From Phocaeicola faecium (GTDB lineage Bacteria > Bacteroidota > Bacteroidia > Bacteroidales > Bacteroidaceae), in NCBI RefSeq assembly GCF_014837055.1, contig NZ_JACSPQ010000001.1, positions 671,035 through 735,034 on the forward strand: 64,000 nucleotides of DNA, read 5' to 3'. Below, piece after piece: positions 1-64,000 of this stretch. The position numbers and the translations under genes were made by a program. Under the pieces are notes generated by a model. That model ran no database searches, was not told the origin of the DNA, and was given only the letters and a program-made list of their open reading frames with translations. Numbering within the stretch: the stretch's first letter is position 1; every line of letters begins with the position of its first letter.

Positions 1-22
1 CTTTTATTTCTTTTAATTTCTT

Positions 23-1087
23 TTATTTGGCTCCATGACCTTTCACCCGTGACAGTCCGATAAAAACAGCAGACAGCATGGTGAATACATAAGCCTGAAT
101 GAACGCAACCAAGATTTCAAGGGCATTCATAAAAATACCGAATACTACAGCGACAAACGTCATCGAGCCGTTTATAATAGGGCCTGCTTTTACCGTAATA
201 AAGATGATGGCTATCAAACTTAATACGGCTGCATGACCTGCCATTATGTTGGCGAAAAGACGAATCATCAATGCAAACGGTTTGGTAAATATACCGAAGA
301 ATTCAATCAACGGCATCATAGGAACCGGAGCTTTCAACCACGTAGGCACGTCTGGCCAAAATATCTCCTTCCAATACTCCTTCGTTCCAAAGATATTGGT
401 CAAAAGGAACGTACACAAAGCTAACACCAATGTAATAGCAATGTTACCGGTAACGTTTGCTCCTCCCGGAAAGATGGGAATCAACCCCATCAAATTGTTG
501 ACCAGCACAAAGAAAAAGGCCGTCAACAAGTAAGGCGCATACCGCTTGTAATCTTCACCCACGCATCCTTTGATTACATCGTCGTAAATCATCAGGATGA
601 GTGCTTCCATCATACCCACACCGCCGCGCGGAGCGCTTTGCTCCACAGGATGTTTCTTATACCAGCGCGCACAGGCTATCATGATAACCACCAATATCGC
701 ACTGTTGATAAACAGTCCCAACACGTCTTTGGTAATGGAAATGTCAAACGGTCTTATTTCTGCACCCGCAGCATCCCGCTCTACGATTTTGCCGTCGTAG
801 GCTCCGCCTTCCGCAATGTACAAGCCCTCATATTCTTCTCCCCCCTCTAATTTAGAAGAAGAAAAAACATGCCAGCCCGTACTGCTCTTTACGATTACCG
901 GGAGCGGTATGCTGAGTGAAGTATTGCCGAACGTTGCGATATGCCATTCATAAGCATCGCCGATATGTCCGAACACCAATTCATTCACGTCCACATCCGC
1001 AGCTTCATCGTTCTGAGCCTTCAGCGTTTCTGCCGGAACTATCGCCAACAGGAGCAGAAGCATTACTATGTACCGTAGTTTTTTCAT
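23..1087 (-). CDS. atpB: ATP synthase F0 subunit a
   Basis: This is the membrane stator subunit a of the F-type ATP synthase, which forms the ion half-channels against the c ring. The 354-residue protein starts with a signal-peptide-like segment (residues 1-24, ending near LKAQ), followed by a roughly 100-residue extracytoplasmic stretch before the helices. The extra N-terminal region makes it longer than the E. coli protein. The essential arginine is visible as R276 in ALMIRLFAN. The gene is the fourth of a minus-strand operon (atpD, atpC, AtpI-like gene, atpB). atpE would be expected just beyond the window start. Its first 83 bases overlap the end of the upstream gene in another frame. Confidence 0.95.
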   Translation of the reverse strand: MKKLRYIVMLLLLLAIVPAETLKAQNDEAADVDVNELVFGHIGDAYEWHIATFGNTSLSIPLPVIVKSSTGWHVFSSSKLEGGEEYEGLYIAEGGAYDGKIVERDAAGAEIRPFDISITKDVLGLFINSAILVVIMIACARWYKKHPVEQSAPRGGVGMMEALILMIYDDVIKGCVGEDYKRYAPYLLTAFFFVLVNNLMGLIPIFPGGANVTGNIAITLVLALCTFLLTNIFGTKEYWKEIFWPDVPTWLKAPVPMMPLIEFFGIFTKPFALMIRLFANIMAGHAAVLSLIAIIFITVKAGPIINGSMTFVAVVFGIFMNALEILVAFIQAYVFTMLSAVFIGLSRVKGHGAK

Positions 1088-1496
1088 TGTTTGCTTGTTT
1101 TCTTAATTTCAGTTTCGCTTCAAAACGAAGGAAGAAACGGGTCTCGAATATCAGAAACGCAAAATAGAACAGGATAAACGTTGCAAAAAAAGCCACCACC
1201 TCATGTCCTATCACGAATCCGTAGAATAACAGTATCAATATACTCAGGATAAACTTCAATGTCTTACACACAAGGTAAGTCATCGCTATTTTGTCTAACC
1301 CCAAGCTATAATTGAACGCGAACATGTAGATGTAAAACAGCCCGAAAAGATAAAAGAATATCGGAATGGCGGGAAACCACAAAAAATACCTTTCAGGGAT
1401 AAATATATGATATACCAATGCCACCACTGCTGTCAGAATCACTCCTATGACAGTCAATTCTTTTATAAACTTTTTCTTTACGGCTAACAAAAACAT
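1005..1496 (-). CDS. AtpI-like small membrane protein of the ATP synthase operon
   Basis: A 163-residue protein with about four hydrophobic segments between residues 15 and 125 and a polar, charged tail from about residue 126. Its place between atpC and atpB is where Bacteroidales ATP synthase operons carry a small membrane protein, and size and topology resemble ATP synthase subunit I, which helps assemble the c ring. That function is inferred from position and topology, because I see no decisive motif. The last 27 codons are read out of frame over the AtpB signal peptide (positions 1005-1087), a long overlap for a bacterial operon. A 70-base gap separates it from the end of atpC. Confidence 0.7.
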   Translation of the reverse strand: MFLLAVKKKFIKELTVIGVILTAVVALVYHIFIPERYFLWFPAIPIFFYLFGLFYIYMFAFNYSLGLDKIAMTYLVCKTLKFILSILILLFYGFVIGHEVVAFFATFILFYFAFLIFETRFFLRFEAKLKLRKQANNEKTTVHSNASAPVGDSSGRNAEGSER

Positions 1497-1566
1497 TTCA
1501 TCACACAGTTTTTCATTCGTAAAACTATAAAAAACATATTCGGTTCAACGTCCGCTTCCACTCTTT

Positions 1567-1812
1567 TCAAAGCTCTGCGCAGACTGAAATCTGATTATCT
1601 CTAACTTCTACGAATCCTCCCTTTATTTCTAAAGAGTGTGTTTCCTTTCCGGCCACATATCTCACTTCTCCCGCTACCAACGACGATATTATCGGAGCAT
1701 GGTTTACCAAAACCTGAAATTCTCCTAATTCTCCCGGCAATACCACCGAATCCGCTTTTCCATCGTAAACGGTACGTTCGGGTGAAACAATAACCAGATG
1801 AAGTTCTTTCAT
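1567..1812 (-). CDS. atpC: ATP synthase F1 epsilon subunit
   Basis: The epsilon subunit is part of the central stalk and couples and regulates F1. The start at 1812 (MKELHLVIVSPE) gives 81 residues and matches the beta-sandwich domain of the family. An in-frame ATG at 1842 would add ten basic residues that do not fit the family. The protein has the N-terminal beta domain only and lacks the C-terminal helical hairpin of the long form, which is usual in Bacteroidales and implies that inhibition by the epsilon C-terminus is absent. It lies 67 bases downstream of atpD in the same operon. Confidence 0.92.
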   Translation of the reverse strand: MKELHLVIVSPERTVYDGKADSVVLPGELGEFQVLVNHAPIISSLVAGEVRYVAGKETHSLEIKGGFVEVRDNQISVCAEL

Positions 1813-1879
1813 AATTAACTTATTTTTGAGTTTCCGAGCCATGAGCCTGTTTTAAGCTACAAGCCCTAAAAACTTAAAA

Positions 1880-3427
<1,548 letters not shown>

Positions 3428-3453
3428 TTAAATGTTTGACTAATTCTGTACCG

Positions 3454-3461
3454 CAAATTTA
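3454..3461 (-). promoter_or_regulatory. -7 box upstream of atpD
   Basis: On the minus strand the sequence reads TAAATTTG, which fits the Bacteroidetes -7 consensus TAnnTTTG, 45 bases before the atpD start. A TTTG at 3475-3478 is only 13 bases upstream, closer than the usual 19-21, so the -33 element is unclear. Confidence 0.5.
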
Positions 3462-3634
3462 AAAAATAATCTTTCAAAAGTGTACTATCGAGTAACATTT
3501 TTTAGCCGCAAAATGTAAATATATACCATAAATCAAGAAAATCTGCCTGCTTCATTTTATGCCGACCGATATTTATAAACACTTTTTCACACAAAAACCT
3601 TACAAATCACCTTTCAGGGGTTCTCCTAAAGGCA

Positions 3635-4048
3635 TCATTCGCCTATCACCGTAGCCACAATGTGTCTGCCTCCGCCGTGATTTCTGAACTCACAGAGGTA
3701 AATTCCCTGCCATGTGCCCAGATTAAAACGCCCGTCGGTGATGGGTATCGTGAGGCTTGCACCTACAATCGTCGACTTGGCATGGGCGGGCATGTCGTCC
3801 CAGCCTTCCAGCGTATGGTCGTACCACGACTCCCGCTCTTTTACCAGATTATTAAAAATCTTCTCCATGTCGCCGCGCACATCGGGGTCGCAATTCTCGT
3901 TGACAGACAATGCGGCACTGGTATGCTGAATAAAAAGATTTACAAGCCCCACACGGGGAAGGTTCGGCAAATGGGCTGTCACTTCTCCGGTTATCAAATG
4001 AAAGCCTCGTGCACGAGGTCTTAACACAAATTCTGTTTGTTGTATCAT
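3635..4048 (-). CDS. YjbQ/UPF0047 family protein
   Basis: A 137-residue protein of the UPF0047/YjbQ family, small trimeric beta-rich proteins. Some members have weak thiamine-phosphate synthase activity, but the physiological role is unsettled. The conserved stretches IQHTSAALSVNENCDPDV and, at the C-terminus, GGGRHIVATVIGE are both present. The start at 4048 (MIQQTEF) is preferred. The upstream ATG at 4078 adds ten hydrophobic residues not seen in the family. It is a single gene, with atpD upstream on the same strand ending a separate unit and a winged-helix gene divergent at 4291. Confidence 0.85.
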   Translation of the reverse strand: MIQQTEFVLRPRARGFHLITGEVTAHLPNLPRVGLVNLFIQHTSAALSVNENCDPDVRGDMEKIFNNLVKERESWYDHTLEGWDDMPAHAKSTIVGASLTIPITDGRFNLGTWQGIYLCEFRNHGGGRHIVATVIGE

Positions 4049-4212
4049 ATATATAATAATGTATATAAAGTTTGCCACGGAAATACAGATTATCCGTCAG
4101 ACCGGCATACGCAAAATGAATACCCGCTTTATCACCACCGCCTTTTTCTTCATACCCAAACCGGGCTCAACATTCGCTTCAGTCTTCCCATTACAAATTA
4201 AATAAAGAAATA

Positions 4213-4244
4213 TTTGTTTATAAAACAATTTCTATATATTTTTG
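4213..4244 (+). promoter_or_regulatory. Full Bacteroidetes promoter of the winged-helix gene
   Basis: A -33 TTTG at 4213-4216 and a -7 TATTTTTG at 4237-4244 are separated by exactly 20 bases, the consensus arrangement for the Bacteroidetes primary sigma factor. Transcription should start near 4250, giving a leader of about 40 bases. Confidence 0.75.
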
Positions 4245-4290
4245 CTTCATAGACAATAAATTAATAACAACTCTATAAAACAAGACAACT

Positions 4291-4509
4291 ATGGACAAGA
4301 TTCAGATTGGCACAAACGCAGGCATTGTCTGGAATATCTTAAAGGACAATGCTCACTGGAATTACGAAGACCTTAAAGAAGCCTCTGGCTTATCAGACAG
4401 AGACCTTAACGCAGCTATCGGATGGTTGGCGCGTGAAGACAAAATAGATTTCGACATAAATGAAAACCAAGACAAATTATTTCTTCACGTAAATGTTTAC
4501 ATCGGATAA
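4291..4509 (+). CDS. Winged-helix domain protein (DUF2582 type)
   Basis: A 72-residue protein made of one winged-helix domain, resembling the DUF2582 family common in Bacteroidales. The helix-turn-helix part lies around residues 24-47 (YEDLKEASGLSDRDLNAAIGWL). A beta wing follows, with FDINENQDKLFLHVNVY near the C-terminus. The fold suggests DNA binding, but no target or partner is known to me. It is monocistronic, with its own consensus promoter at 4213-4244 and a strong terminator at 4556-4607. Confidence 0.8.
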   Translation: MDKIQIGTNAGIVWNILKDNAHWNYEDLKEASGLSDRDLNAAIGWLAREDKIDFDINENQDKLFLHVNVYIG

Positions 4510-4555
4510 GCGCCTTTTCTGCTTACAAAATCGGAAAGAAAAAGATTTACAACAG

Positions 4556-4607
4556 CAAGGATATTCCAAAACAAATGTCGCCCTCGGCGTTTTTTGGAAT
4601 ATCCTTG
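4556..4607. terminator. Bidirectional terminator between convergent genes
   Basis: A perfect 16-base inverted repeat (4556-4571 and 4592-4607) around a 20-base loop. A-rich and T-rich ends flank it on both strands, so it can serve the winged-helix gene and the converging mgtC-like gene. Confidence 0.75.
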
Positions 4608-4624
4608 TTTATTGATGCCGTCTC

Positions 4625-5296
4625 TCACACGATCTTATTTACTCTTACGCCTGGAAAATCGTTCAGAAACATCAGCAGCAATCCTTCTTCATTCATGCGC
4701 TTTGCCTTAATCACCATGCTGACGTGGAACATCTTCCTGCCGTCTTCGTATGAATGATTCATCTCATACGACGAAACCTGATAATCTTTCGAATTAAATT
4801 TTGCCGAAACGTCTTTCAGTATCTCTTCGTTTTCCGTCGAAAACTCAATAATCATATTCCGCATCCCGAAACTTTTAAAGCAACGGCTCAACACCTCCAG
4901 CCCGATGAGAACCATCAGTGTGGCCGATATGCCGATAACATACATTCCTGCGCCTATCGCCAGTCCGATGCCGGAAGTAGCCCATACACCGGCAGCAGTG
5001 GTCAGCCCTCTCACCACTTGCTTTTGCAGTAAAATAATCGTACCCGCACCGATAAAGCCAATGCCGCTCACCACTTGGGATGCCAAACGGCTGGGGTCGA
5101 GATGGATTAAATCTTTCTTCAACACATCGGAAAAACCATATTGCGACACAATCATCAGCAGAGCGCTGCCTAACGCCACCAGAAAATGAGTGCGATACCC
5201 TGCTTCTTTGGCGCGATACTCTCGCTCCAGACCAATCATTACCCCCATCATGCCTGCCACAAAAAGCCTGAGAACAAAATCTGTATATAAATTCAT
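4625..5296 (-). CDS. MgtC/SapB family membrane protein
   Basis: A 223-residue protein. The first ~130 residues form the MgtC hydrophobic domain with about four membrane segments, including the family signature MGVMIGLEREYRAKEAGYRTHFLVALGSAL near residues 17-46 and GIGFIGAGTIILLQ near residue 77. The C-terminal ~80 residues are soluble and fold like an ACT domain. Relatives help cells cope with low Mg2+ and low pH in some pathogens, partly by affecting ATP synthase, but here the role is unknown. It converges with the winged-helix gene and shares its terminator. Confidence 0.88.
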   Translation of the reverse strand: MNLYTDFVLRLFVAGMMGVMIGLEREYRAKEAGYRTHFLVALGSALLMIVSQYGFSDVLKKDLIHLDPSRLASQVVSGIGFIGAGTIILLQKQVVRGLTTAAGVWATSGIGLAIGAGMYVIGISATLMVLIGLEVLSRCFKSFGMRNMIIEFSTENEEILKDVSAKFNSKDYQVSSYEMNHSYEDGRKMFHVSMVIKAKRMNEEGLLLMFLNDFPGVRVNKIV

Positions 5297-5478
5297 ACCA
5301 AAAACCTTTCTTTATCTTTATTTCCGCAAGTTAGGGAAAAAATCGGATATATCATACAACAATTTCCACCAATGTTATCAAGCGATGACGGGCATCCGCA
5401 AAACATGCGGAGGGCATTCCTGATACATATCTGATTTACAGCTACTTTCTTAATTTCCCCCGGCTAAGTTTGAAACTT

Positions 5479-5569
5479 GAAAACACTAACGGCAGAACCG
5501 ATAAACACTACGAATAGAAACAGTCAGCGCATCCGCATGGGCGGGGTAACACTAACGGTAGCGTTTTTC
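5479..5569 (+). repeat. 22-base-period intergenic repeat, copy A
   Basis: A 91-base element of four units with 22-base spacing. The unit cores are CACTAACGGCAG, CACTACGAATAG, CGCATCCGCATG and CACTAACGGTAG, starting with GAAAA and ending AGCGTTTTTC. It is the main content of the 414-base gap 5297-5710 between two divergent genes. About 50 bases downstream of the element resemble the flank of copy D. Besides this and the promoter at 5672, I see nothing else in the gap. Confidence 0.8.
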
Positions 5570-5671
5570 GGGGTATAGCGGCAGCCTATTTCTTCCCGCA
5601 TTTTCGCCTGACAAATGAAGTTTAAACAGTTTCAAAGCCCTGAATCCGAGAAGATATTCAAAGTATTATAT

Positions 5672-5679
5672 TATATTTG
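5672..5679 (+). promoter_or_regulatory. -7 box upstream of the HAD phosphatase gene
   Basis: TATATTTG, a match to TAnnTTTG, 31 bases before the ATG at 5711. No good -33 TTTG is seen at the expected distance. Confidence 0.55.
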
Positions 5680-5710
5680 CAAACAAAATCTCATCACTTA
5701 ATCTTTTCGT

Positions 5711-6538
5711 ATGAAATATAAACTTTTGGTATTGGATTTAGACGGTACTTTAACCAACTCGAAAAAAGAAATAACCCGGCACACGAAAGAAACGCTGATA
5801 AAAGCCCAAGAAGCCGGACTGAAAGTCGTACTTGCTTCCGGACGCCCCACGTATGGCGTTGCTCCGCTGGCGAACGAGCTGGAACTGCAAAAATACGAGG
5901 GCTACATATTGGCTTATAACGGGGGTGAAATCATTGATTGGAAAACACGCGAACTGATGTATGAAAAGCAACTCGACAGCGATTTGCTGCCCTACCTGTA
6001 CCGCTGCGCCAAAGAAAACGATTTTGCCATCGTTACTTATGAAAACGAGTACGTATTGACAGAAAAGCCCGATGATGAATATGTATTAAAGGAAGCGCTG
6101 CTCAACGTTATGAAAATAAAGAAAGTAGACAACTTTCTGGAGGCTGTGAAACATCCCATCACGAAATGCCTGATAGTAGGCGAACCTTCCCGGCTCGCTC
6201 TTCTTGAAAAAGAAATGTATGAAAAATTAAAAGACCGCATGGGGGTGTTCCGCTCAGAGCCTTACTTTCTGGAGTTAGTGCCCAAAGGTATCGACAAAGC
6301 GCAATCGCTGTCTGTATTGCTGGAAGAAATCGGCATGACGAAAAACGAGATGATCGCCATAGGCGACGGGTTCAATGACCTGTCTATGATTCAATACGCC
6401 GGGTTAGGCATTGCGATGGAGAACGCGCAAGACGTCGTAAAACAAGCCGCAGACTTTATCACTCTTTCCAATGAAGAAGATGGTGTGGCATACGCCGTAG
6501 AGAAGTTTTATCTGGATGACAGCCTATCTTCTCTGTAA
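5711..6538 (+). CDS. Cof-type HAD-superfamily phosphatase
   Basis: A 275-residue HAD hydrolase of the Cof/YidA type. Motif I is DLDGTLTNS with the nucleophile D9 and acid/base D11. Motif III is the lysine around residue 196 (PKGIDKAQ). Motif IV is GDGFNDLSM at 218-226, which binds Mg2+. The alpha/beta C2-type cap lies between residues of about 85 and 190. Such enzymes dephosphorylate sugar phosphates or cofactors such as FMN or PLP, and the substrate cannot be told from sequence. The gene is alone, with a -7 box at 5672 and a terminator at 6566-6609. Confidence 0.88.
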   Translation: MKYKLLVLDLDGTLTNSKKEITRHTKETLIKAQEAGLKVVLASGRPTYGVAPLANELELQKYEGYILAYNGGEIIDWKTRELMYEKQLDSDLLPYLYRCAKENDFAIVTYENEYVLTEKPDDEYVLKEALLNVMKIKKVDNFLEAVKHPITKCLIVGEPSRLALLEKEMYEKLKDRMGVFRSEPYFLELVPKGIDKAQSLSVLLEEIGMTKNEMIAIGDGFNDLSMIQYAGLGIAMENAQDVVKQAADFITLSNEEDGVAYAVEKFYLDDSLSSL

Positions 6539-6565
6539 GCAGCAGGCCGGGGAAAATGCAGAAAC

Positions 6566-6609
6566 AAAAAAATCGGGAGGATGTCGTAAAAACATTCTCC
6601 CGATTTTTT
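6566..6609. terminator. Bidirectional terminator, HAD gene / serine palmitoyltransferase
   Basis: A stem formed by 6566-6583 and 6593-6609 (core ATCGGGAG with CTCCCGAT) with A6 before and T6 after. It lies between two converging genes. Confidence 0.8.
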
Positions 6610-6628
6610 ATAAAGAAAAGCCTTTCGG

Positions 6629-7816
6629 TTATTTCAAAATATCCAGTTGCTTAAAGCATTTAACCAGCTTATCGATAGCAAAATCAACTTGCTCTTGCGT
6701 ATGCGTAGCCATCAGTGCGAAACGAACCAGCGTGTCTTGGGGCGCACATGCAGGCGGAATCACCGGATTGATAAACACACCTTCGTCGAAAGCCAGCTTG
6801 GTTACCTCGAACGTTTTATCAGTATCGCGTACGTACAAGGGGATAATCGGGCTTTCGGTATCGCCTATCTCAAACCCGGCATCGCGAAAACGCTTTAAAG
6901 CGTAGTTAGTTATCTTCCACAGGTTTTCCTGACGTTCCGGCTCTGTTTTCAGGATATGGAGCGCCTCTTTAGCCGCTGCCGTGGCTGCCGGAGTATTACT
7001 TGCTTGGAAAATATAAGAACGTGCATTGTGGCGCAACCAGTTGATTACATCTTTATCACCTGCAACAAAACCGCCGATAGAAGCCAGCGACTTACTGAAT
7101 GTACCCATGATAAGGTCAATGTCTGCCGTCAGTCCGAAGTGGTCACACACACCGCGTCCGTTTCTTCCGAACACGCCCAAACCGTGAGCCTCGTCTACAT
7201 AAATACAAGCATTATATTTCTTTTTCAGCCTTACGATTTCGGGCAAATTAGCCAAGTCGCCTTCCATCGAGAAAACACTGTCTACCACGATTAACTTCAG
7301 CGCATCGGGTTCGCATTTCTGAAGTTCTTTTTCCAAAGCATCCATATCATTATGCTTGTACTTCAACTGAGTAGCAAACGAAAGACGACGTCCGTCGACA
7401 ATAGACGCATGGTCGCGGTCATCACAAATAATGTAATCACCTCTTCCCGCTAACTGGGGGATAACTCCCTCGTTTACCGTAAATCCCGTAGAGAAACAAA
7501 GTGCTTCATCTTTTCCTACAAACTCCGCCAGCTCCTTTTCCAATTCAATATGAATATCAAGCGTACCGTTCAACAAACGAGACCCTGCACATCCTGTACC
7601 ATACTTACGGGTTGCAGCAATGGCTGCCTCGATAATGCGTTTGTCGTAAGTCAGTCCCATATAAGAATTAGAACCAAACATCAGGACTTTTTTCCCGTCC
7701 ATCATTACTTCTGTGTCCTGAGCGCTGTCTATCTCACGAAAATAAGGATATACGCCTCTCTCCATATACATTTGAGGCACTCTGTATCTGCTCAGTCTTT
7801 CTTGTAATATTCCCAT
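6629..7816 (-). CDS. spt: Serine palmitoyltransferase (alpha-oxoamine synthase family)
   Basis: A 395-residue PLP enzyme of the alpha-oxoamine synthase family, which condenses an amino acid with an acyl-CoA. Visible are GSNSYMGL near residue 48, CFSTGF near 107, the cofactor-contacting DEAHG at 208-212, and the PLP lysine K242 in TFSKSLASIGG. The N-terminus (MGILQERLSRYRVPQ) and overall sequence match the Bacteroides serine palmitoyltransferase, which makes 3-ketosphinganine for sphingolipids. KBL or BioF function is the alternative, but no threonine or biotin genes are near. The divergent lipid kinase gene at 8042 supports the sphingolipid reading. Confidence 0.85.
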   Translation of the reverse strand: MGILQERLSRYRVPQMYMERGVYPYFREIDSAQDTEVMMDGKKVLMFGSNSYMGLTYDKRIIEAAIAATRKYGTGCAGSRLLNGTLDIHIELEKELAEFVGKDEALCFSTGFTVNEGVIPQLAGRGDYIICDDRDHASIVDGRRLSFATQLKYKHNDMDALEKELQKCEPDALKLIVVDSVFSMEGDLANLPEIVRLKKKYNACIYVDEAHGLGVFGRNGRGVCDHFGLTADIDLIMGTFSKSLASIGGFVAGDKDVINWLRHNARSYIFQASNTPAATAAAKEALHILKTEPERQENLWKITNYALKRFRDAGFEIGDTESPIIPLYVRDTDKTFEVTKLAFDEGVFINPVIPPACAPQDTLVRFALMATHTQEQVDFAIDKLVKCFKQLDILK

Positions 7817-7895
7817 ATTTTATTTTGGTAAACCGTTTCCGGCTGTTTATAATAAATTATTAATACTCGCCAATATCCTGTTAAGAAATATCGCG

Positions 7896-7903
7896 CAAAG
7901 ATA
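7896..7903 (-). promoter_or_regulatory. -7 box upstream of serine palmitoyltransferase
   Basis: TATCTTTG on the minus strand, 80 bases before the start codon. A possible TTG -33 is at 7926-7928 (22-base spacing). Confidence 0.55.
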
Positions 7904-7999
7904 ACAATTTATCCTAACACGTACACAATCGACTAAAAAAAAACTTAGCAAGATACCAATTTATCCATAACAAAGTAAGGATTTTAAAATTAAGAATGT

Positions 8000-8007
8000 T
8001 ACTTTTG
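8000..8007 (+). promoter_or_regulatory. -7 box upstream of the lipid kinase
   Basis: TACTTTTG, 35 bases before the ATG at 8042. A small hairpin CCTGA-TTTTT-TCAGG (8011-8025) lies in the leader. No clear -33 element. Confidence 0.5.
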
Positions 8008-8041
8008 TAACCTGATTTTTTCAGGATAAACCTCAAAAAAG

Positions 8042-9073
8042 ATGGAGAAGAAACGCATTACGTTTATAATAAACCCTATTTCGGGAACTAACGGAAAAGA
8101 AATTATACTGCGGCTGATTAATGAACTGATAGACCGCTCGAAATACGACTATTCCATACGCAAGACCGAGTATGCAGGACATGCAACGGAAATTGCGAGA
8201 CAAGCTGTAAAAGAGCATGTAGACATCGTAGTAGCCATTGGCGGAGACGGTACTATCAATGAAATAGGACGTTCACTTATCCATACTGACACCGCACTGG
8301 GTATCATCCCTTGCGGTTCGGGAAATGGACTTGCCCGGCATTTACATATCCCGATGGACCCCAAAGGGGCTATTTATACGCTTAACGCGGGCATTATCAA
8401 GAACATCGATTACGGGATTATAGACGGGCGTCCGTTTTTCTGTACGTGCGGGGTGGGATTCGACGCTTTCGTAAGTTTAAAATTTGCCGATTCCGGTAAG
8501 CGGGGGTTGCTGACTTATCTGGAAAACACCCTGCACGAAAGCCTGAGATATCGTCCTGAAACATACGAAATAGAAAATTCGACTGGAACGGTACGCTATA
8601 AGGCTTTCTTAATAGCTTGCGCCAACGCTTCGCAATATGGGAACAATGCTTACATTGCCCCTCAAGCATCACTGACCGACGGAATGATGGATATTACGGT
8701 ATTAGAACCTTTTACGGTGTTAGACGTCCCGTCGTTGTCGTTTCAGCTTTTTAATAAGACCATCGACCAGAACAGTTGCATCAAAACCATGCGAGATGAC
8801 CGTATTATCATCCACCGGGCCAAAGAAGGAGTCTTTCATTTTGATGGCGACCCTGCTATGGGAGGAAAAGACCTAAAGGTGGAAATCGTTCATCAGGGAC
8901 TGCATGTTATTGCACCGATGAAGCCCGCAAGGATGTATGAACAGCCGTTCAATATTTTACAGCACTTTACCGACTTCATAGGAAGACGCCCCATCAGCAC
9001 GACTATATCGGACAGACACAAGCAATTACTCATGCTCAACCAGAATATACTGAGAAGGCTGTCTAAGAAATAA
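8042..9073 (+). CDS. Diacylglycerol kinase-type lipid kinase
   Basis: A 343-residue protein of the DAGK catalytic family that includes diacylglycerol kinases, sphingosine kinases and YegS. The N-terminal ATP-binding domain has NPISGTNGKE at residues 11-20, the signature GGDGTINE at 67-74 and GSGNGLAR at 92-99. The C-terminal half is the beta-sandwich lipid-binding domain. It is divergent from the serine palmitoyltransferase gene with a shared 225-base promoter region, so a long-chain base or ceramide-related lipid is a plausible substrate, though diacylglycerol cannot be excluded. Its 3' end overlaps the converging trmN6 gene by 11 bases. Confidence 0.82.
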   Translation: MEKKRITFIINPISGTNGKEIILRLINELIDRSKYDYSIRKTEYAGHATEIARQAVKEHVDIVVAIGGDGTINEIGRSLIHTDTALGIIPCGSGNGLARHLHIPMDPKGAIYTLNAGIIKNIDYGIIDGRPFFCTCGVGFDAFVSLKFADSGKRGLLTYLENTLHESLRYRPETYEIENSTGTVRYKAFLIACANASQYGNNAYIAPQASLTDGMMDITVLEPFTVLDVPSLSFQLFNKTIDQNSCIKTMRDDRIIIHRAKEGVFHFDGDPAMGGKDLKVEIVHQGLHVIAPMKPARMYEQPFNILQHFTDFIGRRPISTTISDRHKQLLMLNQNILRRLSKK

Positions 9074-9779
9074 AAAGATAAAAGTCTTTCATCAGTGCGG
9101 TAAATTCCGGAGTATAGATTTTAGGAGCTGTTTCTATCGTAAGGTGTCCGACCTGCGTTTCGGTTGATTTATCTCTCGAAAACGCCATCAACACTCGCTT
9201 TGCAGGCATATTCGGTTTGGTGTAAACCCACGTTTGCTTACTCAAGAACAGCTTGAACTTTGTGGCAAGCGCAATAAAATCGGAGGCTGCATTGGCCGGC
9301 AGAACAACGGAGAATGTTCCATCATCGGTTAAAAGCACGGATACAGCCTGCAAAAGAGAATGGAAATCAAGTTCATCGGTATGCCGCGCTGTGTTCCGCT
9401 GTGCTTCGGGACATTTCACGTCTTCTGCAAAATACGGAGGGTTGGATAAAATGACATCAAACTTTGTGTCGCACTCGTTTGCCATCACCCGTACGTCTTG
9501 CCGGGCTATGGTAATCTGCCCGCTCCACTGCGATGCCATCACGTTTTCCCGGGCTTGAATCACCGCGTCTTCGTCAATATCAATCCCTAACACAGAAGCA
9601 TCGCACCGCTGGGCAATCATCAATGCAATCAAACCGCTCCCTGTACCCACATCCAATATTTTTTCCGCACGCGAAACGTCTGCCCAAGCACCTATCAAAA
9701 CTCCGTCTGTACCAACCTTCATGGCACATTTATCGTGATAAACCGTAAATTGCTTAAATTTAAAATAAGGATTTGCCAT
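9063..9779 (-). CDS. trmN6: tRNA1(Val) adenine-37 N6-methyltransferase
   Basis: A 238-residue SAM-dependent methyltransferase of the YfiC/TrmN6 family, which methylates A37 of tRNA1-Val. The SAM-binding motif is DVGTGSGLIALMIAQR and the catalytic N6-adenine motif is SNPPYF. The start at 9779 (MANPYFKFKQF) matches the family. An in-frame ATG at 9806 is ruled out by the -7 box at 9804-9811, which overlaps it. The start of the mRNA should be near 9797. The stop lies 11 bases inside the end of the converging lipid kinase gene. Confidence 0.88.
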   Translation of the reverse strand: MANPYFKFKQFTVYHDKCAMKVGTDGVLIGAWADVSRAEKILDVGTGSGLIALMIAQRCDASVLGIDIDEDAVIQARENVMASQWSGQITIARQDVRVMANECDTKFDVILSNPPYFAEDVKCPEAQRNTARHTDELDFHSLLQAVSVLLTDDGTFSVVLPANAASDFIALATKFKLFLSKQTWVYTKPNMPAKRVLMAFSRDKSTETQVGHLTIETAPKIYTPEFTALMKDFYLFIS

Positions 9780-9803
9780 ATAACCGAAAACTTGTTTGCG
9801 CGC

Positions 9804-9811
9804 CAAAAGTA
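9804..9811 (-). promoter_or_regulatory. -7 box upstream of trmN6
   Basis: TACTTTTG on the minus strand, 24 bases before the 9779 start. It overlaps the alternative upstream ATG, which supports the shorter protein. Confidence 0.6.
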
Positions 9812-9880
9812 AGCAAAATGATGTTTATCTGCGAACAATTCAGTATATATTCACTATTATTAATGTATTTGCCGCCCCTG

Positions 9881-9915
9881 TTTGTTCCGTATTTAATGCA
9901 GAATGATTAACTTTG
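9881..9915 (+). promoter_or_regulatory. Promoter of the lon-tgt-lptG operon
   Basis: A -7 TAACTTTG is at 9908-9915, with a TTTG at 9881-9884 (23-base spacing, slightly long). It predicts transcription from about 9921, which leaves almost no leader for an ATG at 9925. Confidence 0.55.
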
Positions 9916-9924
9916 TAGCCGCTT

Positions 9925-12438
9925 TTGAAAAAGCCAAACACACTACTGAATGAGATTATGATAAAAAAAAGTCGAAAAGAAAATATTCTAATGAACACAG
10001 ACAGCGAAGACATTTCGATGTTGGCTGAAATAGAAACAGTGCCAAGAGAAGTAACGGAAGAAGAACTGGAGCAGGAGTTTCCGGTTATGACTTTACGCAA
10101 CATGGTTATGTTTCCATCGGTTGTCATGCCTATTACGGCAGGACGCCGCACCACACTGAAGCTGGTAAACGCTGCTTTAAAAAATAGTTCCTCTATCGTT
10201 ATTGCTACACAAAAGCTCAGCGAAGTGGAAAATCCGGGGTACAAAGACCTCTACCCTACGGCTGTTATAGGCAAGGTTTTACGTGTATTCGAAATGCCGG
10301 GAGGAAACACTACGGTTATTCTTCAGGCTAACGGGCCTAAAGTCCATTTAGATGAAATAACCTCCGTACGTCCTTACCTCAAAGGCAAAGTAACGCCTAT
10401 AAAAGAAACAATGGAGGCGGAAGATTCGGATGAGTTTAAGGCATTGATGGATACCTGCCGCGAACAGTGTCTGAAGTTTGTCGAAACGTCGGAACACATG
10501 AGTCCGGACACTTCGTTTGCCATTAAAAATTTGGATAACTCGGAATTATTGGTGAACTTCGTATGTACGAATTTCCCTTTTTCCATCGAAGAAAAGTTTG
10601 AATTGCTCGACCTCAATACGCTGAAGGAACGATTATACCGGCTTATTCAGATATTGAATAAGGAAGTCCAACTGGCTGCCTTGAAGCAAAGCATCCAAAT
10701 GCGTACACGCGAGGAAATTGACCGCCAGCAGCGTGAATACTTCTTGCAACAGCAGATAAAAAACATCCAAGACGAGCTGGGGAACGGACAGAACGATGAG
10801 ATAGACGAACTCCGCCAAAAAGGTGAACAGAAACACTGGAAAAAAGAAGTTGCCGAAATCTTCGAACGCGAGGTAAGCAAACTTGAACGCATCAATCCGC
10901 AATCGCCGGACTATAACGTGCAACTGACTTACCTGCAAACACTGCTTGCGTTGCCGTGGGATGTTTATACAACCGATGTCATCAACATAACAAACGCCGA
11001 AAAGATTCTGAATAAAGACCATTACGGACTGGAAAAAGTAAAAGAACGTATATTGGAACACTTGGCGGTATTGAAGCTGAAGGGCGATTTGAAGTCTCCC
11101 ATCATTTGCTTGTACGGACCTCCGGGAGTAGGAAAAACATCTTTGGGACGTTCTATCGCAGCTTCGTTGAAACGGAAATATGTGCGTATGTCATTGGGTG
11201 GAGTACACGATGAAGCAGAGATTCGAGGACATCGCAAAACTTATATAGGTGCGATGCCGGGACGTATTATCAAGAGTCTGATAAAAGCTGAAACCTCAAA
11301 TCCGGTAGTTATCTTGGATGAAATTGATAAATTAGGCAGAGACCGTCAGGGAGACCCAAGTTCGGCTATGCTCGAAGTGCTTGATCCGGAACAGAACAAT
11401 ACGTTCCACGATAATTACATTGACATCGATTATGATTTGTCGAAAGTCATGTTTATCGCCACTGCAAATAACTTATCTATGATTCCTACTCCCCTGCTCG
11501 ACCGCATGGAGTTGATAGAAGTCAGCGGATACATCACCGAAGAAAAAATTGAGATAGCACGCCGCCATTTGATTCCGAAAGAAATGGAAACAAACGGACT
11601 GAAAAAAGAACACGTTAAGTTCACAAAGGCTGCCATCGAATACATCATTGAAAACTACACCCGTGAAAGCGGAGTGCGTGAGCTGGAAAAGAAAATCAAC
11701 AAAGTGATGCGGAAAATTGCGCTAGAGATAGCAAGCGACAAATTTACTGAACAACATGAGTTGAAACCGTCTGATATTCCGAACTATCTCGGTACACCTG
11801 AATACTCTCGTGACAAGTATCAGGGCAATGAATATGCCGGAGTGGTTACCGGATTGGCTTGGACGGCCGTGGGAGGAGAAATACTTTTTGTTGAAACCAG
11901 TCTGAGCAAAGGAAAAGGAAGCCGTCTCACGCTTACAGGTAATCTGGGAGACGTGATGAAAGAATCGGCAATGCTGGCACTGGAATACCTGAAAGCACAT
12001 AGCCATTTGTTAGACTTGCCGGAAGGTATTTTCGATAATTGGAATATTCATATCCATGTGCCCGAAGGTGCAATTCCTAAAGACGGGCCTTCGGCAGGCA
12101 TTACAATGGTTACCTCACTGGCTTCTGCATTGACACAACGAAAGGTTAAACCTAATCTGGCAATGACAGGAGAAATTACCTTGCGCGGAAAGGTATTGCC
12201 CGTAGGCGGTATCAAGGAAAAAATTCTGGCTGCCAAACGTGCCGGTATCAAGGATATTATCCTTTGCGAGGAAAACCGTAAAAACATAGAGGAAATACAG
12301 CCGTTGTATCTGCAAGGCTTGACTTTCCATTATGTAAAAGACATCAAGGAGGTATTAGATTTGGCATTGACCGATGAGAAAGTGGCAGATGCCATTGATT
12401 TTACCGTAACCGAGGAACAGAAAGAAGAAAAGAAATGA
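9925..12438 (+). CDS. lon: ATP-dependent Lon protease
   Basis: Lon is a cytoplasmic AAA+ serine protease that degrades misfolded and regulatory proteins. In order there is an N-terminal LON substrate-binding domain (from about residue 50), a coiled segment, the AAA+ module with Walker A GPPGVGKT at 398-405 and Walker B VVILDEIDK, and the protease domain with the catalytic serine 723 in DGPSAG and lysine 766 in GGIKEK. The longest frame gives 837 residues from 9925. The promoter at 9908-9915 makes 9958 or 9991 (MNTDSEDIS) a likelier true start. The stop overlaps the tgt start by four bases (ATGA). Confidence 0.95.
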   Translation: MKKPNTLLNEIMIKKSRKENILMNTDSEDISMLAEIETVPREVTEEELEQEFPVMTLRNMVMFPSVVMPITAGRRTTLKLVNAALKNSSSIVIATQKLSEVENPGYKDLYPTAVIGKVLRVFEMPGGNTTVILQANGPKVHLDEITSVRPYLKGKVTPIKETMEAEDSDEFKALMDTCREQCLKFVETSEHMSPDTSFAIKNLDNSELLVNFVCTNFPFSIEEKFELLDLNTLKERLYRLIQILNKEVQLAALKQSIQMRTREEIDRQQREYFLQQQIKNIQDELGNGQNDEIDELRQKGEQKHWKKEVAEIFEREVSKLERINPQSPDYNVQLTYLQTLLALPWDVYTTDVINITNAEKILNKDHYGLEKVKERILEHLAVLKLKGDLKSPIICLYGPPGVGKTSLGRSIAASLKRKYVRMSLGGVHDEAEIRGHRKTYIGAMPGRIIKSLIKAETSNPVVILDEIDKLGRDRQGDPSSAMLEVLDPEQNNTFHDNYIDIDYDLSKVMFIATANNLSMIPTPLLDRMELIEVSGYITEEKIEIARRHLIPKEMETNGLKKEHVKFTKAAIEYIIENYTRESGVRELEKKINKVMRKIALEIASDKFTEQHELKPSDIPNYLGTPEYSRDKYQGNEYAGVVTGLAWTAVGGEILFVETSLSKGKGSRLTLTGNLGDVMKESAMLALEYLKAHSHLLDLPEGIFDNWNIHIHVPEGAIPKDGPSAGITMVTSLASALTQRKVKPNLAMTGEITLRGKVLPVGGIKEKILAAKRAGIKDIILCEENRKNIEEIQPLYLQGLTFHYVKDIKEVLDLALTDEKVADAIDFTVTEEQKEEKK

Positions 12439-13565
12439 AATTTGAACTGCAATACACAGATGCACGCTCGAATGCGCGTGCCGGATTAATCACCACCGAC
12501 CACGGGCAGATAGAAACACCTATCTTTATGCCTGTGGGAACTGCCGGCACGGTAAAAGGCGTACACTTGCGTGAGTTAAAAGAAGATATTAAGGCGCAAA
12601 TAATTTTGGGGAATACCTACCATCTTTATTTGCGTCCGGGGTTAGACATCATCGAAGGAGCAGGAGGCTTGCATAAATTCAACGGATTCGACCGCCCGAT
12701 GCTGACCGACAGTGGAGGATTCCAAGTGTTCTCGCTTTCGGGTATCCGGAAGATGAAGGAAGAAGGCGTGGAGTTCCGTTCCCACATCGACGGTTCAAAA
12801 CATTTGTTTACGCCCGAAAGAGTGATGGATATCGAACGTACCATCGGTGCAGATATCATGATGGCGTTTGATGAATGTGCACCGGGAACGTCTGATTATA
12901 ACTATGCCAAGAAATCAATGGAGCTGACTCACCGCTGGCTGGACCGTTGCATTACGCGCTTTAACGAAACAGAGCCTAAATACGGATATAACCAGTCTCT
13001 TTTCCCCATCGTGCAAGGTTGTGTTTATCCGGATTTGCGCCGGCGTTCTGCCGAATACATTGCGTCTAAGAATGCCGACGGAAATGCTATCGGCGGACTT
13101 GCGGTAGGCGAACCGACTGAGAAGATGTATGAGATGATTGAGGTGGTCAACGAGATACTGCCTGCCGACCGTCCGCGCTATCTGATGGGAGTGGGTACGC
13201 CTGTCAACATCTTAGAGGGTATCGAGCGAGGTGTGGATATGTTCGACTGTGTGATGCCTACGCGCAACGGGCGTAACGGTATGCTCTTTACAAAAGATGG
13301 CATCATGAACATGCGCAACAAGAAATGGGAGAACGACTATTCCCCCATCGAAGCAGACGGAGCTTCGTACGTTGATACCGCATACAGCCGTGCTTATTTG
13401 CGCCATCTCTTCCATGCACAAGAACTTCTTGCCCTACAAATCGCTTCTATCCACAACCTTGCCTTCTACTTATGGCTGGTAAAAGAAGCCCGCAAACATA
13501 TCATTGCAGGAGATTTCTCTACGTGGAAACCCATGATGGTAAAACGCTTGTCTACACGATTATGA
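12435..13565 (+). CDS. tgt: tRNA-guanine transglycosylase
   Basis: Tgt exchanges guanine 34 for preQ1 in tRNAs with GUN anticodons, a step of queuosine synthesis. The 376-residue TIM barrel has the catalytic aspartates D92 (TDSGGFQVFS) and D271 (DMFDCVMPTRNGRNG), plus the GGLAVGE loop. The CxCxxC zinc ligands of the standard bacterial enzyme are absent: residues 308-316 read DGASYVDTA. The partner histidine H340 (SIHNL) remains. It is translationally coupled to lon and to the downstream permease through ATGA overlaps at both ends. Confidence 0.93.
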   Translation: MKFELQYTDARSNARAGLITTDHGQIETPIFMPVGTAGTVKGVHLRELKEDIKAQIILGNTYHLYLRPGLDIIEGAGGLHKFNGFDRPMLTDSGGFQVFSLSGIRKMKEEGVEFRSHIDGSKHLFTPERVMDIERTIGADIMMAFDECAPGTSDYNYAKKSMELTHRWLDRCITRFNETEPKYGYNQSLFPIVQGCVYPDLRRRSAEYIASKNADGNAIGGLAVGEPTEKMYEMIEVVNEILPADRPRYLMGVGTPVNILEGIERGVDMFDCVMPTRNGRNGMLFTKDGIMNMRNKKWENDYSPIEADGASYVDTAYSRAYLRHLFHAQELLALQIASIHNLAFYLWLVKEARKHIIAGDFSTWKPMMVKRLSTRL

Positions 13566-14686
13566 AAATACCGGTAAACATAAAACAACTGTTCAAACAA
13601 AAGTGGCTGAAGAGGCTTGACAGGTACATCATCGTCAAGTTCTTAGGTACTTATTTCTTTGCCATCGCGCTGATTATTTCAATCGCCGTTGTGTTTGACA
13701 TCAATGAAAACATTGATGACTTTATCAAGAACAAAGCGCCGCTCAAGGCTATTGCCTTCGATTATTATCTGAACTTCATCCCCTACTACACCAACCTGTT
13801 CAGCCCGCTGTTTGTGTTTATCGCCGTTATTTTCTTCACCTCGAAGCTGGCGGAAAACTCCGAAATCATCGCCATGTTTTCTACGGGCATGAGTTTCAAG
13901 CGGCTGATGGTGCCTTACATGATTTCTGCTGCCATCATTGCGCTGGTTACTTATGTGCTAAGTACCGAAGTCATACCCACGGGAAGCGTAACGCGACTGG
14001 AGTTCGAGCGGGTGTATAAGAATAAAAAATCGTCCGACTATGCCCGAAACATCCAACTTGAAGTAGACAGCGGTGTCATCGCCTACATGGAACGGTACGA
14101 AGATTATAATAAAACGGGGTATCGGTTTTCGCTGGACAAATTCGAAGACCATAAGCTGGTTTCCCACCTTACCGCCCGGCGGATTACGTATGATACGGCT
14201 CAGGTACATAAGTGGATTATCAAAGACTACATGCTGCGCGAGATGAAGGGAATGCGGGAAACCATCACCAAAGGCGACCGTATCGACTCTATCATCAACA
14301 TGGAGCCGCAGGACTTTCTTATCACCCGAGGCCAGCAGGAAACCATGACCAGCCCGCAGCTGAGGGAGTATATCGACAAACAGAAACAGCGGGGATTTGC
14401 CAACATCAAGGTGTTCGAAGTAGAATATTACCGACGTATAGCCACTTCGTTTGCCGCGTTCATCCTTACCGTTATCGGGCTTTCACTCTCCTCGCAGAAG
14501 CGAAAAGGTGGAATGGGATTACACTTGGGTATCGGTATCGGACTGAGTTTCTCGTACATTCTGTTCCAAACCATATCATCGACTTTTGCCATCAACGGCA
14601 ATATGCATCCGAATCTTGCTGTCTGGATTCCGAACATCATTTACGTCTTTATAGCAGTATATTTATACCGCAAGGCACCGAAATAA
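13562..14686 (+). CDS. LptF/LptG-family permease (lipopolysaccharide export)
   Basis: A 374-residue YjgP/YjgQ-family inner-membrane protein, part of the LptB2FG transporter that extracts lipopolysaccharide from the inner membrane. There are about three membrane segments in the first 115 residues, a periplasmic beta-jellyroll-like domain in the middle, and about three segments at the C-terminus. The start at 13562 overlaps the tgt stop (ATGA). The frame is open further upstream, but only as a shadow of tgt. The name LptG or LptF cannot be settled from this gene alone. It ends the lon-tgt operon, with repeat copy B and a terminator downstream. Confidence 0.85.
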   Translation: MKIPVNIKQLFKQKWLKRLDRYIIVKFLGTYFFAIALIISIAVVFDINENIDDFIKNKAPLKAIAFDYYLNFIPYYTNLFSPLFVFIAVIFFTSKLAENSEIIAMFSTGMSFKRLMVPYMISAAIIALVTYVLSTEVIPTGSVTRLEFERVYKNKKSSDYARNIQLEVDSGVIAYMERYEDYNKTGYRFSLDKFEDHKLVSHLTARRITYDTAQVHKWIIKDYMLREMKGMRETITKGDRIDSIINMEPQDFLITRGQQETMTSPQLREYIDKQKQRGFANIKVFEVEYYRRIATSFAAFILTVIGLSLSSQKRKGGMGLHLGIGIGLSFSYILFQTISSTFAINGNMHPNLAVWIPNIIYVFIAVYLYRKAPK

Positions 14687-14730
14687 GGAACAAGCTGATA
14701 ATAAAGTAATTCAATCTTCACAGTGAGCTT

Positions 14731-14822
14731 GAAAAACACTAACGGTAGAGCCGGTCAACACTATGGGTAGAAATGGTCAACGCTACCGCAAGAAATGCCC
14801 CACGCTAACGGTAGCGTTTTTC
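14731..14822 (+). repeat. 22-base-period intergenic repeat, copy B
   Basis: The clearest copy, 92 bases. After GAAAAA come four units at exact 22-base spacing with cores CACTAACGGTAG, CACTATGGGTAG, CGCTACCGCAAG and CGCTAACGGTAG, ending GCGTTTTTC. The last unit can fold as CGCTA-ACGG-TAGCG followed by T5. It lies between two converging genes, just before the terminator at 14840. Confidence 0.85.
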
Positions 14823-14839
14823 GGGACAGGCTCAATAAA

Positions 14840-14884
14840 AAAAGTTGCAATGAATTTGCGTAACGCGCTTTCATTGCAACTTTT
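14840..14884. terminator. Bidirectional terminator after the lptG-like gene
   Basis: A perfect 15-base inverted repeat (14840-14854 and 14870-14884, core GTTGCAATGA) flanked by A7 and a T-rich tract, between converging genes. Confidence 0.8.
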
Positions 14885-14928
14885 GCTTTTTTTGTTGTAT
14901 TCACTTTTTTCTTTCCCAACGGGGAGCC

Positions 14929-15426
14929 TTATCGGTTAAGATACAAGGCCAATTCGTCTGCGGTTACGTTCTTGGCAACAATCACTCCGCGGCTGTCGAC
15001 CAAGTAATTTTTAAAACCGCTTTTCAAATCGTACGATTTGAATACTTCCGAATCTTCCCCTTCCATTTCCAGATGACAGACCTCTTTGTCTATCCCGTCT
15101 TGACGTACCGCCGCATCAAAAACCGAGCGGTAACGGTCGAACGAAATGGAAATCAACTTCACGCGGGCATCTTTTTCTACGGCATGACTCAGCGTTGCGT
15201 TCGTCATTCGCGAAGCTGCATCGTAGCTTGCCCAAAAGCTCAACAAGGTGTAACTACCATCGGCAGCGTGCAGGTTGAGCGGCTGCACTTCGTTGCAGAG
15301 TGCCAACTCGGGGACTCTCGTACCCACAGCCAGCTTCTCAGTAAATACACTCTCTCTGCTGAATGAAAAAGAGAGTAAGGAACCGGTTATTAATACAACA
15401 AAAAACCATTTTACATTTTTAATCAT
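14929..15426 (-). CDS. Exported thioredoxin-fold protein lacking the CxxC motif
   Basis: A 165-residue protein with an N-terminal signal peptide (hydrophobic stretch at residues 6-22) and a TlpA/thioredoxin-like fold. LLSFWASYDAASR stands where redox-active relatives have FWASWCPPC, so both catalytic cysteines are replaced. The C-terminal half keeps the pattern up to YLVDSRGVIVAKN, where thioredoxins have the cis-proline region and beta strand. It cannot act as a dithiol oxidoreductase, so a binding or structural role is more likely. The gene stands alone, facing the lptG-like gene, and I do not recognise a specific subfamily. Confidence 0.75.
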   Translation of the reverse strand: MIKNVKWFFVVLITGSLLSFSFSRESVFTEKLAVGTRVPELALCNEVQPLNLHAADGSYTLLSFWASYDAASRMTNATLSHAVEKDARVKLISISFDRYRSVFDAAVRQDGIDKEVCHLEMEGEDSEVFKSYDLKSGFKNYLVDSRGVIVAKNVTADELALYLNR

Positions 15427-15669
15427 GTAATTTGATTTTAGTTAATACTATCCGGGACTGTCCTTTTACAGTAATTTCCGCCCGGAACATTATTTCCAAG
15501 ACACCTCTTGCCACAGAAATATCTCTTTCTCTTCGGAAATCCGGTGCAAAGGTAAATCTTTTCGAATAAAAAAAGAAAAACAACGAATAAAATTTATGTT
15601 TTACAGCATGAGTTTTATACTTGTTTAATAAAAACTCCCCCTAAATACGCCCGAAAGCGATATAATTTG

Positions 15670-15677
15670 TACATTTG
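15670..15677 (+). promoter_or_regulatory. -7 box upstream of serB
   Basis: TACATTTG, 18 bases before the serB ATG. The -33 element is not clear. Confidence 0.55.
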
Positions 15678-15695
15678 CATAGATAAATTAACCCC

Positions 15696-16928
15696 ATGGA
15701 AACTAAAACAGAACTGATATTAATCCGCATCAGCGGTGTGGATCGTCCGGGATTGACGGCTTCAATCACCGAAATCTTATCGGAATATGATGTAGATATT
15801 ATGGATATCGGTCAGGCTGATATTCATAGCACGCTTTCGCTCGGTATTCTTTTCAAATGTCATGACAAGGATTCGGGAAATATCATGAAGGAGCTGCTTT
15901 TCAAGGCATCTGCATTGGGTATCAACATCCGCTTTTACCCCATTTCGGCAGAGGAATATGAAGAATGGGTAAACATGCAAGGGAAAAACCGGTACATTCT
16001 TACCCTGCTGGGCAGAAAGCTGACCGCCGCACAGATAGCGGGAGCTACCAAGATATTGGCGCAGCACCAATTGAACATCGATGGCATCCGGCGCCTGACG
16101 GGACGTATTCCGCTGGACGAGAAAAAAGCGAACGTAAGGGCTTGTATCGAACTTTCGGTTCGTGGCACTCCGAAAAACAAAGAGGAACTGCAAAGCCAAC
16201 TGATGCAGTTAAGCAGCTCGCTTTCAATGGATTTTTCGTTCCAGTTGGATAATATGTATCGCCGTATGCGCCGGTTGATTTGTTTCGATATGGACTCTAC
16301 ACTGATAGAAACCGAGGTTATTGATGAGCTGGCGATACGGGCAGGCGTAGGCGAACAGGTAAAGGAGATTACGGAGAGAGCCATGCGCGGTGAAATTGAT
16401 TTCAGGGAAAGTTTTAAAGAAAGGGTTGCCTTGCTGAAAGGGCTGGACGAAAGCGTAATGAAAGAGATTGCCGAAAACCTGCCCATCACGGAGGGAGTAG
16501 AACGACTGATGTACGTGCTGAAGAAGTACGGCTACAAAATAGCCATCCTGTCGGGAGGTTTCACGTATTTCGGCAATTACCTAAAGGATAAGTTCGGTAT
16601 AGATTATGTATATGCCAACCAGCTCGAAATCGTAGACGGGAAACTTACGGGCAGATACGTGGGAGACATCGTAGACGGAAAACGGAAAGCGGAGCTTCTG
16701 CAACTTATCGCACAGGTGGAGAAAGTCGACATTGCGCAGACCATCGCCGTGGGCGACGGTGCAAATGACCTGCCGATGCTTTCTGTGGCAGGGTTGGGCA
16801 TTGCCTTTCATGCCAAACCGAAAGTGGTGGCAAACGCACGCCAGTCTATCAACACCATCGGACTGGACGGCGTGTTGTATTTCCTCGGTTTCAAAGACTC
16901 TTACCTCGACGAACGGGGCAAACTATAA
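15696..16928 (+). CDS. serB: Phosphoserine phosphatase with N-terminal ACT domains
   Basis: SerB makes L-serine from phosphoserine in the last step of serine synthesis. The 410-residue protein begins with two ACT-like domains (about residues 7-90 and 98-185), which may sense serine. The HAD phosphatase domain follows, with motif I DMDSTLIE at 198-205, SGGFTYF near residue 288 as motif II and GDGANDLPML near residue 350 as motif IV. The long N-terminus is typical of Bacteroidetes SerB and makes it about 90 residues longer than the E. coli enzyme. It is followed 28 bases later by a DEAD-box helicase gene, probably co-transcribed. Confidence 0.93.
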   Translation: METKTELILIRISGVDRPGLTASITEILSEYDVDIMDIGQADIHSTLSLGILFKCHDKDSGNIMKELLFKASALGINIRFYPISAEEYEEWVNMQGKNRYILTLLGRKLTAAQIAGATKILAQHQLNIDGIRRLTGRIPLDEKKANVRACIELSVRGTPKNKEELQSQLMQLSSSLSMDFSFQLDNMYRRMRRLICFDMDSTLIETEVIDELAIRAGVGEQVKEITERAMRGEIDFRESFKERVALLKGLDESVMKEIAENLPITEGVERLMYVLKKYGYKIAILSGGFTYFGNYLKDKFGIDYVYANQLEIVDGKLTGRYVGDIVDGKRKAELLQLIAQVEKVDIAQTIAVGDGANDLPMLSVAGLGIAFHAKPKVVANARQSINTIGLDGVLYFLGFKDSYLDERGKL

Positions 16929-16956
16929 GCATATATAAAAGATTGATATACTAATT

Positions 16957-18225
16957 ATGAAGTTTTCAGAACTGAACTTAGAAGAATGCGTTTTACAGGC
17001 ATTAGACGCCATGAACTTTAGCGAATGTACGCCGGTACAGGAGCATACGATACCCGTTATCCTTGAGGGACGTGACTTGATTGGGGTTGCCCAGACGGGA
17101 ACGGGAAAGACGGCTGCCTACCTACTGCCTGTACTCAACCAGCTCAGCAAAGGCGGATATCCGGTGGATGCCATTAACTGTATCATCATGGCTCCTACCC
17201 GCGAACTTGCCCAGCAGATAGACCAACAGATGGAGGGTTTTTCTTACTTCATGCCGGCTTCGAGCGTGGCGGTTTACGGAGGAAACGACGGGGTTCGCTT
17301 CGAGCAGGAGAAGAAAGGACTCACGCTGGGGGCAGACGTGGTGATAGCAACGCCGGGAAGATTAATCAGTCACTTGAGTCTGGGCTACGTAGACTTATCG
17401 AAAGTGTCGTTTTTTATCTTGGATGAAGCAGACCGTATGCTCGACATGGGATTTGCCGACGATATCATGCAAATCGTGAAGTACCTGCCGAAGGAGCGGC
17501 AAACCATCATGTTCTCGGCTACCATGCCAAACAAAATCCAGCAACTGGCAAAAACCATCCTGACCGACCCGGTGGAGGTGAAACTTGCCGTATCGAAACC
17601 GGCCGACAAAATCATACAGGCGGCTTACATCTGCTACGAAGCGCAAAAATTAGGCATCATAAAAAGTCTGTTCAACGCACAGAAACCGGAGCGCGTGATT
17701 ATCTTCGCCTCATCGAAACTGAAGGTAAAAGAGGTGGCTAAGGCGTTGAAGCATCTGAATCTGAATGTAGGAGAAATGCACTCCGACTTGGAGCAGTGTC
17801 AGCGCGAGGCAATCATGCACGAGTTCCGAAACGGCAGAATCAACATGCTGGTAGCTACGGACATCGTGGCGCGAGGCATAGACATCGACGACATCCGTTT
17901 GGTTATCAATTACGATGTGCCTCACGACAGCGAAGATTACGTTCATCGTATCGGACGTACGGCGCGCGCCAACAACGACGGATGTGCCATCACCTTTGTC
18001 AGCGAAACCGAGCAAACCCGCTTTAAACAGATAGAAGACTTTTTAGGAAAGAGCATTTATAAGATTCCCGTACCGGCAGAACTTGGCGAAGCTCCCATCT
18101 ATGCGCCACATACCTCACGCCACAGCGGAAAAAACTGGAAGAATAAGGGAAACGCCGGAAAGAAACATGCTTCCGGAAACCGGAACAGAAAAAATATGCC
18201 ACAACGGAGAACTACCAAAAACTGA
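16957..18225 (+). CDS. DEAD-box RNA helicase (RhlE-like)
   Basis: A 422-residue ATP-dependent RNA helicase. The motifs appear in order: the Q motif region FSECTPVQ near residues 21-28, motif I AQTGTGKT at 45-52, motif Ia APTRELAQQ near 79, motif II DEAD at 156-159, motif III SAT at 187-189, then in the second RecA domain VATDIVARGIDI and HRIGRTAR. The C-terminal ~45 residues are basic and rich in glycine, asparagine and lysine, a likely RNA-binding tail. Such proteins remodel ribosomal or mRNA structure. It follows serB closely and ends at the terminator at 18252-18304. Confidence 0.93.
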   Translation: MKFSELNLEECVLQALDAMNFSECTPVQEHTIPVILEGRDLIGVAQTGTGKTAAYLLPVLNQLSKGGYPVDAINCIIMAPTRELAQQIDQQMEGFSYFMPASSVAVYGGNDGVRFEQEKKGLTLGADVVIATPGRLISHLSLGYVDLSKVSFFILDEADRMLDMGFADDIMQIVKYLPKERQTIMFSATMPNKIQQLAKTILTDPVEVKLAVSKPADKIIQAAYICYEAQKLGIIKSLFNAQKPERVIIFASSKLKVKEVAKALKHLNLNVGEMHSDLEQCQREAIMHEFRNGRINMLVATDIVARGIDIDDIRLVINYDVPHDSEDYVHRIGRTARANNDGCAITFVSETEQTRFKQIEDFLGKSIYKIPVPAELGEAPIYAPHTSRHSGKNWKNKGNAGKKHASGNRNRKNMPQRRTTKN

Positions 18226-18251
18226 CAAAAAAGACATCTATCCGCATAAAA

Positions 18252-18304
18252 AATCCTCTTATTTTATCTTTCATATCGAATGAACAGGATAAAATAAGAG
18301 GATT
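18252..18304. terminator. Terminator between the helicase and GH110 genes
   Basis: A perfect 17-base inverted repeat (18252-18268 and 18288-18304, core CCTCTTATTTTATC) between converging genes. It is A/T-rich at both outer ends. Confidence 0.75.
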
Positions 18305-18342
18305 CTATTTATCTGAAACCGCCTCTGAAAGAAAGGCATCTA

Positions 18343-20121
18343 TTATTCCGATATTTCCGCACGATTTACTTTTTCCAGCAGAAAGCGGCTCTGATTCCAG
18401 TGAAAGGGCTTGTAATCGCTATTGGTAGATATTTTATTCCGCTCGAATACCAGCCCGTCTACCGATTTGGCATATAACACCGGAGCATCGAACACTTCGA
18501 ACTCATTATCGGTTATCCGGATGGCTCCCGGCTTTCCGCCGTGGAAATATTTCACCTGATGTTCCAAATCGGGGATTTCCGGATAAATGGAAATCACGGC
18601 GTTAGTAAATTGAAACATGCTGGTAAGCGAATTGACGAAACGGTTATGACGGATGACCACATCGCGGCAGGCTCCGGTTTCATACCAACCGTTGCAGTCT
18701 CCGCACAGCAAGATTGCCGTGCCCGAAGTATGGTCGAACAAGTTATGTTCCACCACCGTTTGGCGCGGTGTACTGAACAGTGCGCCACGGGCGCGATTGT
18801 TACGCACTACGTTATGCGCAAAATAAACTTCCGGAGTCCACGTCAGGTTTTCGATGCCGAAATCTTCCTGTCCGCCAATCTCATTCGGAAGTGGCTGAAC
18901 GAAACGGATAAGAAACTCTCTGGCACCTTCCGCCGTCGGTTGGTCGGAAGCTGTAATGCGCTCGATACAGTTTCTTCCATCCAGCAGTTCCATCGTCTGC
19001 GAGCGGATGAACTGTACGCTGTCGCCCGCAAATCCCCAATCAAATCCCCACGACTGGTCGTGCATGTAGCGAGCCGCCAACGTATGGTCGTCTACACGGC
19101 GGAGTACCTTCAGATACGTGCCGTGTACGTTGATGGCGTCGTCCATCATCCCTTCATACAGTCCGTTCACCGAAGTTATCTTTCCCTTACACTGCGAAAA
19201 GTGGGTAGCGTCTGCTTGGGTGGTAAAGTAACGGACATCCGTGTCACCTTTCAGACATACGCCGAAACCCTCCATCGTAATGCCGTCGCAAAGCTGAGCC
19301 AAAAGCCCCATGCCTTGCGCGTAATGCACCTTCACGTTTTTCAGTGTGGTATGAGTGTTATGCGACAAGAAGATGCCGGGCGTAGGACGATCCCACGAAC
19401 GCATTGCCACAACAGTGCCTTCGGGCAAGCGGCTGTCTTTCCAGCGGGGAGCGTAAATCAGGTTCTCTCCTACCTGCGTACAACCTTTGGTGGGACAGGC
19501 GATGTCACTGGTACGGTAAACAATGTGTCGGGTCTTTTCCTCGAACGCAATCCCCGACATCGGATGCAGCGTCCATCCCTTGCCGTAAGTTTCAAATATC
19601 GAATCTTTCGTCACGCGGTAATCCACCCACGGAGCAGGCCGGAAGGTAATGCCTTTCTCTCCTTCATTTTTCACGATTTGTACCTGCGCGATGTGCGGAT
19701 TGGCAAAGTCGATACTGAAATCCTGCAACGTACAGTCGCTGCTACGAAGCATAGAAACAGGAATCATCTGTCCGTGGAACACAAATTCCGCTCCGTTTCC
19801 TTCCAGCGTAACCGATTTCAGGTCTTCCAGCGCAATTCCTACCCGTTTGGGATTCGTCTGGTCGTGGTTTGAGATGTAATAAACCCGCTCTGCCGCTCCT
19901 TCGGGGTAGAAATGGTACGTTCCGGGCTTAAACTTCAGGATGAGTGACTCCCCCTCGCGGGATTCCTTTTTAATCTTGGCGAGTGCCTTTTCCATACGTG
20001 CCGACATGTTGCTCTTCTTTCCGGGGACAATCCCGAAGCGGCTCATGTCGTAAACTTGCTGCGCCCACAGCGGAAGGCAAAGCGAAGCAAGCAGTGCCGT
20101 GTATATCAGTTTGTTTTTCAT
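18343..20121 (-). CDS. GH110 alpha-1,3-galactosidase
   Basis: A 592-residue secreted right-handed beta-helix protein resembling glycoside hydrolase family 110, whose Bacteroides members remove terminal alpha-1,3-galactose (blood group B or linear epitopes). The signal peptide is at residues 1-21 (LCLPLWAQQ). The family-like YEGMMDDAINVHGTYLKV stretch near the middle probably includes catalytic acids, and repeated HNVVRNN/HNRFVN-type rungs follow. The start at 20121 (MKNKLIY) is preferred over 20151 because the signal peptide begins there. It stands alone, with no SusCD neighbours, which differs from a polysaccharide utilisation locus. Blood-group versus linear specificity cannot be read from the sequence. 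Confidence 0.82.
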   Translation of the reverse strand: MKNKLIYTALLASLCLPLWAQQVYDMSRFGIVPGKKSNMSARMEKALAKIKKESREGESLILKFKPGTYHFYPEGAAERVYYISNHDQTNPKRVGIALEDLKSVTLEGNGAEFVFHGQMIPVSMLRSSDCTLQDFSIDFANPHIAQVQIVKNEGEKGITFRPAPWVDYRVTKDSIFETYGKGWTLHPMSGIAFEEKTRHIVYRTSDIACPTKGCTQVGENLIYAPRWKDSRLPEGTVVAMRSWDRPTPGIFLSHNTHTTLKNVKVHYAQGMGLLAQLCDGITMEGFGVCLKGDTDVRYFTTQADATHFSQCKGKITSVNGLYEGMMDDAINVHGTYLKVLRRVDDHTLAARYMHDQSWGFDWGFAGDSVQFIRSQTMELLDGRNCIERITASDQPTAEGAREFLIRFVQPLPNEIGGQEDFGIENLTWTPEVYFAHNVVRNNRARGALFSTPRQTVVEHNLFDHTSGTAILLCGDCNGWYETGACRDVVIRHNRFVNSLTSMFQFTNAVISIYPEIPDLEHQVKYFHGGKPGAIRITDNEFEVFDAPVLYAKSVDGLVFERNKISTNSDYKPFHWNQSRFLLEKVNRAEISE

Positions 20122-20203
20122 AACAGATTTATTAGATGCATTACTTTGCAAAATAAATACTTTTTATTGAAACGAAAGCTGCATCACCTGAAAAAGAAAA
20201 GCA

Positions 20204-20240
20204 AAAAGCCAACCGATCCGCAATGAATCAGTTGGCTTTT
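20204..20240 (-). terminator. Terminator after the DUF4293 gene
   Basis: Arms 20204-20213 and 20231-20240 (AAAAGCCAAC with GTTGGCTTTT), preceded on the plus strand by A-rich sequence that gives a U tract on the minus strand. It ends the bamD-rpoZ-DUF4293 operon. Confidence 0.65.
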
Positions 20241-20290
20241 CATATAATGTTTTTTTAATGTTCTTGAATAAAAGCCGACTAAAAGCCTAA

Positions 20291-20746
20291 TCAGCGCAAA
20301 CGTTCGTAAGCCTTGACCAACATTTCGTCTTTTCCTATCGCACGGATAGCAAGCCAACTCAGTACGAGCGACACGAAAGGCAGGCAGACAGTCCATGAAG
20401 GAACATACCGGCAGTCGCCTTTCAGCATAAACACAAAGGTGATCAGCGTAGCATAATATCCCACCAGCAACACACAGTTGAAAACCGTAAGCCGAATCTG
20501 CAACATGCGTTTCTTATACAAGAATATCGTTACTGCGGAAATTACGGCTATCGCTACCAGCAATACGAACAGCGCCCACGGAGCATAATTCGCCGTCCCG
20601 TCGGCAGCCACTACCGCCAGATTGGTAAACTCAACGGGCGGAACGCTGTAATCCGCACCCACAAAACTCCCCACGGGGAGAAACATCATTACTACCGACA
20701 GTATGGCTACAATCAGTAAATAAACGGTTTGAATACGTTGTATCAT
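20291..20746 (-). CDS. DUF4293 family membrane protein
   Basis: A 151-residue integral membrane protein with four hydrophobic segments, resembling the DUF4293 family found in Bacteroidetes. It starts MIQRIQTVYLLIVAILS at 20746, the conserved family beginning. The open frame continues 30 codons upstream, but those residues are polar and not family-like. Function is unknown. It is the last gene of the bamD-rpoZ operon, which suggests constitutive expression. Confidence 0.82.
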   Translation of the reverse strand: MIQRIQTVYLLIVAILSVVMMFLPVGSFVGADYSVPPVEFTNLAVVAADGTANYAPWALFVLLVAIAVISAVTIFLYKKRMLQIRLTVFNCVLLVGYYATLITFVFMLKGDCRYVPSWTVCLPFVSLVLSWLAIRAIGKDEMLVKAYERLR

Positions 20747-20864
20747 AGAATTATCTAATCTTGTTAAGGTTTCTTGATAAAACAAAGAATCTGTAGCTCC
20801 GGTATGCTTTGCCGCCGTTACAGATTCTTTATACATTTCTTATTTCAGAAGAAAAGTCATCTTT

Positions 20865-21200
20865 TTATTGCAATTTTTCTTTCTCCTTCGCCGGATTTCT
20901 GTAATAAACTTTTCCTTCGATGTACTCCTGAGTTGCTATCAACGTCGGTTTCGGGAGCTTTTCATAATAACGAGAGATTTCGATTTGTTCTCTGTTTTCA
21001 AAAACCTCCTCCAGATTATCGTTGTACGAAGCAAACTCCTGCAATTTCTTAGAAAGGTCGTTCTTCATCTCCGCCGCAATCTGATTGGCACGTTTACCTA
21101 TGATGGCTACTGTTTCATAAATATTGCCCGTGTCTTCACACAGTTCCATTAAATCACGGGTAACGGTAGTCGTAGGAGCATTTGTTTTTTTGTAATCCAT
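20865..21200 (-). CDS. rpoZ: RNA polymerase omega subunit (Rpb6/RpoZ-like)
   Basis: A 111-residue Bacteroidetes-type omega protein. The omega-like core DTGNIYETVAIIGKRANQIAAEM at about residues 23-45 corresponds to the segment that clasps beta-prime. The rest is a charged, lineage-specific extension. Omega aids assembly of RNA polymerase. It lies 29 bases after bamD and before the DUF4293 gene in one minus-strand operon. Confidence 0.85.
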   Translation of the reverse strand: MDYKKTNAPTTTVTRDLMELCEDTGNIYETVAIIGKRANQIAAEMKNDLSKKLQEFASYNDNLEEVFENREQIEISRYYEKLPKPTLIATQEYIEGKVYYRNPAKEKEKLQ

Positions 21201-21229
21201 AATGTTTTATTTAATCCCAATATTATTAG

Positions 21230-22066
21230 TTATTCTTCTTCAGTCGAAACAAAACGGCTGGCATCCTTGAAGATGTTTTCCACTTCCGTCATATACTTGC
21301 TTTCAGGAAATTCATTCTTAAACGCATAATACTCGTCGATGGTTTCGCGCATACGTTCTTCTTTCTTCTCGAGCACGCTTTCTTTCGCCATGCCGTATTT
21401 GGCACGCAGTATCAGGATGGAAAGGTCTTCGCGCAATTTCGTATACGGATAATCTTTCAGAATGTTCTGGGCGGTAACCACCGCAGCCAGATAGTTGTTA
21501 CCCGTACTGCTGTATGAGGCATTTCCTGAGTAAGAGCCCAAATCGTAATACAGTTTTGCCGAAAGATATTCTTTTTCCACCAGCTTGTCTTGAAGTTCGA
21601 ATATCATGCTCTGGGCAAGGTCGCGGCGCGAACTTCCGGGGAAATATTCCATAAACATCTGCAATTCTTCAATCGCCTTGTAAGTGCTGCTTTGGTCCAA
21701 ACGGGGTTCGGGCGTATCAAGATAAAGCGCTTTCCCGCTGTGGAATCGTGCCAACTCCGTGTAAGTCCCGCGCGGATAAGTGGTGTAATACGTATTAAAA
21801 TAATGTGAAGCCGATACGTAATCGCCCTGATTATAGTAGGTCATTGCCAACATGTACAGAGACTCTTCACCATTGACCGTACCTTTCAGGATAGGAATCA
21901 ATTCTTCCAAGATAGTTGCAGCCCTTGAGTTTTGTCCTTTGGCGAAATAACTTTTCGCAGCTTCGTATTTATATTCATAATCAGTGCTTTTCAGCACTTT
22001 GTTGTACTCTCCGCACGAGGATAACAATCCGGCGGAAAGGAGCGCCATAACTATGTACTTTTTCAT
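21230..22066 (-). CDS. bamD: Outer membrane assembly lipoprotein BamD
   Basis: BamD is an outer-membrane lipoprotein of the BAM complex, which inserts beta-barrel proteins such as SusC. With the start at 22066 (MKKYIVMALL) the 278-residue precursor has a lipobox LLSSC with C18 as the lipidated cysteine. Tandem TPR-like helical repeats follow (for example ESLYMLAMTYYNQGDYVSAS). The open frame extends 17 codons further, but the promoter at 22087-22117 places the mRNA start inside that stretch. It heads the bamD-rpoZ-DUF4293 operon. Confidence 0.92.
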   Translation of the reverse strand: MKKYIVMALLSAGLLSSCGEYNKVLKSTDYEYKYEAAKSYFAKGQNSRAATILEELIPILKGTVNGEESLYMLAMTYYNQGDYVSASHYFNTYYTTYPRGTYTELARFHSGKALYLDTPEPRLDQSSTYKAIEELQMFMEYFPGSSRRDLAQSMIFELQDKLVEKEYLSAKLYYDLGSYSGNASYSSTGNNYLAAVVTAQNILKDYPYTKLREDLSILILRAKYGMAKESVLEKKEERMRETIDEYYAFKNEFPESKYMTEVENIFKDASRFVSTEEE

Positions 22067-22086
22067 ATCATTCATATATAGTTGCG

Positions 22087-22117
22087 CAAAATTACGGCTT
22101 TCCACGGAATAATACAA
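22087..22117 (-). promoter_or_regulatory. Promoter of the bamD operon
   Basis: On the minus strand TAATTTTG (22087-22094) is preceded by TTG (22115-22117) at 20-base spacing. It supports the 22066 start of bamD. Confidence 0.65.
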
Positions 22118-22440
22118 CTATTGGATTAAAAATTAACAAAATGAAATGAATCGACAGGTTAACCTGCCGTCGTCCGACCGAAATCGGACGGTGTTTTTTC
22201 TCTATGGGATAGACTTACTTACGCAAGCCGAAGCGTTACCCGGTTTATCCGCATAAGTTACACAACACATGCGGTTGAATTTCGAGTCTCGTAAACATCT
22301 GTTTTTGAGGATATTCCTCTGCCGTCACACAAAAGGATACGGCAGGCGATCCGCCGAGTGAATTTATTTCACCGGGACTATGAAACGGCACCCCGTTTAC
22401 AAAAACAGCCGAATCTCTATGAATGTTTGCTTAATTTTAC
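22118..22440. other. Gene-free stretch rich in hairpins between bamD and the AMP-ligase gene
   Basis: No coding frame here is convincing. It holds a perfect 12-base palindrome CAGGTTAACCTG (22155-22166), a terminator-like hairpin (22171-22199), a CTGCCGT/ACGGCAG stem (22319-22325 with 22339-22345) and a GTGAA/TTCAC stem (22360-22374). It may be a structured leader or non-coding RNA. No tRNA, SRP RNA, tmRNA or RNase P signature was seen. Confidence 0.5.
22171..22199 (+). terminator. Terminator-like hairpin with no obvious upstream gene
   Basis: A CGTCCGA/TCGGACG stem (22171-22177 and 22184-22190) with loop CCGAAA, followed by GTG and T6. It is oriented to stop plus-strand transcription, but no plus-strand gene ends before it. 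Confidence 0.6.
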
Positions 22441-22448
22441 TATTTTTG
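22441..22448 (+). promoter_or_regulatory. -7 box upstream of the AMP-ligase gene
   Basis: TATTTTTG, 42 bases before the ATG at 22490. It supports that start over the open-frame ATG at 22358, which lies upstream of the promoter. Confidence 0.6.
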
Positions 22449-22489
22449 CGCACAAATTCACGCTAAATGTGCAATTCTCATACCAAAAG

Positions 22490-24154
22490 ATGGAGACAAA
22501 AGACAGTTTTATAGAGTTAATCGAACAAAGTATCCGCACGAACTGGAATCGTGACGCACTGACAGACTACAAAGGTGCTACCTTGCAATACCGTGACGTG
22601 GCACGCAAAATTGAAAAAATGCATATCTTATTCCGACATGCCGGCATAGAGCCGGGCGACAAAATCGCTTTATGCGGACGCAACAGCGCGAATTGGTGTG
22701 CAGTATTTCTCAGCATCATCACTTATGGAGGTGTGGCAGTCCCCATCCTTCACGAATTTAAAGCCGATAACGTTCATCACATTGTCAATCATTCTGAAGC
22801 ACGTATGCTCTTCGTGGGCGACCAAGTATGGGAGAATTTCAACGAAGCTGCGATGCCCAATCTCGAAGGTATCATCGAGCTGAAGAATTTTGATCTCGTG
22901 GTTTCGCGTTCCAAACAGCTTACGTATGCACGCGAACATCTGAACGAAGAGTTCGGCAAAAAATATCCCTGCCGTTTCCGTGCCGAGCAGGTCTCATACC
23001 GGCGCGAACAGCCGGAAGAGTTGGCAGTAATCAACTATACATCGGGCACTACGGGATATTCGAAAGGTGTCATGCTGCCTTACCGGAGCATCCTGTCGAA
23101 CGTGGTACATATTCATCAGAAGGTAAACCTTCAGGCAGGCGACCGCGTAGTATCCATGCTTCCGCTCGGACATATATTCGGGTTGGTCTTCGATTTTCTT
23201 TACGGCATGACCATAGGCGCGCACTTATGGTTCCTGACCCGTATGCCGAGCCCGAAAATCATAGCCGAATCATTTTCTGAAATCCGTCCGCGCGTAATAG
23301 CATGTGTACCGCTCATCGTTGAAAAGATTTTCAAGAAAAACATCCTTCCTACCGTCGACAACAAACTGGGCAAACTCTTGCTGCGTCTGCCTATCATCAG
23401 CGACCGTATTAAGGCGGAAATCCGCCAAAAGGCAATGGAGGTATTCGGCGGGAACTTTATAGAAATCGTAATCGGGGGCGCACCGTTCAACGCGGAAGTG
23501 GAAGCCTTTTTACGGAAAATCAATTTCCCTTACACCATTGCTTACGGGATGACGGAGTGTGCTCCTCTCATCTGCCACAGCCGCTGGGATGAGATTTTAT
23601 ATACCTCATGTGGTAAAACGGTATCGAACATGGAAACGAAAGTGCTGTCTTCGAACCCCGAAGAAATTCCGGGCGAATTGGTTTGCCGGGGCATGAACGT
23701 GATGTTGGGTTATTATAAAAACGAAGAGGCAACCGCTCAAACCATCGACAAAGACGAATGGCTGCATACGGGCGACATGGCTATAAAAGATGCAAACGGG
23801 AATATCTTTATAAAGGGACGTTGTAAAAACATGTTGCTTTCTTCTTCGGGACAAAATATTTATCCGGAAGAAATAGAGGCGCGTTTGAACAACATGCCGT
23901 TTGTAAACGAATCGCTGGTTATCATGAAAGACAGCAAGCTCATCGCACTGGTTTATCCTGACAACGAAGAGGCTTTTGCACAGAGCATGAGCAAGCAACA
24001 GCTTGAAGCTGCGATTGAAACGAACCGCATCGAACTGAATAAGCTGCTTCCTGCATATTCTCAGATTACCCGCATCAAACTCTATCCCGAAGAGTTTGAA
24101 AAAACAGCCAAGAAGAGCATCAAACGGTTTATGTATCAAGATATCAAGGAGTAA
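22490..24154 (+). CDS. AMP-dependent acyl-CoA synthetase/ligase
   Basis: A 554-residue enzyme of the ANL superfamily, which activates a carboxylate as acyl-AMP. Visible are the P-loop YTSGTTGYSKGV, the core motif YGMTECAPL, the hinge and adenosine region WLHTGDMAIKD, and the C-terminal lysine region KKSIKRFMYQ. It resembles long-chain fatty acid CoA ligases, though acyl transfer to a carrier protein is also possible. The start at 22490 (METKDSF) is favoured by the promoter at 22441 and by the low-quality 44 residues upstream. It is monocistronic and ends at a terminator shared with the converging acetyltransferase gene. Confidence 0.88.
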   Translation: METKDSFIELIEQSIRTNWNRDALTDYKGATLQYRDVARKIEKMHILFRHAGIEPGDKIALCGRNSANWCAVFLSIITYGGVAVPILHEFKADNVHHIVNHSEARMLFVGDQVWENFNEAAMPNLEGIIELKNFDLVVSRSKQLTYAREHLNEEFGKKYPCRFRAEQVSYRREQPEELAVINYTSGTTGYSKGVMLPYRSILSNVVHIHQKVNLQAGDRVVSMLPLGHIFGLVFDFLYGMTIGAHLWFLTRMPSPKIIAESFSEIRPRVIACVPLIVEKIFKKNILPTVDNKLGKLLLRLPIISDRIKAEIRQKAMEVFGGNFIEIVIGGAPFNAEVEAFLRKINFPYTIAYGMTECAPLICHSRWDEILYTSCGKTVSNMETKVLSSNPEEIPGELVCRGMNVMLGYYKNEEATAQTIDKDEWLHTGDMAIKDANGNIFIKGRCKNMLLSSSGQNIYPEEIEARLNNMPFVNESLVIMKDSKLIALVYPDNEEAFAQSMSKQQLEAAIETNRIELNKLLPAYSQITRIKLYPEEFEKTAKKSIKRFMYQDIKE

Positions 24155-24169
24155 TCCTTGCAAAGGGAA

Positions 24170-24213
24170 ACAAGAGGCAGAACAGCGTCCGGCGTTGAAG
24201 TTCTGCCTCTTGT
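24170..24213. terminator. Bidirectional terminator, AMP-ligase / acetyltransferase
   Basis: A perfect 14-base inverted repeat (24170-24183 and 24200-24213, core AAGAGGCAGAAC) between converging genes. The T-tract is short, so efficiency is uncertain. Confidence 0.65.
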
Positions 24214-24232
24214 CATTTAATGGTTTACCATC

Positions 24233-24796
24233 TTACTCAATATGGCGGATATGCTTTGCCGGCACGCCTCCCACGATGGTATTTGCCGGTACATCCCTGT
24301 TCACCACCGACCCTGCTGCAATAATGGCATTGTCGCCTACGGTCACGCCCTGCAAAATGGTGGAATTAGAGCCAACCCACACATTCTTCCCCAGCACAAT
24401 GGGAGCATGATTCATGGATGTCCGTTTTTCGGGAGCAATGCCATGATTCAACGTGGCAAACACCACATTGTGTCCGATTAAACAATCATCGCCCAACGTT
24501 ACGCCTCCTTGATCTTGAAAATGACAGCAGGCATTGATAAATACGTTCTTTCCTACGGTTATGTTTTTCCCGAAATCGGTGTAAAAGGGAGGGAACACAC
24601 GGAAAGTAGGATCTACAGGTTTGCCAAACAAGCGGGACATCAATTCGCGCACTTCATCGGGGGTATGATACGCTCCGTTCAACTCAAAAGTTATACGGCG
24701 AGCCTCATCGCTCATCTGATTCATGAACTGGTAAATTTCTTCTGTATTCAGAGGTTTCCGCTCTGCCACATGTTTCAAATATTCCTTTAACGTCAT
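24233..24796 (-). CDS. Hexapeptide-repeat sugar O-acetyltransferase (Maa/LacA-like)
   Basis: A 187-residue acetyl-CoA-dependent O-acetyltransferase of the maltose/galactoside acetyltransferase type. It has an N-terminal helical Mac domain (residues about 5-55), then left-handed beta-helix hexapeptide repeats. The catalytic histidine is likely in ATLNHGIAPEKR, and GSNSTILQGVTVGDNAIIAAGSVV is the characteristic C-terminal run. The acceptor sugar is unknown. It lies 108 bases after lipB on the same strand and converges with the AMP-ligase gene. Confidence 0.87.
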   Translation of the reverse strand: MTLKEYLKHVAERKPLNTEEIYQFMNQMSDEARRITFELNGAYHTPDEVRELMSRLFGKPVDPTFRVFPPFYTDFGKNITVGKNVFINACCHFQDQGGVTLGDDCLIGHNVVFATLNHGIAPEKRTSMNHAPIVLGKNVWVGSNSTILQGVTVGDNAIIAAGSVVNRDVPANTIVGGVPAKHIRHIE

Positions 24797-24904
24797 AATA
24801 GGTTAAGTTTTGTTTTTACGCTGCAAATTTCGGAAAAAACAGATTCTTTCTATTAAATATATTACAGATATTATGAACCTAATTATGGATATCAGCTGTT
24901 ATTT

Positions 24905-25570
24905 TCACTTTATCCTGCCCGATAACAGTTCTGTCAGCATTATCTCCAATCTCTTTCTTGCCTCTTCAAACGGAACGTCACGCCCTGTCTCGCGCTCAAT
25001 TGACGTAACCCCCTTGTCGACAAAACCGCAGGGATGAATATAACTGAAATAGCGCAAATCCGTGCTGACGTTCAATGCCAAGCCGTGCATGGTAACAAAA
25101 TGGCTGCAACGCACCCCCATCGCACATATCTTGCGTTCGCCAGGCATTCCCTTATCTATCCATACTCCCGTAGCACCTGCCACCCGCTCTGCCTTGATTC
25201 CGTATGAATCACAAACACGAATCACTGCTTCTTCCAGCAAGGATATATATTCTTTCAGTCCCAAATGGAAATCTTCCAAATTCAATATCGGATAACAAAC
25301 GATTTGTCCCGGCCCGTGATAGGTAATATCTCCTCCCCGGTCTATGCGGAACAGCTCCGCCCCAACCTGCTGCAAGCGGGAAACGTCGAGCAGAAGATTG
25401 GCCTCTTTCCCGTGTTTGCCCAATGTATATACGTGAGGATGCTGACAAAAAATCAATCTATTTTCATACGGCATACCGTTTTGTTTGGCTGCAACCAGTG
25501 CTTCGAAGCATTCGGTCTGCCGTTTCCACGCTTCCGCATAAGAAATAAGTCCCCAATTTTCAGTTTTCAT
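24905..25570 (-). CDS. lipB: Lipoate biosynthesis octanoyltransferase
   Basis: LipB transfers octanoyl groups from acyl carrier protein to lipoyl domains, including the glycine cleavage H protein, which links it loosely to gcvP nearby. The 221-residue protein has the substrate-binding RGGDITYHGPGQ motif at 78-89. The catalytic lysine is K147 in RKICAMGVR, and the acyl-thioester cysteine is C181 in IHPCGFVDKGVTS. A -7 box is at 25600-25607. Its promoter region is divergent from the DUF3298 gene. Confidence 0.95.
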   Translation of the reverse strand: MKTENWGLISYAEAWKRQTECFEALVAAKQNGMPYENRLIFCQHPHVYTLGKHGKEANLLLDVSRLQQVGAELFRIDRGGDITYHGPGQIVCYPILNLEDFHLGLKEYISLLEEAVIRVCDSYGIKAERVAGATGVWIDKGMPGERKICAMGVRCSHFVTMHGLALNVSTDLRYFSYIHPCGFVDKGVTSIERETGRDVPFEEARKRLEIMLTELLSGRIK

Positions 25571-25599
25571 AATGTTTTTTAGCTTAAAGATTCTTCGGA

Positions 25600-25607
25600 C
25601 AAAGATA
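25600..25607 (-). promoter_or_regulatory. -7 box upstream of lipB
   Basis: TATCTTTG on the minus strand, 29 bases before the lipB start. It lies only about 20 bases from the divergent -7 box of the DUF3298 gene. Confidence 0.55.
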
Positions 25608-25628
25608 TGAAAATCCGGGAAGTTTTTC

Positions 25629-25636
25629 TACATTTG
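25629..25636 (+). promoter_or_regulatory. -7 box upstream of the DUF3298-rsmG operon
   Basis: TACATTTG, 46 bases before the ATG at 25683. The leader holds a 7-base-stem hairpin (GGAGTTC at 25644-25650 with GAACTCC at 25656-25662). Confidence 0.55.
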
Positions 25637-25682
25637 TCTGACAGGAGTTCCCAATGAACTCCCTCATAAAAACAATTAAATA

Positions 25683-26537
25683 ATGAAAACGAATAAACTT
25701 TTACTCACCGCAATTATCTTAAGTCCGTTCGTGTGCTTTTTGTCACCGGGATGTATAGAAAAGAATCAAGTTGTTGAAGAAGCAAGTATAGCAAGTCTGC
25801 AAGCCGACACCACCGTCAGCCTTAACACAGCCGTAGAAAGCTCTCCGAATTGTAAAATACACCTTGATTTCATGTATTTGAAATGTTCAGACAAGGATTC
25901 GATTTCGCAAAGCGTGAATCAGACCTTGCAAAGCATATTCTTCAATGAACAGCTCAGCCTCCTGTCGCCGGAAATCTTTGTCGACTCTGTAATGCATACT
26001 TATATTTCGAAATACAAAAACGATGTTGAAAAATACTATCAAGCCGACATCAAAAACGGAGTGGATGCCAAAGATATTCCGCAATGGTATAACTATGAGT
26101 TCGACATCACGAGCGAATTGGCTAAGGGAAAGAATAACCAGTTTTGGAACTATACGGTATCAACATTTCAAAATACCGGAGGAGCTCATCCGAACACATG
26201 GGGCAAATGGGTAAACATCAATGCGTCAAACGGAAAGGCATTGACCAAAGAAGACATCTTCCTGCCGGGAACGGATAAAGACATTTGCAACCTCATATTA
26301 AAACAACTGATACAGGAAGCAAACAAGCGGCTGGAAACAGATACCATCAGCAGTATGGAAGGTTTACAGTCGGCAGGCGTATTATTGGACACAGACTTAT
26401 ATATCCCCGACAATTTCCTGTTGAAAGAAGAAGGCATAACCTTTTTATATAACCGCTACGACATAGCTCCGTACTCAATGGGCGATTTTCAGTTGACCGT
26501 CCCTTATGCAGAAATAGAGACTTACTTAAAATTATAA
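25683..26537 (+). CDS. DUF3298-domain lipoprotein
   Basis: A 284-residue predicted lipoprotein: a hydrophobic signal followed by LSPGC with C24 as the lipidated cysteine. The body matches the DUF4163/DUF3298 layout known from RsiV-like proteins, for example STFQNTGGAHPNTWGKW in the middle and LLKEEGITFLYNRYDIAPYSMGDFQLTVPY at the C-terminal end. RsiV relatives bind lysozyme or act as anti-sigma factors, but there is no sigma factor gene beside it, so function is unknown. It heads a run with rsmG (31 bases downstream), an MBL hydrolase and gcvP. Confidence 0.8.
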   Translation: MKTNKLLLTAIILSPFVCFLSPGCIEKNQVVEEASIASLQADTTVSLNTAVESSPNCKIHLDFMYLKCSDKDSISQSVNQTLQSIFFNEQLSLLSPEIFVDSVMHTYISKYKNDVEKYYQADIKNGVDAKDIPQWYNYEFDITSELAKGKNNQFWNYTVSTFQNTGGAHPNTWGKWVNINASNGKALTKEDIFLPGTDKDICNLILKQLIQEANKRLETDTISSMEGLQSAGVLLDTDLYIPDNFLLKEEGITFLYNRYDIAPYSMGDFQLTVPYAEIETYLKL

Positions 26538-26568
26538 CAATATATTCAAAACAACATCAATACAGACA

Positions 26569-27195
26569 ATGGAGATTATTCTGAAATATTTCCCCCAATT
26601 AACCGAGAGACAGAAAGAGCAGTTTGCTGCTTTATACGATTTATATACCGACTGGAACAGCAAAATCAACGTGATTTCGCGCAAAGATATTACAAACCTG
26701 TACGAACATCATGTGCTCCACTCATTGGGCATAGCCAAAGTCATCAATTTCCGTCCCGGTACGGAAGTGATGGACTTGGGTACGGGAGGCGGTTTTCCGG
26801 GCATTCCCCTCGCCATCCTTTTCCCTGATGTACAGTTTCATTTGGTTGATAGCATCGGCAAGAAAGTGAAAGTTGCCACCGAAGTGGCGCAAGCCATCGG
26901 ATTAGAAAATGTAACGACACGGCATTGCAGGGCTGAGGAAGAAACTCGGAAATTCGATTTCGTAGTAAGCCGTGCGGTAATGCCGTTGGCAGATTTAATA
27001 AAAATAATCCGAAAGAACATCAAAAAAGAGCAACAGAACGCATTGCCTAACGGACTGATATGCCTAAAAGGTGGCGAACTGAGCCACGAAATTCTTCCGG
27101 TAAAACATAAATCGATGCTGCATGAACTGAAGAATGATTTCCAAGAAGAATATTTTGATACGAAGAAAGTAGTTTACGTAACCATTAACGGATAG
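26569..27195 (+). CDS. rsmG: 16S rRNA G527 N7-methyltransferase
   Basis: RsmG (GidB) methylates N7 of G527 in 16S rRNA, whose loss gives low-level streptomycin resistance in other bacteria. The 208-residue protein has the SAM-binding motif DLGTGGGFPGIP at 69-80, the SRAVMPLADL motif near residue 129, and the family N-terminus. It is the second gene of the DUF3298-rsmG-MBL-gcvP run. The next gene starts nine bases after its stop. Confidence 0.93.
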   Translation: MEIILKYFPQLTERQKEQFAALYDLYTDWNSKINVISRKDITNLYEHHVLHSLGIAKVINFRPGTEVMDLGTGGGFPGIPLAILFPDVQFHLVDSIGKKVKVATEVAQAIGLENVTTRHCRAEEETRKFDFVVSRAVMPLADLIKIIRKNIKKEQQNALPNGLICLKGGELSHEILPVKHKSMLHELKNDFQEEYFDTKKVVYVTING

Positions 27196-27204
27196 TTGAA
27201 AGAT

Positions 27205-27843
27205 ATGAAAATCAAACGATTTGAATTTAACATGTTTCCGGTAAATTGTTACGTCCTTTCGGACGAAACCGGAGAAGCTGCCATTATTGACGCCGGATGT
27301 TATTATGCAGACGAACAACAAGTGTTGAAAAAATACATACAAGATAATAAGTTGACTCTCAAACTGCTGCTAAATACTCATCTGCATCTTGACCATATAT
27401 TCGGCAATGCTTTCATCGTGCGCGAATTCGGTGTTCAACCACAGGCATGTAAAGACGATGAATTCTTATTGCCACATACGGCAGAACATTGCCGCATGTT
27501 TGGTTTCGAGCTGAATGAAACTCCGGCTCCGTTAGGCGGATACATCAATGACAATGATACGCTTCGTTTCGGGAACGTGCAGCTGAAGGCTATTCACGTT
27601 CCGGGACACTCGCCGGGAGGCATTGCTTTTTATTGTAAAGAATCGGCGTGCCTGTTTAGCGGGGATGTCCTTTTTCAAGGAAGCATCGGACGTGCCGACC
27701 TTGAAGGAGGTGATTTCAACCAACTGCGCCGCAGTATCATCGAGCGTCTTTTCGTCCTCCCCGATGAAACTGTGGTTTACCCGGGACATGGCGATTCGAC
27801 CACCATCGGCAATGAAAAAATGGATAATCCTTTTTTCAGATAA
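27205..27843 (+). CDS. Metallo-beta-lactamase-fold hydrolase (glyoxalase II-like)
   Basis: A 212-residue MBL-fold hydrolase. The metal-binding motif THLHLDH is at residues 58-64, with a later histidine in HVPGHSPGG, an aspartate in LFSGDVLFQGSIGR, and the final histidine in VYPGHGDSTTIG. It is the short form, lacking the C-terminal HAGH domain, so thioester hydrolase or glyoxalase II-like activity is likely but the substrate is open. The ATG at 27205 is chosen over a TTG at 27196. It lies between rsmG and gcvP. Confidence 0.87.
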   Translation: MKIKRFEFNMFPVNCYVLSDETGEAAIIDAGCYYADEQQVLKKYIQDNKLTLKLLLNTHLHLDHIFGNAFIVREFGVQPQACKDDEFLLPHTAEHCRMFGFELNETPAPLGGYINDNDTLRFGNVQLKAIHVPGHSPGGIAFYCKESACLFSGDVLFQGSIGRADLEGGDFNQLRRSIIERLFVLPDETVVYPGHGDSTTIGNEKMDNPFFR

Positions 27844-27882
27844 GAAACAATGTAATTATATAATATCAACCTTAAAACAATC

Positions 27883-30732
27883 ATGAAAACAAGAACATTT
27901 GCAGATAGGCATGTCGGCATATCCGACAAAGACTTGCCAGCTATGCTGGAAAAGATAGGAATGAAAACACTGGATGAACTGATAGACCGTACCATTCCCT
28001 CACAAATCCGCTTGAAAACTCCCCTACCTCTGGCTCCTGCCATGAGCGAACGAGAGTTTTCCATGCACATTGCTTCATTGGCGGCAATGAATAAATTATA
28101 TAAATCTTATATCGGGACAGGATGGTATGACACGGTTACACCGGCAGTGATTCAGCGCAACGTATTCGAGAATCCCGTATGGTATACGTCGTATACTCCT
28201 TACCAGACTGAAATCTCACAGGGACGCTTGGAAGCCTTACTGAATTTCCAGACCGTGGTCAGCGACTTAACTGCCATGCCTTTGGCGAACTGCTCTTTGC
28301 TGGATGAAGCAACGGCGGCTGCCGAGGCTGCAACAATGATGTTCGGTCTGCGGAGCCGTGCACAACAAAAAGCGGGAGCCACCACTTTATTTGTAGATGA
28401 GGAAATCTTCCCACAGGTGTTGGCTGTGATACATACGCGCGCCATCCCGCAGGGTATGCAAATAAAGACAGGCAGCTATAAGAATTTGAAGTTTACGCCG
28501 GATATCTTCGGATGTATCATTCAATATCCAAACAACAGCGGAAGCGTAGAAGATTACCGTGAATTTACATCCCGCGCTCACGAAGCAGGATGCAAAGTTG
28601 CTGTAGATGCCGATATCTTGGCACTCGCCTTGCTGATGCCTCCGGGTGAATGGGGAGCTGATATCGTATTCGGAAGCACTCAGCGTCTGGGTATTCCGAT
28701 GTTCTACGGCGGACCGTCGGCTGCTTATTTCGCTACACGCGATGAGTACAAACGCAACATGCCGGGGCGTATCATCGGATTGTCGAAAGATAAATACGGA
28801 CATATTTGTTACCGAATGGCTTTACAGACGCGCGAGCAACATATCAAACGCGAAAAGGCTACTTCCAACATCTGTACTGCTCAGGCATTACTGGCTACCA
28901 TGAGCGGATTTTATGCCGTATATCATGGGGCGGAAGGTATCCGCAGCATTGCCGAACACATCCACTTTACAGCGGTGACGCTCAACAAGCAACTGGCTCA
29001 CTTAGGATATAAGCAGCTCAACAAATGTTTCTTTGATACGCTCCGCCTGCAACTGCCTGCCCAAGTTTCAACAGAGAAGCTCCGCACGATAGCTTTGAGT
29101 AAGGAAGTTAATCTCCGCTATTTCGATAACGGCGATGTAGGTGTAAGCGTCGACGAGACAACAACCCTTGCAGACGTTAATCTGCTGATAGCGATATTCA
29201 GCATTGCAGCAGAAAAGCCGGTTCATGAAATCAACGAGATTCCGGAGACTGCCGCCCTGCCTCGCGACTTGCAAAGAACCTCCGGTTACCTGACACACGA
29301 AGTATTCTGTAAGTATCATACCGAAACCGAAATGATGCGTTACATCAAGCGATTGGAACGGAAAGATATTTCTCTCGCTCACTCCATGATTTCATTGGGT
29401 TCATGTACGATGAAACTGAATGCAGCTTCTGAGATGATTCCGCTGAGCAACGCCGGTTGGATGAATATCCACCCGCTCGTTCCGGAAGACCAAGCGCAGG
29501 GTTATCAGACATTGATCAGCAACTTGAGCGAACAACTGAAGGCCATTACGGGATTTGCCGGCGTAACGCTTCAGCCTAATTCGGGTGCAGCAGGCGAATA
29601 TACGGGACTACGCATCATCCGGAGTTATTTGGAGAGCATCGGCGAAGGACACCGACACCTGATTCTGATTCCGGCATCGGCACACGGAACAAACCCGGCA
29701 TCAGCCGTACAAGCGGGATATGAAACGCTGACTTGTGCTTGCGACGAGCATGGTAACGTGGATGTGGAAGATTTGCGTGCGAAAGCGGAAGCTCATAAGA
29801 ACGAACTGGCTGCGCTGATGATTACGTATCCTTCAACACACGGTATATTTGAAGCAGACATTAAGAAGATTTGTGAAATCATTCATGCTTGCGGCGCACA
29901 GGTTTACATGGACGGTGCGAATATGAACGCGCAAGTGGGACTGACCAATCCGGGAACTATCGGGGCCGATGTGTGTCACCTGAATCTGCATAAGACTTTT
30001 GCCAGCCCTCACGGAGGAGGCGGTCCGGGTGTAGGTCCGGTTTGCGTGGCTCAACATCTGATTCCGTTCCTTCCGGGACATGCAGCCATGGGTAATCCGC
30101 AAAACGAGGTGGCTGCTGCTCCTTACGGAAGTGCGGGTATCCTGCCTATTACTTACGGCTATATCTGCATGATGGGAACCGAAGGGCTTGAAAAGGCTAC
30201 GAAGACTGCCATCCTGAATGCCAACTATCTGGCGGCTCGCCTGAAAGATACGTATGGAATTGTTTACCGAGGGACGAACGGATTTGTGGGTCATGAGATG
30301 ATTTTGGAGTGCCGGAAGATACACGAAGAAAGCGGTATCACCGAAAACGATATTGCCAAACGACTCATGGACTATGGTTACCATGCTCCTACGCTGTCTT
30401 TCCCGGTTCACGGCACACTGATGATTGAACCTACCGAGAGCGAGAGCCTTGCAGAGTTGGATAACTTCGTGGATGCCATGCTTTGCATCTGGAACGAAAT
30501 AGAAGAAATCAAAAACGGAGATGCTTCGAAAGAAGACAACGTTTTGGTAAATGCACCGCATCCGGAATATGAGGCTGTGGGCAATCAGTGGCAACACATG
30601 TACAGCCGCGAAAAAGCGGTTTATCCGATGGAAAGCGTACGCGAAAACAAATTCTGGATAAACGTTGCGCGCGTAGACAATACGCTGGGAGACCGTAAAC
30701 TTCTTCCTACACGTTACGGCAGTTTTGAATAA
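27883..30732 (+). CDS. gcvP: Glycine dehydrogenase (decarboxylating), P protein
   Basis: GcvP is the PLP-dependent P protein of the glycine cleavage system, which decarboxylates glycine and passes the aminomethyl group to the lipoyl arm of H protein. The 949-residue chain is the fused alpha plus beta form. The N-terminal half has FADRHVG at the start and GTGWYDTVTPAVI near residue 77. The C-terminal half has the PLP lysine K704 in NLHKTFASPHGGGGPG. gcvT and gcvH are not in the window. No glycine riboswitch is seen in the short gap after the MBL gene. Confidence 0.96.
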   Translation: MKTRTFADRHVGISDKDLPAMLEKIGMKTLDELIDRTIPSQIRLKTPLPLAPAMSEREFSMHIASLAAMNKLYKSYIGTGWYDTVTPAVIQRNVFENPVWYTSYTPYQTEISQGRLEALLNFQTVVSDLTAMPLANCSLLDEATAAAEAATMMFGLRSRAQQKAGATTLFVDEEIFPQVLAVIHTRAIPQGMQIKTGSYKNLKFTPDIFGCIIQYPNNSGSVEDYREFTSRAHEAGCKVAVDADILALALLMPPGEWGADIVFGSTQRLGIPMFYGGPSAAYFATRDEYKRNMPGRIIGLSKDKYGHICYRMALQTREQHIKREKATSNICTAQALLATMSGFYAVYHGAEGIRSIAEHIHFTAVTLNKQLAHLGYKQLNKCFFDTLRLQLPAQVSTEKLRTIALSKEVNLRYFDNGDVGVSVDETTTLADVNLLIAIFSIAAEKPVHEINEIPETAALPRDLQRTSGYLTHEVFCKYHTETEMMRYIKRLERKDISLAHSMISLGSCTMKLNAASEMIPLSNAGWMNIHPLVPEDQAQGYQTLISNLSEQLKAITGFAGVTLQPNSGAAGEYTGLRIIRSYLESIGEGHRHLILIPASAHGTNPASAVQAGYETLTCACDEHGNVDVEDLRAKAEAHKNELAALMITYPSTHGIFEADIKKICEIIHACGAQVYMDGANMNAQVGLTNPGTIGADVCHLNLHKTFASPHGGGGPGVGPVCVAQHLIPFLPGHAAMGNPQNEVAAAPYGSAGILPITYGYICMMGTEGLEKATKTAILNANYLAARLKDTYGIVYRGTNGFVGHEMILECRKIHEESGITENDIAKRLMDYGYHAPTLSFPVHGTLMIEPTESESLAELDNFVDAMLCIWNEIEEIKNGDASKEDNVLVNAPHPEYEAVGNQWQHMYSREKAVYPMESVRENKFWINVARVDNTLGDRKLLPTRYGSFE

Positions 30733-30740
30733 GCGATAAC

Positions 30741-30780
30741 AAAAAATCCCCATCACCCGGACGGATGATGGGGATTTTTT
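30741..30780. terminator. Bidirectional terminator, gcvP / PBP1A
   Basis: A 14-base perfect inverted repeat (30741-30754 and 30767-30780, core TCCCCATC) with A6 and T6 on its outer edges, between converging genes. Confidence 0.85.
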
Positions 30781-30795
30781 TACCCTATCTGAAAG

Positions 30796-33123
30796 TTATT
30801 GGAAAAACAAGTCGTCTAACCGGCTGGTATTTTCTTCTTCTATCTCTGTCAACCGGTCTTTACACGGATCAAAATCTTCGGGGATGTCGAATGTCTCATC
30901 TTCCGAATAACCCAATGTCTTGTCGGCAAATACTTTCTGCATGTACAGTGACCATACGGGAAGCGCCATTGATGCTCCCTGTCCGTCGCGCATGGTGTCG
31001 AAATGGATGTCGCGTTCTTCGCCTCCTACCCAACAGCCGGATACCAGCGAGGGAGTAAATCCCATGAACCAACCGTCGGAATTCCGGTTGGTAGTACCCG
31101 TTTTACCACCCATGTCGGCTTTGATACCGTACAGACGACGCACACGTCCACCCGTACCTTCATTGATAACCGCACGTAACATAACCAGCATCTTATAGGC
31201 GGTCGATTCGCTGATTACTTCGTTTACCTGCGGAGTAAATTCGGCTATCACATTGCCCTCGTTATCTTCGATACTGGTAACAAACAGCGGAGCAGTACGG
31301 ATGCCCTTGTTTACAAATGCCGTATAAGCACTTACCATTTCGCCCACCGAAATCTCGCACGGGCCGAGGCAGAGCGATACCGTGGGTTGAACGTCTTTAT
31401 TCAAGATGCCGAACGAATGAATCAGGCGAACCAAATCATACGGGCTGAGCTTGCTCATCAAGTAAGCGGATATCCAGTTGTTTGAGTTTGCCAATCCCCA
31501 TTTCAAGGTTACTATTTCGCCGTAATGCGACCGCGAGCTGTTACGCGGAGACCATGCCCGTCCGTTTTCATCAAACAGGGTCTGTTCTACGTTGCGCACC
31601 TCATCGCAGGGAGAGAAGCCGTTCTCCATAGCCAGCGCATAAACATAAGGCTTGATAGTAGAACCTACCTGCCGGCGTCCCACCATCGCCATGTCGTACT
31701 GGAAATAATTGTAATTCGGACCTCCCACATACGCCTTTACATGTCCCGTCAGCGGGTCCATCGACATGAATCCGGCACGCAAGAAATGTTTATAATACTT
31801 AATAGAGTCGAGCGGAGTCATGATCGTATCTTTTTCGCCTTCCCATGAGAACACAGACATTTCGTATTTAGTGTTAAATGCCTTCATGATTTCGGCTTCC
31901 GAACAGCCCGCATTTTTCATCGTCCGGTAACGGTCGCTCTGGTGGATGGAGCGATTCAGAATCTGTTGCACCTCTTCTACGGTCAACTGATTGGTGTAAG
32001 GTGCAGTTTTGCGTCCGCGTTTTTCTTTGAAGAAGCGCGGCTGGAGGTATTTCGCCACATGTTCGTAAACCGCTTCTTCGGCATAACGCTGCATACGCGA
32101 GTTTATCGTGGTATGAATCTTCAGTCCGTCTACATACAGATTATAATTCGTTCCGTCTTTCTTCTTGTTTTTAGCACACCAGCCATACAGCGGATTGGTT
32201 TCCCATGCCAGCGAGTCTTCGTAAAACTTCTGCATCTGCCATCCCCGGTAGTTGCTCTTTTCGGGTTTCTTTGCCGTCATTACCCCGCGCAGGTATTCGC
32301 GGAAGTAAGTCGCCAGACCGTCTTTATGGTCAACGGGCTGGAACTTCAACACCAGCGGAAGAGCCTGCAACGAGTCACATTCCGCCTGTGTCAGGAATCC
32401 CGCCTTCCGCATCTGGTCGAGCACCGTGTTGCGGCGTCCGCGCGAACGCTCGTTAAACCGGCGCGGATTATACAGCGACGGGTTTTTACACATACCTATC
32501 AGCGTGGCGGCTTCTTCGATTTTCAACGTCTTCGGCTCTTTACCGAAATACGTTTTCGCCGCTGTTTTTATACCTACAGCATTATTCAGGAAATCAAACT
32601 TATTCAGATACATTGTCAGGATTTCCTCTTTCGTATAATATCTTTCCAGCTTTACCGCAATCACCCACTCGATGGGTTTTTGCAGCAAACGCTCCATCAC
32701 GTTGTCTGCCGTAGGCGAATAAAACTGCTTGGCAAGCTGCTGGGTTATGGTACTTCCCCCACCTGCATTTTTCTGCATGAATATACCGCGCTTGATAACG
32801 GCACGCATGAATGCACGCGCATCAATGCCCGAATGTTCGCTGAAACGCACATCTTCCGTAGCCACCAGTGCGTGAACCAAGTGTGGCGAGAGGTCTTCAT
32901 AACCTACATACACGCGGTTTTCTTTACTAAGCGACCACGTACCGAGCAGCTGCCCGTCTTCTGAGATAACTTGCGTGGCAAACTTCAGGTTGGGGTTTTC
33001 CAGTTCTTCAACGGGAGGAACATAGCCGATTTTTCCGTTTGCGATGGCGGTAAACACGATAGCTACAGCCGCAATACACAAAAAAATGATTCCCCACAAT
33101 ACGTATATAAATGTCTTTCTCAT
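30796..33123 (-). CDS. Penicillin-binding protein 1A, bifunctional
   Basis: A class A penicillin-binding protein of 775 residues that polymerises and crosslinks peptidoglycan. One membrane anchor lies at residues 6-27. The GT51 glycosyltransferase domain has the catalytic glutamate E90 in ATEDVRFSEHSG and GGSTITQQLAKQF near 122. The transpeptidase domain has SxxK at S488-K491 (GSTIK), SNN at 547-549 and KTGTT at 674-678. An AGGAG stretch ends four bases before the ATG, a real Shine-Dalgarno, uncommon here. It is monocistronic and converges with gcvP. Confidence 0.94.
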   Translation of the reverse strand: MRKTFIYVLWGIIFLCIAAVAIVFTAIANGKIGYVPPVEELENPNLKFATQVISEDGQLLGTWSLSKENRVYVGYEDLSPHLVHALVATEDVRFSEHSGIDARAFMRAVIKRGIFMQKNAGGGSTITQQLAKQFYSPTADNVMERLLQKPIEWVIAVKLERYYTKEEILTMYLNKFDFLNNAVGIKTAAKTYFGKEPKTLKIEEAATLIGMCKNPSLYNPRRFNERSRGRRNTVLDQMRKAGFLTQAECDSLQALPLVLKFQPVDHKDGLATYFREYLRGVMTAKKPEKSNYRGWQMQKFYEDSLAWETNPLYGWCAKNKKKDGTNYNLYVDGLKIHTTINSRMQRYAEEAVYEHVAKYLQPRFFKEKRGRKTAPYTNQLTVEEVQQILNRSIHQSDRYRTMKNAGCSEAEIMKAFNTKYEMSVFSWEGEKDTIMTPLDSIKYYKHFLRAGFMSMDPLTGHVKAYVGGPNYNYFQYDMAMVGRRQVGSTIKPYVYALAMENGFSPCDEVRNVEQTLFDENGRAWSPRNSSRSHYGEIVTLKWGLANSNNWISAYLMSKLSPYDLVRLIHSFGILNKDVQPTVSLCLGPCEISVGEMVSAYTAFVNKGIRTAPLFVTSIEDNEGNVIAEFTPQVNEVISESTAYKMLVMLRAVINEGTGGRVRRLYGIKADMGGKTGTTNRNSDGWFMGFTPSLVSGCWVGGEERDIHFDTMRDGQGASMALPVWSLYMQKVFADKTLGYSEDETFDIPEDFDPCKDRLTEIEEENTSRLDDLFFQ

Positions 33124-33156
33124 TTTCTCCTAAATAGATTTATTCTTTTTAAACTG

Positions 33157-33164
33157 CAAAATTA
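33157..33164 (-). promoter_or_regulatory. -7 box upstream of PBP1A
   Basis: TAATTTTG on the minus strand, 33 bases before the start codon. No matching -33 box is clear. Confidence 0.5.
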
Positions 33165-33257
33165 AGGAAAATCGTTAGAATAACCACATAAAATCCAAAG
33201 AAGATAGCAATAGTAGCATGAAAGTTATCGGACTTTACCCGACTGGGCGAGAAGGAT

Positions 33258-33348
33258 GAAAAACACTACCCATAGAACGAGGTGGTTTTACGGGTAGAAC
33301 CGGGCAACTCTACCGTTAGAAATGACCAACACTAACGGTAGCGTTTTC
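33258..33348 (+). repeat. 22-base-period intergenic repeat, copy C
   Basis: 91 bases with unit cores CACTACCCATAG, TTTTACGGGTAG, CTCTACCGTTAG and CACTAACGGTAG, beginning GAAAAA and ending GCGTTTTC. Units three and four are inverted versions of each other and can pair. It is the main content of the 305-base gap 33124-33428 between the PBP1A start and the holA end. I see nothing else there except the PBP1A promoter. Confidence 0.8.
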
Positions 33349-33428
33349 CGGGGCATAAGAAGACTCAAAAAGGGTTTTTTATTCATTCGGGATGTGCCCT
33401 TACACAGAGTAACAGAAAAGACTGATTA

Positions 33429-34445
33429 TCAGTGAAGAATGAAGTAAACCAGTTCGCGGAGGAGTTCGCCGTCGGACACGGAGGAATTTCCCACGCCTTT
33501 CGATTTGGCATCACACTGGCGGATTGCTCCCACTATCTGCATCACCTTTACGCCCGTATACCGCTTCATGGCATTTTCGTAATCTTTAGCCTGCCACGGC
33601 GAACGCAGCCCGAGGTGAGCGGCTATTCCCCGGTCCGACTTGTCGGGCGCATAATACACCAACATCAGGTTGGCAAAGAAATTGAACAGCACGGCAAGTG
33701 TGACTTGCAAGGGATTGTTTTTAGGGTTTTCCTCAAAATACTTAATGATGCGGTTTGCCTTCAGCACATCTTTCTCTATCAGCGCATTGCGTAACTCAAA
33801 ATTATTATAATCCTTGCTGATGCCGATGTTACGTTCAATCTGTTCGGGAGTAATCCGCCGCTGACCTGCCGGAAGTGTTATCACTAATTTTTCCAACTCG
33901 CCCGCCATGCGGTTTAAATCCGTGCCTACAAATTCTGCCATCATCTCCGAGGCTTTCGGCTCTATCTCCACCTGCTTCCGCTTCAGGTATGAGGTGATAA
34001 ATCCCGGAAGCTGAGCGTCTTTCAGTTTCTTCGACTCAAACAGAACGCCGGCTTTCTCCAGTTCGGCAACCAGTTTTTTCCGACGGTCTAACGCACCGTG
34101 TTTATAACACATCACCAAAATAGTCGATTCCAGCGGCTTCTGTAAATAGTAAACCAGCTCATCCAGATTACGGAGCGCCTGTGCCTCTCTTACCGCCACC
34201 ACTTGATATTTCGACATCATCGGATAACGCTTCGCGGCATTGATAATCGTGGCGATATCGGTATCGGAACCGTATAACACGGTAAGATTAAATTCTTTCT
34301 CGGTATCGGTCAGAACGGTATCGATGATATAATCGGATATGCGGTCGATATAATAATCTTCCTCACCCATGAGGAAATACACGGGCGCATACACTTTGTT
34401 GCGCAGGTTGCGGACAATTTCTTCGTATGTTACTTCTTTAGCCAT
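33429..34445 (-). CDS. holA: DNA polymerase III delta subunit
   Basis: HolA opens the beta sliding clamp within the clamp loader. The 338-residue protein has the family layout: an N-terminal PVYFLMGEEDYYIDR segment at about 17-31, the degenerate AAA+ region including AAKRYPMMSKYQVVAVREAQ, and the helical C-terminal domain. It follows amn by 12 bases, sharing its promoter. The stop is 80 bases from repeat copy C. Confidence 0.9.
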   Translation of the reverse strand: MAKEVTYEEIVRNLRNKVYAPVYFLMGEEDYYIDRISDYIIDTVLTDTEKEFNLTVLYGSDTDIATIINAAKRYPMMSKYQVVAVREAQALRNLDELVYYLQKPLESTILVMCYKHGALDRRKKLVAELEKAGVLFESKKLKDAQLPGFITSYLKRKQVEIEPKASEMMAEFVGTDLNRMAGELEKLVITLPAGQRRITPEQIERNIGISKDYNNFELRNALIEKDVLKANRIIKYFEENPKNNPLQVTLAVLFNFFANLMLVYYAPDKSDRGIAAHLGLRSPWQAKDYENAMKRYTGVKVMQIVGAIRQCDAKSKGVGNSSVSDGELLRELVYFILH

Positions 34446-34457
34446 AATGCCATCGAT

Positions 34458-35234
34458 TTACCAGTCGAATTTCAAATGTTTAACCGTTCGTTTCTCTTCT
34501 ATAATCATGCGCAAGGCATCGACCCCGATTTCCAGATGCTCGTTTACGAACTGTTGCGTTACCAGCGAATCGCTTTGCTCGGTTTTTATCCCTTCGGGAA
34601 TCATCGGCTGGTCAGACACCAACAAGAGCGCTCCCGTAGGAATGTGATTGGCAAAGCCGGTTACGAAGAGTGTGGCAGTTTCCATGTCGACCGCCATCGC
34701 CCGTGTTTTCAGCAGATACGCCTTAAAAGCCTCGTCATGTTCCCATATACGTCGGTTTGTAGTATAAATCGTCCCCGTCCAGTAGTCGCGTGAATGGTCA
34801 CGAATGGCAGAAGAAACCGCACGCTGAAGCATGAACGCCGGAAGCGCAGGCACTTCGGGAGGATAATAATCGTTTGAAGTTCCTTCACCGCGGATGGCTG
34901 CAATCGGAAGTATCAAATCGCCCAAATGGTTTTTCTTGTCGATGCCTCCGCATTTGCCCAGAAACAGGCAGGCTTTGGGGCGAATAGCACTCAGCAAGTC
35001 CATGATGATGGCGGCATTGGGACTACCCATACCGAAATTTATTATTGTGATTCCCTCGGCATGGGCAGAAGTCATGTTGGCATCCCGCCCCAACACGGGG
35101 ACGCCGAACCGCTCGGCAAACAGCTCGACATATTTATTAAAATTGGTCAACAGGATATATTCGCCGAAGTCTTCCAGCTTCCGTTTGGTGTATCGCGGCA
35201 ACCAGTTTGCCACAATTTCTTCTTTCGTCTTCAT
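34458..35234 (-). CDS. amn: AMP nucleosidase
   Basis: A 258-residue enzyme of the PNP/UDP phosphorylase superfamily that matches the short Bacteroidetes AMP nucleosidase, which splits AMP to adenine and ribose 5-phosphate. Visible are the phosphate-binding TIINFGMGSPNAAI, FLGKCGGIDKKNHLGDLILP, and AVDMETATLFVTGFAN with the ribose-binding MET motif. It lacks the extra N-terminal domain of the 484-residue E. coli protein. The pairing with holA is an operon, although no functional link is evident. Confidence 0.87.
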   Translation of the reverse strand: MKTKEEIVANWLPRYTKRKLEDFGEYILLTNFNKYVELFAERFGVPVLGRDANMTSAHAEGITIINFGMGSPNAAIIMDLLSAIRPKACLFLGKCGGIDKKNHLGDLILPIAAIRGEGTSNDYYPPEVPALPAFMLQRAVSSAIRDHSRDYWTGTIYTTNRRIWEHDEAFKAYLLKTRAMAVDMETATLFVTGFANHIPTGALLLVSDQPMIPEGIKTEQSDSLVTQQFVNEHLEIGVDALRMIIEEKRTVKHLKFDW

Positions 35235-35253
35235 TTGTTTTTGCTCTTTTCAG

Positions 35254-35286
35254 ACAAAGATATATTTTCTACCGCATAACTCCAAA
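35254..35286 (-). promoter_or_regulatory. Promoter of the amn-holA operon
   Basis: On the minus strand a -33 TTTG (35283-35286) and a -7 TATCTTTG (35254-35261) are 21 bases apart, close to consensus, 20 bases before amn. Confidence 0.7.
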
Positions 35287-35310
35287 TCCGTTTCCGGTTC
35301 TGATGCACAT

Positions 35311-35350
35311 AAAAAAAACGTGCTTACGTTCCGGTTAAAACATAAGCACG
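35311..35350 (-). terminator. Terminator after the iron alcohol dehydrogenase gene
   Basis: Arms 35319-35330 and 35339-35350 (CGTGCTTACGTT with AACATAAGCACG, one mismatch). A8 on the plus strand gives U8 on the minus strand transcript. Confidence 0.7.
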
Positions 35351-35408
35351 CATTTCTGAGCAAGCCGGCGGCAACATTTCAGACGTCCCGCCCTGCCACG
35401 GAAGCCTC

Positions 35409-36590
35409 TCATTTATAAGATTTCCGATACACTTCCACAATATCTTCGTCCGACATCTGCACGCGGTCGCTGGTAAACATTACGCCCATAACCTCGCGGG
35501 AGTTTCTCATCAGTTTTTCAAACTCGTCGGGAACAATGCCGTAATCAGACATCTTCAAATCGGCAACGCCACAAGCCTCCTGCAAACGAGTCAGCGCCGT
35601 AAGAAAATCTTCAGGCTTCGTAGCATCTGCCATCCCCATAGCCTGAGCCATACGCACAAAACGGTCGTCGCAAGCATGGTTCTTTATAAAAAATTCGTAA
35701 TAAGCACGGCTTACCATTATCAGACCCGCCCCGTGAGGCAAATTAGGGTGATAAGCTGAAAGAGCATGTTCCAACGCATGTTCGCTGGTGATAAGCGTCA
35801 GACACATAACGCCCCCCGACAACGTGTTTCCGAAAGCCACGCGGGTACGTGCTTCCATGTCGTTTCCGTTTTTAACCGCACGCGGCAAATATTCGGCAAT
35901 GTTACGAATCGCCTCAAGAGCATACATGTCGCTCATCAGATTCGCCCCTTTTGCAATATAACCTTCCGTGCTGTGGAACAACGCATCGAAACCTTGATAA
36001 GCGGTAAACGCAGGCGGTACACTTGCCATCAGCTCAGGGTCGACTACCGAAAGCACAGGAAACAGCGAAGCATCGCCCACGAATGCTTTTTCAAACGTAT
36101 CTTCTTTCGTAATGACTCCCGAATTGTCTGTTTCCGAACCGGTTCCGGCCGTAGTAGTTATAGCTACGATAGGCAATGGCTTTACGGCGATGGGATGTCC
36201 TTTTCCGGAACCGACAGTCACGTAATCCCACAGTTCTCCTTCGTTGGTAGCCATCACAGCAATGGCTTTGGCACAGTCCATTACGCTGCCCCCTCCCAAT
36301 GCAACAAGGAAATCGCAATCAGCCTTACGTGCTGCTTCAGCTCCGGCATCTACGTTACCCACAATGGGATTAGGCGATACGCCGTCAAACACCACGGTTT
36401 CAATACCCGCCTTTTGCAGTTGCTCTTCGGTACGGCTCAAATAACCATTGGCACGGGTAGATTTTCCATTCGAAATAACAATTAATGCCTTTTTACCCGG
36501 CATGGGTTGTTCGCTCAACTGATTCAACATTCCGGCACCAAACAATACGTGGGTAGGAATGTACATGTCATAACTGTTATTGGTCTGCAT
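35409..36590 (-). CDS. Iron-containing alcohol dehydrogenase
   Basis: A 393-residue group III alcohol dehydrogenase, NAD(P)-dependent. The nucleotide-binding GGGSVMDCAKAIAV stretch lies near residue 98, and GTGSETDNSGVI follows. The metal ligands include histidines in LFHSTEGY, SEHALEHALSAYHPNLPHGAGL. Relatives reduce aldehydes such as lactaldehyde or butanal, or oxidise 1,2-propanediol, and the substrate cannot be named here. It stands alone with a -7 box at 36627-36634, divergent from the HsdR-N-type gene. Confidence 0.9.
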   Translation of the reverse strand: MQTNNSYDMYIPTHVLFGAGMLNQLSEQPMPGKKALIVISNGKSTRANGYLSRTEEQLQKAGIETVVFDGVSPNPIVGNVDAGAEAARKADCDFLVALGGGSVMDCAKAIAVMATNEGELWDYVTVGSGKGHPIAVKPLPIVAITTTAGTGSETDNSGVITKEDTFEKAFVGDASLFPVLSVVDPELMASVPPAFTAYQGFDALFHSTEGYIAKGANLMSDMYALEAIRNIAEYLPRAVKNGNDMEARTRVAFGNTLSGGVMCLTLITSEHALEHALSAYHPNLPHGAGLIMVSRAYYEFFIKNHACDDRFVRMAQAMGMADATKPEDFLTALTRLQEACGVADLKMSDYGIVPDEFEKLMRNSREVMGVMFTSDRVQMSDEDIVEVYRKSYK

Positions 36591-36626
36591 ACATTAAAGT
36601 GTTTAAATTATCTTTTTATCTGATGC

Positions 36627-36634
36627 AAAAATAG
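36627..36634 (-). promoter_or_regulatory. -7 box upstream of the alcohol dehydrogenase
   Basis: TATTTTTG on the minus strand, 36 bases before the start codon. No clear -33 box. Confidence 0.5.
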
Positions 36635-36759
36635 GAAAGAAGCCATGAATAGCTTGTACCCGATTTACAGACGATTGTATCGTATTTACAGATTTAGAGC
36701 CTGTCATACATGGGGGCGATTATTTTCCTGATTCGCCCGAATATCCCAAGTTTTTCCAT

Positions 36760-36767
36760 TACTTTTG
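36760..36767 (+). promoter_or_regulatory. -7 box upstream of the HsdR-N-type gene
   Basis: TACTTTTG, 26 bases before the ATG at 36794. It lies downstream of the longer frame's ATG (36710), so it selects the shorter protein. Confidence 0.55.
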
Positions 36768-36793
36768 CACGAAAGAAACAATTATACAGAGAA

Positions 36794-37243
36794 ATGCCAA
36801 CGCTGAACTTGCCACCCTATCCTTACAAGCTATCAAAAAAAGAAGGTAAAAATTTTATTTTTGACGAACTGCGAAAGAAATACGTTGCCCTGACTCCCGA
36901 AGAGTGGGTAAGGCAGCATTTCATCCATTTCCTTATAGAGCAGAAAGGTTATCCGAAAGGACTGCTTGCCAACGAAATTCAGATAAACTTAAACGGAACA
37001 AAGAAACGATGTGACACGGTTTTATATAACAGAGACCTGACTGCGAGGATGATTGTGGAATATAAAGCCCCTCAGGTAGAAATCACACAGGCTGTATTCG
37101 ACCAAATTACGCGCTATAACATCATTCTACGGGTGGATTACCTGATTGTGACGAACGGAATCAATCACTATTGTTGCCGTATCGATTACGAAAAAAATAC
37201 TTATTATTTTTTACCGGACATCCCGACGTATGCCGATTTATGA
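36794..37243 (+). CDS. Solo HsdR N-terminal-type nuclease domain protein
   Basis: A 149-residue protein equal to the N-terminal endonuclease domain of type I restriction subunit R, with no helicase or HsdM/HsdS neighbours. The PD-(D/E)xK nuclease residues appear as E61, D74 (KRCDTVLY) and E89-x-K91 (IVEYKAP), so the fold may be catalytically intact. Such solo domains are frequent in Bacteroidetes with unknown role. The start at 36794 (MPTLNLPPYPYKL) is supported by the -7 box at 36760. It converges with the zinc-ribbon gene at 37372. Confidence 0.8.
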   Translation: MPTLNLPPYPYKLSKKEGKNFIFDELRKKYVALTPEEWVRQHFIHFLIEQKGYPKGLLANEIQINLNGTKKRCDTVLYNRDLTARMIVEYKAPQVEITQAVFDQITRYNIILRVDYLIVTNGINHYCCRIDYEKNTYYFLPDIPTYADL

Positions 37244-37254
37244 CTGCCGGATAC

Positions 37255-37306
37255 AAAAAACTCCCGCAGACCGACTGCCGAACAAGGGAAGTCAATCTGC
37301 GAGAGT
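37255..37306 (-). terminator. Terminator serving the Nif3/zinc-ribbon operon
   Basis: Arms 37260-37276 and 37290-37306 pair on the minus strand, with three G-U wobbles replacing exact matches. A6 at 37255-37260 becomes a U tract. It sits beyond the MITE remnant that follows the zinc-ribbon stop codon. Confidence 0.55.
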
Positions 37307-37324
37307 CCGCTCAAAATCATGTAA

Positions 37325-37372
37325 GAGGCCGAGCAAAATCTAAGAGCCTGTTTAAATTTTCCGATTAAGTAT
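37325..37372 (-). repeat. Remnant of the MITE-like element at a stop codon
   Basis: Positions 37343-37372 match 30 bases of the right end of the element at 45416-45591 in opposite orientation. Just before, 37325-37339 matches the inner left end with one mismatch. The match runs into the first base of the zinc-ribbon gene's stop codon, so this gene may have been trimmed or ended by the insertion. Confidence 0.75.
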
Positions 37373-38172
37373 CAACCTCTTGATTTTATTTTTGTATCCA
37401 AATGCTTTTCTACAGCTACACCCGCCAGTTCCGGGTCAATCATGATACGTCCGCAATATTCGCACACAATGATTTTCTTACGCATACGGATATCCAACTG
37501 TTTCTGAGGCGGAATCTTGTTAAAGCAACCTCCGCACGCATCACGCTGTACATAAGTAATACCCAATCCGTTACGTGAATTTTTACGAATACGTTTGAAA
37601 GCTTGAAGCAGACGCGGCTCAATGGTAGTTTCCAGCGATTTAGCCTTTTCTCTGAGTTTTTCTTCTTCCTGTTTGGTTTCGGCTACAATCTCGTCTAACT
37701 CGTTCTTCTTAATTTCCAAGTCCTTCTTTCTTTCTTCCAACGCCTGCGTACTCTTTTCGATTTCTTCTTCTTTTGCCTGAATAGAAGCCGTATATTCACG
37801 TATACGTTTTTCGCAAAGTTCCACTTCCAGTGTCTGGAATTCGATTTCTTTTGTCAATACGTCGTATTCACGATTGTTACGCACGTTGTCTTGCTGTCCT
37901 TTGTATTTTTCAATTGAAGTTTTAGCTGTTTCGATTTCGATTTTCTTCTTCGATACGTTGGTTTTCAGCTCTTCAATTTCGGTTTTGATTTTTTCGATAC
38001 GTGTGCTCAAGCCCGTAACTTCGTCTTCCAAATCTTGCACTTCAAGCGGCAGTTCGCCTCGCAAAGTCTTGATTTTGTCGATTTCAGACAACATGGTCTG
38101 CAACTGGTACAAAGCTCTCAGCTTTTCTTCTACGCTCAATTCGCTCGGATCTTTCTTTACTTCTTTTGCCAT
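37372..38172 (-). CDS. Coiled-coil protein with C4 zinc ribbon
   Basis: A 266-residue cytoplasmic protein resembling the C4-type zinc ribbon domain family (DUF164-like). A long antiparallel coiled coil covers about residues 20-195, rich in K, E, I and L heptads. The C-terminal ribbon has two cysteine pairs, CGGC followed 30 residues later by CEYC. Nucleic-acid or translation-related roles have been proposed for the family. The start at 38172 (MAKEVKK) is chosen because it lies five bases after the Nif3 gene stop. It is the second gene of that operon. Confidence 0.85.
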   Translation of the reverse strand: MAKEVKKDPSELSVEEKLRALYQLQTMLSEIDKIKTLRGELPLEVQDLEDEVTGLSTRIEKIKTEIEELKTNVSKKKIEIETAKTSIEKYKGQQDNVRNNREYDVLTKEIEFQTLEVELCEKRIREYTASIQAKEEEIEKSTQALEERKKDLEIKKNELDEIVAETKQEEEKLREKAKSLETTIEPRLLQAFKRIRKNSRNGLGITYVQRDACGGCFNKIPPQKQLDIRMRKKIIVCEYCGRIMIDPELAGVAVEKHLDTKIKSRG

Positions 38173-38177
38173 AATAA

Positions 38178-39272
38178 TCACAAATATTTGATGGGATTTG
38201 TATTGACACGTGTCATTTGCACGTCTAATGTCGGAAACTTCTCCCTCAGAATTGAATAAAATATTTCTTTTGTATATTGTTCGCTCTCGTAATGTCCGAT
38301 TTCGGCTATCAGTATGTCATTTTCGTAGCTGAAGTAATCATGATACTTTACTTCGCCCGTTATAAATACATCGGCATGACAACCAACTGCTTTTGGCAAC
38401 AGGAAAGCCCCTGCCCCGCCACAAAGTGCAACGGTCTGTATCAATCGCCCGTTCAGCCGAGAATGTTTCACACAACCCACCTCGAACAGCTTCTTTATGC
38501 GCTTCAGGAAATCGGTTTCTGTTTCAGGCTCTGCCAATTCTCCCACAATTCCGGCTCCCGCCTGATTCCACTTATTCGCCAATGGATACAAGTCATATAC
38601 AGGTTCTTCGTAGGGATGAGCCGCCATCAATGCCCGAACCACTGCCGACTGAAGATATGCCGGAAGGATGGTTTCGATACGTGTTTCCGACTCCCAATGC
38701 ATCTCGCCCACCTTGCCACAGTAAGGATGAGTACCTTCGCCGGCACGGAAACTTCCCTTGCCTTCCAGATTATAGCTACACGAATCATAATCTCCAATAC
38801 ATCCGCATCCGGCAGCAAACAGCGCTTGGCGTACCGTATCAGCATGAGCGGCGGGAACAAATGTTACCAGTTTCAGTAAGCTACTCTCTTTGGCATCGAG
38901 TATTCTTACGTTTCTCAAACCAATCTTTTCGGCTATCTTGAAATTCACTCCCTGCGGAGCATTGTCTAAATTCGTGTGCATCGAAAAAATGACAATATCA
39001 TTCTTTATGGCTTTCATAATACAACGTTCCACGTAGTCACGCCCCGTTATGGATTTATATCCTTTAAATATCAACGGATGATGAGATACGATGAGGTTAT
39101 ATCCCAGCGTTATCGCCTCGTCTACCACAGCTTCGGTCACGTCCAGACACAACAAAGCCCCTGTAGCTTCCGCGTCTGTCAATCCTATTTGCAGTCCGGC
39201 ATTATCAAATCCGTCTTGCAAAGGCAGAGGCGCGAATATCTCAAGGGCATTTACAATTTCCTTAATTTTCAT
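38178..39272 (-). CDS. Nif3-like dinuclear metal centre protein
   Basis: A 364-residue protein of the Nif3/YbgI family, toroidal hexamers with a two-metal site. Metal-binding residues are visible in SHHPLIFKG (about residue 63) and near the C-terminus in GEVKYHDYFS and EIGHYESEQ. The central ~100 residues are the PII-like insertion seen in YqfO-type members. The enzymatic activity is unsettled, with GTP cyclohydrolase 1 type 2 being one proposed name. It is the first gene of a two-gene operon. Confidence 0.9.
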   Translation of the reverse strand: MKIKEIVNALEIFAPLPLQDGFDNAGLQIGLTDAEATGALLCLDVTEAVVDEAITLGYNLIVSHHPLIFKGYKSITGRDYVERCIMKAIKNDIVIFSMHTNLDNAPQGVNFKIAEKIGLRNVRILDAKESSLLKLVTFVPAAHADTVRQALFAAGCGCIGDYDSCSYNLEGKGSFRAGEGTHPYCGKVGEMHWESETRIETILPAYLQSAVVRALMAAHPYEEPVYDLYPLANKWNQAGAGIVGELAEPETETDFLKRIKKLFEVGCVKHSRLNGRLIQTVALCGGAGAFLLPKAVGCHADVFITGEVKYHDYFSYENDILIAEIGHYESEQYTKEIFYSILREKFPTLDVQMTRVNTNPIKYL

Positions 39273-39291
39273 ATTCCGCGAAAATTTGGTG

Positions 39292-39299
39292 CAAAGATA
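39292..39299 (-). promoter_or_regulatory. -7 box upstream of the Nif3-like gene
   Basis: TATCTTTG on the minus strand, 19 bases before the start codon. A possible TTG at 39322-39324 lies 22 bases further. Confidence 0.55.
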
Positions 39300-39376
39300 A
39301 GTATTTTCCGCGACTTATCCTCAAGGGTAACCGTTTTTTGACGGATTTTTATGGACTTACGTCCGGAAACATTTAC

Positions 39377-39427
39377 AAAAAAAGCCACAGACACGCGAAG
39401 CATACGACTCTCCGCACATCTGTGGCT
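39377..39427 (-). terminator. Terminator after the phospho-sugar mutase gene
   Basis: Arms 39383-39391 and 39419-39427 (AGCCACAGA with TCTGTGGCT). A7 at 39377-39383 gives a U tract on the minus strand. Confidence 0.65.
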
Positions 39428-39451
39428 CTACTATAAAGTCTAATTCTCCAA

Positions 39452-41197
39452 TCAGATTCCCAATGATTTCTTCACTGCTTCAATCTTTTCGGTTGCGTCA
39501 GCATTTGCTCCTACATAGCATTTCGGGCATTGCATTTCGCCCTTGATTTCCATATAGAATTTAATCTTAGGCTCTGTTCCTGAAGGACGTACTGACACCT
39601 TCGTTCCATCTGCCGTGAAGAACTGCAATACATTTGAAGGTTCCGGCATGTCAAGTGCGGTAACATTACCCTTATTGTCGGTTGCTTTAAGCGATTTATA
39701 GTCTTTTACCAAAACTACTTCCGAACCGCCTAATTCTTTCGGCGGACATGAGCGGAAATTATCCATCATCGCTTTAATTTCGTCTGCACCGGTCTTTCCG
39801 GGTTTCACTACATTTACGGTTACTTCTTTAGAGAATCCGTATTCCACGTAGATTTCCATCAAGACATCATACAATGTTTTACCTTGATCTTTAGCCCATG
39901 CACAGATTTCAGCCAACAGTGAGCAAGCAGATACAGCATCTTTATCGCGAACGAAGTCTTCTGCCAAGAATCCATAACTTTCTTCACCACCGCCGATGTA
40001 TTTCTTCACACCTTCGTTCAGACGAATCTGACGTGCAATCCATTTAAAGCCTGTGTAGCAGTCGTACATTTCGATATGGTTTTTATCAGCAATGGCTTTT
40101 ATCAGTTCGGTAGTCACAATGGTTTTAACGATAAACTCGTTACCTTTCATCTTACCCATCGCAATGCGGTTCTTGATAATGTAATACAAGAAGATAAGAC
40201 AAGTCTGGTTACCGTTAATCAATACCCATTCGCCTTTACTGTCCTTACATGCCATTCCCACGCGGTCAGCATCCGGGTCGGAAGCCATTACGATATCCGC
40301 GTCAATGCTCTTAGCCAAAGCAATAGCCATTGACAAGGCTTCGGCGTTTTCGGGATTCGGAGATACTACCGTGGGGAAATCGCCACTCTTTACCATCTGT
40401 TCGGGTACGCAGTGTACATTTTCAAATCCCCATAACTTCAATGACTGCGGAATCAGCATCATACCTGTTCCGTGAATCGGAGTATATACAATCTTCAAAT
40501 CTTTCTGGCGTTTGATAACTTCCGGATCAATTGAAATCGTATGAACTTGGCGCAGGTATTCATCGTCTATTTCCTTACCGATGATATGAATCAATTCTTT
40601 GTTTCCTTCGAATTTGATCAAATCAGCCGATGTAACCTTGTTCACTTCATCGATGATACCGGTATCGTGCGGTGCAAGCACTTGCGCACCGTCGTCCCAA
40701 TAAGCCTTGTAGCCGTTATATTCTTTCGGGTTATGAGAAGCTGTAATGTTAATACCGCTCTGGCATCCCAAATGACGAATAGCAAAAGACATTTCCGGAG
40801 TAGGACGCATATCGTCAAACAAATAAACTTTTATACCGTTAGCCGAGAAGATATTTGCTGAAATTTCGGCAAACTTGCGGCTGTTATTACGGCAGTCATG
40901 ACCTACTACGACTGAGATATCGGACTTTCCGGCAAAACATTTATTCAGATAATTTGCCAATCCCTGAGTAGCTGCACCTACGGTATAGATATTCATGCGG
41001 TTAGAACCTGCACCCATAATACCACGCAAACCGCCCGTACCAAATTCCAAATCCTTATAAAAAGCATCAATTAATTCCGTCTTGTCCGAATTTTCCAACA
41101 TGCGCTTTACTTCTGCTTGTGTTTCGGCATCATAAGCCGGAGTCAACCACTTTTGTGCTTTCTCTGTACAGAGTTTAATCAATTCATCGTTTTCCAT
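39452..41197 (-). CDS. Phospho-sugar mutase (phosphoglucomutase/phosphomannomutase)
   Basis: A 581-residue alpha-D-phosphohexomutase that interconverts hexose 1- and 6-phosphates. All four signature loops are visible: the phosphoserine loop with S154 in GINITASHNPKEYNGYK, the Mg2+ loop DPDADRVG at 307-314, the sugar-binding GGEESYGFL, and the phosphate-binding RPSGTEPKIKFY. Length fits the eukaryote-like PGM2-type group common in Bacteroidetes, which may act on glucose or mannose. It may supply sugar nucleotides for the glycan genes just upstream, but a separate -7 box at 41236-41243 suggests its own transcript. Confidence 0.92.
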   Translation of the reverse strand: MENDELIKLCTEKAQKWLTPAYDAETQAEVKRMLENSDKTELIDAFYKDLEFGTGGLRGIMGAGSNRMNIYTVGAATQGLANYLNKCFAGKSDISVVVGHDCRNNSRKFAEISANIFSANGIKVYLFDDMRPTPEMSFAIRHLGCQSGINITASHNPKEYNGYKAYWDDGAQVLAPHDTGIIDEVNKVTSADLIKFEGNKELIHIIGKEIDDEYLRQVHTISIDPEVIKRQKDLKIVYTPIHGTGMMLIPQSLKLWGFENVHCVPEQMVKSGDFPTVVSPNPENAEALSMAIALAKSIDADIVMASDPDADRVGMACKDSKGEWVLINGNQTCLIFLYYIIKNRIAMGKMKGNEFIVKTIVTTELIKAIADKNHIEMYDCYTGFKWIARQIRLNEGVKKYIGGGEESYGFLAEDFVRDKDAVSACSLLAEICAWAKDQGKTLYDVLMEIYVEYGFSKEVTVNVVKPGKTGADEIKAMMDNFRSCPPKELGGSEVVLVKDYKSLKATDNKGNVTALDMPEPSNVLQFFTADGTKVSVRPSGTEPKIKFYMEIKGEMQCPKCYVGANADATEKIEAVKKSLGI

Positions 41198-41235
41198 GAC
41201 TTTGTTCGTTTTTAATTAGATTCATTTTAATAAGA

Positions 41236-41243
41236 CAAAAATA
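41236..41243 (-). promoter_or_regulatory. -7 box upstream of the phospho-sugar mutase
   Basis: TATTTTTG on the minus strand, 38 bases before the start codon. Confidence 0.5.
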
Positions 41244-41289
41244 AAAGTTTCATCTTAATAATCCTAATAAAACGATGAAGTTTTTTTGA

Positions 41290-42402
41290 CTATCTCTTTT
41301 CTCGTTTGTTGATTATTTTATCAAACCAAACATTTAGCCCTGTCCATACCAAGACATCGATAACAAAAACCAATGTATTATCCATAAAGTGGATGGCAGT
41401 GATGGTAAATGCACAAAAAAGAGCAGACATCAACTGAATGGTTACAAGTGCCCTGCGGGGAGAAAATCCCATGGCGAGAAACTTATGATGGATATGGGTT
41501 TTATCGGGCAAGAAAAGCTGCTTCCCGTTGCGGGCACGACGCAATACGACACGCACAACGTCGAGGCACGGAACCATCAAGACGCTAAATGCCACCAATA
41601 CCGGACTGCTGTCGCTGGACTGAAGTATGACTGAATACGGGTCGTACATACAATATTTGATGACAAAAAAGCTCAATATGTAGCCTAATGTCAAACTGCC
41701 TGTATCGCCCATAAAGATTTTGCGCCCACGGTCGGCATTTCCAAATACGTTGTACGAGAAAAACGGGATAATCACACCTACACAGGCAAAGGCAAGCAAC
41801 GCATATACCCAATATTGGTAATGAACGAAAATCACTCCGAATATTACCAGCGCAACCATGCTCAGCCCTGAAGCCAAGCCGTCAATTCCGTCGATCAGGT
41901 TGATTGCATTCGTAATAAACACTACCAGCAGTATCGTAAGCGGAATCCCCACAGAAGGTATTACCTCATGGATACCAAATAACCCGTAAAAACTATTTAT
42001 GTAAAGTCCGGATACAGGGAACGCTGCCGCCGAAAGAATTTGCACCAAGAATTTTTTGCGATAGCGCACTCCCACCAAGTCATCGGCTATACCTACAATA
42101 TACAGCAATGTCAATCCGGAAATGAGAAACAACAATTCATAGATAGTTTTCACATTTAAAATTTCCATCAACGGCTGCCCGCCCAAAATACGGACTGCCG
42201 TAAATGTACACATCGTAAAAACAATAACAGGGAAAAAAGTGACACCGCCCAACCGGGGAATGGGGCGTTTGTGTATTTTACGGGCATCCGGTTCATCAAA
42301 CAACCGCTTACGCAACGATATAATCAAGATGTTAGGAATAATTATCCGTCCCAACAATACGGCCACAATAAAGGCTGTGATAATAATATAAAGGTTCTCC
42401 AT
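41290..42402 (-). CDS. WecA/MraY-family undecaprenyl-phosphate sugar-1-phosphate transferase
   Basis: A 370-residue polyprenyl-phosphate N-acetylhexosamine-1-phosphate transferase, an inner-membrane enzyme that begins O-antigen, capsule or teichoic-type glycans on undecaprenyl phosphate. About ten membrane helices are visible. Cytoplasmic loop motifs include the aspartate-rich IADDLVGVRYRKKF, NAINLIDGIDGLASG, GDTGSLTLGY and the histidine loop DKTHIHHKFLAMG, the last typical of WecA rather than MraY. It lies between an SLBB export gene and a phospho-sugar mutase. Confidence 0.9.
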   Translation of the reverse strand: MENLYIIITAFIVAVLLGRIIIPNILIISLRKRLFDEPDARKIHKRPIPRLGGVTFFPVIVFTMCTFTAVRILGGQPLMEILNVKTIYELLFLISGLTLLYIVGIADDLVGVRYRKKFLVQILSAAAFPVSGLYINSFYGLFGIHEVIPSVGIPLTILLVVFITNAINLIDGIDGLASGLSMVALVIFGVIFVHYQYWVYALLAFACVGVIIPFFSYNVFGNADRGRKIFMGDTGSLTLGYILSFFVIKYCMYDPYSVILQSSDSSPVLVAFSVLMVPCLDVVRVVLRRARNGKQLFLPDKTHIHHKFLAMGFSPRRALVTIQLMSALFCAFTITAIHFMDNTLVFVIDVLVWTGLNVWFDKIINKREKR

Positions 42403-42627
42403 ACACTATAAATTAGTAGCACTCCATTTAGCTATTTAAATCAGCGGATAAAGGTACAGGTTATTTTCGAGACAGAAACAACCTTTTATAAAATAAACTC
42501 TATTTCCAATAAAATGTTTTCAAATCAACAAGTTTTATTACTATAATAGACAAAGTTGTTTGTCTGATTGTAATTTATCAGACAAACAAAATCGGACTGA
42601 GATATAAGACTAACTTATTTATTCCTG

Positions 42628-45036
42628 CTATTTTATCAGATTTGCCAACGAAGCAATCATCGTAGCCAGCGAAGCAAACGAAGTGGCACCCGACATTATA
42701 CCTGCAAAATTGACTTTACGGGTTTTGTTCGGCACAACGATTTCACAGCCCGGCTCAATCTGTTTTTTGCCGCTGCCTTTCAACTCTGCCACCTGACCGT
42801 TCATGTAAATAATAAACTTCTTGCTCTTCTTTGCCTGCGAAGAATATCCGCCTGCCTGACTCAGATAATAGCTCACTTTCTTGCCCTGTAAGTAAGAAAC
42901 CGTATTAGGCATCATTACCGCACCACTGATTTTTACCGTATTATTATATTCGGGAACATTGATTACATCGCCTTCACGCAATACGATATCGGCATCTCCG
43001 CCCGGATTTGCCAATGCCGCCTCCAAATCAATGCCCACCGTAAACGTACTGTCGACCGTCAGCCCCATAGAGTTCGCGGCAGACGTACCAATCTCTCTAC
43101 GAATCATCTGGATAGCATCCTGCATCCGTTTCAATTCTTCATCATTGGCTATACGGGTCAGTTTCGCGCCACGCACGTAACCGAATTTGTTCACTCCTCC
43201 CGCACGCTTGATAATGCTGCTCAAACGTTCACTCTTCGTATTCAGGTTATATTGCCCACCGTATAACACCTCACCGGTTACAGTGACGTTAGACTGTGCA
43301 CTGTAGCTCGGACTACGGCGAACCACTACTTGGTCGTAAGGCTGAAGAACAAATCCCGGCGTTCCGTCAACCACAAATCCGTCTTTCAGCGCGAAAGAAT
43401 AGTTCTCGCCTGTGATTTCTGAATCGGTCGTGCTTTTCGGGTTGCGGATACGTCGAGCGATATCCACACGTACCACAGAAGCCGACTCTTTCAAGCCGCC
43501 CGCCGTAATAACCAAGTCTTCCAACGTCATATTATCGGCATAGGTATATTCGCCCGGCTCGTTTACTTCGCCTGAAATCGAAACTTTCCCCCAATTCTTC
43601 AAATCGTGGATACTCGGAATGTAGAGAATATCGTTCTTACGCAAGGCAATATCGGGAACCGTGCCGTTCAATATGCCCGAAATATCAACAGGAAGTACCT
43701 CGCGAGTCAAGTTTTCACGTTCGCGATACAATACGGCACGCGCCGTAAACGCTTCGCCCAACAACCCGTCGGCCTTTTCGACCAACTGGCGTACCGTGTT
43801 CAGATTACCGCTCAACTGGTAAACACCCGGATGATACACCGCTCCTCTCACTTCCAGCTTGTTTGTATAACGGTTAAGGATGGAATCTGCCATCACCACA
43901 TCGCCGTCTTGCATCTGAAACGCCGTATAATTTTTTTCATCAACAATTTCTACGGAATATTCTTTCCCGTTTTGGCGGATAATACGCAGCGTCTTTTTAT
44001 AGGCATCCGATGAGAATCCGCCCGCATAGGCAAGCAGTGTAGCCACCGACTCGTTTTTCTTCATCTCATAACGCATCGGACGTTTTACTTTACCGGTAAT
44101 CTTAACCAACGCATCGTAAGGCGGAACGATAATCACATCGCCTTCCTGCAACGAGATATTGTCTTGGATATCCCCTTTCATGATATATTCATACACATCG
44201 AGCGTTTTTACGATTTTTCCTCCGCGCGCCACCTTCACGTTACGCAAACTACCGATGCTGCTTACGCCGCCCGCACTGTAAAGTGCATGAAAAACGGTTG
44301 AAAATGAAGAGAGTGTATAAGTGCCCGGATATAATACCTCACCCATTACATTAACCTGAATGGTGCGGATATTTCCCAAAGTGACTTTAATGTTATTTGC
44401 AGAGTCAGCATAAATTTTATGAAGTTCCTGTTTCAACAAATCGTCTGCCTCCTTCATACTCTTGTTAGCCAAAGAAATAAGTCCCAGATTCGGGATATTG
44501 ATGTATCCGTCCGGCGAAATTTCCTGCTGAATCGTATTTTCGCTGGCACCCCAAATGTAAATAACCACTTCGTCGCCCGGACCGAGACGGTAATTTTCCG
44601 GTGTGGCAAGATTCAGGTTCGGTTCGAATGTCAGTGCAGAAGAATTAAATATGTTGCGTCCGAACACCTCGTCTTCAGGATTTCCGGTGTTCAGCGAATC
44701 CCGGAACGCATTGGCATAATACAGGTTTGATGAAGAAAGATTGCCATATTGCGTGTTCAACTGGCGTTTGCGGCTTACCGATGTCAAAGAAGCAGTTCCT
44801 GTTTCGGTTGTCGTTCCTCCCATTTGTTGTTGATACATTTCTTTTACACGCAATGCCTGCTCTTGAGTCACCCCGCGGCTTAACAGTTGTACCATGATTT
44901 CGTTTTGGCTTGTACCCTGTTGTAACGCGCTCTGCACATATTCAAGCACTTGTGAATCGCTCATACTCTGTGCATAAGCCGAAGCCGCACCCATCAACAA
45001 TAACAAAGAAAAGGCGAATCTTACGAATCGTTTCAT
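42628..45036 (-). CDS. SLBB-domain polysaccharide export protein (Wza-like)
   Basis: An 802-residue outer-membrane polysaccharide export protein. A signal peptide (residues 1-22, ASAYAQ) precedes a region with VQSALQQGTSQNEIMVQLLSRG. Then comes the poly-export domain with YRLGPGDEVVIYIWGASENTI, and a series of about six SLBB domains (repeated blocks such as VTGEVLYGGQYN and ISGEVNEPGEYTY), more than E. coli Wza. The C-terminus has a hydrophobic segment. No Wzc-type kinase or UpxY/Z regulators are adjacent. The start is set at 45036 (MKRFVRFAF), though 45039 is also possible. A consensus promoter is at 45090-45121. Confidence 0.88.
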   Translation of the reverse strand: MKRFVRFAFSLLLLMGAASAYAQSMSDSQVLEYVQSALQQGTSQNEIMVQLLSRGVTQEQALRVKEMYQQQMGGTTTETGTASLTSVSRKRQLNTQYGNLSSSNLYYANAFRDSLNTGNPEDEVFGRNIFNSSALTFEPNLNLATPENYRLGPGDEVVIYIWGASENTIQQEISPDGYINIPNLGLISLANKSMKEADDLLKQELHKIYADSANNIKVTLGNIRTIQVNVMGEVLYPGTYTLSSFSTVFHALYSAGGVSSIGSLRNVKVARGGKIVKTLDVYEYIMKGDIQDNISLQEGDVIIVPPYDALVKITGKVKRPMRYEMKKNESVATLLAYAGGFSSDAYKKTLRIIRQNGKEYSVEIVDEKNYTAFQMQDGDVVMADSILNRYTNKLEVRGAVYHPGVYQLSGNLNTVRQLVEKADGLLGEAFTARAVLYRERENLTREVLPVDISGILNGTVPDIALRKNDILYIPSIHDLKNWGKVSISGEVNEPGEYTYADNMTLEDLVITAGGLKESASVVRVDIARRIRNPKSTTDSEITGENYSFALKDGFVVDGTPGFVLQPYDQVVVRRSPSYSAQSNVTVTGEVLYGGQYNLNTKSERLSSIIKRAGGVNKFGYVRGAKLTRIANDEELKRMQDAIQMIRREIGTSAANSMGLTVDSTFTVGIDLEAALANPGGDADIVLREGDVINVPEYNNTVKISGAVMMPNTVSYLQGKKVSYYLSQAGGYSSQAKKSKKFIIYMNGQVAELKGSGKKQIEPGCEIVVPNKTRKVNFAGIMSGATSFASLATMIASLANLIK

Positions 45037-45089
45037 CATAATTAAAATAAATCTTTTTAATCCTCTTGTTTCCAAACTTATATATTTTG

Positions 45090-45121
45090 CAAAGATAGAG
45101 TATTATTTAAAGAATAACAAA
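45090..45121 (-). promoter_or_regulatory. Full promoter of the SLBB export gene
   Basis: On the minus strand a -33 TTTG (45118-45121) and a -7 TATCTTTG (45090-45097) are separated by exactly 20 bases. The mRNA should start near 45083. Confidence 0.75.
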
Positions 45122-45289
45122 CGAAAAACCTTTTTTAGTTTTTACCCTCAGCGTAATCAAACAAACGATAATTTTAACCGAAAAAAGTTTACAGTGTATA
45201 TAAAAGTTAGAGAGAGGTGTTATAATATAAAAAGTGTTAACAAAAAGCACTTTTCTATTTCATTGTTATGTTTGATAACATAAAAACAT

Positions 45290-45367
45290 TACTTTTGCAT
45301 CGTGTTTTTCATGGTATTAGATTTAAGGTTAATGAAGATTGGGAGTCTGGGAAGATTCCCTTTTTTT
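45290..45367 (+). ncRNA. Candidate small RNA of about 65 nt
   Basis: A -7 box TACTTTTG at 45290-45297 predicts a start near 45303. A strong intrinsic terminator at 45341-45367 follows (stem GGGAGTC with GATTCCC including one G-U pair, loop TGGGAA, then T7). Nothing between is a convincing gene, although a short frame from 45311 (MVLDLRLMK) runs through the terminator and could be a leader peptide. A TTTG at 45271-45274 lies only 15 bases from the -7 box, while a TTG at 45264-45266 is at 23. Confidence 0.5.
45341..45367 (+). terminator. Intrinsic terminator of the candidate small RNA
   Basis: A seven-base stem (45341-45347 with 45354-45360), six-base loop and T7, oriented on the plus strand although both flanking genes are on the minus strand. 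Confidence 0.7.
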
Positions 45368-45415
45368 ATGCCCGTATCAAACACGGCTTCCATCCGTCAT
45401 CCAATCCTGCCATTA

Positions 45416-45591
45416 AGAGCCTGTTTAAATTTTGCTCTGCCTCAGTTTGAGAATTGTTTTCGAGGATGTTTTTTCGGCTTTTACGAGGAGGATAGCGGGC
45501 TATCTGACGAGTAAAAACGGGGAAACAGACCGGAAACAAACTCAAAAAGGGGCGGATAAAAATACTTAATCGGAAAATTTAAACAGGCTCT
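45416..45591. mobile_element. MITE-like element with 18-base terminal inverted repeats
   Basis: A 176-base non-coding element. Its perfect 18-base ends are 45416-45433 (beginning AGAGCCTGTTTAAA) and 45574-45591 (their reverse complement). TA dinucleotides at 45414-45415 and 45591-45592 could be a target duplication. It encodes no protein and would need a transposase in trans. It is part of the 796-base gap 45076-45871, which also holds the promoter at 45090, the candidate small RNA and repeat copy D. Nothing else is apparent there. Confidence 0.75.
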
Positions 45592-45631
45592 AAGTCATCA
45601 AAACGTCTATCCGGACTTATCTGTAGCCTAT

Positions 45632-45722
45632 AAAAATTCTACCCGACAAACCGACAAGTTCTATGGGTAGAACCGGACAACTCATCCGTTAGGGATGACC
45701 AACACTAACGGTAGTGTTTTTC
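45632..45722 (+). repeat. 22-base-period intergenic repeat, copy D
   Basis: 91 bases with unit cores ATTCTACCCGACA, GTTCTATGGGTAG, CTCATCCGTTAG and CACTAACGGTAG, ending AGTGTTTTTC. The following ~50 bases resemble the flank of copy A. It lies between the MITE-like element and the end of nqrF. Confidence 0.78.
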
Positions 45723-45817
45723 GGTGTATAACAACGCTTATTTCTTTTTGTACTTTCACCGGACAGGAACGTTTCGTTTCGCATCCTGCCGGCTTTAAAG
45801 ATTACTCCCCCGGCAAT

Positions 45818-45849
45818 AAAAAAACTCCTACCGGAATGGCAGGAGTTTT
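45818..45849 (-). terminator. Terminator of the nqr operon
   Basis: Arms AAAACTCCTACC and GGCAGGAGTTTT (one mismatch) around GGAAT. A7 on the plus strand gives a U tract after the stem on the minus strand. Confidence 0.75.
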
Positions 45850-45871
45850 CACTAATTGGAATAAAATATTA

Positions 45872-47140
45872 TTAACCTCCAAAATTATCATACATAATTG
45901 AAGCGGGATCAACACCCAGACTATCCAGCATGTTAACCACAGCTTTCGACATCGGGCCGGGACCACACATGTAGTATTCAATGTCTTCCGGAGCTTCGTG
46001 ATTCTTCAGATAAGTTTCATACATAACCTGATGAACAAATCCGGCGGTATATTTTACGCCCGCAGCGTCGGCAGCCGGGTCCGGACGGTCTAACGCCAAA
46101 TGGAAGTGGAAGTTTGAGAAGTCTTTTTCCAACTGCAAGAAGTCTTGCAAATAGAACACTTCGTTCAGCGCACGCGCACCGTAGAAGTAGTGCATTTCGC
46201 GGTCGTGAGTGTTCAGTGTACGAGTCATGTGCATAATCTGAGCGCGCAACGGAGCCATACCGGCACCACCACCTACCCAAATCATTTCTTTTTTTGAGTC
46301 GAAGATAGGATGGAAATCTCCGTAAGGTCCGCTCATCAGCACCTTATCGCCGGGTTTCAGCGTAAAGATATAAGAAGAAGCGATACCCGGATTAACATCC
46401 ATGAATCCGCTACGGTCGGGTTTAAACGGCGGAGTGGCAATACGTACCGTCAGCATAAATACATCGCCTTCGGCAGGATAGTTTGCCATTGAGTAAGCAC
46501 GAATCGTCGGTTCGGGATTCACACACTTCAGCGAGAACATGTTAAACTTCTTCCATGCAGGCAGGTATTCATCGCCAATCAGAGCCTTGTCGATATCCTT
46601 GTCATAGTCCATCGTAAATGCAGGAATCTTGATTTGGGCGTAAGAACCCGGAATAAAGTCCATGTGTGCGCCTTTAGGCAACTGCACTTTGAACTCTTTG
46701 ATAAACGTAGCCACGTTCTTGTTTGAGATAACGGTACATTCGTACTCTTTTACTCCCATCACTGATTCGGGCACTTTTATCGACAAATCGCCTTTCACTT
46801 TTACCTGACAGCCCAAACGCCAATGGTCTTTCTGCTGTTTGCGGCTGAAATGGCTCACTTCGGAAGGAAGAATCTCACCGCCCCCTTCAACTACCTGACA
46901 CTTGCATTGTCCGCAAGAACCTTTACCGCCACAAGCCGACGACAAAAAGATATTGTTAACCGCCAACGTATTCAGCAGCGTAGAGCCGGATTCAACCTCC
47001 AGTTGGTTTTCGCCATTGATAGTCAGTTTCACCTTTCCTGAAGTAACCAAGAATTTCTTAGCTACCAACAAGATAACTACCAGCACAAGAATAGTCACGA
47101 GGAATACTCCAATGCTTGCTAAAATAAAATTCATGTCCAT
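45872..47140 (-). CDS. nqrF: Na+-NQR subunit F (NADH dehydrogenase component)
   Basis: NqrF takes electrons from NADH into the Na+-pumping NADH:quinone reductase. The 422-residue protein has one membrane anchor (residues 5-27), a 2Fe-2S ferredoxin domain with cysteines C70, C76, C79 and C111, and a ferredoxin-reductase domain with RAYSMANYP for FAD, GGAGMAPLRAQI for NADH and a C-terminal MYDNFGG. A second ATG two codons in (47134) is equally possible. It is the last gene of nqrABCDEF. Confidence 0.96.
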   Translation of the reverse strand: MDMNFILASIGVFLVTILVLVVILLVAKKFLVTSGKVKLTINGENQLEVESGSTLLNTLAVNNIFLSSACGGKGSCGQCKCQVVEGGGEILPSEVSHFSRKQQKDHWRLGCQVKVKGDLSIKVPESVMGVKEYECTVISNKNVATFIKEFKVQLPKGAHMDFIPGSYAQIKIPAFTMDYDKDIDKALIGDEYLPAWKKFNMFSLKCVNPEPTIRAYSMANYPAEGDVFMLTVRIATPPFKPDRSGFMDVNPGIASSYIFTLKPGDKVLMSGPYGDFHPIFDSKKEMIWVGGGAGMAPLRAQIMHMTRTLNTHDREMHYFYGARALNEVFYLQDFLQLEKDFSNFHFHLALDRPDPAADAAGVKYTAGFVHQVMYETYLKNHEAPEDIEYYMCGPGPMSKAVVNMLDSLGVDPASIMYDNFGG

Positions 47141-47159
47141 TGTCTTATTCCTTTCGTTA

Positions 47160-47783
47160 TTAGATGTTCAAACCAGAGAAACACATAAATGCCATAGCCA
47201 TCAAGCCTACGGTAATAAACGTGATACCCAATCCCCGCAAGGGAGCCGGCACGTTTGAGTAAGCCATTTTTTCACGGATGGCAGCCAAACCCACGATAGC
47301 CAGCATCCATCCGATACCTGAGCCCAGTGCGTAAGAGATAGAATCCCAAATGTCGCCGATGTACTTAGGGTCGGAAGGAGTCAGGTTGATGCGCTGCTGC
47401 ATAAACAGAGAAGCACCCATGATGGCGCAGTTAACGGCGATCAGCGGCAAGAAGATACCCAACGAAGCATAGAGTGAAGGGCTGAAACGCTCTACCACCA
47501 TTTCTACCAACTGGGTAATCGCAGCGATAACCGCAATAAAGAGGATGAAGCTCAAGAAGCTCAAGTCGATACCCAAGATGCCGTCGGCAGCAAGCACTTT
47601 GGTTTGAAGCAGGTAGTTAACCGGCAGCGTAACCACCAGTACGAAGGTTACGGCAATACCCAATCCGATAGCAGTCTTTACATTCTTCGATACGGCAAGG
47701 TAGGAACACATACCGAGAAAGAATGCAAAAATCATGTTGTCCACGAATATAGAGCGGACCAATAAACTTATAAAATGTTCCAT
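47160..47783 (-). CDS. nqrE: Na+-NQR subunit E
   Basis: An integral membrane subunit of 207 residues with six hydrophobic helices, related to NqrD and RnfA. It starts [33 protein letters not shown], where the cysteine C26 corresponds to the conserved residue that, with NqrD, holds the iron centre between D and E. It lies 21 bases after nqrD. Confidence 0.95.
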
Positions 47784-47804
47784 AATACTTTCCTTTCCTT
47801 AATA

Positions 47805-48443
47805 TTATTCCTTATCTTGCAATTCCGGGTGTTTTGCACGCTGATACCAAATAAGGCAAGCTACGATAATCAATGCCATAGGCGGCATCAGCATCAAACC
47901 GTTATTTACATAACCGGCTTCTTTGATTGCATCGTAATTCAGGATATTGATGCCCAGCAGTGTTCCCGAACCTAATAATTCACGGATAAACGCTACGATA
48001 ACCAGAATCTTGGCATAACCCAATCCGTTTCCAAGTCCGTCCAAGCAAGATTCCCACGGGCCGTTAGCCATCGCAAAGGCTTCCAAACGTCCCATCAAGA
48101 TACAGTTGGTGATAATCAAACCTACGTATACAGACAACTGAACGCTGACATCGTAGGCAAATGCTTTCAATACTTCGCTCACGATTGTTACCAACGCTGC
48201 CACTACAACCAACTGCACGATAATACGAATACGATTAGGGATTGTTTTACGAATCAATGAAATAACCACGTTAGAAAACGCCGTGATAATCGTTACAGAA
48301 AGTCCCATTACAATGGCAGGCTCCAGCTTAGAGGTTACTGCCAATGCCGAACAAATACCCAGCACCTGAACAGTTACAGGGTTATTCATGCTTATCGGAG
48401 TTGAAAATACTTCTTTGTTTTTAGATGAAAATAAACTTCCCAT
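47805..48443 (-). CDS. nqrD: Na+-NQR subunit D
   Basis: An integral membrane subunit of 212 residues with six hydrophobic helices, homologous to NqrE and RnfE. It carries VQVLGICSALAVTSKLEPAIVMG near residues 26-48, with the conserved cysteine of the D/E iron centre, and TNCILMGRLEAFAMANGPWES near the middle. It lies 17 bases after nqrC. Confidence 0.95.
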   Translation of the reverse strand: MGSLFSSKNKEVFSTPISMNNPVTVQVLGICSALAVTSKLEPAIVMGLSVTIITAFSNVVISLIRKTIPNRIRIIVQLVVVAALVTIVSEVLKAFAYDVSVQLSVYVGLIITNCILMGRLEAFAMANGPWESCLDGLGNGLGYAKILVIVAFIRELLGSGTLLGINILNYDAIKEAGYVNNGLMLMPPMALIIVACLIWYQRAKHPELQDKE

Positions 48444-48460
48444 GTAATTTCCTCCTCACT

Positions 48461-49141
48461 TTATTCTTTAATCGTTAAAAATTTGGTATACTGTCCCATG
48501 CAGTTTTTCAGCATTTGGTCTACCGCCAACGAAGTGATTGTACCTCCGGATATACCGTCTACCTGATATTCCGGCTTTTCAATCTTTCCATTCTTTACTA
48601 CGCCCAGACCGATTGCACCGTCTTCCATCACGTTTTTATCTTTAAACTCATTCTGGAAATGTTCTGTTGCAATTTCGGCTCCAAGTCCCGGAGTTTCTGA
48701 TGCGTGAGAGAAATAAGTTCCGTAAACGGTATTCTTATCTTCGTTCAGAGCCACATAGCCCCAGATAGCCCCCCAAAGACCTGTACCGTAAACAGGGATG
48801 ACATACTTAGCCTTTCCGTCTATTTCACACACAAACAGATGGGCGCGGCCGTTTTCCTTATATTCTTTTTCATAGCCCGTAACGAAAGTTCCCTCGTAAG
48901 GTTTCAGTGTTCCGTCTTCGGCTACAACCATATCTGCTTTTACTACTTTGGCAAATTCAGCTTCTGCATCCTGCACCTCCCTGATGTTCAATGCAGACAG
49001 AATCTGCTTTTTCGTATCCAGCTCTACATTTTTTCCTTGAAGGTCGCGCAGAGAAGAGTTGACAAAAGCCAGTAAGAATGCTACGATAACAACCAGTACC
49101 GAAGCATAAACGATAGTATAAGAGTTACTATTGGTATTCAT
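48461..49141 (-). CDS. nqrC: Na+-NQR subunit C
   Basis: A 226-residue subunit with one N-terminal membrane helix (about residues 9-27) and a periplasmic FMN-binding domain. The covalent FMN attachment site is the threonine T201 in GISGGTITS, modified by the ApbE flavin transferase in known systems. apbE is not in this window. It lies 12 bases after nqrB. Confidence 0.95.
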   Translation of the reverse strand: MNTNSNSYTIVYASVLVVIVAFLLAFVNSSLRDLQGKNVELDTKKQILSALNIREVQDAEAEFAKVVKADMVVAEDGTLKPYEGTFVTGYEKEYKENGRAHLFVCEIDGKAKYVIPVYGTGLWGAIWGYVALNEDKNTVYGTYFSHASETPGLGAEIATEHFQNEFKDKNVMEDGAIGLGVVKNGKIEKPEYQVDGISGGTITSLAVDQMLKNCMGQYTKFLTIKE

Positions 49142-49153
49142 TGTATTCGGTTT

Positions 49154-50317
49154 TTATTTGTTAGACATAGCACGTTTAGCACGGCGTGAAATATTATTCT
49201 GCACTACTACATAGTCAATCAGCGGAGCAAAAATGTTCATCAACAAGATTGCCAGCATCATACCTTCAGGATAGCCCGGATTCAGAACGCGGATGATGAT
49301 TGCCATCGCACCGATTAAGAAACCGTAAACAAACTTACCGTTTTCAGTACGTGAAGACGTAACAGGGTCGGTAGCCATGAATACAGCTCCGAAGCAGAAG
49401 CCTCCCAAGCACAAGTGTTCGTACCACGGCATTTGGGCAATATAGGTATCCGGACCAATCGTGTTGAAAATCCAGCCCATCAGCGCACCTCCCACGAAGA
49501 CAGACAGCATGGTTTTCCAACTTGCCACGCCTGACCACAGCAGGATAACGGCTCCGATGGCAATGGCTATCACGCTGGTCTCACCGATAGAACCCGGTAT
49601 CAGACCCGTAACCATGTCCCAAGAGAATTCCGGACACTCGGCAACCTTAGCTATACCCAGCGGGGTAGCTGCCGTCAATCCGTCGACCGTTTTTCCCAAA
49701 CCGAAAATGCTGTCGCCCGATACCCATACCGTGTCACCTGACATCTTTGTAGGATAAGCGAAAAACAAGAATGCACGTGTAATCAAAGCCGGGTTGAAGA
49801 TATTCATACCTGTACCACCAAAGACTTCTTTTGCGAAGATTACAGAGAAAGCGGTAGCCACGGCAAGCATCCACAACGGACAGTCAACCGGCACAATCAT
49901 CGGTATCAACATACCTGACACCAAGAAACCTTCCTGAATTTCTTCTTTTTTCCATTGAGCCACTACGAACTCAATACCCAATCCTACCACATAGGAAACG
50001 ATGATTTTAGGCAATACAGCCAAAAAGCCGTAACCGAACATTTCCCAAAAGCTGCCTTCCACGCCCGTAGCATGGTAGTGCTGGTAGCCTACGTTATACA
50101 TACCGAACAGCAATGCCGGCATCAATGCTATGACCACGAACGACATGATACGCTTGCTATCAATCGCATCGTGGATATGCGTACCCGTTTTCGATGTTGT
50201 ATTCGGCACGAACAAGAATGTTTCAAAGCCATCGAATACAGAACGAAAAGCATGGTATTTGCCTCCCTCTTCAAAGTTCGGCTTTATCTTATCGAGATAA
50301 TTTCTTAATGCTTTCAT
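49154..50317 (-). CDS. nqrB: Na+-NQR subunit B
   Basis: The large membrane subunit, 387 residues, with about ten helices, which forms much of the Na+ channel. It carries a covalently bound FMN at a threonine, here T218 in DGLTAATPL. GTGMNIFNPALITRAFLFFAYP near residue 168 and the C-terminal MLAILLMNIFAPLIDY are also family-like. It follows nqrA after 77 bases, the largest gap within the operon. Confidence 0.95.
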   Translation of the reverse strand: MKALRNYLDKIKPNFEEGGKYHAFRSVFDGFETFLFVPNTTSKTGTHIHDAIDSKRIMSFVVIALMPALLFGMYNVGYQHYHATGVEGSFWEMFGYGFLAVLPKIIVSYVVGLGIEFVVAQWKKEEIQEGFLVSGMLIPMIVPVDCPLWMLAVATAFSVIFAKEVFGGTGMNIFNPALITRAFLFFAYPTKMSGDTVWVSGDSIFGLGKTVDGLTAATPLGIAKVAECPEFSWDMVTGLIPGSIGETSVIAIAIGAVILLWSGVASWKTMLSVFVGGALMGWIFNTIGPDTYIAQMPWYEHLCLGGFCFGAVFMATDPVTSSRTENGKFVYGFLIGAMAIIIRVLNPGYPEGMMLAILLMNIFAPLIDYVVVQNNISRRAKRAMSNK

Positions 50318-50394
50318 TATTATTTAGTTTGTAATTTACCGTTTTTGAGCATCAATCCAACAAATCAATTTAATATCACTCAAAAACACATCTG

Positions 50395-51747
50395 TTAACA
50401 CATCTCACGGCGAAGCATATCCAAGCCCTCGCGGACAATACGCTGCAACTCCATCTTTGACGAACAAACGAACTCACACAATGCGAAATCCTCAGGAGCC
50501 ACTTCGTAAATACCCAACTGCTCCATGCGGTCGATATCTCCTGCGATGATTGCTTTTATCAGGTATTCAGGAAGAATATCCATCGGGAGCACCTTGTCGT
50601 ATTCATTCGACATTATCATGTGGCGTTCACCGCCTTTCACACGGGCATCCAATACATATTCTTTCTTCTTGCCCATCAGCCAGCTGAAATAAGAGTGATT
50701 TATGCTGAACTGGTCGCAGCGGGGCATTATCCAACCCAACATTTCATGAATGTCGCTTCCTTCCGGAATCACGGTTACCTGACTGTGAAAAGCGCCCAAG
50801 AAGCCGTTTGCCGGAATTTGTTTTCCCGTCAACGGATTGCCACTGATATAGCGCAACTCTTTATCCTTGTTTACATTATTGGCCAATACGTCTGTCAGCA
50901 AAGCCCCTATTTTTAATTTGCAATAAGCCGGTTTCTTCACTTCCGAACCCGTAATTGCAACCGTACGGGTCAAGTCTACCCGTCCCGTATTAAACAACCT
51001 GCCAATAAAAATAACCGCCTGCGGATCAATAGTCCATACGGTTTCTCCTTTATTGACCGGTGCGATATGATTAATCTGCACACCCACATTTCCTGCCGGA
51101 TGTGGTCCGTCGAATACCGTAAGCGTTACGTGTTTAGCTTGCGTCAGAGCTGCGCTTTTCTGATTCACGCTGATGCTTAAATACGTTGTAGCTATTTTAG
51201 CCAGCGCATCAAGTCCTGTCTGGAAATGAGCCTCTTCTCCTTTCAAGGCAATCTCAAAATCAGGCGCCAACGGATTACTGTCGAATGCAGAAACAAAAAT
51301 AGCTCTCGGAGCCACAGTAGGATCAGCTATCACGTCGTAAGGACGCTGCTTGATAAAAGCAAACATTCCGGCGTCTTGCAAAGCTGCCTTCACAGCATCC
51401 CCATCCATTGAAGCCACGTTTTTCTTTCCAAACTCTTCGAAATCTTGTTCCGGTGCTGCTTCAACGGTAATACTCATCACTTTACGGCGAGCTCCGCGCT
51501 CAACGCTTGTTACTACGCCACTTACGGGCGAAACAAATTTCACTTCAGGATGATTCTTGTCAATAAACAAGGGTCCTCCGGCCATCACATACTCCTGTTC
51601 TTTCACTACCACTTTTGGAGTTACACCCGTAAAGTCGTCAGGACACAAAGCGTAGAATCCCGGCTCTTTCACAGACATAACCTCGGCTGTAGCTTTTCCT
51701 TTCAGATTTATGTCTAAGCCTTTACGTAATTTTATTAAATTAGCCAT
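50395..51747 (-). CDS. nqrA: Na+-NQR subunit A
   Basis: The peripheral cytoplasmic subunit, 450 residues, which contributes to the quinone site. The family N-terminus IKLRKGLDINLKGKA is clear, as are HPAGNVGVQINHIAPVNKGETVW in the middle and FCPR-like GWIMPRCDQFS. It is the first gene of nqrABCDEF. The operon gives the cell Na+ export coupled to NADH oxidation, which complements the ATP synthase genes at the start of the window. Confidence 0.95.
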   Translation of the reverse strand: MANLIKLRKGLDINLKGKATAEVMSVKEPGFYALCPDDFTGVTPKVVVKEQEYVMAGGPLFIDKNHPEVKFVSPVSGVVTSVERGARRKVMSITVEAAPEQDFEEFGKKNVASMDGDAVKAALQDAGMFAFIKQRPYDVIADPTVAPRAIFVSAFDSNPLAPDFEIALKGEEAHFQTGLDALAKIATTYLSISVNQKSAALTQAKHVTLTVFDGPHPAGNVGVQINHIAPVNKGETVWTIDPQAVIFIGRLFNTGRVDLTRTVAITGSEVKKPAYCKLKIGALLTDVLANNVNKDKELRYISGNPLTGKQIPANGFLGAFHSQVTVIPEGSDIHEMLGWIMPRCDQFSINHSYFSWLMGKKKEYVLDARVKGGERHMIMSNEYDKVLPMDILPEYLIKAIIAGDIDRMEQLGIYEVAPEDFALCEFVCSSKMELQRIVREGLDMLRREMC

Positions 51748-51782
51748 ATATGGGTTATAAAAATGGTTTTATATTTTGCGGG

Positions 51783-51790
51783 CAAAAATA
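51783..51790 (-). promoter_or_regulatory. -7 box upstream of nqrA
   Basis: TATTTTTG on the minus strand, 35 bases before the start codon. No consensus -33 box. Confidence 0.5.
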
Positions 51791-52007
51791 AACAAAAAAT
51801 AAGGAAATAAAGAAGAAATAACTATGGAAAAATAAGAATTTATTCAATTTATCGTGCTCAGAGGCTGTTTTATATTCGTATTCCAACATGATTCTGGTAT
51901 CAGAATTATATAACATAACTTTATTCTTGCCAACGCAGTCAATATCCAGAAACAGAAGTAAGAAACCGTACTCCATCCTATACATTATTATTAACATCAA
52001 AATGACC

Positions 52008-52099
52008 GAAAAACGCTACCGTTAGTGTAACTCATTCCATGCGGAAGAGTTGACCATTTCTATTCGGAGAGTCAACAGGTTCTACCGTTAGCGTTTTTC
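52008..52099 (-). repeat. 22-base-period intergenic repeat, copy E
   Basis: The only copy in minus orientation, 92 bases. Read on the minus strand the unit cores are CGCTAACGGTAG, CTCTCCGAATAG, CTCTTCCGCATG and CACTAACGGTAG, ending GCGTTTTTC. It lies in the 686-base gap 51748-52433 between nqrA and the first susC. The rest of that gap is A/T-rich, with no gene or clear promoter for susC. Confidence 0.83.
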
Positions 52100-52433
52100 A
52101 GGCTTCCTGCCAAGCCGTAAAAGTGAAATACAAGTCCAATATGGAGCTGTCTAAATCACCTTACCAGAAAATTCAAAGGAACTCTGATTTCAAGGCACTT
52201 TATCAACCTAAACTCATAAAACACCATGACTTCATAAAAAAACCACATAACAATTTTGTTTATACGTAAAAAGTTTATTAATATTGCAAAGTTTATCAAT
52301 TAAAGCTAATTAAACCGATAAAATTTATGTTAAACTTTAAAACCTATGCCTATGACCTAACAACTGCTTTCCTTATTTCCCGGATTCGATCGAGTCCATA
52401 TATCAACTTCATTTTAATGAGAATCTAAATATC

Positions 52434-55400
52434 ATGAAATTTATGCGCAAAAAATACAGCTTAATTGTTATGGTGCCGTTCCTCGGTGCATTATCAGTAG
52501 GAACAGCCAATGCTACGCCTGCCGAAATGAGGGTAGACGAAATAAATATGACGCAACAATCCGGTACTTGTACAGGTGTTGTAAAAGATGCCAACGGCGA
52601 AGTTGCCATCGGTGCCTCCGTAGTAGTCAAGGGCACAACAAACGGTGTTATTACCGATATGGACGGTAATTTCACATTATCTGGCGTAAAACAGGGAGAC
52701 ATTATCGTAGTCAGCTATATCGGTTTTACACCACAAGAAGTTAAATGGACAGGAAAACCTTTGCAAATCACTCTGCAAGAAGACGTTAAAACGCTGGATG
52801 AAGTAGTGGTATTGGCATACGGCGTAAAACAGAAACGCGGAAAACTGACCAACTCTGTATCATCAGTTTCAGAAGAGACATTGACAGTAGGTTCGTATGG
52901 CGACCCTGCACAGGCATTGGTAGGTGCGGTTTCCGGCTTGAAAGTCCAACAATCTTCCGGTTTTGCCGGCTCTACTCCCACCATTACTCTCCGTGGTGGT
53001 ACAAGTTATGACGGTTCAGGCGAGCCATTGGTTGTGGTAGACGGACAAATCCGCACAGACGGTTTAAGTGACTTAAACTCCAATGACATCGAATCGATGG
53101 AGATTATGAAAGATGCCGGCGCTACTGCCATTTACGGTGCACGCGCTGCCAATGGTGTAATCTTAGTCACAACAAAACAAGGTAAAGAAGGTAAAGCTCA
53201 GGTAAACTTCAACATGAAAGTGGGTGCACAATATTATACTCCTGCTTACGATATGATGGATACGGAAGGATATATTTATTGGATGCGCAGGGCACATGCC
53301 GAAACTCCGTGGGCGCCCGCAGCCAATTTAAGTTCTACCTCCCGCCCGATGTCTACAGGAGCAACAGAACTGACTCCCAGCAGCCAATATAATATCTTAG
53401 GTTACACAGGTTCCGACTACCAGTTAGACTTGATAAACAACCACGGATGGCGCGTCATGGACGACCCCGTCAGCGATGGAAAAATCTTATTCAAAGATAC
53501 AAACATTGAAGACTATAACATCAACAGTCCTGCCATATCCCAAGAATATAACCTGAGTTTTTCAGGCGGTAACGAACGGGGAAAATATTATGCAGGCTTA
53601 GGATATTATGATGCCGAAGGTCTTCCCATCAATTCTTTTTACAAGAGATATTCATTCTCATTTACGGGAAACTATAAACTGACAAAATGGTTAGAAGCCA
53701 GCTCCATCTTCAATTACAACCGTGCAAACTGGGAACAAGGTCCCGGACTGTTGGCAGATACATACGGAAGCAGCTTCGACTCATACTACTTCGGCCGTAT
53801 CCTAACGGTGCCTGCCACCATCCGTTTGGAAGATGAAGAGGGGAATCCTTTGATCGGTATTGACCGCACGAATGGAAACTGGTCTTACCAAGCAGACAAA
53901 TTCCAGCGCAACAATCAAACAGACAAGTTCAACATGACCCAAACATTGCAGGCAAACTTGTTCGACGGTTTCACACTGAGAGGTACAATGGCATGGAGTT
54001 TCAGCGAATTTGTAGGCGAATCGTTCAACAAAGATTACTATCAGAATGCCGGTGAGAGCGGTTTGAACACCACACGTGCTTCAAGTGCTACATTCTACCG
54101 TTATTTCAACCAAACTTACAATATCGTTGCCAATTACGATAAGCAGTTCGGTGACCATAATGTAAGTGTAATGGCAGGTACAGAGTTTTGGGACAAGCAA
54201 TACAAATACATTTATGCTGCCGGACAAGAAGCACCTACTGACGACTTTGGAGATTTGGGATATACCTCTACTGAAGCAGGCAAGCGTTCAACAGATACAG
54301 AGCATACCCGCGAACGTATCATGTCATTCTTCGGACGTGCTCAATACGACTATAAAGAACGTTACATTCTTGCATTTACATTCCGTGAAGATGGTTATTC
54401 ACGCCTCATCAACAACCGTTGGGGCTTCTTCCCCGGTGTATCTACAGGTTGGGTATTCTCAAGTGAAGACTTCTATGCACCTTTGCGTGATATCATGAAC
54501 TACGGTAAGTTGCGCGCCAGCTTTGGTATAAACGGTAGTATTGATACTGATTATATCGGCATTTATACCTTGCATGGCCAATACGGTTCTAACCGATACA
54601 ACAATAATGTCGGTTTCCGGTTGAGCACGCTTCCTAATCCTGACCTCCGTTGGGAAAAGACCCGCACGGCCGAAGTCGGATTGGATTTAGGATTCCTGAA
54701 TAACCGGTTTACCTTAGGCTTCACATTCTATGACCGTGTTACGTCTGACAAATATGCATCTCTACCTTTGCCACCTACTACGGGTTGGAGTTCTATTACC
54801 AACAACAATGGTAAATTCCGCAACCGGGGTATCGAAATAGATATCAACGCCAACTTACTTAAAAGAAAAGACATCACTTGGACATTGGGTGCAAACATCG
54901 CATACAATAAAAACACAGTAGTAGAATTGCCATACAACGGTCTGGAAAAGAACCGTCAAGGAGCAACTCAAATCTATACCGGCAACGGGGATAAAACAAT
55001 GTATGTAGGCGGTCTTCAAGAAGGCGAAACTCCGTATGATGTTATCGTTGGCTACGGTGTAGACAAGATGGTACGTTCGGAAAATGATTTAGTAGATGGT
55101 TATTGCGACATGTCGCAAAGCATCGCCGTTTACTCAGGTCAGAAAGGATATCAGAAATTAGTGGATGCCAAGTGGACAGGAACCGCTTATGAATTGGCTC
55201 CCGGCGATTTGATGTATCAAGATATCAACGGCGACGGTGTCATCACTTCGTATGACCAAAAGGTTATCGGTCGGTACACCCCGAAATGGAATGGCGGTTT
55301 CAACACGACGTTCAGTTGGAAAGGCCTCTCACTCTATCTCCGTACAGACTTTGGCTTAGGATTTGAAAGCTACGACGGTATGCGCCAATGGATTAATGGT

Positions 55401-55787
55401 TGTGCACAAGGAGAATATAACATGACAACCGATATTTGGGATTCATGGACACCGGAGAATCCAAATGCAAAATACCCGCGCTATGTATGGGCAGACCAGT
55501 TAGGTACGAACAACTATGTACGTACTTCAGAATTTTGGGTAACAAAAGGTAATTATTTGGCTCTACGCGAACTGCAATTATCTTACACTTTGCCGAAAAA
55601 CATCTGCCAGAAGTTCTATTGTCAGGGGCTGACAGTATCTGTAACCGGTCAGAATCTTGGCTATTGGACAAGCAGCTCTTGTGCCATCCCTGACCGCATC
55701 CAGTATACCAACGGAAATACTGGAGGTTACGGAGGTACATACGCACTGCCTCGTACCGTACTTTTCGGCCTTAACATTACATTCTAA
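52434..55787 (+). CDS. SusC-like TonB-dependent outer membrane transporter
   Basis: A 1117-residue TonB-dependent transporter that imports oligosaccharides (or peptides) with its SusD partner. After a signal peptide (to about residue 27) comes a carboxypeptidase-regulatory-like domain (GVVKDANGEVAIGASVVVKG to VSYIGFTPQEV). A TonB-box-like LDEVVVLAYG follows, then the plug domain with LRGGTSYDGSGEPLVVVDG and MEIMKDAGATAIYGARAANGV. A long 22-strand-type barrel ends in GLNITF. SusD follows 30 bases later. No enzyme or regulator gene is beside it, so the ligand is unknown. Confidence 0.95.
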   Translation: MKFMRKKYSLIVMVPFLGALSVGTANATPAEMRVDEINMTQQSGTCTGVVKDANGEVAIGASVVVKGTTNGVITDMDGNFTLSGVKQGDIIVVSYIGFTPQEVKWTGKPLQITLQEDVKTLDEVVVLAYGVKQKRGKLTNSVSSVSEETLTVGSYGDPAQALVGAVSGLKVQQSSGFAGSTPTITLRGGTSYDGSGEPLVVVDGQIRTDGLSDLNSNDIESMEIMKDAGATAIYGARAANGVILVTTKQGKEGKAQVNFNMKVGAQYYTPAYDMMDTEGYIYWMRRAHAETPWAPAANLSSTSRPMSTGATELTPSSQYNILGYTGSDYQLDLINNHGWRVMDDPVSDGKILFKDTNIEDYNINSPAISQEYNLSFSGGNERGKYYAGLGYYDAEGLPINSFYKRYSFSFTGNYKLTKWLEASSIFNYNRANWEQGPGLLADTYGSSFDSYYFGRILTVPATIRLEDEEGNPLIGIDRTNGNWSYQADKFQRNNQTDKFNMTQTLQANLFDGFTLRGTMAWSFSEFVGESFNKDYYQNAGESGLNTTRASSATFYRYFNQTYNIVANYDKQFGDHNVSVMAGTEFWDKQYKYIYAAGQEAPTDDFGDLGYTSTEAGKRSTDTEHTRERIMSFFGRAQYDYKERYILAFTFREDGYSRLINNRWGFFPGVSTGWVFSSEDFYAPLRDIMNYGKLRASFGINGSIDTDYIGIYTLHGQYGSNRYNNNVGFRLSTLPNPDLRWEKTRTAEVGLDLGFLNNRFTLGFTFYDRVTSDKYASLPLPPTTGWSSITNNNGKFRNRGIEIDINANLLKRKDITWTLGANIAYNKNTVVELPYNGLEKNRQGATQIYTGNGDKTMYVGGLQEGETPYDVIVGYGVDKMVRSENDLVDGYCDMSQSIAVYSGQKGYQKLVDAKWTGTAYELAPGDLMYQDINGDGVITSYDQKVIGRYTPKWNGGFNTTFSWKGLSLYLRTDFGLGFESYDGMRQWINGCAQGEYNMTTDIWDSWTPENPNAKYPRYVWADQLGTNNYVRTSEFWVTKGNYLALRELQLSYTLPKNICQKFYCQGLTVSVTGQNLGYWTSSSCAIPDRIQYTNGNTGGYGGTYALPRTVLFGLNITF

Positions 55788-55817
55788 CAAACGTTTATCT
55801 AACACAGAAATTACAAT

Positions 55818-57533
55818 ATGAAAAGAAATAAATTATTCAATGTATTCTCTGCAGCCTTGCTGAGCGCAGGCATGGGATTGAGTTCATGCTCTGATTGGCT
55901 GGACTTGTCTCCTATTGACTACTATGGAGCAGGCAACTTCTGGCAAACAGAAGCGCAAGCTATCGGAAATTTAAGTGCCCAAATGTCAGCCTTCCGTGGG
56001 TATTGTTTTCAGTCTGTCATTGTTTACGGCGAACTGAGAGGTGGGGCTTATACAAGAGCTACCAATGGGTCGGACGGTTCAAGTCTTGATTACCAATACC
56101 TTCGAGACCAAAACTTATCGCAAACCAACTACGGTGTAGGAAACTTCGGAGGTTACTGGGGACTGATATCTTCAGTCAATCTTTTCATTGCCAACGTAGA
56201 AGCAGCCAATTACTTTTCGAGTGAAGATACCAAAAATTACTGTTTAGGTATGGCATACGGTATGCGTGCTTATTACTATTTCTTAATGTATCGTGCATAC
56301 GGGGGTGTACCTTTGCGCCTGACTCCGGAAGTAGAAAACGGTAATTATGACCCAAGTACTTTGTATATGCCACGTGCCACGGCTTCTGAGACCATGACAC
56401 AAATCAAGGCAGACATCACCAAATCGTTAGAATATTTCGGTAATCAAACCACTTTCAATTTCAACGGAAGCGACGCCAATGCCAAATATTATTGGTCGAA
56501 AGCAGCTACGGAAATGCTTGCCGGAGAGGTTTATCTGTGGAACGCGAAGGTGACGGTTGGAGACCAGCAGGCTACACCCGCCGACCTGACAACAGCCAAA
56601 ACTCACTTTGAGAACGTGATTTCTGATTACGGTTTGGACTTGGAAGGAAACTTTACAGACATTTTCAGTACAAGCAACAAGCAAAATGAAGAAATCATCT
56701 TTGCATTCAAATTTGATGAGAACGAAGCTACCAACAGCATTCCGGTAAATAACCTTTACGGTATCATTACCGGTAACACAATCGGAGCCGCATACGACAG
56801 CGAAGGAAATCTTTGGGATAATCCCTTGCAAATACCGGGTACACAGCAACGTTACCAGTATGCAAACGCCTTGTGGTATCAGTTCGATGAAGCAGATACA
56901 CGCCGAGACGCCACTTTGCTTCCTTCTTGGCATGATCAAGCAGCTACCCAGCTTCGAGGCACTTTTGCCTGCAAGAACTTGGGTTCCATCTTAGAGTCTA
57001 CCGGTTTCAAATGTTATAACGGCGACCAGCCTATTTACCGTTTGGCATTGGCATATTTGTCATTAGCAGAAATAGCAAACATGGAAGGCGACAATTCCGC
57101 CGTTGAAAGATATGTGAACCGCATCCGTGAACGAGCATACGGTGAAAACTGGAATGCTGACACGTATGGCTATACGGCTGGAAGCTTTGTAGAAAACGAA
57201 GTAGCCATTCTGCATGAAAAAGACAAAGAATTTGTTCAGGAAGGTCAACGCTGGTATGACATCTGCCGTATGTCTGTCAGTGCAAATTGCGGAGCTTTAG
57301 ACCATTTAGTATTCCATAACGAGGGTCACATTGCATACGGTCTGACTATTACAGACAACATGAAAGAAGTCAGCAATATTCCGTGGGATCAGCAGACACC
57401 ACCGGAAATCGTAGTAGAACCGATTCTCAGCACAGACTTGGCTTATCGTGTATTGTGGCCGTTAAGCACTTCTGACCTGAATAATGACAAACAGTTAGAA
57501 CAAACACCGGGATACGAAGACGATGTAGAATAA
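55818..57533 (+). CDS. SusD-like glycan-binding lipoprotein
   Basis: A 571-residue surface lipoprotein that lids the upstream SusC transporter and captures its ligand. The lipobox ends at SSC (C24 region, MGLSSCSDWLDLSP). The SusD fold follows with TPR-like helices, for example LGMAYGMRAYYYFLMYRAYGGVPL and, near the C-terminus, AYLSLAEIANMEGDNSAVERYVNRIRERAY. It ends at a strong terminator at 57562-57604. The ligand is not predictable from sequence alone. Confidence 0.94.
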   Translation: MKRNKLFNVFSAALLSAGMGLSSCSDWLDLSPIDYYGAGNFWQTEAQAIGNLSAQMSAFRGYCFQSVIVYGELRGGAYTRATNGSDGSSLDYQYLRDQNLSQTNYGVGNFGGYWGLISSVNLFIANVEAANYFSSEDTKNYCLGMAYGMRAYYYFLMYRAYGGVPLRLTPEVENGNYDPSTLYMPRATASETMTQIKADITKSLEYFGNQTTFNFNGSDANAKYYWSKAATEMLAGEVYLWNAKVTVGDQQATPADLTTAKTHFENVISDYGLDLEGNFTDIFSTSNKQNEEIIFAFKFDENEATNSIPVNNLYGIITGNTIGAAYDSEGNLWDNPLQIPGTQQRYQYANALWYQFDEADTRRDATLLPSWHDQAATQLRGTFACKNLGSILESTGFKCYNGDQPIYRLALAYLSLAEIANMEGDNSAVERYVNRIRERAYGENWNADTYGYTAGSFVENEVAILHEKDKEFVQEGQRWYDICRMSVSANCGALDHLVFHNEGHIAYGLTITDNMKEVSNIPWDQQTPPEIVVEPILSTDLAYRVLWPLSTSDLNNDKQLEQTPGYEDDVE

Positions 57534-57561
57534 AGTCATTCGTACACTTAACGTAATAGTT

Positions 57562-57604
57562 TCACGCTTGCTTTTGCCGCTTGGCATAGCAAGCGTGATT
57601 TTTT
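57562..57604 (+). terminator. Terminator of the first susCD pair
   Basis: A perfect 11-base inverted repeat (57562-57572 and 57588-57598, TCACGCTTGCT with its complement) followed by T6. Confidence 0.85.
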
Positions 57605-57633
57605 ATGCCACTCAACAGATAATTATCCCCATT

Positions 57634-57720
57634 AAAATTCTACCCATAGGACTGATGCGTCCTATGGGTAGAACCGGGTAATCCTTCCGCATGAACATAG
57701 AAACACTAACGGTAGTGTTT
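57634..57720 (+). repeat. 22-base-period intergenic repeat, copy F
   Basis: 87 bases with unit cores ATTCTACCCATAG, GTCCTATGGGTAG, ATCCTTCCGCATG and CACTAACGGTAG. Units one and two are exact inverses over CTACCCATAGG and CCTATGGGTAG and can form a hairpin. It lies between the ends of the two converging susD genes. Confidence 0.78.
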
Positions 57721-57786
57721 GCAGGGATAAATCTACGTGGGTTCACGTTATGCTCTTAAAGGCATAACATCTTACCATTCAACAGA

Positions 57787-59439
57787 TTAATAAGAGACCG
57801 TTACCTTATATCCGATATTTTGTTCCAATGATTGGTTCATCGTGATGACCTTTTCCGGTATCGGGAAAACAGTAGTGAATCCGCTTTCTTCGTTTTCTAT
57901 CTGAGGACGGAAGCTGTATGCCTGCGTAAATATTCCGAAACGAATCATGTCTTGACGCCGCCAGCCTTCCCATGCCAGTTCCATCTGCCTTTCTGCCAGC
58001 AAATTGGCTAACGTTGCCGGACGAGAGGATGCACCTGCCCTGCCCCGTACAGCGTTCAGTGCAGTATCGCCATTTTCTCCGTTGCGCACTTGTGCCTCGC
58101 TCTGCATCAGTAACACGTCGGCATAACGGAACAACACGATGTCGTTATCCAGCAGTTTACCGTCTTTCAGTCCGGTTTTATCCACCTCATACTTCTTCAT
58201 GCGAGCACCGGCCGTTTTCTCGTAAGGTTTTCCCGATACATCAAGAGCCACCTGCCACGGCTCGTATACCAGAGGAGTTACTTCGTCATCGAGCATAATC
58301 TGGTTGCCATCCAAATCTTTTACCGCACCGGCAAAGTAACACCATTCGAAACGCGGGTCGACTTCGGGCGTATCGTAGCCGAAGGTTTTCAGTACCTCTA
58401 TCGTTGCGCTTGAGCCGTTTTCCCCACTCAGTCCGTAGGCTTTCGCGTGGTTATAGTGGCGCGAGCGGAACAGATATATAAACTGATTGGTATACAGCGT
58501 TTTGCTCATAGGTATTACAAAGATGTTTTCGCGCGAGGACTCGTTGAACACCGCAAAATTCTGCGTATAGTCAGGCTCTAAGATATAGCCGGAAGCTGTT
58601 ATTTTTCCACAATAATATTTCACCGTTTCCCATGCATTAAGCTGTTGTCCTTCTACCTCAAAAAAGAGTTGGCTGCCATCGGGCTTGTTTCCGTCTGTCC
58701 AGTTGTCATCCGAATAAATTTCGGCATTCAAGGCAAGTTTTGCCAACAGGAAATATACCACCGGGCGCGTAATTCTTCCGTAGTAAAGCCCCGGCAGATT
58801 GCTATGCTCCTCACTCAACAAGGGAGCTGCCGCCTGAAGCTCGTCGACAATGAAACGGAACACCTCGCTTCTTTCTTCCTGACGGACATCGCCAACGCGA
58901 TCACCCGACGACAATACCAACGGAATCCGTCCAAACAAATCCATCGTGTAATAATAGAACATAGCCCGAAACGCACGTACTTCGGCTATATAAGCGTTTA
59001 CATCGTCATTCGGATGTAAAGCGGCATAGGCATTTATTTTTTCCAACGAACCGTTACACAGAATGATTACCTGATACAGATATTCCCATGTATCATAGAT
59101 GGCGTCGTTATTAACTCCCCAGCGGTGCAGGTAAAGTCCCTGCCAGAAGCCACCGTCGTACCAGTCTCCGCCACGGGTAGGCATGATGGCCTCATCGGTG
59201 GTAAAGGTATTCAGGTCGTAAACGCCCCGCCCCGTACCTTGCAGTCCCTGACTGTCGGCATAACCGCCTATGTGATTATAAAGCGACAAAACCCCGTTTT
59301 GATAAAGCTCCTGCAAAGTAGCATAAGCGGTTTCTTCATCCCGGCTATCTTGAGGATGTTCTTCTAAAAACTTACCACATGAAACCAGCATTCCCGCAAC
59401 GCCAAGCACAAGCACAATTAAATAAGATAAAGTTTTCAT
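57787..59439 (-). CDS. SusD-like glycan-binding lipoprotein (second pair)
   Basis: A 550-residue SusD/RagB-family lipoprotein with a lipobox at LVSC (C21, GMLVSCGKFLEEHPQDS). Typical SusD features are AEVRAFRAMFYYYTMDLFGRIPLV and, near the C-terminus, ALNAVRGRAGASSRPATLANLLAERQMELAWEGWRRQDMIRFG. It starts 10 bases after the second susC on the minus strand and converges with the first susCD pair. The ligand is unknown. Confidence 0.93.
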   Translation of the reverse strand: MKTLSYLIVLVLGVAGMLVSCGKFLEEHPQDSRDEETAYATLQELYQNGVLSLYNHIGGYADSQGLQGTGRGVYDLNTFTTDEAIMPTRGGDWYDGGFWQGLYLHRWGVNNDAIYDTWEYLYQVIILCNGSLEKINAYAALHPNDDVNAYIAEVRAFRAMFYYYTMDLFGRIPLVLSSGDRVGDVRQEERSEVFRFIVDELQAAAPLLSEEHSNLPGLYYGRITRPVVYFLLAKLALNAEIYSDDNWTDGNKPDGSQLFFEVEGQQLNAWETVKYYCGKITASGYILEPDYTQNFAVFNESSRENIFVIPMSKTLYTNQFIYLFRSRHYNHAKAYGLSGENGSSATIEVLKTFGYDTPEVDPRFEWCYFAGAVKDLDGNQIMLDDEVTPLVYEPWQVALDVSGKPYEKTAGARMKKYEVDKTGLKDGKLLDNDIVLFRYADVLLMQSEAQVRNGENGDTALNAVRGRAGASSRPATLANLLAERQMELAWEGWRRQDMIRFGIFTQAYSFRPQIENEESGFTTVFPIPEKVITMNQSLEQNIGYKVTVSY

Positions 59440-59449
59440 AATAACCGGA

Positions 59450-62188
59450 TTAGAAATTCAAACTCAAACTAACAGTATAAGTACGCAATAAAGGATAAGT
59501 ACGCTTGTCGTCAACTCCCAGCGTGGCATCTACCAGACTGGAGTTTACCAGCGGGGTCAGCCCTGAATATCCGCTAATGGTTCCCAAGTTATTGACCGTA
59601 CCCGCCAAGCGTATGCCTTTCAGGAAACGGCGTGGCTTTAGAGGCACAGTCCACCCCACGGTCAGATAATCGAAATTAACGTAGTTTCCGCTCTCTAACC
59701 AGTAATCGGTGGCCGTCTGGTCTTTTATCATCCGTTTGGGAGCCTCTGCCAATACGTTATAATCGGGCAGACTGTTCATGTTCATATACGAAAGCGAAGT
59801 CCCGTTATACACCTTATGTCCGAATGCGCCGTTTATCTGTAACGAGATGTCTATATTCTTATATCGGAAACTGATGTTCGAACCTAACAGAACCTTCGGG
59901 ATGGCTTGCCCTGCCACGTAGCGGTCTTCTCCGTCTTCCAGATTAACCCCTCCCCCGTTCAGGTCGGCAATCTGATACGTATAGCCTCCTTCACCGTCGG
60001 ATACCAAGCCTTCGCAATGAGGAAGGTAAAATACGCCCAACGGCTGTCCCACTATCTGATATACGATATTATTATATCCTCCGTGGGTACCCGCACCGTT
60101 CAGACCGGCTATCGCCGTATATTCCGATGCCGAAATATATTCTCCGTTATACACTCCGCTCAACGAAAGCAACTTATTTTTCTGGAAAGTGATGTTCGCA
60201 TTGATATTCAGTTCCATGTCTTTGGTTTTCAGCGGAGTGACACCTACCGAAACTTCGGTTCCGCTGTTGCGCATCGAGCCTAAATTGGCAAGCAGTGTGC
60301 TGTACGGAAATGGCGGTACACTGACGTTATACTGATACAGCATGTCGGTGGTTTTCGAATTGTAATAGTTGACCGACAGCAAGAGGCGGTTACCATACAT
60401 GCTTAAATCGAATCCGGCGTTGAAGGTGTGTTTTACTTCCCATTTCAGGTCGGGATTGACGTTTTTCATACTTTCGTAAGTTACCAGCGGCGCATTGCCT
60501 ACGGGAGTCACACCGTTCGGGCGTACCAGCGCCATCGTAGTGTACGAATCAATTCCGCCTTGATTACCTGCCAGTCCGTATCCCACACGCAGCTTCAGAT
60601 TATCAACGGAACGGAATTGTTTCATAAAAGCTTCTTCTGTTACATTCCATGCCAACGAAGCCGAAGGGAAAAAGCCCCATTTATGGTTTCTCCCGAATTT
60701 GGATGAAGCATCCGTACGCGCATTCAGCGTGACAACGTAACGGTTATCGTACGTATAATTCACGCGCCCCAAGAAAGAAGCCAAGTGAGGGTCTTCGTAA
60801 TACGAGCCTGTACCGTCCCACGGGCGCAAAGCTCCCGCCTGCAAGTTATGATAACCCAAAGCATTCGATGAAAAGTTTGTCACCGTGGTGTAAAAGCCTT
60901 TATATATATTTTTCTCTAATTCGCCCAGCGCAAGCACATCAAAGAAATGCGCCCCTGCCTGTTTGCGATAAGTCAGCATCAGGTTACCCAACAACGACTC
61001 CGACTTGCGGTCGCCACGGTAAGCCTGCCCGTTTGCCCATACGCTGGTAGGAAGATACTGAGCATCCTCGGCATCGTTATAGGTGTAAGAGCCGAACATC
61101 ACCAATTTCAGGTCTTCCATCAAATTAAAGGTCAGCCGGGCATGTGCACTGAGATAAGAAGCATCGTTGTTATTATCTACTTCCATCCAAGCCAACGGGT
61201 TGGTTATCTGGCTGGCAGTGGTGATTTGGTCCCATCCTCCCGTTTCCGGATTCTTATGGTTAGGGAAAGTAGGATTAAAAGTTGCAGCCGAATAAAAAGT
61301 CTTTTGCGTATCAAACAGCGTGCGGTTTTTCTTTACCGAGCCAAACAGCCCCAATTCGCAGTCGATGAATCCGTCAAGCAGTTTCTGGCTCATGTTCATG
61401 TTTGCGGTAAACAGCTTCATGCTCTCGTTGTCAACCACTCCCTGACGGTCTTGATACCCCAACGACACACGGTAGTTCGATGCTTCACCGCCTCCATAGA
61501 ACGCTATGTTATGATTCTGCTGCAAACCTACCTGCTCAATCTCTTTCTGGAAGTCTGTATCATACCCCTTGTCTAATATTTGCAGATTGTTTTCGGCTGC
61601 CACCCTACGAAATTCTGCTCCCGAAAGCATATCCAAATGACGGTACACATGAGCGATGCCGAAACTGCCGCTGTAATTTACCCGCGTTTTTCCTGCCACA
61701 CCTTTTTTGGTCACAATGTTGATAACGCCCGAAGCTCCCCGCGAACCGTACTGAGCCGTCTCGGAAGCGTCTTTCAGGATTGTAAAGCTCTCGATGTCTG
61801 CCGGATAGATGGAGGTCAGCATCGTCAAGTCGCCCAATACCCCGTCTACTATTATCAGCGGGTCGTTTCCGCTGGTAAGCGAGGTAGTACCACGCATACG
61901 CACCGACTCTAATGCCGCCATGCCGTTGCTGCTCTTCAGAATCGTAAGTCCTGCCACCCTGCCTTGAATAGCCTCCAGCGGATTGGTTATCTGTTCTTTA
62001 TTCATCTGACTTTCAGTTATCCGTTCCACCGAGCCGGAAAGGTTTATCAGGCTTCCGCGCGCGTAACCGATGTTCAATATCGAGTCGGGCGGCAATTCTG
62101 TCTGCGGATTTTCTTGCGCCGATAAAGACTGGAAACAAAAGGGGAAAGCCCAAAGGCAAATAATCGGAATGTAGCTATTTCTTTTCAT
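59450..62188 (-). CDS. SusC-like transporter without the N-terminal regulatory-like domain
   Basis: A 912-residue TonB-dependent transporter with a signal peptide (to about residue 24, SLSAQE). The plug starts at once with NPLEAIQGRVAGLTIL, MRGTTSLTSGNDPLIIVDGVLGD and ILKDASETAQYGSRGASGVI. The barrel ends in LSLNF. The roughly 80-residue carboxypeptidase-regulatory-like domain of most SusC proteins is missing, and no clear TonB box is visible in DSILNIGYARGS. It leads a two-gene operon with susD. Confidence 0.93.
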   Translation of the reverse strand: MKRNSYIPIICLWAFPFCFQSLSAQENPQTELPPDSILNIGYARGSLINLSGSVERITESQMNKEQITNPLEAIQGRVAGLTILKSSNGMAALESVRMRGTTSLTSGNDPLIIVDGVLGDLTMLTSIYPADIESFTILKDASETAQYGSRGASGVINIVTKKGVAGKTRVNYSGSFGIAHVYRHLDMLSGAEFRRVAAENNLQILDKGYDTDFQKEIEQVGLQQNHNIAFYGGGEASNYRVSLGYQDRQGVVDNESMKLFTANMNMSQKLLDGFIDCELGLFGSVKKNRTLFDTQKTFYSAATFNPTFPNHKNPETGGWDQITTASQITNPLAWMEVDNNNDASYLSAHARLTFNLMEDLKLVMFGSYTYNDAEDAQYLPTSVWANGQAYRGDRKSESLLGNLMLTYRKQAGAHFFDVLALGELEKNIYKGFYTTVTNFSSNALGYHNLQAGALRPWDGTGSYYEDPHLASFLGRVNYTYDNRYVVTLNARTDASSKFGRNHKWGFFPSASLAWNVTEEAFMKQFRSVDNLKLRVGYGLAGNQGGIDSYTTMALVRPNGVTPVGNAPLVTYESMKNVNPDLKWEVKHTFNAGFDLSMYGNRLLLSVNYYNSKTTDMLYQYNVSVPPFPYSTLLANLGSMRNSGTEVSVGVTPLKTKDMELNINANITFQKNKLLSLSGVYNGEYISASEYTAIAGLNGAGTHGGYNNIVYQIVGQPLGVFYLPHCEGLVSDGEGGYTYQIADLNGGGVNLEDGEDRYVAGQAIPKVLLGSNISFRYKNIDISLQINGAFGHKVYNGTSLSYMNMNSLPDYNVLAEAPKRMIKDQTATDYWLESGNYVNFDYLTVGWTVPLKPRRFLKGIRLAGTVNNLGTISGYSGLTPLVNSSLVDATLGVDDKRTYPLLRTYTVSLSLNF

Positions 62189-62319
62189 ACCATCAGATTA
62201 TAAGGGAAACACTTTTCACAAAAATAAATATAAATATTGAATATTCCTAATTCTTTACAAAGATTCTGAAGCTATTCAGAGTTACGCACAGGCTTGTTTT
62301 CAAGAGCCTGTTTCAGGCT

Positions 62320-62412
62320 GAAAAAACACTAACGGCAAAACCGGTTAACCTTCCGAATAGAAACAGGCAACGCTTCCGCATGGGATGAGTGACGCTTGCG
62401 GTAGCGTTTTTT
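62320..62412 (+). repeat. 22-base-period intergenic repeat, copy G
   Basis: About 93 bases with unit cores CACTAACGGCAA, ACCTTCCGAATAG, CGCTTCCGCATG and CGCTTGCGGTAG, from GAAAAAA to a T7 tract. It lies in the 305-base gap 62189-62493 between the divergent second susC and uvrB. An AGCCTGTTTCAGGCT hairpin (62306-62320) lies just before it. Apart from these and the uvrB promoter I see nothing there. Confidence 0.8.
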
Positions 62413-62459
62413 TGGAATGTTTGCATCTGCGATTTTTATCACCAATTCATTTTTTATCG

Positions 62460-62467
62460 TATCTTTG
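62460..62467 (+). promoter_or_regulatory. -7 box upstream of uvrB
   Basis: TATCTTTG, 26 bases before the ATG at 62494. No consensus -33 TTTG at the expected distance. Confidence 0.55.
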
Positions 62468-62493
62468 AGGGCTAACTTAACACAAGGACAACT

Positions 62494-64000
62494 ATGGATT
62501 TTGAACTGGTATCTGATTATAAGCCGACGGGCGACCAGCCGGAAGCTATCGCACAACTGACGGAGGGGGTGATGAATCATCTTCCGGCACAAACGCTGCT
62601 GGGGGTTACAGGCTCGGGAAAGACTTTCACAATAGCAAACGTCATCAAAAACGTAAATAAGCCGACACTTATTTTAAGCCACAACAAAACGCTTGCCGCG
62701 CAGCTGTACGGAGAGTTCAAAAACTTCTTCCCGCATAATGCCGTGGAATATTACGTATCTTATTACGACTATTACCAGCCGGAAGCCTATATACCTTCTA
62801 CGGATACTTATATAGAAAAAGACCTTGCCATCAATGATGAAATAGATAAGCTGAGGCTTGCCGCCACATCTGCCTTGCTGTCGGGGCGCAAAGATGTTAT
62901 CGTTATTTCATCTGTATCGTGCATTTACGGTATGGGAAATCCTGCGGACTTTTATAATAATGTAATCGAGGTGAAAAAAGGAAAGCGCATCGACCGCAAC
63001 GTGTTCCTCCGCCGGCTGGTGGATAGTCTTTATGTGCGTAACGACATTGAGCTGAACCGTGGGAATTTCCGCGTAAAGGGTGATACGGTAGACATCTTTC
63101 TGGCATATACCGATGACATACTGCGTGTCATGTTTTGGGATGATGAGATAGACAGCATCGAAGAAATAGATCCCGTGTCGGGACATCGTACCGACTCTTT
63201 CGATGAATATAAAATCTATCCGGCTAATCTTTTCATGACAACAAAGGAAAGTACGCTGCGCGCCATTCATCAGATAGAAGACGATTTAACCAAACAGGTG
63301 GCTTATTTCGAGGAAATCGGGAAGCCTTACGAGGCAAAACGGCTGTACGAGCGGGTGACTTACGACATGGAGATGCTCCGCGAGTTAGGACACTGTTCGG
63401 GCATCGAAAACTATTCGCGTTACTTCGACGGACGCGAGGCGGGAACACGGCCTTACTGCTTGTTGGATTTCTTCCCCAAAGACTACCTGATGGTCATTGA
63501 CGAAAGCCATGTCAGTGTGCCTCAAATCCGTGCCATGTACGGCGGAGACCGCGCTCGGAAAACCAATCTGGTAGAATACGGATTCCGGCTGCCGGCTGCG
63601 ATGGATAACCGCCCGCTGACATTTGAAGAGTTTCAAGCAATGACGAACGAAGTCATCTACGTCAGTGCCACCCCCGCCGAATACGAACTGCAGCAAAGTG
63701 AAGGGATAGTTGTAGAGCAGGTTATCCGCCCCACCGGATTGTTAGACCCGATCATCGAAGTGCGTCCGAGTTTGAATCAGATTGACGACCTGATGGAAGA
63801 GATACAACAGCGCATCGAGCAGGAAGAACGTGTGTTGGTTACCACTTTAACCAAGCGCATGGCGGAAGAGCTGACGGAATATCTGCTGAACCACGGGATA
63901 CGCTGTACGTACATCCACAGCGATGTGGAGACGCTGGAGCGTGTAAAGATTATGGACGATTTGAGGCAGGGACTTTACGACGTGTTGATCGGTGTAAACC
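62494..64000 (+). CDS. uvrB: Excinuclease ABC subunit B (partial, runs off the window)
   Basis: UvrB is the damage-verifying helicase of nucleotide excision repair, handing lesions from UvrA to UvrC. The first 502 residues are present. The N-terminus is MDFELVSDYKPTGDQPEAI. Walker A GVTGSGKT is at 37-44, the DNA-separating beta-hairpin YYDYYQPEAYIP lies near 93, and LMVIDESHVSVPQI is the Walker B-like motif. VYVSATPAEYE and the start of the second helicase domain VLVTTLTKRMAEELTEYL follow, and the C-terminal UvrC-binding part lies beyond the edge. It is divergent from the second susC. Confidence 0.96.
   Translation, partial: MDFELVSDYKPTGDQPEAIAQLTEGVMNHLPAQTLLGVTGSGKTFTIANVIKNVNKPTLILSHNKTLAAQLYGEFKNFFPHNAVEYYVSYYDYYQPEAYIPSTDTYIEKDLAINDEIDKLRLAATSALLSGRKDVIVISSVSCIYGMGNPADFYNNVIEVKKGKRIDRNVFLRRLVDSLYVRNDIELNRGNFRVKGDTVDIFLAYTDDILRVMFWDDEIDSIEEIDPVSGHRTDSFDEYKIYPANLFMTTKESTLRAIHQIEDDLTKQVAYFEEIGKPYEAKRLYERVTYDMEMLRELGHCSGIENYSRYFDGREAGTRPYCLLDFFPKDYLMVIDESHVSVPQIRAMYGGDRARKTNLVEYGFRLPAAMDNRPLTFEEFQAMTNEVIYVSATPAEYELQQSEGIVVEQVIRPTGLLDPIIEVRPSLNQIDDLMEEIQQRIEQEERVLVTTLTKRMAEELTEYLLNHGIRCTYIHSDVETLERVKIMDDLRQGLYDVLIGVN

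Follow-up and report, generated by a model that had tools for sequence, protein, structure and literature searches.

A class II FopS small-RNA gene of Phocaeicola faecium with a conserved palindrome at its promoter

The stretch of DNA analysed here, which we call the window, comprises 64,000 nucleotides of the Phocaeicola faecium contig NZ_JACSPQ010000001.1 and contains, in a gap between two minus-strand genes, a plus-strand gene for a small RNA of the FopS family. The arrangement of the flanking genes is as an earlier, sequence-only reading had described it. The upstream neighbour, transcribed divergently, is an SLBB/Poly_export polysaccharide-export gene (42628..45036, minus strand; Pfam) with its own promoter box TATCTTTG at 45097-45090 of the minus strand, and the convergent downstream neighbour is an nqrF-like gene (45875..47140, minus strand) whose product has its closest named relatives, at 97%, in uncultured Phocaeicola and in Bacteroides sp. 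An322. The -7 promoter box TACTTTTG, of the type TAnnTTTG, proposed in the same reading is borne out at 45290..45297 of the plus strand. Eight bp upstream of this box lies a 14-bp palindrome, ATGTTTGATAACAT (45268..45281, plus strand; ATGTTNNNNAACAT in relatives), a candidate regulator site in the place of a -33 box. The RNA itself (45302..45370, with the 3′ end probably at 45367) belongs to the type we call class II, defined by a G at nt 12 and with GTGTTTTTC as the predicted 5′ end. Its 5′ seed (45302..45333), equivalent to R1/R1′ of PMC11697453, is complementary to SusC start regions, and it ends in an intrinsic terminator, GGGAGTCT-GGGA-AGATTCCC, with GGGA as the loop (45341..45360), followed by seven T residues (45361-45367). 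The hairpin and its T run had thus been read correctly, but the stem has 8 bp and not the 7 first counted, and the RNA, a real gene as explained below, measures 66 nt with a start at 45302 instead of the 65 predicted.

Generic searches were of little help at this locus. A terminator scan of the window was uninformative, with 4 found against 2.2 ± 1.5 expected by chance, and a sigma-70 consensus scan returned no plus-strand site here. The combination of a TAnnTTTG box with a strong terminator 30-90 nt further on occurs at a single other place when both strands of the window are scanned, at the 3′ end of the nqrF gene. The gap also contains a MITE-like element of 176 bp (45416-45591) with perfect 18-bp terminal inverted repeats (AGAGCCTGTTTAAATTTT), for which the Rfam scan of the window gave no match; it has 49 BLAST matches in the genome, from full-length to fragmentary, and sits in the opposite orientation directly behind another FopS copy (L008).

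The RNA matches Rfam family RF04319 (BTncRNA_FopS) with 76.1 bits against a cut-off of 56 (E 2.2e-9), covering the covariance model in full (positions 1-71), and it is the sole match above a family cut-off when the whole window is scanned. This match and the near-identity of the RNA in relatives, which together form the decisive test, confirm at the level of sequence that the promoter-terminator pair is a real FopS small-RNA gene. Of 30 class II loci read in the genus, the window included, 28 agree in all of the first 31 nt, and both hairpin and promoter are kept in relatives; loss of the hairpin there, one of two signs against an RNA gene named in the sequence-only reading, is not what we found. 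The covariation which that reading had proposed to look for is present at the family level, as compensatory changes in the terminator stem, while the class II stem hardly varies within the genus. We collected 122 distinct FopS-like copies (one from phage BX-TP2), a set enriched for class II because two of the collecting searches targeted that class. A form with a 7-bp stem and a 4-nt loop, in 11 kinds, fits 97 of the 122; stem pairs 1 and 2 are invariant, pairs 3 to 7 each occur as two to four standard pair types, and in class II the hairpin is fully paired in each of the 46 copies. Promoter-like and terminator-like words do arise by chance in AT-rich DNA, and the pair might be such a coincidence or an inert relic, but the Rfam score, the near-identity across the genus and the compensatory stem changes leave this explanation with a negligible share of our confidence. 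When the window RNA is folded alone, a 5′ helix of 7 pairs is also predicted, so that a single-stranded state of the 5′ part is not certain.

FopS stands for "family of paralogous sRNAs"; the description, from B. thetaiotaomicron, is that of Ruttiger et al. 2025 (PMC11697453). According to the parts of that paper available to us, there are 14 copies in this species, the RNAs run at ~65 and 70 nt, their genes have a canonical promoter, and bile salts raise their levels. SusC-type importers are repressed through pairing at the start codon, which blocks translation, and an RRM protein, RbpB, binds and antagonises FopS in bacteria, the Bacteroidota, reported to be without the classical sRNA chaperones of the Pseudomonadota (PMC11697453). 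The genome of P. faecium has nine copies above the Rfam cut-off and in this is multicopy like the described family; the window gene had been called an orphan, wrongly, as it is one of these nine. Its seed agrees with that of a class I copy of the genome (L002) in 30 of the first 32 bases, the exceptions being nt 12 and nt 32, and the terminator behind the seed, as in the FopS architecture, is clear. Nucleotide 12 is a G at 45313 and an A in each of the other eight copies. The window copy differs from the multicopy paralogs in its terminator as well. Of the canonical sigma-ABfr promoter, with TAnnTTTG at -7 and TTTG at -33, it has the -7 box; its -33 region is taken up by the palindrome, and a TTTG word at 45271-45274 lies just 15 nt before the -7 box, compared with a spacing of 19 nt in the class I copy L001.

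Comparison of the 122 copies resolves most of them into three classes. Class I, with A at nt 12 (A12), comprises 61 copies, all of which have a TTTG, CTTG or TTGC word in the -33 region and 60 of which have the TAnnTTTG box. The latter is present in all 46 copies of class II, with G at nt 12 (G12), and a -33 word of this kind in 14 of them. Nine copies with a 5′ end beginning ATTTTTTTC form class III, and the remaining 6 look GibS-like. Class III is a third FopS type, which starts with ATTTTTTTCATAG and has yet another promoter (loci L009, L308, L312, L320, L324, L331, L336, L337, L339 and L472). The palindrome ATGTTNNNNAACAT, at about -34 to -21, separates class II from the others: counted with a start at -33 to -37 and at most one mismatch, it occurs in 43 of the 46 class II copies, in none of the 61 of class I and in none of the 9 of class III. 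The 3 G12 copies lacking it do so at one mismatch, and the nearest approach among the 70 A12 copies of classes I and III has 4 mismatches. When 44 of the 46 copies are aligned on the palindrome, its arms are 98% and its centre 71% conserved; conservation is 62% over the 40 bp upstream and 97% over the next four bases after it.

How regularly this unit is inherited was judged from a census of 13 genomes of the genus, unselected for class, in which all listed FopS matches were read. Class II is present exactly once in 9 of these genomes and absent from 4 (98, 92, 79 and 54% complete), class III exactly once in 10, and class I at least once in all 13, with up to 12 copies, two of them identical, in G007; one G007 copy (class III, without the palindrome) was counted here and is not among the 122. 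A BLAST search with the region matched 61 of 61 genomes of the genus, a total to which other FopS copies contribute; in 55 the best E-value reaches 1e-21 or lower, the range in which a class II unit should fall, and reading of the sequences confirmed this class in 39. A strict pattern of class II core and terminator (at most 3 mismatches) was found in 16 of 301 genomes of the family, all among the 21 of the genus. The exact terminator is therefore genus-specific, while G12 and the palindrome reach further. Parabacteroides distasonis contributes two class II loci and B. finegoldii one, each with 0-1 mismatch in the palindrome, and in G014, of another family, 4 of five FopS matches read as class II-like, 3 of them with the palindrome, the fifth (L315) being too diverged for the class filter. 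These counts should be seen in the light of the fact that most class II copies are orthologs within one genus. Apart from a small number of seed SNPs that set four copies apart, no strong sub-diversification of fopS is reported in the available text of PMC11697453; class II may be represented among the 14 B. thetaiotaomicron copies, by a single one or by several.

The promoters of the other copies point to a different kind of wiring. Seven of the nine FopS copies in the genome have a ATGTTATAAAACA box at -67 (one with a single mismatch) in addition to a TTG-type -33 word, and this box is missing from the window copy and from one class III copy. At up to 3 mismatches, ATGTTATAAAACA also appears between -75 and -55 in 48 of 76 A12 copies, the GibS-like ones included. 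An as yet unknown activator is mentioned in PMC11697453, and this box may be where it binds. A genome-wide search for a palindrome regulon gave 49 matches at 3 mismatches and 38 in a reversed control, which is no clear enrichment, and none of four palindrome-like loci with 1 or 2 mismatches that were examined has a TAnnTTTG box 8 bp behind. We regard the window copy as a separately wired class II ortholog that is ordinary in its RNA, and find it absent from the text of PMC11697453 accessible to us.

The sequence-only reading had offered two roles for the RNA, trans-acting or locus-regulating, and the first of these is supported by the seed, which is complementary to SusC start regions elsewhere in the genome, including two in the window. 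These belong to the SusC-family genes at 52434..55787 (plus strand; -20.7 kcal/mol at the start region, with a C at -1) and 59450..62188 (minus strand; -23.4 kcal/mol), both predicted FopS targets. Genome-wide, the analysis covered loci for 30 of the 39 matches to the SusC family above the cut-off, and 29 were used after exclusion of L249, which has no ATG. With start codons picked by a simple rule and internal structure ignored, the first 32 nt of the window RNA form duplexes with these 29 start regions at a mean of -15.7 kcal/mol, compared with -11.0 for shuffled seeds, of which 0/300 and 0/200 were as good; 12 of the 29 genes individually have a z below -2. The 37 other genes of the window average -11.9 kcal/mol, a value equalled or bettered by 14 of 200 shuffles (SusC versus other window genes, p = 3.4e-5), although three window genes outside SusC regions also score -17.1 to -18.0 kcal/mol. 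The G at nt 12 should matter for a subset of the predicted targets. Relative to the class I seed, it brings a mean gain of 3.4 kcal/mol at the six SusC genes with C at -1 (at least 2.9 in 5 of 6), of 0.2 at the 16 genes with T and of 0.6 at the 6 with A in this position. Two weak matches to the FopS model, L010 and L011, are antisense to SusC start regions, the same genes being found by the SusC family model; FopS resembles the reverse complement of a SusC start region, and this may hint at the origin of FopS.

The G at nt 12 also completes an ATG at nt 10, and one could imagine that the transcript encodes a small peptide (MVLDLRLMKIG...), as class II copies have this start codon and the codons next to it. 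In classes I and III, however, ATA replaces ATG while the rest of the seed is nearly unchanged, some class II copies but not all have an in-frame stop within the RNA, and for the copies of B. thetaiotaomicron the Methods of PMC11697453 state that putative small ORFs had been ruled out. We consider a coding function most improbable.

A local role would find some encouragement in the position of the gene, which diverges from the export gene promoter by ~200 bp. In this scenario the RNA or its promoter would control the adjacent export operon in cis, by pairing, promoter interference or a shared operator. The surroundings of other class II genes are suggestive in the same sense: in 22 of 30 loci, the window included, the gene on the upstream side is capsule-, exopolysaccharide- or fucosylation-like, namely an SLBB export gene in 7, a sugar transferase gene in 5, a fucose pyrophosphorylase gene in 2 and, in 8, a gene for a NusG-like protein, presumably of the UpxY type, behind a bifunctional nuclease gene. 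Neighbour types were judged from ORF starts, with Pfam applied to the SLBB gene of the window and five neighbours. Pairing with the start of the export gene is nevertheless at the level of chance, both for the seed (-10.2 kcal/mol, rank 33 among 41 window genes, equalled or bettered by 185 of 300 shuffles) and for the whole RNA (-19.1 kcal/mol, rank 31, equalled or bettered by 236 of 300), and the palindrome is located at the small-RNA promoter, ~170 bp from that of the export gene. Moreover, the neighbour differs between species and the sRNA with its palindrome stays, which we read as a shared hot spot and not as a target relation. The order nqrF-FopS-export is limited to the window and one other genome (G067, L148) among the 30 class II loci, and 0 of 80 nqrF loci have FopS in the flank at up to 8 mismatches; one match with 9 mismatches beside nqrF (L078) is unrelated. 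The bifunctional nuclease gene is also near one Parabacteroides class II copy, hinting at an old common position of class II by this gene. Since the predicted pairing of the seed exceeds chance with SusC start regions and does not do so with the export gene, the window FopS is probably trans-acting, and control in cis, the locus-regulating half of the earlier proposal, appears improbable to us.

Taken as a whole, a class II FopS gene that is regulated through the palindrome and silences SusC genes in trans is the explanation we hold with high confidence. According to this model, the housekeeping-sigma RNA polymerase of Bacteroides would begin transcription near 45302 under the direction of the TACTTTTG box and stop at the terminator, giving an RNA of ~66 nt, a length suggested by conservation and by the published sizes of FopS RNAs. 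The 5′ end would pair across the start codon of SusC-type mRNAs and block ribosome entry, as complementarity predicts here, and G12 should strengthen the pairing to mRNAs with a C just before the start codon; the adjacent export gene is apparently no pairing target. A DNA-binding regulator presumably acts at the palindrome and would give class II a signal distinct from that of the multicopy class I genes, many of which have another upstream box in common. A search for RRM_1 (RbpB-type) proteins at E 1e-3 gave a hit in the control Bacteroides genome and none in this one, so that the published partner RbpB may be absent or may have been overlooked. The signal that turns FopS on and the reason for its many copies are not settled in the available text of PMC11697453. 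A class II with a conserved operator-like palindrome would split the family into differently wired members, and the palindrome offers a concrete site for finding the putative regulator. The present data extend FopS to a genus that the accessible text of PMC11697453 does not name, in a genome where the search for RbpB-type proteins came up empty.

Phages provide the lead that surprised us most and that is the furthest from proof. One Caudovirales phage is mentioned in PMC11697453, in the part of the text available, together with the suggestion of dissemination, and the isolated phage BX-TP2 of B. xylanisolvens has a class I-type copy. Scanning IMG/VR for the exact 27-base seed gave 31 stretches and a looser pattern 40, those 31 included. 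By their upstream sequence, 12 of the 40 are like host class I genes and 28 are not (L371-L373, L377, L378, L382, L384-L386, L388-L392, L394-L396 and L400-L410). These 28 contigs fall by eye into 12 lineages, or ~11 when a terminase-like protein shared by two is considered. A TAnnTTTG box lies just upstream of the seed in 9 of them, from two lineages. Among the 19 seeds without the box, 18 are located 7 to 139 nt past the stop codon of an ORF on the same strand (ORFs being called mechanically at 60 aa or more), in one case with a tRNA-Arg in between, and the nineteenth is at a contig edge. A strict terminator follows 17 of the 28 seeds (7 of 12 groups), as opposed to 46 of 3000 random positions on the same contigs; further bulged hairpins are visible behind other seeds, and in one group, of five contigs, no T run follows the hairpin. 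The Rfam cut-off for FopS is passed by 5 of 19 phage loci scanned. Both G12 and A12 occur in phage seeds and the palindrome is missing from 8 of 8 viral G12 seeds, so that G12 and palindrome are coupled in bacterial copies only.

Twenty proteins encoded next to phage seeds were scanned; terminase, portal, tape-measure, integrase, primase, ParA and RecE-like families are among the matches, and five of the 20 had no PHROG match. Beside terminase, portal or tape-measure genes the seeds are not likely to be mere attachment sites, an origin that is possible for the lineages near an integrase (L373/L401 and the L408 group). As the phage loci had been found by the seed, relatives were also searched for with neighbouring proteins alone. 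One terminase led to 3 contigs, all known from the seed scan, which keep the seed, in one case upstream instead of downstream of the gene. A second protein gave 16 contigs, of which 4, already known, have the exact seed, 3 new ones an indel variant and 9 no seed in the stretch examined, some of the contigs being truncated. For a third protein the seed was present in 3 of 37 contigs, two of them new and with 3 mismatches, and for a fourth in 5 of 5 near-identical contigs, all known. This patchy presence among relatives resembles that of accessory cargo.

Because the phage seeds have the orientation of FopS, they would be mimics or protein-binding decoys and not FopS targets. Their presence in unrelated phages, at a distance from any host-like FopS gene, suggests that phages exploit the FopS silencing code; we found no prior report of phage FopS mimics in the open-licence PMC literature. 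A joint reading of host and phage data is that the seed is a silencing word common to both, with the host ortholog placed under its own, widely conserved regulator via the palindrome, a proposal we put forward tentatively and hold to be doubtful for the time being. That unrelated phage lineages separately took up the 25-27-nt seed, usually as a transcript 3′ end before a terminator, may be the case, although we would not count on it. If true, a FopS mimic set free on infection would silence importers of the SusC/TonB type, such as those serving as phage receptors, amounting to superinfection exclusion or host reprogramming, and the host class II ortholog would set SusC levels by a signal of its own. 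In the part of PMC10569736 available to us, docking is given as suggesting TonB-dependent receptors as receptors of Bacteroides phages.

The relation of the window RNA to known small RNAs can be summarized as follows. It has in common with GibS the R1 seed GUGUUUUUCAU.GUAUUAGAU, but covers half the length of the 142-position GibS model (RF04182); membership of that family was rejected at 37.7 bits against a cut-off of 115, the best score anywhere in the genome being 50 bits. GibS genes have a non-canonical PM2 promoter according to published papers available in part, unlike the TAnnTTTG box found here, and an R2 seed, which FopS is described as lacking in the accessible text of PMC11697453. 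OmrA/B, Qrr and LhrC, which that paper's Discussion brings up, are likewise multicopy sRNA families with overlapping targets; they belong to other phyla and are likened to FopS by description. Closest are FopS-01 to -14 of B. thetaiotaomicron, which are alike in the 5′ seed followed by a terminator, the length of ~66 nt, the TAnnTTTG box, the many paralogs per genome and the predicted targets in SusC start regions, and from which the window copy is set apart by G12, by another terminator stem and by a palindrome instead of the -33 box.
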